Origin: Saccoglossus kowalevskii
Taxonomy: Eukaryota; Hemichordata; Enteropneusta; Harrimaniidae
DNA length: 30,691 nucleotides
Assembly (NCBI RefSeq): GCF_000003605.2
Contig: NW_003105105.1
Location: 253,157 to 283,847 of the forward strand
Direction of reading: 5' to 3'
Within the stretch, counting starts at the first letter, position 1, and each line of letters begins with the position of its first letter. Positions 1 through 30,691 of this stretch are shown here, piece after piece. Under the pieces are notes generated by a model. The model was not told the DNA's origin. It made no database searches and saw nothing but the letters and a program-made list of their open reading frames with translations. Position numbers and translations under genes: made by a program.

Positions 1-59
1 TTGATCATTTGAACACTGCTATTACAAGACTGGTAGGAAGTAATAAATTTGGGACGAAA

Positions 60-530
60 GTATTAAAAAAACAGATTTTGGCTGTTGCCATGGTAGTGGT
101 GGGTCAGGATTGTTTTTCCAATTAGTGATGGTACAACCTACCTGTCAAGTATGAACAAAATCAGCCAAGCCACACAAAAAAATTCACAGAAGAGTTAGTT
201 AAAAAGCCATACCTGGTGAACAGTTACTCTAAATTTGGGGTCAACTTTCTCATTGATGAAAAAAGATATCAAAAATTCAAATAGTATCATTGTGCCCCCA
301 CTCAAGCCGAGTACAATGAGCTATGTCTGAGGTGTTGTATCCTAAATTTGTAGGAGATACATTTAGCTCGAAGCTATCCAAAAATCATTTTTTTACTGTT
401 GCTATGGCAACGATGGACCAACATTTTTTTGCAGATTTTTCCTAATAACTAGGGTGAAGGTGTGACCCACCTTCCATGTTTTAGCGAAATCGGCCAAGCC
501 AAAAAAATCACAGAAGAACTAATACGTGAA
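60..530. repeat. Diverged direct duplication of an interspersed repeat
   Basis: Two related blocks lie about 320-330 bp apart. The first (about 75-200) has CTGTTGCCATGG, a CAACCTACC block, ATCAGCCAAGCC and TCACAGAAGA. The second (about 395-520) has CTGTTGCTATGG, GACCCACCTTCC, ATCGGCCAAGCC and TCACAGAAGA in the same order. A third partial relative is at 26383-26420. No reading frame is supported. It looks like an old non-coding interspersed repeat family of unknown class. Confidence 0.5.
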
Positions 531-540
531 AACACTGGAA

Positions 541-1621
541 ATCACACACACAAATGATTTGAGGGACAATCCTATTGGAGCGGATCGCCAATACCATGTT
601 CACCTTGATAATAGCATATTGACCTTGAAAATACAGAAAACATTATTGCATGGGTGATATGCAAATTAGTTTTAGTCAAAATAAGTGACTGCCATTACTG
701 TTGTTCAAATTTCATTTCACTCGGCAAGTATATTCATGTACCCCAAAAGAAAATATCGCACTTCTAAATATTGTTTATTTCTGCTATGTTTCGAAAACGC
801 TACTCTTGAAAGGACTACTTTATTTGCATATGGGGTGTGGAAATACCGATTTCATAGACGAATCAAAATAAACTGCAGTACATAAGTAATAATGTGGTAT
901 ACTTCATTTTCACTGAAAACATTTTTCCCCTGAAATAAATTCCAGTGAAAATGCCATTTACCTCATACTCTATTGAGACACAGCACAGGGAAAATCGGAT
1001 TCACATGTAATGCTTGAAAACGTTTCAGCGAAAATAAATTAAGTGAAATTGTATGTGACTTCATAAGAGTTGGAAATGAACAAATTATGTGACGCCCGAC
1101 CCTACCACTTCATACACAATGTAGACTATACCCCCAAGACATCCTTTCACTCACGGTTTCACCAGTGCATTCTATTTGACTTCAGAAGAAATTGAAATAA
1201 ACAAATTATATGACAACGCACTTAATTATAATTTCAGCACTGATTAAATAAACTACCTCATCTTCATGCCAACTTGAAGTTATCATTCATTGCCTACATC
1301 AGTGACTTCAAAATACATGTTTCAATCCCAGGAATTTCACTTGCTATTAATTGCATGGGACTGCCAGTCTTTCATGATTTTCTATTGTAATATCAATTTT
1401 GCGATTACTCTGACCATGAAGCTGTAACCACAGATCGTCTAGGTGATGTAATTAAATCCTTGTATAAGCACCGGTTAGGCAGGCTTGAACTATGCATGTG
1501 AAGCCAGCCGAGAGGTATATTCAATCCTATAGATTTCTCATTGTTTGGTAACTATTTGCTGCAAATGCAACAAAAATCAATATAAAAATATTACCCACAC
1601 AGCATTCTACAGGTTACTTGT
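541..1621. other. Non-coding stretch, nothing recognised
   Basis: AT-rich sequence with only short frames that resemble nothing known. Motifs such as TTTCACTGAAAAC and CCAGTGAAAATG around 910-955 recall the termini of the MITE at 21584-21779, but no paired ends could be defined. None of the missing 5' citrate synthase exons (for example the part matching FPTNLHPMSQ in animal enzymes) was found here. Confidence 0.4.
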
Positions 1622-2062
1622 GTAGTGCATTTTTCGAAGAACGTGGTGCATTTACCATGTTATGTAGTGCATTTACCATGTTATGTAGTGCATTCACCAT
1701 GTTATGTAGTGTATTCATTATGTTATGTAGTGTATTCACCATGTTATGTAGTGCATTCACCATGTTATGTAGTGCATTCATCATGTTATGTAGTGCATTC
1801 ACCATGTTATGTAGTGCATTCATCATGTTATGTAGAACATTCATCATGTTATGTAGTACATTCACCATGTTATGTAGTACATTCATCATGTTATGTAGTG
1901 CATTCGCCATGTTATGTAGTGCATTCATGATGTTATGTAGTACATTCACAATGTTATGTAGTGCATTCACCATTTTATGTAGTGCATTCACCATGTTATG
2001 TAGTACATTTACCATGTTATGCAGTGCATTCACGATGTTATGTAGTACATTCACCATGTCAT
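1622..2062. repeat. 21-bp minisatellite, 21 units
   Basis: Head-to-tail 21-bp units beginning GTAGTGCATTCACCATG run without a spacing change for 441 bp. The first unit is diverged in its second half; the others differ by only a few substitutions, mostly G/A at unit position 6 and C/T or other changes near positions 11-15. Because 21 is a multiple of 3 and the unit lacks stops in several frames, both strands show frames of 100-155 codons made of a 7-residue repeat (for example MLCSAFT on + and NMVNALH on -). These are judged shadows of the repeat, not genes. It lies in an intron or 5' flank of citrate synthase. Confidence 0.95.
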
Positions 2063-2784
2063 TGCATTCGAATATAACTTGGTAAAAAAAGTACCTGGAA
2101 ACAATGCATTAGTTTTGGATTGAAATTCAAGCATACTAATTTGCACAACGTGCATAATCATCACATTTTATTAAAATTTGGTTCAAAGATGCTTTGGGAT
2201 AATCCACAGACGTGATTATTTTAATAATAAAAAACATGAATATCTAATTATTATTAGCCATTTTCTGGTATCACAAAATGTGTATCAACTAATGTATTTT
2301 CTGTAAGTATAATAAACTTATTACAATATTGTTGATCACATTGTACATCTCAAATAGCAGACTAAAATTAATTGCCAAGCTTCTTGTTTGGGAGGCTAAT
2401 TAATTTATAATGTCTCACTAGAGTTCTTCCTATGCTTTGTTTGATTATTATATCATTTTTCAGAGAGGAATGCTATTGTTATTGTGGCCTGCCATCACTA
2501 TTCCCAATGGAAAGGGACTTTGATACGTGTTATGTGATCAGGAAAGAATTCTTTTGATTTCATGACCCTCTTTAAAATTTGCCAGGTTCAAACAAATCGA
2601 AAAAGAATTGTTGAGAATATACGAGTTGAAAAACAAATTTGTACATTCACGCCTCCCCTTAGATTTTTTAATGTTTGACCTCTAATAAAGCCCTTCTATG
2701 TGACCTTGACACTGACTAGATTGGTATACCCACAAGACTGAAATAATATAAACCAAAGCAGAGAAAATTTCTTATATTTGACAG
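2063..2784 (+). other. Probable upstream citrate synthase intron, 3' part
   Basis: No gene is seen. The stretch ends in a fair splice acceptor (TTATATTTGACAG) immediately before the first recognisable citrate synthase exon, so at least its right part should be intron. The 5' exons (mitochondrial targeting peptide and about the first 198 residues by comparison with the 466-residue human enzyme) must lie further left, outside the window. Confidence 0.5.
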
Positions 2785-2984
2785 TTTGTGTATGAAGATG
2801 CAATGGATTTAATCGGTAAACTACCAATTATAGCTGCTACTATTTATCGTAATTTATTCCGTGATGGTTCACCAGTTTGTCCTATTGATGTTAAAAAAGA
2901 CTGGTCTTGGAATTTCACTGATATGCTGGGATATGATGATCCTATGTTTACAGAACTGATGAGAATGTATTTGACGTTGCTCGG
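2785..2984 (+). CDS. CS: Citrate synthase exon (helical core, [12 protein letters not shown])
   Basis: Encodes [14 protein letters not shown] through MRMYLTLL, matching human LIYEDSMDLIAKLP...LTRLYLTIH. The acceptor TTTGACAG precedes TTTGTG and the donor GTAGGT follows TCGG. The exon ends two bases into a Gly codon completed by the next exon. The NWSHNFTNMLGY region of the family reads [13 protein letters not shown] here. Confidence 0.94.
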
Positions 2985-5900
2985 GTAGGTACAGTGCATG
3001 TATTTACACTGTAAATCTTGGAAGCACTTTCACGTTTTTTATTAAAACATACCGTTTTAATTGAAAGCACGCTGTTGCAATTGACAACATGTATAAAACA
3101 CCTGTATTTTCTATCAAAACGGTAGTGTTTTAGAATTTTTAGAAAAGTGTTTTGCGGTGTTATTAAAATACTTTTGATGAAAATTAAGCACATTGTAAAC
3201 ACACTTTTTGTGTTTTACGGGTACATAAATGTGTTATTGAAGTGTTATTGATATGACATTTATGCATCCAACTTTATGCGAGCAGTATTAACACAATTGA
3301 GTGAAAAGTCTGGGGGATCGTAAGTAAACATTATGGTATATATACCAACTAGACAATCACAGAAGGTGACGTAATTCAACGCATGGTCATGACATTATCT
3401 TCAGAAAATAGTGTTATTTTAATTAATTTTATGTACGTTTATATGGTCTTACCAACCTATAAGTACAACTGCAAAACGAGACACGTGGTGAATTACTTAG
3501 TGGCCTAATGGATTTTGACACTCCGCATTTGGTGAAAGGTGGTTGTTTCAATTGCATTAGAGCAATCTCACAAGTGATTTAAACATTTTTCCCGAAAACT
3601 TTTCAATTTGAAACACTTCAGAAAGCAAAATCAAAAGCAAAGTGTTAATGTCTAAGACACATTTGTGTTCATGCGAATAATTAAAACACTTCTCTTTGTT
3701 TTACCTTGAAGCACTTCCTAAAACAAACACACATGTAATGTTTCAAGATAAAACACCCGACTATGCATGTTTTATAAGTGTTTGTGTACACGACATGTAC
3801 ACAAGTTCATAAGAGTAACTAAAACACTTCCAAACTGTTTCATTTTGAAGCACCTTCTAAAAAATGACCCCCCCATGTCACCATTGACAGCAGACATACT
3901 GTGCATGTAGCGATAAATTTATTGATGTTAGTATTTTCAATAATAAACAGCTTTATATATTCATATATTTTTCGAGTGTGCATGTACCTGTCACAAGTTT
4001 AATAACCAATGGAATTAAATATACGCGATGTTGTCAATACTTGAGTTAGTAAGCTAGATGACGTAGCACTAGACAGACGTTAATTCCCTATGATGTAATC
4101 ATTAGATTCATTAAGATTTCTCCATAGCTATTATTCTATTGGCGGAGCGTCAATGTTGAATTCCATCTAATATGGTGATTACCACACACCTGCGCAAATT
4201 TGTGTAGAATTTAAACAAGCTCGTCCAAGTCTCTAATAATATATAACCATTTAACTGATATTTAGAAATTTCATAAATACAATATGAAAACAAATATTGA
4301 ACAAAATTTTGAGATACCTTTCGTAAACGACGGTGTTCACGATGAACACTATTATATGTTACGTGTTCAAGTAACTCAATCAAATATTGAATTATACTAT
4401 CGGGAGAAGCAACAACAACTTGGACCGAAGGATGCCTTTTAGATTTTCTGAGGAAAGAAGGGTACCGGAAGTTAACCTAAATGAAACTGAAGGTATGATG
4501 ATATTGTTACTCCGTTACGAAACGTGTTAAGTTAAATTGATAGAGCCAGCGTCGGCAGTGTACTACATTGTTATTATGTGCAGGATAACTGATTAAAGGC
4601 AAGTTTATGCATTAACAGGACCAGAGCATTCCATCCTGCATAACTTCCTTACCGACTTCCCCCACGAGACATGATCTGAGTTACCAAATAAAATCATAGA
4701 AAAGTTGCAGAAATTAACAGACAGGAAAATGCAGTTCAATTCGTGTTAATGGTGTGTAGTCATATTTGGTAAATGTAGTTTTAAAACTACCCGTTTGAGG
4801 GAGTGATTTTAAAAGTGGTGAAAATAAGCAATCAGCCCATTTGACGGATAGAAAAGTGAAAGATGAATGAAATAGAATAGTGCATATATGCAGATTCGAG
4901 GATTGAGTGAGAATCTGATTGCAATATAGTGAATTTATTGCTACGGCGCATGTTTCTCTGAAACTAATGATTTTTTTCCCCATGAATTTGATGTGCGTGT
5001 AGAGACTACATTCGAGACAATACCACATGGGAAAAGATTGGACACTTTCATTTATGTAAATGAAGAAAGGGTTTAAAGATGTTATTGTTCGTTTCAGTTC
5101 ATTACTCGTCTGTTTTTAAGTGCCAATGTTCACAATTATTGGGTATTGTATCTACAGTTTCACGAAAGGTTTGAATTTCAGTAAACACACTTATTCAGCT
5201 GCACTTAATTCTAGGACACTTCCTCTTGCGATTGATAATATTTTTTACAACAACTATATATATTTTAAATGTTATACTTATCTTATTAATGTTTATATTT
5301 AGGAATAAATACTACTTGATTATGTGATATGTTTATTGTATATTATGATTGCTGTATGTTATCAGTGGAAAGACATTTTAAAATGTGTCTCTGTTACAAG
5401 CACTTGTGGGTATGCGATGATAAACACATACATATTTCTGGTGGAGCACTTTTCAAAATGTGTGTCTTGTGAGATAACTTTTCAAAGTACTGTGATTGTA
5501 ACCACTTCATTAAAACATGTCCTCGTGGAAACACTTTTCAATATGTGTTTCTATTGGAAACACTTTACATAATGTGTTATGTGCAATAATATCACTGAAA
5601 TGTTGCAATAAAAACACTGACTGCAAGTGTTTCCATCATATACACTTTTCGCAATTATCCAGATAATATATTTTAAGGGGACAAGCTTATAAACACTTTA
5701 AATGTTTTTCCACAAAACAGTAAAAATGTTTTATTTTAAAACAGTGGTGTGTCACATTTTTAATAAAAGACTTAGATTTATATTGTATACAAGTAGGCTT
5801 TCCATATTATATCACTGCTGTATTGCAATGTACTATATTTTCAACAACATTTGAACCTTGTTATGCTGTCATCGCCAAATTTGGTGACACTTTATATTAA

Positions 5901-8097
5901 AAAAAAACAATATTTTTTTCACTTCTCATAATGATTATTAGATCGTTTACCATTCAAAAATCAGTTGTGATTCAGTCTTGACTTGAACGATATCATAACA
6001 ATATCTATGATTACCAGCAGAGTTATATCAGCTTATGGGCTTCTATTTTGTTTTTTTATCCAGTATACCTAGTTGAGAGTTAAACGTTTTGGTCAAGGTT
6101 TTGTATAATAAATTCGTTATGATTTCATGAAAATGCTCTTGCTAATTTCAGTGAAACATATCTTTAGCTAAGTGGTTGCGTAGATTAATCTATTGGATTT
6201 GCTGTTGCATTCTGGTCAGACTTCTTCAAAGTAGTTTAGTTTTACATTCAAAATTTCCAGGTAATAACAAAATAACACTTTTAGATAAAAATTAAGACAC
6301 CCATTTTTAGAGTAAAACTAGTGTAAAGAAAGGCCAATGATCAAGTGACACATACCTAGGAGTTAGGTTGGTCAAGACAGGGATCAGTATCTTGAAATTA
6401 GTTGCTTCACCAATTTACAGTATTCATGGTAATTCTCGTAATCTCTTCATAGTGATCATGAAGGTGGTAATGTATGTTCACATACATGTCATCTAGTTGG
6501 CAGTGCACTGTCAGATCCATATCTCTCATATGCAGCAGGTCTAAATGGTCTTGCTGGACCACTCCATGGGTTAGCAAGCCAGGTAAGTGATCATAATAAT
6601 GTGGCACATGGGTATGGTACAGTGGCTAGCATGTTCACCTCACATCAGCCGCACACTCACTTAACATTGAAATAGAGTATGTTCACAGAAACAATATTCG
6701 GTTTGGAAGGATCATGGCATCCAATTGGATGGGCCAATAAGAACTCATCATGATTTGATGAACTTGATCATGTGCGCCGTTCACGTACTCTGTACACGTA
6801 AACCAACGTGGGATCTTTGCCTGTTTATTTGGGTAATAAATAAAATTAATCAAACAAGCAAGCAAGCTAGCAAGCAATAGTACTCGTTAGCACTAAACAA
6901 CTTGTGTTATAAATTTGGGTTTTAGTCCCCTGGTAATGCCACATTTTAAAGAAATCCTTGATGCATAAGAAATTGAAGCTGGTACCATTGTATTCTACAT
7001 TAAAACAAATATTTGATTGCTTCAATTGATATATCAAATGATGATATATATATATATGATTTATCACTTTATCTTGAATTATAGGAAGTGCTCTTGTGGT
7101 TGAACAAGCTTCAACAAGATATTGGAGTTGATGTGTCTGATGAGGAGATGCATGCTTTTATCTGGGATACTCTTCAGTCTGGACAGGTAGGTTGTTCCCA
7201 TGTGCTAGATATCTCTTGTCTTTTTTATGCTGTGTACTTGTTTGTATACTAATTCGACTCATTCGACTTCATGATTTTGCTTTATTTATCCTATTCCCAA
7301 TGCAATGGAAGGTTTGATTGCTTATTTTTATTTCTACTCTTTCCTTTTAGGTTGTTCCTGGTTATGGTCATGCTGTGCTGAGAAAGACAGATCCACGTCA
7401 TTTGGTACTACGCGAGTTTGCTTTGAAACATCTCCCAGAAGATAAACTGTTTCGTCTTGTATCACAACTGTACAAAATTGTTCCAGACATCTTGATCGAA
7501 CAAGGAAAAGCAAAGAATCCATGGCCCAATGTGGATGCTTGTAGTGGTGTATTATTCACAGTGAGTTTATATTATATGTTAATGACTTTATACCCTGGTA
7601 GCAAATCAGAAATTTAATATACAAAGTTAAATGTATCAAAAAGAGGTGTATGTGACCATAGCTATTTTGTTAGAGACAATTCATAAGCTCGTAGATTATT
7701 TAAAGGGGGACATACAATGGAGCTACAATACAGTGCAATTGTGACTGTTCAGTCCATATGGCTGGTTTGTGTGTTAGTGTACGATTCATGCCTGTTGGGT
7801 TGCATATTTATAAAATAAATATTAGTGATACAAATTCTGGCAGGATTACTGTGTTAGCAATTATGCTTACTAAACTAAAAAAAAATGCCATCAATTGAGA
7901 GCATTTTACATTTTTATATTTTTCCTTTACAGCATTATGGTATGACAGAGATGAGTTATCATACTGTACTGTTAGGAATCTCTCGTGCACTTGGTTGCAT
8001 GGCATCAATGATTTGGTCAAGAGCATTGGGCTTCCCCATTGAACGTCCCAAGTCAATGAGCACAACAGGTCTTAAAAAACTTTGCCATTCAAACTAG
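2785..8097 (+). CDS. CS: Citrate synthase, mitochondrial type (3' five exons; 5' part outside window)
   Basis: Five exons (2785-2984, 6453-6582, 7085-7186, 7351-7560, 7933-8097) join in consistent phase to 268 residues ending at a TAG. This equals the length of the human protein from the matching point to its end. Citrate synthase condenses acetyl-CoA and oxaloacetate in the mitochondrial matrix, the first step of the TCA cycle. Catalytic residues by pig numbering are present: His274 (PLHGLA, codon 6565-6567), His320 (GYGHAVL, 7369-7371) and Asp375 (NVDACSG, 7534-7536), as are the ligand Arg residues in [16 protein letters not shown] and PIERPKSM. Unusual changes: NVDAHSG of most animals reads NVDACSG, and LLQYYGM reads LFTHYGM. 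The identity is firm; whether it is the main enzyme or a diverged paralogue is open. Confidence 0.96.
2985..6452 (+). other. Citrate synthase intron of 3468 bp with CACTTT-type repeats
   Basis: Bounded by GTAGGT and TTCATAG. It is rich in AAACACTT/AAGTGTTT-like words, densest at about 3010-3240, 3590-3860 and 5370-5740. Short frames at 4150-5572 resemble no known protein and are taken as chance. No other gene is seen. Confidence 0.7.
5370..5580. repeat. Array of short palindromes (CACTTTTCAAAATGTGT type)
   Basis: At least five imperfect palindromic units occur in 210 bp: ACATTTTAAAATGTGT (5373-5388), GCACTTTTCAAAATGTGTG (about 5446-5464), AACTTTTCAAAGTAC (about 5477-5491), ACACTTTTCAATATGTGTT (about 5531-5549) and AACACTTTACATAATGTGTT (about 5559-5578). 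Spacing is irregular, about 30-70 bp. Each could fold into a small hairpin. It looks like a degraded tandem or foldback repeat; no function is evident. Confidence 0.6.
6453..6582 (+). CDS. CS: Citrate synthase exon with catalytic His (PLHGLA)
   Basis: Encodes [16 protein letters not shown] through GPLHGLASQ. The first base completes the Gly codon begun in the previous exon. Human [17 protein letters not shown] and PLHGLANQ align without gaps. It carries the oxaloacetate-binding His of DHEGG and the acetyl-CoA-activating His274 (pig numbering). Acceptor CTTCATAG, donor GTAAGT. Confidence 0.96.
6602..6878 (+). mobile_element. tRNA-derived SINE in intron
   Basis: Head GGTATGGTACAGTGGCTAGC followed by ATGTTCACCTCACATC (about 6611-6646) resembles the A-box half of tRNA-derived SINEs. 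The B box is degenerate (CGGTTTGGAAGGATC near 6698). The body ends with GTGGGATCTTTGCC and a simple AAT-rich and CAAG-repeat tail (6835-6878). About 275 bp, within the intron between the second and third recognised citrate synthase exons. Clear target-site duplications were not identified. Confidence 0.55.
7085..7186 (+). CDS. CS: Citrate synthase exon ([10 protein letters not shown])
   Basis: 34 codons, phase 0 at both ends: [20 protein letters not shown] onward to TLQSGQ, aligning with human EVLVWLTQLQKEVGKDVSDE...TLNSGR. The Arg before VVPGYGH in human is Gln here. Acceptor TGAATTATAG follows an alternating TA tract; donor GTAGGT. Confidence 0.95.
7351..7560 (+). CDS. CS: Citrate synthase exon with catalytic His and Asp
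   Basis: 70 codons, phase 0 at both ends, from [16 protein letters not shown] to [15 protein letters not shown]. It contains His320 and Asp375 (pig numbering) and the Arg of [10 protein letters not shown]. The residue two after the catalytic Asp is Cys where nearly all animal enzymes I know have His (NVDAHSG). Acceptor TTCCTTTTAG, donor GTGAGT. Confidence 0.96.
7933..8097 (+). CDS. CS: Citrate synthase last exon and stop
   Basis: 54 codons plus [23 protein letters not shown] through [18 protein letters not shown] to CHSN. Human has [20 protein letters not shown] and [15 protein letters not shown] at the same place, and a similar short C-terminal tail. Acceptor TTCCTTTACAG. The Arg residues of ISRALG and PIERPKS that bind substrate in the family are kept. 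Confidence 0.96.
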
Positions 8098-8924
8098 GAA
8101 TTAACTAAAAATATTATTTTGATGGTCTAAAACATTACGAACGTTATCATGAGTTAATAGCTTTCTTAGATATACTAGTATATGCCGTCATCAGATTGTG
8201 TCTAAATGGTAGTTGAGCAAATATAATTGACTGGGTGTGGATTTATTGATATACACTTGAGCAACGTGCAACCATTAATATTTGTAATCGTGTCATATTG
8301 AATTTAGAATGTGACCTGTCGAGGTCGTTATTGATAGGTACAAACACACTAGTTCGCCATGTCAGTTTCAAAATTCCTGCTATGACACAATTTGCTGTTA
8401 ATAATGTCAATAGAAATATCAATGAATTATGATGAGTTGAGTCATTTTCATGTGATAGGCTAGTAGAACTTAAGATGGTGGCGTGTATGTCTTCTCAATG
8501 TATAGTGTTATATTCTGCTGGGAATTGTAATAAAAAGATGGGCTTCTAGCTCTGCCCAAAGCAGACAATAGACTAAACCGATGGAGTTGTGAGTATGAAC
8601 GAGTTTTATCCCTAAGAAATATACCCAGTTGTTTGATAGTGTCCAGAATCCATCTGCTGTCAACAGTACAGTGTTAGCTGGCCAATCCGAAAAATCGATT
8701 TCACTTTACAATCAGTGAATCCAACACAACTTAGTCTACTGTCATAAGCATCTGTAACAATTCAAAGTCTATAGACAACGACAGTCCGCCAGACTGTCAA
8801 CAGCAAACTATATACCAACAACTACCATTCTTTGGGATACAGCATTATGAGCAAATCGGTCAACAACCAGTAACCAGACCATTTAAGCTGAATTCAGCTA
8901 CTTGTTTTATTTAATCACATTGCT
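8098..8924 (+). other. Citrate synthase 3' UTR then non-coding spacer
   Basis: No further coding sequence follows the stop. The first AATAAA on this strand is at 8529-8534, giving a likely 3' UTR of roughly 450 bases. After that, sequence to about 8924 shows no gene I recognise. Confidence 0.45.
8529..8534 (+). promoter_or_regulatory. Possible polyadenylation signal of citrate synthase
   Basis: AATAAA about 430 bases after the TAG, the first such hexamer downstream. In an AT-rich genome this word is common, so support is only positional. Confidence 0.35.
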
Positions 8925-9460
8925 GAATCTATCAACTGAATAGATAATATTCTTCATTATTTGGATGATTACCTTATTGCAAGCAACCTATCTCTCCTAA
9001 CATGTGCTGAAAACTTAAATTCAATGGTGTCAGGCTGTAAAGACTTTCGTGTCCCTATTGCACCAGAGTAGCTTAAAAGTCCCACTACTGTACTAACATT
9101 CTTATGCATTGAACTATACACTGTGGACACGGTTTTATGCTTAGCATCTGACAGATTGCATGAAGTGAACTCTATCATTTAGAAATAATCTTTTCAGTCG
9201 GATCCGAACATGAACTCTTATCCTTAATTAGAAAACTCGGTTTTGTATGTATATGTGTCCCAGCTGGGTGAGAATCTTTTTAAGACGAATGATAAACAGC
9301 CACAGTTTTCCCTCTATGACAAATTGTCAGCAGCCTTCCACCTAGATCTACAGTTACGTACTGGCCCATTTATACCCCCTCCCAATCACCAAGATTTAAA
9401 GAGGAAAATCACCAATCACCAGGAATTGTTGAATATAAAAGCATTTATTGAAGATATTTG
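8925..9460 (+). mobile_element. DIRS-like retroelement fossil, reverse-transcriptase part
   Basis: Conceptual frames show the HYLDDYLIA reverse-transcriptase box followed by VPIAPE, LTFLCIEL and a downstream VPAG motif, in the order used by DIRS-group reverse transcriptases. It is a short internal piece of an element, broken several times, with no recognisable ends or recombinase. It sits downstream of citrate synthase on the same strand. Age: old, judging by the several breaks in under 600 bp. The family call rests on motif memory. Confidence 0.6.
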
Positions 9461-9467
9461 ACATTAA

Positions 9468-9918
9468 CTATTGCTGGTAAGACATAGTAGTTAGACATAC
9501 ATTTATAAACTGATCTTTCTGTTTAAAACTATCTATCTCCTCCGTTTCTAAACTGCTGTTCTCGTCATTACTGTAGTCGTCTCTTTGTGCAACAGTTTCC
9601 CTAGTTGCTTTCTGTTCAGGAGCCAACCTATCTTGCACACACTGTTTCTCTTTGTTCAGCAATTCATGAAATGTCACTTCTTTCGTGTTATCTACTTCCT
9701 CATTTTCTGAATCACTAGTTTTCATCACCACTATATTCTTCTCTTTGCTCATCAGTTTTCTCAGATGTGTCCTTCTCAACAGCTGACCCATCTGACAAAT
9801 CATGTCTCTCTCTATGCAATGTTTCACCAATTGGTATCTCCTCGTATAGATTCAGTGGCCTTATACTTTGTGTTTTCTTGTCGGATTGATCTTTGTCTAA
9901 CAACTTTCCCATTGTCAA
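9468..9918 (-). pseudogene. Acidic, internally repetitive relic reading frame, unidentified
   Basis: Minus-strand sequence codes for highly charged Glu/Lys/Asp-rich peptide. A segment ending QREEYSGDEN (9747-9718) is echoed by one ending QRDDYSNDEN (9587-9558), about 160 bp apart, which points to a tandem protein repeat. The whole looks broken. No domain is recognised. It abuts the DIRS-like fossil on the other strand and could belong to a mobile element or be a decayed host gene. Confidence 0.35.
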
Positions 9919-10857
9919 CAGCCCAATTTCTCATTTTCTCTTGATCCTCTTATCTCATGTTAAACTGGTAATGGTTGGAGCTTTGGACTGTCCCAAAATG
10001 AAACTATTTGTGGCTGGTGGATAAAATGATGACGGACTGGTGAAGTAATAGACTGACCAATTATATGACCTTTCAAACTTTCTTTAATTGTGTTCCCAAA
10101 TGATCTGACATACTGATACAAAATAAACAACTAAATTAAGTAAAGATAACGAAAAGTAGTTTGTCAAATAAATATCAAAGAAAGCTTACAAAAACTCTTG
10201 TGTGCTGAGTAATGGAGACACATTAAAAATTAATTCAAAATTACTTGTACTTGAGATATTGATGGAAAAGCTTAAAACTAATTATGCAAAACAGATAATT
10301 AATATGAACAGATTTCAGTGTAAAACTAATAAGGTCTGTGCAATGTAACAGACCATCCATGTAGCAAGTTTCATTTAAATGAGATTAAAACCCAAATAAA
10401 ATATTATGCTTATCACGAAATTAATATCAACAGATTTTAACCTAAAACTAATCAAGTTTGTAAATTGCATATATAGCCAAATAATGACTTTAACTTAAAT
10501 TTAGAAATTAGTAAATATGAGGGGAAGGGGGTTCATAAGTATGAAAATAATTTGCACATTAAAAAATTTTCTCAAATGAATAATTCAAAATTAATTCTAA
10601 TAATATACGTCCCTGTAGAACAGGGGAAAAACGCTTTGACATTTTTCCCTATCTACTATACATTATTAAAAGTTGTGAACCTTTTAATATTCCATTGGAA
10701 AACTATGAAATATTAAGGAAGCAATAAAACAATTTAGAAGAAAATTATAATTCATCATGTAATAAAGCGTATATGAAACCTCAAGTATTTCCTAGACACA
10801 CCAGCAAACCACAGGCGCTCGAAACGTTTCGTGGATAATAAAAAGTGACCTAAAGTT
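9919..10857. repeat. Non-coding stretch with a weak ~122-bp direct duplication
   Basis: No gene is recognised. ATTAATATGAACAGATTT (10298-10315) recurs as ATTAATATCAACAGATTT (10420-10437), with related AAAACTAAT flanks at both, suggesting an old tandem duplication. The rest is AT-rich unique-looking sequence. Confidence 0.35.
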
Positions 10858-10940
10858 GGGTCGGCATAGTTCAGTTGCCGGTACATTCGCCTACCACTCA
10901 TATAATAACAAGACGGCGCCAGCGAAATTCGAAAGCCAAC
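10858..10940 (+). repeat. tRNA-like sequence, probably SINE head
   Basis: TAGTTCAGTTGCCGG (from 10867) resembles an A box. CATTCGCCTACCACTCA after it resembles the anticodon-arm region of common tRNA-derived SINEs. AATTCGAAAGCC (about 10925-10937) resembles a B box. The A-to-B spacing is long and no clean cloverleaf acceptor stem was found, so a functional tRNA is unlikely. Confidence 0.35.
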
Positions 10941-11197
10941 TGTTTAGTCAAATCCCAGGCAGTTAGCCAATTCGCTAGCGAGTTTGCAAATTGGCTGCCC
11001 CAATACTTCAGAGACTTGCTGTAATCATTATAGAACAGTAGATTTGATTGGCAAAAGATCACACTTCGAAGAATTGACCAATGGGAAGAACTCTCGCATA
11101 CTACAAGTACACGAGTGTATAAAAACACTCAGGTGTACCGATTTTAAACTATTGGTGGCGCAATTCAGCGTACAATACAGAGAACGGAAAAGTCAAA

Positions 11198-11340
11198 GAA
11201 CGCATAACGCGAAATTAAAAGTTGCGAGAACGTATCACCGGAAATTTTTTACAACCAATAACGAAGAACGAGAAATTAGCTGAGAACGAATCACCATGAA
11301 TTAAAAATCCAGAGAACGCATCACCAGGAATTAAAAAGCC
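11198..11340 (+). repeat. Degenerate ~30-bp tandem repeat
   Basis: Units start with GAACG at about 11198, 11227, 11265, 11283 and 11314, followed by CATCACC-like and GGAATTAAAA-like blocks. The two clearest (GAACGAATCACCATG at 11283 and GAACGCATCACCAGG at 11314) are 31 bp apart. A 99-codon frame over part of this array (10984-11283) is judged spurious. Confidence 0.5.
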
Positions 11341-12479
11341 CTCATAACGGATAACGAAAAAAGTATAAAGGGGCCTGTACGTACCGTCCTACTTTCCAGC
11401 TTAATGTGCGACAATTCTTTGTTTGGTAAATGCATTATGTTTAATTGTGACAATGAGAGTGTGGTAGATATCTAGATTTCCATGTCATGATCATTCAGAT
11501 CAAAAGAACTAATAACTTTATTGGTGATCTCGCCTACCTACATTTCAAGCGGTTTTACAGAGTCACTTCATAGCAAAAAAACATCATGTCAACACCAAAG
11601 TGCACATCTTCTTTCACTGAAAGAAAGTATCATGCATGCCATTCCCCTACAGGGTCAACTCGCCAGACATATGCAACAGATCATACTTGATACACATACT
11701 TTTGTCGAGCACATAGGATTTCTTCTAGCATGCTTGTAACACTTTTCATTACATACCTGGCATTTTTTTTGTGTGTCATACAATACCATCAAATTGTATT
11801 TCACTGCCACAATCGACTCCCCGTTATCTTTAATTTAATACGTTCTGTTGTTTGTATGCAGTCACCCTTTTAAGTTGTTCAACTTTTGATGTGGTCATCG
11901 TTTACCCTTGCCTTAGTTGGATTTCTTTGTGTAAGTGAATTTACTGCCCATTCACCGACAAACAACAATGATCCACTCAGATATTCACATTGACTACCAA
12001 TGCAACAATCTCAACATCCACATCAAAGATTCTGAGACTGAACCATTCCAAATCGGAGAATATATTATCATTGCGGGTTTAGAAACATTTTGTCAACACA
12101 GTGCGTGTGTACCATCGATATTCCTCGATTTCCTTGCATCCAGCTCATACTCTCACCTTCTAATTCATTGATAGGTCCTTTTTAACGAGGCCCTAAATCA
12201 AACTTAAGATGAAAAGTATATTTGCACAAGCAGGCATACACAATTGTTGATATAATTTTGTGATATTTATAATGTCCCACTGTAGTAATTTAGTAAATTT
12301 TTTTGGGTAATTATTTTAACATTCCTGTCCTGCAACAAAAGTTAATATCTTTTTAAGGTAAGAGGGAACCAATACAGGGTATCACACTCCGTCGCACGTA
12401 CCAGAGCCAGCAATCATCGTCATATGATATTATTAATATTTTTCAAACTCTTGAAAAAGGGGGTTGGGGCAAATTTTGA
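11341..12479. other. Non-coding stretch, nothing recognised
   Basis: It contains frames of 72 and 78 codons on + (11521-11739, 11935-12171) with no recognisable domain, signal or splice context. A TATAAAGG word is at about 11372-11379, but no gene can be tied to it. Confidence 0.35.
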
Positions 12480-13790
12480 AATATTTTAAGGCTATTACAA
12501 CAATACAAAGTATAGCATTAGATTGAAACAGGGAGTCACACCTTATGTTTCTTCTTACCTTAGTGTGAAACAGGGATGCAACGTCAATCCTACTCTATTT
12601 AACACTTACATAAATGGCTTTTGTGAAGAATGATGTTAAATTTAATTGTATTTTATATGTTGATGATCTATTAATACTGCCTACAAGTCAAGGGGGCTGC
12701 AACACGAATTAATGTTCTTTGTAAATATTGTCAAAGGTGGCAACTCAAAGTTAAAAAGAGCAAAGTGATGATTTTCAATGGATCAGGTAAAAATCTGAAG
12801 AATGAATTTCAGTTTTTCCTGAATTCAATGCCAATCAAGTATGATGATAATTACAATTATCTTAGAATTATTTTCCCGTCTAATAGTAAATTTAGTGCAG
12901 CTACCTCTTCATGACAAGGCTGAAAAAGCACTTCATCTGTAGAAACTGCTATGGGATTGTAATGAATGTTTTCTGTGGGATTAGCTAACAAGCTTTTTGA
13001 CTCTGTGGTCAAACCCACTTGACTGTATGGGGCAAATATATGGTGAATTTTCCATGTGAATATATTTAACTGTTCAGGCAAAAATAAACCAGTTATTGAA
13101 AATTTTTCTGACAAGTTGCTACCTGAAAAGTTCCACATACAATTCGGTTTGGGTGTTCATAGAAAGTCTCCTAACAGTGCTTGCCGTGGTGAAATATGTC
13201 GATATCCTATCATGGTTGACATTTGTAGTTTGGTAATGAAATGTTATTGTCAACAAACTAATAATAGTATGCCTTTGTAGAAATTAGTTTGAGTCAGAAT
13301 GATCCCTGGGTTCTACTGATGTAAAAATTCAATGTTCTTTTCAGAGAAAGAATAAGGAATGTGTATCAAAATAAGTTGCAAACATATGTACAGTATAACA
13401 AATACGTAGACATATACAAAAACATTAGGAATGATAAATATGTTTTTGAAAAGTATTTAGATGACATTACAAATAAAAAACACAGTTTGTTCGACACATT
13501 TCTTACCAGTTGAATCTGGGAGACATTAGTAATTAAGAGAAAGGAATCTATGATTGTACAATATTGTATAGTCAAAATAGCATTATCAAAGCATGTAGAC
13601 AGAAATTTCTCCCAGCTCTTATGAGCCTCTTTTTCTAAATTTCAGTATTCGTTATATATTCATTGAAATTCTGTCCAGTTGTATTTTGGATCTATTTTAG
13701 TCTTTTAGTGATATATTTGGCTTTTGTGGACATTACCTTACTTTTGTTTGTGTACGTTCCAAAAAATATATATATAAAGTAAAATAATAC
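12480..13790 (+). mobile_element. Decayed LINE, reverse-transcriptase and C-terminal part
   Basis: Non-LTR reverse-transcriptase motifs appear in order on +: VKQGCNVNPTLFNTYINGF (12565-12621), the YVDD box (12656-12667), then WQLKVKKSKVMIFN (about 12738-12779) in a third frame. Next come LPEKFHIQFGLGVHRK and GEICRYP (13110-13210), the conserved region after the RT in CR1/L2-like LINEs. A NKLQTY-type segment at about 13373-13390 follows. At least two frameshifts and several stops separate the pieces, and the 5' half (endonuclease) is absent. It ends in a tail with a short TA microsatellite near 13770. An old 5'-truncated copy, clade not assigned. Confidence 0.8.
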
Positions 13791-15949
13791 AGCACAAGAT
13801 AACACAACACAATACATATCGTCAACAGTGTTAAACAAGGAGTAACTTGTCTAGGTAGGAAAAAGTCAATTAAGGGCCAATTGTACACGAACGTGCATCT
13901 ACACCTTAATTTGCTTATGAAAATTTCAGCTTACAACTTTTTCAAGGGGGATTTGGATCATAACACGAGATTAAACTGTTTCTATTACATTGAGAGGTTT
14001 TTTTTTATACAGATCCATTGAACTTCAGTATCGAACGTACTGAGAAGCTGGCAGGATTGGTAGGTAGATTTGGAAGTTTGGCGAATTTTTTAAAAGGTGC
14101 AAAAGTCTATTACCGACAAAAAAATAAATATAAAATTCATTACAAACCTAACAACAATTTCGAATTACTCATAATATTACTTATAATAATACTCATGATG
14201 AACTTTTTTGATTCGCTCTGATGACTGAACCATGAATGGCAAATGTTAATTCAATATATATTTTAGAGACAGTACCGGTAAGATAAAATAAATAGAACAG
14301 CAGTATCAAACGCTGCTCTCTCGACTGGAGATACGTGTTGAAAAGTAATTCCGTATTGTTGTGGTGTACCCAAGATGATGATGAAAAACACACATTAACG
14401 ATCTACTCCTGGACGTGATAATTTCATCTCAATTGTAAACAAATGTAAATCTTTCACAAATTGTTGTGTTATGATTCACATACATGCAAGTCATTCATGT
14501 TTAAAGTGTTTACGTAGAAAGTCTTCTAGAAACCGTGCATAATTATCCAAAAAGCGGCCATTTTAGAACATTTTCCATAGAAATCAATGTAAACATATTA
14601 TTCCATGGATAACTTATAATATTCAAAAGCATTTTCCTGACAGCTATATGTAGCCGCATAACACTACATATCATTTTTGTTAGCATAGGTTACCGAACAA
14701 AATTTAGATATGATGGAATGTTTCTTTCATAGGAACCAATTGTAAACTTCTCAAAATACGCATTTTCGATGACCCTATATTTCAGAATTTTGAACATTAC
14801 ATTGACCAAATCCATCTTGCTGGATTTCGGCATAAGATGTGTTAATGGTCGCGAACTACCTTAAGTACTGCTGCTTATTTTACTAATTCTTTATTATACA
14901 AGTTCATCGTTCTATTTTAGTATTTTATTAGCTGTTTCGTATGAAAATGTGGAGTGGATGTTCCCCTAACTCTCTGTATATGGCCACTGTAGTGATGTTT
15001 CTACCCACTACTAGAACATATCTGCAAAAATGTAAATAAATAACTTCGACCACAGATTTGTACGCATTTTCATCTTTCTCTCTCTCTAAAGGTCGTATAG
15101 TAATAGTTGAGACCAAGTAACGATTTGTCGCGATGACGGTAACAAAACATCGCTACGATCCGGTTAGTGATAGAAAACACATTGCCTACCTTCTCAGTTG
15201 TCTTTGAAATTTCGAACTTTCCATAAAACAACATTTCAAAACTAATATAGCAGTCTGAAAAAAACATTTGCTCTCTTTGTTGGTGTTGAAGTAAGCAGAA
15301 TAGGAGGAGGAATAGACATCTAAAAATTAAGTTTCTTGGATATTCGGAGAACCGAATTATTTGAGACTAGGTTACTCGACGGAAAAAATAGAACTGGTCA
15401 CTTGGGGGCGCTAGGGTAAAAAAAGTGAAAATGTTAACGATTATATTGGCACCTGGAGGCCATTATTGCCTAACAAGGGACAAGCTCGGACGATAGTTGA
15501 AATGATTTCAGCTAGTTAGCTAAAAACATTCGGGCAAAAAAAACTAAAAACTAAAACAATGAACAATAATGAATTGTATAAAAGTTTCCAAACAGTACAG
15601 CAATATATCTAACAACAAAACTGCCTGAACTTTATTGGGGAATAGGTTTTATACTACATAATGGAAATAATATATGGGGTTAATACTGCAATGACTAGAT
15701 TTTGTATTAGTTCATCTGTGATAGATATACATGTCAAAATTACATTAAATGTAAACTGGATCATTCAAATATTACTTATTTTGACCATGAAAAATTTGTC
15801 TCTCATTAATGTAAGCACATGAACTACTAATAGAGCAAATACACATCTTGGAGAAAGAGAAAGTTTAAACAAGTAATGCCATTACATGGTGCCTCTGAGT
15901 TCTCAAGTTTAAGAAATATATAAAGTTTGAACATGAACAGAGAATTCAG
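13791..15949. other. Non-coding stretch, nothing recognised
   Basis: Short frames only. A possible acceptor (TTTTTATACAG, near 14011) precedes a 67-codon frame, but there is no homology or matching donor to support an exon. The rest is AT-rich intergenic sequence without clear repeats. Confidence 0.35.
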
Positions 15950-16098
15950 TGATATGGCTCCAAAACTGCATCGTTCATTTTGAATCTGAAAACACCGACT
16001 GCCATCTTGGATGTGGATGGGACTTGTTTAGATCTACTAAGAAGCCCAACTGGTGTAGTAAATCCTGTGTTAGTCTCACTTGCACGGCCAACAACCCC

Positions 16099-16279
16099 TT
16101 TTTTTTAATTGTATAACAACCAGTCGTCTAGGTACGGGTTGATAGTACCGAGGACTGATGCAGCAGCAGCACCACCACCTGATTCCACATTCTGGTGAAC
16201 AGCCATGCATAGCCCGAAGCGGAGAACCTTGAACCTTTTTTTAATTGTGTAACAACCAGTCGTCTAGGTACGGGTTGAT
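16099..16279. repeat. ~44-bp segment repeated at 136-bp spacing next to the gap
   Basis: TTTTTTAATTGT.TAACAACC through GTCGTCTAGGTACGGG is present at 16099-16143 and again, nearly identical, at 16236-16279, where it runs straight into the N run. Either a tandem duplication within the fossil or an assembly error made while closing this locus. Confidence 0.8.
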
Positions 16280-16280
16280 G

Positions 16281-16538
16281 NNNNNNNNNNNNNNNNNNNN
16301 NNNNNNNNNNNNNNNNNNNNNNNNNNNNNNNNNNNNNNNNNNNNNNNNNNNNNNNNNNNNNNNNNNNNNNNNNNNNNNNNNNNNNNNNNNNNNNNNNNNN
16401 NNNNNNNNNNNNNNNNNNNNNNNNNNNNNNNNNNNNNNNNNNNNNNNNNNNNNNNNNNNNNNNNNNNNNNNNNNNNNNNNNNNNNNNNNNNNNNNNNNNN
16501 NNNNNNNNNNNNNNNNNNNNNNNNNNNNNNNNNNNNNN
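16281..16538. other. Assembly gap (258 N)
   Basis: An unbroken run of N between GGGTTGATG and TAACTAACTAACTAA. A predicted frame running through it (16245-16541) is an artefact. The true length is unknown. Confidence 0.99.
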
Positions 16539-17830
16539 TAACTAACTAACTAAGACTAACAAGGCTAACTAATCAAAACGATGCCCGGAGAGTAAATCTG
16601 TGCTTGGTGTCTCCATGCGGAACCGATCAAGGGATACATGCTGATTTAGCTTGCTTAAGTCCAGAACTGGACACCAGCCACTTTTTTATCTTTTTTTTGT
16701 AGCTTTTGGACTACAACACATGTGAGTAGAAGTCTGGACTTGTCGCCTGGTCCTCTATCCTGTGTATAGTGCCCCTTCGTAAGCAAATTGTCTACCTCCT
16801 GTCGGATTGCTTCCGCTTAAGGGGATCCCCTGGCAGCGCCACCAATGGGGGATGGGGGGCGCCCTGTTGACAGGGGGTGGAGATAGCAGCGGTTCTACAT
16901 TGGGGCGATCTATCCCATGATGAAGTGAGTCCCATCGAGGTTTGTAGGAGTTGAAAAGTTCATAGTCGGCCCCTTGTCGAACGTATGCTCACCCCCTTGT
17001 CGCAGACGGAAGTGTCAAACTAGCTTCAACCTTAACCTGGGTGGGAAACCACCCGAGGAAGAGGATTCACCACCTGGTCCCTTCTTCCTGGGGGCGCACC
17101 CCTTTCCTTTCTGCTTGCCCTTGGTAGCAGCCAAATTGACTTGGGGATTTCACCTGTACCATCTGTTCCATCTGGTCGGTGGCAACCCGAAGCACCGAGA
17201 CTGCACCACACCAATCAGGTAGCGATTGATCCAGCGGTTAAGCAGGTTAAGCGCGAGATTGCCGCACCCTAGGGACTTAGGTCTATATTTTGCAGGGGAC
17301 CAACATCCGCCCATCAACACCGTCTGTGTGTTCTCTGCTACGTCCAGCACTGGGTCGGACCAGGGGAGCCACGCAGTCGGTGTTGCTTTGGATACCCTCG
17401 TCTGGATCCCAGAAGCGACAGCACAACAGAGAGCAACTGCTTCAGGAGCGAGGGTGGGGGTATGTACATTGGGTCAATAGGATCGATGATTCCCTGCATC
17501 ACCCCCATGCAGTGGCTCACAGAGTCGTTACGAAGAACAGACTCTGCGGGGCCACCAAAGGTTGTACCAACCGAATCAGATACACCCCCCCCCCCCCCGT
17601 TACCAACGGTCACAGGAGTACCTCAGAAAACTCAGTCAAAAAAAAATAAAGACTGAATCGCCCTGTTTTGCAGAAACAGGAGAGTGATCATAGGGCGAGA
17701 TGGCGCTGTCCTCTTAACCTTGGTCACGTTTTGCGTGACGTAGAAGAAAATCTATGAGGTTATGGGGCTGCCCCTGACCTAGATTTCTCTCTCCTTCATT
17801 GCCTGAATCGCAGATCACCTGCAGTTCAAA

Positions 17831-18230
17831 ATTAGTCATTTTGACTGGAGTCTATGGTGGGTAACTGAACGTAGTGAAGTGACAGAAATGTTTTATTTTG
17901 ATGAATTTTCAACATTAAAAATGGTTGCCATTCAGTCTTCTTGAATCTGATTATCTAACAATTATTAAATTGCATTGTATAACATGATGTACATATAAAG
18001 TTTGAATATGACCGGTCAAGGAATACTAGAGATAAAGATTATGAAAAGCATTTGGTCATTTTGAATGGGATCTCTAAAACAATATGATGTGCATCAAAGC
18101 CCCCATAACAAAATCTGTACATACACATCCAAGATACGGTTACAGAAGCAAGAAATGTTCGACTTTGATAAATTTTAGCATAAAAAAAAACGCCATTTGG
18201 CCATCTTGAATCAGATCATAAAATTATTGG
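17831..18230. repeat. Diverged interspersed direct repeats
   Basis: AGAAATGTTTTATTTTGATG with GCCATTCAGTCTTCTTGAATC (17884-17948) is echoed by AGAAATGTTCGACTTTGATA with GCCATTTGGCCATCTTGAATC (18151-18214). A weaker GCATTTGGTCATTTTGAATG copy lies near 18046. Spacing is irregular, 100-150 bp. Non-coding. Confidence 0.5.
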
Positions 18231-19226
18231 ACAGGCATATACCAGAACAGGTATGCCTGAGATACAGGTGGAGGTGCATGCATGTACAGATGTCAAAATA
18301 CAAGTCCTTGTTTTCAGACCAGTTACGAACAGGAACTAATTAAAGACTACGATTTCTTGAACTCATGAAACAATCCATAAAATTAATAAATTTCAAATTA
18401 CAATTAAATAATTAATCCTTTGAGCACCAAAGCCAACTACAGACATCATTCAAAAAATAGTTCCATTTGAATTTTCTCTTTTTTATACAGAAAATATTCA
18501 GAAAAATTTTAACTTTTTTTTTATCAGAATGTCACATTTTGCCTGTCTAAAACTGAGATTGAATTCTGTGAAAATTACAGATAATGTAAAAAAAATTTCC
18601 TCGATTTGAAGCATCTAGTTTGAAAAAATAAATATCAAATTGGATTAAAAAATTTACATAATGAGTAAAAACAAACTGTTTTAATGAAACTTCCCTTATA
18701 CGCATATGTTCCAGTTTTTTTAGTATGTATAAAAGCCCCAACAGAACACAAGGTATAGTATATCATTTTTTTTCATTTGTACGGAACATCAATTTTAGTT
18801 TACAGGAAATCATAAACTAATTTGGCAATCATGTAATATTGAACAACAATTTGCATATTTCATCATAAAGGTGCATTATGGATGTATCAAGTATTTTTCA
18901 ATAGTGTTGAGGACCAAAGTTGATTATTATATATCATAAACTAAAAACATTGCTCTTGCAAAACACTATAATATAACATGAATAACATTAGTACACATGT
19001 ACAATAATTGTTACTGGTAGTACCAAAACATTCAGTACACAAACATATTAGCGACCTTCATTGTTCCATGGAATGAATACTTAACTATGTGCAACAAGAA
19101 CAATGTTTCATTTCACGATAAATCATAATCTAATATATTCATCAACAGCACTATAACAATTCCTGACCTTTGACATTTATTGTATCTACAAAGGTTAACA
19201 GTCAAACCATATATATATATCTATAG
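18231..19226. other. Non-coding stretch, nothing recognised
   Basis: AT-rich, with many homopolymer A/T runs and no frame of interest. It ends with a short AT dinucleotide tract (19209-19220) immediately before the LINE tail. Confidence 0.4.
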
Positions 19227-19600
19227 TGCCAACTTTGTAACAATGGGGCTATTGGCAATGAAATCCATGCACTTTTAGACTGCAACCATACTGGAATAAC
19301 AAATGCTCGTACTGAATTTATGAATGCATTTAATATTTATAATGAAAGTATACTTGAATTATCAAAACAACAAATGTTTGCAGAAATTTTAAGTTTGAGA
19401 GATGGGTTCATTGCCAATAGTGCTAGCAAATTTATTGACAGCATATTATTTCACTATAAGTAATTTTACTTAGACTTCAGTCTAGATTGTATTTCCTTTT
19501 GTCCCGTGTGTGTAATTGTGTTTTATTATATTTAATGTCTTTTGACCACAGATAATGTAACAAAATATATTATTTAGTATCAAATTAAATATACTATATT
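19227..19600 (+). mobile_element. 5'-truncated LINE tail
   Basis: An uninterrupted 78-codon frame (19227-19463) begins CQLCNNGAIGNEIHALLDC, the C..C...H....C knuckle found at the C-terminus of many CR1/L2-like LINE polyproteins. It runs to HYK and a TAA, then a T-rich 3' tail. The 5' edge meets an AT tract. Typical of a dead-on-arrival LINE insertion. The lack of internal stops suggests it is younger than the copy at 12480. Confidence 0.65.
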
Positions 19601-21581
19601 ATACTCTACAATTTAGTATGCTTAAAAATACCTGTCAACAAACAAGCTGCTTTCTGATTGGTCTGACTGTCAGGTTTTAGTGTTGGTTAGCCAATCAGAC
19701 ACAGTCTTGTAAGTAGCTTCACATTGACTCCATATTGCAACAGAATATGACCACGTATATCATGGATTTGGTAATATATGATGCAATGACTAACTTTTGG
19801 AGGTTTATCATTTAATTTTTCTCAAAAACCACTAAACCACATTCCCATGAACACATAAATTAAAACAAAATTCATTATTCCATTTTTCTAAGAATATAAA
19901 ACCAATAAATTTACTCAACATAGCAAAATAAGAAATTAAAGCCCGGTGAATATTCAAATATCAGTAACCATTAATGCCAAATCCAAACTGCAATATCTAA
20001 ACAAAACTTCAATGGTATAACTAATAATTTGTGAAAAATGGCAAAACCTTTTTTAATTTGATGGGCAGCATAAATCGACAAAATTATAAGCTGTTCAAAT
20101 GCATCTGCATGCACTAGAAAAGAAGAATGATACTCCAGTGTTTATAAAAGCTGATTGAATAAATACAAATTATTTTCAATTTAAGTTACATAATTATTCA
20201 TATGGACTATTTCTTGTGATCAAATAATAATTGCCCACGTTCAACCCTCTTACTCCTAAAACAAACACCGTCATCCATCAAATGGTTTAAGTCATCCATA
20301 CAGTGGTTATACAGTGTTTAATACCATTGTGTGACTCTCTTGTAAGATAAAACATCAAAGGCCATAGAATGAAATTTCTAACGTGGTGGTGATTTTTTTT
20401 GTCTCACACAAGCCATTAGTATAAACAAACCACGATACACATGCAAGTCATTTTCAAATGAACAGAATATAGTAAGTGATACAAGAAATGAAACAGAGGA
20501 TTAAAAAAATAATTAGGTACACACTTCCTGCATCTATTAAGCATTTTTATAAAAGTTATAAATTGTTAGTAGTTAATTTATATTACATATTGACATTCAT
20601 GTTGTGGCAGGATTGTATGTTATTATTGTAGTTTTGACAGGTATGTATGTGAGGTTATTTATCCGCCCCAAATATGCCAATTTTACCTGAAGAAGTCTTA
20701 CCTTCACTACCAAAAAAACCCTCACTTACACTCAGAAATTAATTTTACTAATATACTACTATCATAAGGGGGTGATGAAGAGCCATGATTTTTTAAAAAC
20801 ACCTAATAGTGTGATAATTTTGAAAACATAATCACCTGATTTTCACTATATTGTGTTATATAATTTCCATTTGGATTTGGGGTGTTACCCGGTATTTGTG
20901 TAAACTGGCATTTTGAGGGGTAATAATTTGCCTGTTGTGTAATGCGCGTTATAGATTTTGCATTCTGTAGAACATACACGTAGAGTACACGATTTTTTTA
21001 GTTGATATTTTTTGAAAACAGATATTTTTATGAAACAGGTGGCAGGCTTGGGGAGTGGCAACAATGTACATGTTGATGTCACATGTATCACTTGAATGCT
21101 GCACAGTAATGAACGCACACATTCCTCACAGGGAGTTTTCTCGCAACATGCATAATAAGTCTTCTAGTGCCAGATACAAGACCTTCCTTAAGCCAATCAG
21201 ATTGCTAGATTCATACCAAGTTATGATGTCATAGCTTTCAACCACTCTTTTCTAAATTGTAATTTCTTGTTTATGAAATCATTATTTCTTGAACACAGTT
21301 TACTGACAGTTTATCATCAATGATTAAGGACATCATTCAGAGAAACATCAAACAATAATTTAAAAAAAAAAACAGATGTGGGAGTAATGTATCTGCGCAT
21401 ACGTAAATTATAAAATATGTTCAATGAAAACACACTGGTTGGTTCCTAAAAATACCAGAAATTTCTGAATTTCTACAATTTCAAATGATTTTAAAAGTAG
21501 AATACTGTAGTTTTTAGAAGAGTATCTTCAGTAGAAGCATACACAAACCAATAATTGCTTTTTTTTGCCGGACAGATCATA
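19601..21581. other. Non-coding stretch, nothing recognised
   Basis: No coding sequence is supported. Around 19651-19708 the words CTGATTGG and CCAATCAG form a loose inverted repeat. Frames of 60-77 codons resemble nothing known. Confidence 0.4.
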
Positions 21582-21583
21582 TA

Positions 21584-21779
21584 CTATAAAAGGGTTCACT
21601 GGGTTTTAATTTTTGGCTGACTGGAATATTATGCTATTTATTAAAACCCAGTGAATATGTAAAATTGAGCACAGAACACATTATCTAAATGATAAAACCG
21701 TGAATTTAAAACCCATTGAATATCCATGAAATGCTAAATCAGCGAAATTTAAACCCAGTGAAAATGAGTCATTTTACAG
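21584..21779. mobile_element. 196-bp MITE with TA target duplication
   Basis: Flanked by TA (21582-21583 and 21780-21781). The left end CTATAAAAGG...TTCACTGGGTTTTAAT and the right end, read in reverse, CTGTAAAATG...TTCACTGGGTTTAAAT are imperfect terminal inverted repeats of about 35-40 bp. The left arm 21595-21610 also pairs perfectly for 16 bp with 21640-21655. TA duplication and CTGT-type ends fit a Tc1/mariner-derived MITE. It lies downstream of the death-domain gene stop. Confidence 0.65.
21637..21642 (-). promoter_or_regulatory. Possible polyadenylation signal of the death-domain gene
   Basis: AATAAA on the minus strand about 325 bases after the stop, the first such word apart from one overlapping the stop codon itself. 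It falls inside the MITE, so the transposon may supply the 3' end of the transcript. Support is positional only. Confidence 0.3.
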
Positions 21780-21964
21780 TATCTTATTTCAATTATAGCC
21801 TTGACTTTTATAGAAAAATTACAGCATTGTGACATTATCAAAAGTATATTATAGATGTTGTTATAAAAATTACAATAAAAGTTCAAACTGCTTTGAAGGA
21901 CCAATAAGATGTAATAATATCTCAAGTATACATGAACTAAATAACCTGTCAATAACTATAGGTT

Positions 21965-22164
21965 TTATTCTAACAGTTTGGCACAGTCATTCATATCATT
22001 TTCTACAAAAATTTTATACAGATTGCCAATAGTAGCATCTGTTCTGCCTTGCCATGTCTGCAGAACTTGTTCTCCTCCATTACCCTTCTGTTGCCAGAGT
22101 TGAATTAAATTCTGGTAGTCGGGAAATTTAGCTATTTCAGCAATGATGCGCCAGTCAGAACCAT
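21965..22164 (-). CDS. Death-domain gene, last exon: MyD88/IRAK-type death domain and stop
   Basis: (N)GSDWRIIAEIAKFPDYQNLI through LQTWQGRTDATIGNLYKIF to NDCAKLLE and TAA. GSDWR.(I)AE and the TWQGR..AT.G.L..I block match the MyD88 death domain (ADWTALAEEM, AWQGRPGASVGRLLELL) and related IRAK/Pelle/Tube domains. It is clearly different from the FADD-like domain upstream. Acceptor TTTGTTTTCAG. The protein ends directly at the domain edge with no tail, kinase or TIR domain. Confidence 0.88.
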
Positions 22165-25100
22165 CTGAAAACAAACAGATCAAACAATGAAGCTCAAGCC
22201 CTAATGTTCTTAAAGAATAATTATGAGACAGTTTATCTGAGGGAAAGGACTGGTTTGTTTATTTAACCAACTGATGACTGCTCCTGGTTGCTAGGCGCTA
22301 CTGAGCATGCCCACATAATTAATTAGAAGACAAGGTCACAATAATACAGAAGTAGAATACTGCAGAAGCCTTGATTTTTTAGGTATCAAAATGAAAACAA
22401 CAGGTCGCAAACAATTTTACTGTAGGTCAATTTACAATACTTGACTAGCAGTGTATGACATGATTTGAAATAATATACATGTATTTGTATTACTTAGGAC
22501 AATTTAATAAAAGGACTTAGAAAAGTTTTTTAGAATTTATTATTTTTGAATTTATTATTACGCTATCTTGGGAAGTACACTTGTTCATTGTGAGACAAAT
22601 TACATGTGGTCAAGGGTGGTTAAAGGTACTATAGGCGCAAGACAACCGTTTCTGCAGCAGCATCAACCAACAAAGTAGGATGCACTAAACTATACACATT
22701 TTGTGATTGAATGATGCCTTTGCTTGTACAAACTTGTCTAAGTTTTCATTCGATAAAAACATGTTATGTAAAACGATGTTTGATTTCAAGTATGAAGGCA
22801 AACTATGATTTAAGAAGCAAAAATGACAGGATATGAAAAACATTGCATTGGTGGTTTTGCATGTTATAGTTTTACCAAACCTCAACGGATGTTGAAAAGT
22901 ACAAATATGCAGACTAATAAGGTCACAAATGAATACCAATGGGGAAACCTGAGTTTACTTATCGTCAAAACGTATTATTTTCCAGAAAAAGCCGACATAA
23001 GTCATGGATTGGTCGAGATATACCTGGCATATCTTTGAATTATCAAAAGAAGAAACCTGTACGTGGAAAGTGATTGTCATTGAGGGGGAATCAATACAAT
23101 GCCTTTAAAGGTTCTCTCAACACCACAGAGGATTCATGTACCATTGCGTTAAGGGACAGTGTCAAAATATAAAAACCCACATACAGTTATTTCTTCATTT
23201 CTCATCCAGTTTTACTCAAATCATGTTCTTATTTATATTCAATATAATAATAGATGTGTTATGTTTGTATTGGGTATTGCCACTGTAAATCGTGTCCACC
23301 CTTCCACGCGGCTGACACCAGACTGACAGTATCACTCCAGTCACATTCAATGAACGACGATAAAAGTCAGTTATCAAGAACAAATGTGCCACTTAATCAG
23401 TGAGTTCTATTTTATTCCTTGATACAAAGGAAATCAATGCCTGGCCAATGCTGATATGATAAAGATCTTGTTGTTGAACTTGCATGTTTTATAAACGTGC
23501 ACAAATTAGATATTATTCAGATAATGTGTGCATGTTGAAGCGGATGTATGAGTAGTGTCGTAATAGTATTTTGGGAAATGATCGACATAACTGTGAATAT
23601 AATAATTTTTACATTGACATTCGCTGATTGTATGAATGTCAATTTGTCAGCCCTTCTTAATAAATTGGTAACTTGGATATAGATTGCTGTAGTTTTTACA
23701 TTCACTAATTGTGATATTTGTCGTAAAACAGTGTAAATGTCTTTATTTCTACACTTACTAGTAATTTTTTAGGTCTAACAAATGTTTTATTTTAAGACAA
23801 ATTTTCATGTACATCTTGAATAATATACATGCTAGTTTAAATTACAGCAAATAGGAAACCCAGAAAGTGTTAACGACAATCGACGATCACAACAACAGAT
23901 GTGTTAACCTCTATACTTCATTTTTATTAAGTATATTTGAAAATTAATGAAATGATGATTTCAACTCACTGGGCTTTTCGATTGATAGCTGATTATTTAA
24001 TTTGTTCCTCGTTGAAAATGGGATTTTCTGGAATGATGTCATGTTTGACATTGAAGGACCTGTGAACAAATAAAAAGATTATAGATTCTGTAGTACAGGG
24101 TAATAAATCATCAACAACCTCCAGTGGACACAAATTACAATCCTTGTGAATGTATTCAACAGCAGCGGATATAAGTTCTGTGTAAATCTTTTTTTTACCT
24201 TTTCACCACTAGAGTTTCTCGCCCAATTTTGTCTAATAATTCTTATAATATACATTGTGTATTTCTGGAAATGAACCTTAAATTCGGAGCCAACAGACAG
24301 AATTTTTACTCAAAAAAATTGGCTATTGCCAATCTTCTGAAGGAAAGTGCAGACTATGAACAGCACTTTCTGTGAATTTGTGATGAAAAGAGGGAATGGT
24401 GGTGAGAGGGTTAAGCTGATGATCAAAAATTAACAATAAGGGGACTGGGGGGTTGGAATACAAACTAGATGAATGGCTTAAGGACGTAGTCAAGGTTTTC
24501 AGGAAGTACAATTATTTTAATAGAAGAATTGTTTTAAACCATATCAAATAAATTATGAAATAAAAAATGTTATGACATACATAATATTAAAAGTGCAAAC
24601 ATACAGCAATGTTATTCAAAATATAATTATTAACAGTAATATCAGTGAAGCATACCTATGAGACCATTACCAGACCAGTATTTCTTCAAAACATCAACAA
24701 TATCTTCTCTGGGAAGGTCTCTCATAACCCGAACAAAAAAATTGGTCTTTTTTCGTCGCTCAATTAGTGGCATTGTCATCGGTTTGTAGACCTTCTCCCA
24801 TTCTGTACACACTTCAAATATTGGTACATCACTATCAAGCTACATAAGACATATATACAAGTCATTTAGTTTAGAATGTAAGCACTATAATGTCACTGGC
24901 AAAAGTAAAGGTTTCAAGGCAGTGTGTCAAAAGTTTGATCAGAATCATTAATTGTGATTGATACAAAGATTATCCCTGATCTAAACAAGTAATATTTGTC
25001 TTTATTTGCAAGTAACATTATCATTCTCATAAAAGTTTTAACAAGCAACCTGTCGGCTGAGATAGCTTCGCTGTTAGCAATGCACATTTCAATTAAAGAA

Positions 25101-28100
25101 CAGAAGATATCATTAGAAAATGAACAATATGTATTGTATCAATGCACCAATAATGACAAAAATACTTATCAAAATTAGAGAATTGAAGATATCATCATGA
25201 AATGAACAAATCTGAGAGAGGTCCACATGTAGTACCTACATATGTAATATCAAAGCAATTGGATTTGTGGTTTTTAACAAGAAGTCAAAAATATTACTTT
25301 TTACCAAAAATGACAAAAATATTCATCAAAATTAGAGAATTACAAATATCATTACAAAATGAACAAATCTGAAAGAGGTCCACATGTAGTACCTATATAT
25401 GTAATATCAAAGCAATTGGACTTGCGGTTTTTAACAAGAAGTTGAAAATATCACTTTTTACCAAAAATGTAAAAAAAATATTCACCAAAATTAGAGAATT
25501 AAAGATATCATTACAAAATGAACAAATCTGAAAGAGGTCCACATGTAGTACCTATAAATGTAATATCAAAGCAATTGGACTTGCGATTTTTAACAAGAAG
25601 TTGAAAATATCACTTTTTACCAAAAATGACAAAAATATTCACTAAAATTAGAGAATTAAAAATATGCATGCAAATTATAGCTAACTAGTATGCACAGGCG
25701 AATCTTAATAAAGTGATTGTTATACATTAAAACACCTAGGAAGTACATCGTAAGTTCTAATTCATTTGAGCACTATTAGAACACAAATAAAGCATGGTTG
25801 TCATTCCATGTTAGAAACATTCAGAATAAAAAAAAGAAGATACACTCGTATAAAAAAACTAAACTAAACTAAACAAAACTACAATATAACAACTTACAGT
25901 CAATTTTAGCCTTTTCTGCACTTTCCTCATTTCTTCTTTGTTAAAATATTCCCTATCCAAGGTCTCTAAGTCATCACAAATTTCGTCAGTAAATAGCAGA
26001 GGCTCAGATTCCGGTTCTTCAACTAAAACCAAAGTGACAATATGTGACAAAACTAGTATACATCATTTTTTTTTTCATTTTTTAGTAGGATTACTTTAGG
26101 GTTTGATAACATGTTCCTTCCATTAAACAAATCATTATCACTGACACAGTCCCAGTATGTATAGGGGGGGAATTAATATTTAAGGACACACAATTATGTC
26201 CTATCCCAACTTTGATTAAAAGCTTACAACGCAAAAAAAAATGGACACATTAAAAGAAAAAAAAACATGGCCACTAGTTAATGCGTGTGGTTGTTGGGAC
26301 TCAATTCTCGTGTGTGCTCATGCGACAGCCCCTTCGCTTGAAACATTTTTAATCAAATCACAAAAGAAAATATCACATGGGTTGTACCTACCAAGTTTGA
26401 ATAAAATTGGCCAAGGCAGACTCTGTTTAGAGTGAGATTTCAAAAAATTCCATGGCTAAATACTATCATATCATAATCCCAAAATACTGTTTTCAGATAT
26501 CATGTTCAATTTGTGTACACTGTGAACCCTTTCTATTCAAATCTTTAATAAGGAAAGTTTGAAAGGTCAACAATATAATACAAAGAATGAAAACTTTAAA
26601 AATCAACAAACGTACCTTGTATACAGAAGTCTCCGCTACCACCAATAGCAGCCATGTTAGTACTCAGTGTTGATTTTTCTGAAAATGTAAAGATGCAATC
26701 ATTAGAAGAGTTCCCACTGATTTTCACATGTTGAATACAGTCCTTGGTTATTTGCCCTCAAAGGGATGTATGTATGAAACCAACATTTAATAATTTATAT
26801 TTTGTCCTGCATCCTGTGTGTATACAAATCAAAAATATGATTTTATACTTTATAACACTGGTTGAATATCAATATCTGTATAGTGTTCTAGATATGATAG
26901 TTATGCCTTTTTAATGAAGACACATGACCTGTGCTTATTAAATATGTTGATTAAATCTACTAGTACAAACATACAGACAGACATATGTACGGACACTGGT
27001 AATGACTATATCAACTGCTGACAATATGCAACGAGATAATTAAATCATCACAGTTGTCAAGCAGTGTGTGTTCAAATTTTGTGTAAACAAATAACATTTC
27101 AAACATGTGTTGTACACTTTGCATTGGACCAATAGCAAACACAGCATGGATCAATACCTGTGGGATACCGGTACTAGAAAGCTTTGAAGAAATGAGAATA
27201 AAGTTAATGCATACAGTCTTTACCTGAGATATTGAACTCCATGCAAACTTTGTCTGCTAACTGATTTAATTTGCATTCACGCATACCCATTACTATTCTA
27301 GTGCCAGTACATTTATCTAAATTTTCTTTTCTCCTCCATTTCACTAAGGCATTGCGTTTAGTTTCTCGTAAGTCACTTCGCGTATTTTCCTCCACTTCTT
27401 CAATTTCTACATCAGATAGGCCGAGACATCTCACAAGTGGCCTCCAATCGTTCTTAGGTAACTCATTCACAACAAACTCAATGATTTTATTATCTTCCTG
27501 CAAGACAAATAGGATATTTTTACTGTCATCAAGAACATTTCTGGTTAGGTCAACCCAAAATCAAAGGGAGACATCAAATGACTGAAGGACATTTTGAATA
27601 ACAACACAGCTGGTCATTGTAGTCATTCCATGCTCCGTTTCTATAAATATAGCCAATTATGACAGTTTCATAAATATGTTATTCAACCATCTCATTCATT
27701 CAAGAGTGATTTAATAAAAATTAAGGATGTTTTCATGTGCAAGGGAACAGAACGATATAAAGTATTAAAAACAACTTGAGAATTTTACATGTATATTGGA
27801 TCAGTGATGATGAATTGAAACGAAGCATTCCAGGAACACATGTTTGATGTTAACCACTTCAAATTAATAAACAATATAATATACCTTTGAAGAAGATGTG
27901 GAGGAACTGTCAATAGTAGCTTGTTTCTGTTGCATTAACACATTTAATTCCCTTTTTTTTATCAGCTTTAATTGTCTCTGCAAGATACCCACTTCTGATT
28001 CTGGTTCTGACTCTGGGATAGGTAATGCTAGTGATTCCTCTCGAGAAACAGCTTCTGAATCTTGGACAGGTTGTACTTCTGATTTCTCTTCAGAAACCGG

Positions 28101-29521
28101 ATGGTACATTTTTGTTGTTACGCTAGCATTCATACCTGGCTTTTGAGTTTCACAAGTAATTATGGTTTCGCCTACAGGCTTCTCATCTACATTATTGTTG
28201 CTCAATCCTTCTTGACTGTGTACTGAAGCATCTTCAGTTTCCTCAGTAATTATTGGCTCTTCTTTCGACTCAATATTATATGCACCCTCGGTTTCAGTAG
28301 TTACTTTTACTTTTTTAGGGGGCTTTGAATTCCCTGACTCAATGTTACTAATTTCTTGCTTATTTTGTTCTGTTGCTTGATGAGAATATGGCTCTTCTTG
28401 CGACTCAACATCATTTCGCTTATTGTTATTCTGTTCTGATGAAGCTAAACTCTGGGTTAGTGGCTTCTCATCTTGCTGTTTATTGCTGACCAAGCTATCT
28501 TTACTTGATACAAATACATCCTGGGTTTCAGTAGAACCTACCAGCTTTGGATTCCCTGTCTCAATCTTGCTAGCTTCTTGCTTATTTTGCTCTGTTGCTT
28601 GATGAGAATGTTTCTCTAAATAATTTTCATAAAATTCAGCTGTCTCCTTCTCTTTCTTCAGCTCATAAGCCAAAGATACTTCAGTATTTTGGGAGCTTTC
28701 TATCCATTCTTCGTCTGGAGTTTTAATATTCTGCATTTTTTTCAGTTTGTCGTCTGCATCTTTTGAGTATTCAGCGCCAAGGGCATTGATATTTTTTTCA
28801 TAGGTACCTCTTTTGAATTTTTGCCTCTCCAGCTGCAATCTCAACTCTTCTATTTTTTTTTTGTTATCATCTGATACTCCACTATCTTTCTGTGTGACAG
28901 CATTGTCTTCTGGCTGCACAGATGAGAAAGCTTTTAATTTCTCTTTGTTGTCTTGGTTACCAAAAGATGTAGTATCCACATCTAGTGTTCTATTATCTTC
29001 CTGTGAGGCAGCAGAATCTTCTGGTTGCACAGCCGAGGAAGAGGCTTCTGATTCGTCATTGTTGCCATGGCTACCAAAAGATTCAGTATCTACCTGTAGA
29101 TCATCAGACGGCAATACATGTAGACCATCATTATCTTTAGTTTCCATCACAGCTTTTTTTACAGTTGGCTTGATTTCACTGGACACGCTTTTTTCTTCAG
29201 AACTGTCTTTTATGTTCAATTTGTTCATATCACTATCTAAAGTACTGTTAGCAATCACTTTCTTAAGCTCATGGTTTTCATTTTCAACTCTCTTTGTATT
29301 TTCTCTCAGTTCACTGTTTTCAATTTTGAGACATTCAACTTTGTTTTCCAATTCAACAAATAATTTTCTTGCACTTTTTTTCTCATCAGACATTTGTTTT
29401 CTCGTATCTTGTGTAGCTCGTAATTGTACTTTAAAATGTAGTATAAGCTGAGCGAGTAGCTCATCTTGAAAACTGTGATGTGGTGTTCTGTAAAACTCAG
29501 CACAACTGCTTTGAATGTACT
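21965..29521 (-). CDS. Coiled-coil protein with FADD-like and MyD88/IRAK-like death domains (5' exon not found)
   Basis: Seven exons (29521-27885, 27497-27224, 26678-26616, 26022-25898, 24839-24656, 24059-23970, 22164-21965), all with GT-AG borders, join in matching phases to 857 residues plus stop. Layout in that numbering: coiled coil about 20-95; Ser/Glu/Thr-rich linker with internal duplications to about 545; FADD-like death domain about 550-635; unrecognised middle segment about 655-765; MyD88/IRAK-type death domain about 770-857. Death domains assemble into signalling oligomers in the cytosol, so an adaptor or scaffold role is likely. The first exon starts inside a codon after a strong acceptor, so an N-terminal exon is missing, possibly beyond the window. 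The splitting into one gene is inferred from phase and strand; two adjacent genes are possible but less likely. Confidence 0.8.
22165..23969 (-). other. Intron of the death-domain gene (1805 bp)
   Basis: Bounded by GTGAGT and TTTTCAG. It contains AT-rich sequence with several frames of 60-85 codons, none recognisable and none with convincing splice borders. No repeat family was identified. Confidence 0.6.
23970..24059 (-). CDS. Death-domain gene, exon with first helix of C-terminal death domain
   Basis: 90 bp: (G)PSMSNMTSFQKIPFSTRNKL then NNQLSIEKP. Acceptor TTTGTTCACAG, donor GTGAGT. The IPFSTRNKLNNQLS segment corresponds to helix 1 of MyD88-type death domains (compare LNVRTRRRLGLFLNP in MyD88), which the next exon continues. 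Confidence 0.75.
24060..24655 (-). other. Intron of the death-domain gene (596 bp)
   Basis: Bounded by GTATGC and TTCACAG on the minus strand. Nothing else is seen in it. Confidence 0.6.
24656..24839 (-). CDS. Death-domain gene, exon with unrecognised middle segment
   Basis: 61 codons plus one base: LDSDVPIFEVCTEWEKVYKP, then MPLIERRKKTNFFVRVMRDL and PREDIVDVLKKYWSGNGLI. Fully open, good acceptor (TTATGTAG) and donor (GTATGC). The composition suggests a folded helical piece, with hydrophobics spaced in FFVRVMRDL and IVDVLKKYW, that I cannot assign. A third, diverged death-fold helix bundle or part of one is possible. Confidence 0.78.
24840..25897 (-). other. Intron of the death-domain gene (1058 bp), mostly tandem repeat
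   Basis: Bounded by GTAAGT and TTATGTAG on the minus strand. Over half is the ~157-bp tandem array listed separately. A 60-codon frame over its edge (24996-25178) is not a gene. Confidence 0.6.
25092..25670. repeat. ~157-bp tandem repeat, three-plus units
   Basis: Successive copies of AATGACAAAAATATTCA.CAAAATTAGAGAATT, a TATCATTACAAAATGAAC block, AGAGGTCCACATGTAGTACC, GTAATATCAAAGCAATTGGA and TTTTTAACAAGAAGT start near 25148, 25305 and 25462, with a partial fourth from 25621. Spacing is 157-159 bp. Units two and three are closest; unit one is more diverged. The left edge (25092-25130) carries a short extra degenerate copy of the AAAGAACAGAAGATATCATT part. Confidence 0.9.
25898..26022 (-). 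CDS. Death-domain gene, acidic linker exon
   Basis: 125 bp: (V)EEPESEPLLFTDEICDDLET then a helix LDREYFNKEEMRKVQKRLKL ending in Thr. Acceptor TTTGGTTTTAG, donor GTAAGT. Acidic first half, basic helical second half. No known domain. Confidence 0.75.
26023..26615 (-). other. Intron of the death-domain gene (593 bp) with dispersed repeat
   Basis: Bounded by GTACGT and TTTTAG on the minus strand. On the plus strand 26383-26420 reads TACCTACCAAGTTTGAATAA then AATTGGCCAAGG, a relative of the repeats at 130-175 and 455-500. Otherwise nothing is recognised. Confidence 0.5.
26616..26678 (-). CDS. Death-domain gene, short linker exon
   Basis: 63 bp. The only open frame that fits its neighbours reads (E)KSTLSTNMAAIGGSGDFCIQ. 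Acceptor CATTTTCAG, donor GTACGT. Its entry phase (two bases complete a codon) and exit phase (one base over) match the flanking exons. A small flexible linker with no domain; being short and low in information, it could be skipped or mis-called. Confidence 0.65.
26679..27223 (-). other. Intron of the death-domain gene (545 bp)
   Basis: Bounded by GTAAAG and TTTTCAG on the minus strand. No gene or repeat is recognised. Confidence 0.55.
27224..27497 (-). CDS. Death-domain gene, exon with FADD-like death domain
   Basis: 91 codons plus one base, EDNKIIEFVVNELPKNDWR onward. NDWRPLVRCLGLSDVEIEEV, then a charged helix ending in ALVKWRR, then GMRECKLNQLADKVC match the helix 2-3, helix 4-5 and helix 6 pattern of FADD (KDWRRLARQLKVSDTKIDSI, SLRIWKN, ALRSCQMNLVADLV). 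The Trp of DW and the Trp of helix 5 that form the death-domain core are present. Acceptor TTGTCTTGCAG, donor GTAAAG. The exon encodes essentially one whole domain. Confidence 0.88.
27498..27884 (-). other. Intron of the death-domain gene (387 bp)
   Basis: Bounded by GTATAT and CTTGCAG on the minus strand, phase 0 on both sides. Nothing else is seen. Confidence 0.6.
27885..29521 (-). CDS. Death-domain gene, long exon: coiled coil and S/E/T-rich linker
   Basis: 545 full codons plus two bases of a split codon, open throughout, between acceptor CTTTGTTTTTTTCAG and donor GTATAT. It starts (x)YIQSSCAEFYRTPHHSFQDE. A coiled coil follows with heptads around ELENKVECLKIENSELREN (about residues 20-95). 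The linker has a ~38-residue duplication (VDTESFGSHGN... at 29093-28980 and VDTTSFGNQDN... at 28979-28869, each with VQPED). A second duplication starts with SHQATEQNKQE at 28607 and 28385, each followed by TET and DEKP. A further helix near the end has LQRQLKLIKKREL. Frames on the plus strand here are shadows. No enzyme motif is seen. Confidence 0.85.
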
Positions 29522-29793
29522 CTGAAAAAAACAAAGATAGCGGGAATTTTTACTTTGTTTTCAGTATTTTGAAAGGCTACAGAATGGCACTATATCTGTT
29601 TATATATGTATTCTCTCAAACAGTTTAATATTTTCGCTGAAACTGAAAACCACATTAACTTTTTGAGTGCCACAATTTTCCTTACCACAAAGTATATGTA
29701 TTGTTGATAATTTTGGACCAAATAAACACAATTCCCTATTGGTTATGGGTCTTGATATCATAGCATATTACAACCATTCCCATTGAGAAGTAA

Positions 29794-29995
29794 ATGATAG
29801 ACTTTGCGTTCAATACTGACAATAAAATGAACGATAATTCTTGGACAGCGTTTGTTAAAAGATTATTCACATTAACTAAAATTAGTGATGAATCTAACAC
29901 TATAGAATTCAAAACCAAATTCAAACAAATTTACTATAATAAAGTCTTGCTGCCATCGGTATTTAAACCAGAAAAGAATAAGCTATGTACGTATC
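29794..29995 (+). mobile_element. Possible LINE C-terminal fragment
   Basis: The open frame has SWTAFVKRLFTLTK, FKTKFKQIYYNKVL and PEKNKLCTY, spaced like the C-terminal W..V..L, F...F and S.KLRTY blocks of CR1/L2-like LINE proteins. The similar NKLQTY piece occurs in the LINE at 12480-13790. It runs into a simple repeat. No RT is present, so this is tentative. Confidence 0.35.
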
Positions 29996-30029
29996 CATCC
30001 ATCCCTCTATCCCTCCCTCCCTCCCTCCC
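29992..30029 (+). repeat. CCAT/CCCT microsatellite
   Basis: TATCCATCCATCCCTCTATC then five CCCT-type units. A simple tetranucleotide repeat at the right edge of the possible LINE fragment. Confidence 0.85.
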
Positions 30030-30691
30030 AAACCCACTCAATATCTTGAGAATTGCACTTGTTACACAAAAATTTAACTTAGTTATCATTTCATAGTGAT
30101 CCTCAAATAAAAACAGTTTGCATTATTGTAACCATAAGAAGAATTTTTACAACAGAGTTAATTACAACATCAGCGACAACATCAACAACAACAAGGACAG
30201 ACATTTTCCTCTAATATACCTTGACCTTCATCTACAACGATATCAACAAGGCAAAAGGCAAAAATGAAACACATTTTACCTTATGAATAGCGACAAAATT
30301 TGAATTTAGCAATCAGAAAGTTTAGGGGGGGGGGAGTTCTGAAACAGCAATACTAGTACCGGTATATGAAAAGATTTATGATAAAGAAGACTAATAATAC
30401 AATAACCTATTCAATAAATTGTTATTATTATACATCTGTCACCATAACGCCATAGGTTACAGAATGCCATAATTTTGCGGTATTTTACGGGGTATTTTCA
30501 TCCTACTATATTAGGAAATGCAAATTCCAGTGTAAGTGTCCTCTAATAATAAAAACAAACATGGCTGCCACCAGGATTTAACCAGACTCCATACAAAGAA
30601 GTTCGCTGATTCTGTTCTAAACATTTTAGATTTCAGCATTCCCATGATGTATCCTTGGTAGGAAAAGATGTATAATAATAAGGTTATTACG

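Follow-up and report, generated by a model that had tools for sequence, protein, structure and literature searches.

The question raised by this locus is whether a single gene encodes an adaptor in which death domains of different classes are held together behind a coiled coil. The window, i.e. the whole analysed stretch of 30,691 nt (C5:253157-283847), in whose positions the coordinates below are given, had been read in the first-pass annotation as containing such a gene, with a coiled coil, a long acidic linker, a FADD-like and a MyD88-like death domain in an order known from no standard animal adaptor. The exon anatomy, the two death domains and a module common to paralogues are established here at the sequence level. 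The genome searched for relatives comprises 572 Mb in 4830 contigs.

The seven minus-strand exons with agreeing phases could be rebuilt. They extend from 29521 to 21965 and, once joined, give the long open chain that had been announced, its length being 856 residues plus a stop rather than at least 857 residues. All six introns are of the GT-AG type, with phases 0,1,1,0,1,1, and the joined exon DNA contains a single stop in one frame, located at its end. The splice sites were scored with a simple matrix and ranked against the 452 AG and 448 GT sites of the region; on this scale the seven acceptors all reach at least the 87th percentile and the six donors at least the 92nd, the weakest donor being that of exon 1 (AAG/GTATAT). 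The remaining part of the window carries two exons of a citrate synthase gene on the plus strand (2782-7617; Pfam 32.3 and 60.9 bits) and a 21-bp minisatellite of 19.7 copies (1646-2059), in which the frames are open on both strands. An Rfam scan of the window gave no match.

Exon 1 (27885-29521, minus strand, 1637 nt; acceptor at the 99th percentile) lies within a stop-free frame of 561 codons and encodes the zipper and the long acidic linker. The leucine zipper (29250-29354, minus strand) covers residues 56-90 and is marked by L57, L64, L71, V78 and L85, i.e. five leucine or valine residues at heptad spacing between residues 57 and 85; in the PDB this region matches the HY5 leucine zipper best (E 0.004). 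A zipper in the N-terminal part is thus supported by its heptads and by this match, and the coiled coil claimed earlier finds its heptads at moderate strength, as 217 of 10,000 shuffles of the first 100 residues equal the five heptads. The linker (27960-29240, minus strand, residues 94-520) is as long and acidic as had been described, with 89 D+E versus 51 K+R. It includes a 74-nt internal duplication (28322-28395 and 28544-28617, minus strand, 86 per cent) whose spacing of 222 nt keeps the frame.

The 5' end of exon 1 is open in frame, directly after a phase-1 acceptor. Read in frame, the first ATG is met at 29393 (residue 43), ahead of the zipper, so that translation may begin at this codon or in an exon further upstream. 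Beyond the window, the next 24.5 kb on the upstream side (C5:283848-308335) read N; with the N-terminus unread, the observed domain order is possibly not the complete one. From 308.3 kb of the same contig onwards further frames occur on the same strand, one of them PARP-like by eye.

DD1 is encoded by exon 2 (27224-27497, minus strand) and is FADD-like, with a Pfam core at 27246-27482 that was also placed by the genome-wide Pfam search. DD2 is divided between exon 6 (23970-24059, minus strand, phase 1-1), which carries its helix 1, and exon 7 (21965-22164, minus strand), which carries the MyD88/UNC5-like helices 2-6 and the stop codon. The alignment with MyD88 spans the exon 6/7 junction and thereby supports this splice. 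In the whole protein Pfam recognizes two Death (PF00531) stretches (E 8.4e-15), and each domain taken alone exceeds the cut-off of 22.6 bits, DD1 clearly (41 bits) and DD2 barely (23.8 bits). Both are thus assigned from their sequence to the death-domain class. The top PDB matches of DD1 are FADD (1.1e-7), TNFR1 (5e-6) and RIPK1 (0.002), and those of DD2 are MyD88 (2.3e-4) and UNC5B (8.7e-4). When DD2 is combined with two paralogues into a profile, the order is MyD88 (2.3e-6), UNC5B (1.8e-5) and FADD (0.007). The proposal of two death domains of different classes is borne out in this sense, DD1 being nearest to FADD and DD2 to MyD88 and then UNC5. A structure model of DD1 from the single sequence predicts helices but is poor (mean pLDDT 52.5) and was not counted as evidence.

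A genome search with the whole protein, in which only the best candidates were scored, gave 11 matches at E<=0.001, seven of them inside the window. Outside it, DD2 matches places on contigs C2894 (50 per cent) and C2311 (43 per cent), and two weak matches concern DD1. Around both DD2 matches, exons resembling exons 4-6 are also found. The C2894 gene (L023, 333-3613, plus strand) is complete from ATG to stop, with seven exons, intron phases 0,0,1,0,1,1 and 292 residues in the order CARD-death-death; Pfam assigns 36.8 bits to its CARD and 39.6 bits to Death in two stretches. On C2311 the last four exons of the module are present. The four-exon module X-DD2, where X denotes the region between DD1 and DD2, has the phases 1-0-1-1 identically in the window, C2894 and C2311, including the phase 1-1 of exon 6. 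Judged by these exons, the X-DD2 half belongs to a small family of the same genome, so that the gene appears to be a familiar type of signalling adaptor in reshuffled form.

Further death-fold genes were observed on other contigs. A candidate CARD-death-death gene on C2351 (L051, 2039-6000, plus strand) consists of two Death frames (42.3 and 44.2 bits) that come after a CARD exon (27.2 bits). The C2311 locus contains two CARD-like exons (L039, 6944-7045 and 8084-8149, plus strand) on the strand opposite to its X-DD2 exons; these lie near the contig end and perhaps represent a second, inverted copy. By eye, the C2311 frames also show wording like that of a 157-bp tandem repeat (3.3 copies, 25146-25665) inside intron 4 of the window gene. 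On C2440 (L049, plus strand) leucine-rich repeats, recognized by eye, are followed by two death domains, a PIDD-like set with a doubled death domain. Its simplicity makes the C2894 gene a suitable relative for functional studies.

The region X corresponds to exon 4 (25898-26022, minus strand, phases 1, 0), which carries its first half, and exon 5 (24656-24839, minus strand), which carries its second half with an RxD motif in the form R-E-D. These two exons probably encode a third, degenerate death domain, overlooked in the earlier count of two, of which DD1 and DD2 stand. They occupy the same place, with the same phases (1, 0), as the corresponding exons of C2894 and C2311. Against a profile of the C2894 and C2311 copies of X, exon 5 ranks at the top of the 713 open frames of the window (8.1 bits; next 5.4), and the whole window copy scores 7.3 bits, a value which 8 of the 1951 shuffles scored, from 2000 generated, also attain. 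The C2894 copy alone gives 23.4 bits with Pfam Death against the cut-off of 22.6, and a slightly longer join gives 19.5, under the cut-off. The window copy alone has no Pfam Death match, the C2311 copy is not called Death by Pfam, and the C2894 copy has no meaningful match among solved structures. The two single-sequence searches, with the window copy against the local loci and with the C2894 copy against the genome, do not link the two. An assignment of exons 4-5 to Casc1_N reached E 0.005 but, at 17 bits, stayed below the cut-off of 28.2, and was treated as chance.

The placement of the domains was analysed in a tree of 48 rows, composed of 40 genome death domains, DD1, DD2, three paralogue domains and human FADD, MyD88 and UNC5B fragments. 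Apart from DD1, death domains had been located at 54 places in the genome; 40 of these entered the tree and 14 were left out. The resolution of the tree is low, with 9 of 45 inner branches starred and 23 open. DD2 forms one clade with the domains of C2894, C2311 and C2359 (support 97/92), and the C2894 copy of X stands on a very long branch (3.8). DD1 is found with FADD and a domain of C4134 (82/82, the branch drawn open), so that its placement near FADD is weakly supported. The domain phylogeny called for at the outset thus sets DD2 in a supported clade of paralogues and leaves the grouping of DD1 with FADD weak. As to the idea, raised beforehand, that both death domains might come from one known multi-death-domain family, DD2 and the middle domain form a local family and DD1 lies outside it.

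The labels FADD and MyD88 hold as sequence resemblance and not as orthology, since the reciprocal comparison fails for both domains. The human FADD death domain prefers C4134, with DD1 sixth among the other 47 rows, and DD1 is ruled out as the FADD orthologue. On C4134 a DED frame (60.7 bits) lies upstream of the death-domain frame on the same strand, which makes this locus the likely true FADD of the genome. A search with the human MyD88 death domain reaches C3944, C2984, C4034 and C2311 before DD2, fifth of nine matches that are all weak, the best E being only 0.025; DD2 as the MyD88 orthologue is ruled out as well. At E<=0.001 the genome as a whole yields at least 55 matches to the death domain and 23 to TIR. 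A hybrid of FADD and MyD88 was rejected because a likely FADD with its DED lies elsewhere, because human MyD88 reaches DD2 only in fifth place, and because no TIR is present. From the sequence comparisons, the exons are read as a FADD-type domain added to a local death-death module, not as FADD fused with MyD88.

One gene rather than two is the likely arrangement. It is unlikely that two adjacent genes are present, one with zipper, linker and DD1 (exons 1-2) and the other with X-DD2 starting at the ATG of exon 3, which would leave no shared scaffold. Exon 3 (26616-26678, minus strand, 63 nt, phase 1-1) forms a short linker in which homology was not seen. Its in-frame ATG at 26655 is well placed, in a good start context (AACATGG), and thereby leaves room for a separate X-DD2 gene; translation continued past the exon 2 donor ends at a stop no more than about six codons on, and X-DD2 is a module common to the paralogues. 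However, the acceptor and donor of exon 3 rank at the 98th and 100th percentile and the donor of exon 2 at the 99th percentile of the GT sites of the region, as expected of internal exons. In C2894, moreover, X-DD2 follows another death-fold domain instead of standing alone, and no exon that begins with an ATG, has a donor score >3 and could be joined in phase to exon 2, 3 or 4 was found within introns 1-3.

For the single gene, a further reading concerns its front end, where the full protein may possess an N-terminal CARD and represent a long CARD-zipper-DD adaptor, CRADD-like but with additional domains, that would recruit CARD caspases. This is possible but rather unlikely, and it is compatible with a scaffold. 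The frame of exon 1 is open to a phase-1 acceptor; in C2894 the opening domain is a CARD, the final exon of which terminates in phase 1, and on C2351 two death-domain exons come after a CARD exon. On the other side, the upstream N stretch is unreadable, the ATG at 29393 could itself be the start, and exon 1 has no second genomic place at E<=0.001 in the search scoring only the best candidates. The degenerate state of the window copy of X would also suit a decaying or unexpressed gene fossil instead of a working adaptor, which is very unlikely given 856 codons free of internal stops, intact splice sites and a linker duplication kept in frame.

Compared with known systems, the single gene with its zipper and death domains shares parts with several adaptors. 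DD1 is nearest by sequence to the death domain of FADD, a DED-DD adaptor, but a Pfam scan finds no DED in the 856 visible residues, the 5' end being unread. DD2 and the profile with its paralogues match MyD88, a DD-TIR adaptor, first; in contrast to MyD88, the stop follows directly behind DD2 and the Pfam scan reveals no TIR. The C2894 paralogue, as CARD-X-DD, resembles CRADD/RAIDD (CARD-DD), and RAIDD is the third PDB match of its CARD (E 0.0017), behind two designed proteins. CRADD/RAIDD possesses one death domain, whereas C2894 has two and the window gene probably three, and the latter shows no CARD in its readable part. Helix 1 of DD2, with KIP-S-R-K as in UNC5B, recalls UNC5 (ZU5-UPA-DD); unlike UNC5 and ankyrin, the protein has no ZU5 or UPA in its 856 residues according to the Pfam scan, the 5' end again being unread.

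New combinations of death domains, CARD, DED and other domains are reported for amphioxus in the available part of one study (PMC2575513), and IAP proteins with death domains in new architectures for oysters in that of another (PMC8917759). A chain of a zipper and three death domains is not named in those parts of the two reports (PMC2575513, PMC8917759). No description of the domain order of this gene was found in the titles and abstract beginnings of the open-licence papers retrieved on death domains, MyD88, FADD, CARD and domain combinations. The order claimed to be absent from standard adaptors is indeed seen here, but it is partly shared with C2894 and with the candidate on C2351. Since the amphioxus study already describes death-fold shuffling and the oyster study IAPs with death domains (PMC2575513, PMC8917759), the system does not count as new in kind.

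The reading that we favour, with some reserve, is a lineage-specific scaffold, paired through its zipper, that would present three death-type domains for the formation of death or immune complexes. From the anatomy described above we infer a single transcript, dimerisation, assembly, partners, a coupling of Toll-type to death-type signalling as proposed in the first-pass annotation, and a role in immunity or cell death. The one gene would give a cytoplasmic scaffold protein, two chains of which would be joined by the leucine zipper. The acidic and probably flexible linker of roughly 430 residues would carry the C-terminal block DD1-X-DD2, in which X-DD2 would have been inherited as the four-exon module common with the CARD-death-death genes and the FADD-type DD1 added to it. 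Death domains form helical stacks. Pairing of the chains would raise the local concentration of death domains, and a dimer joined by the zipper, each chain bearing three death-type domains, may seed helical assembly at low concentration. The assembly would then draw in partners through type-matched contacts; as a guess from domain class, these may be death receptors or FADD-type proteins for DD1 and IRAK/Pelle-type or MyD88-type proteins for DD2.

A bolder version, in which a zipper-paired chain with FADD-type, degenerate and MyD88/UNC5-type death domains and a 5' CARD acts as a hub of DISC-like, Myddosome-like and CARD-caspase-like complexes, is quite unlikely. If it were true, one protein would do the work for which several are assembled in animals whose adaptors carry a single domain. 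For the favoured scaffold, the locus would allow a test of whether a chain with death domains of two classes recruits separate partners or just gains avidity. If the exons belong to one transcript, the gene would show how a lineage has added a FADD-type domain and a zipper to an existing CARD-death-death module, leading to a multi-input scaffold.
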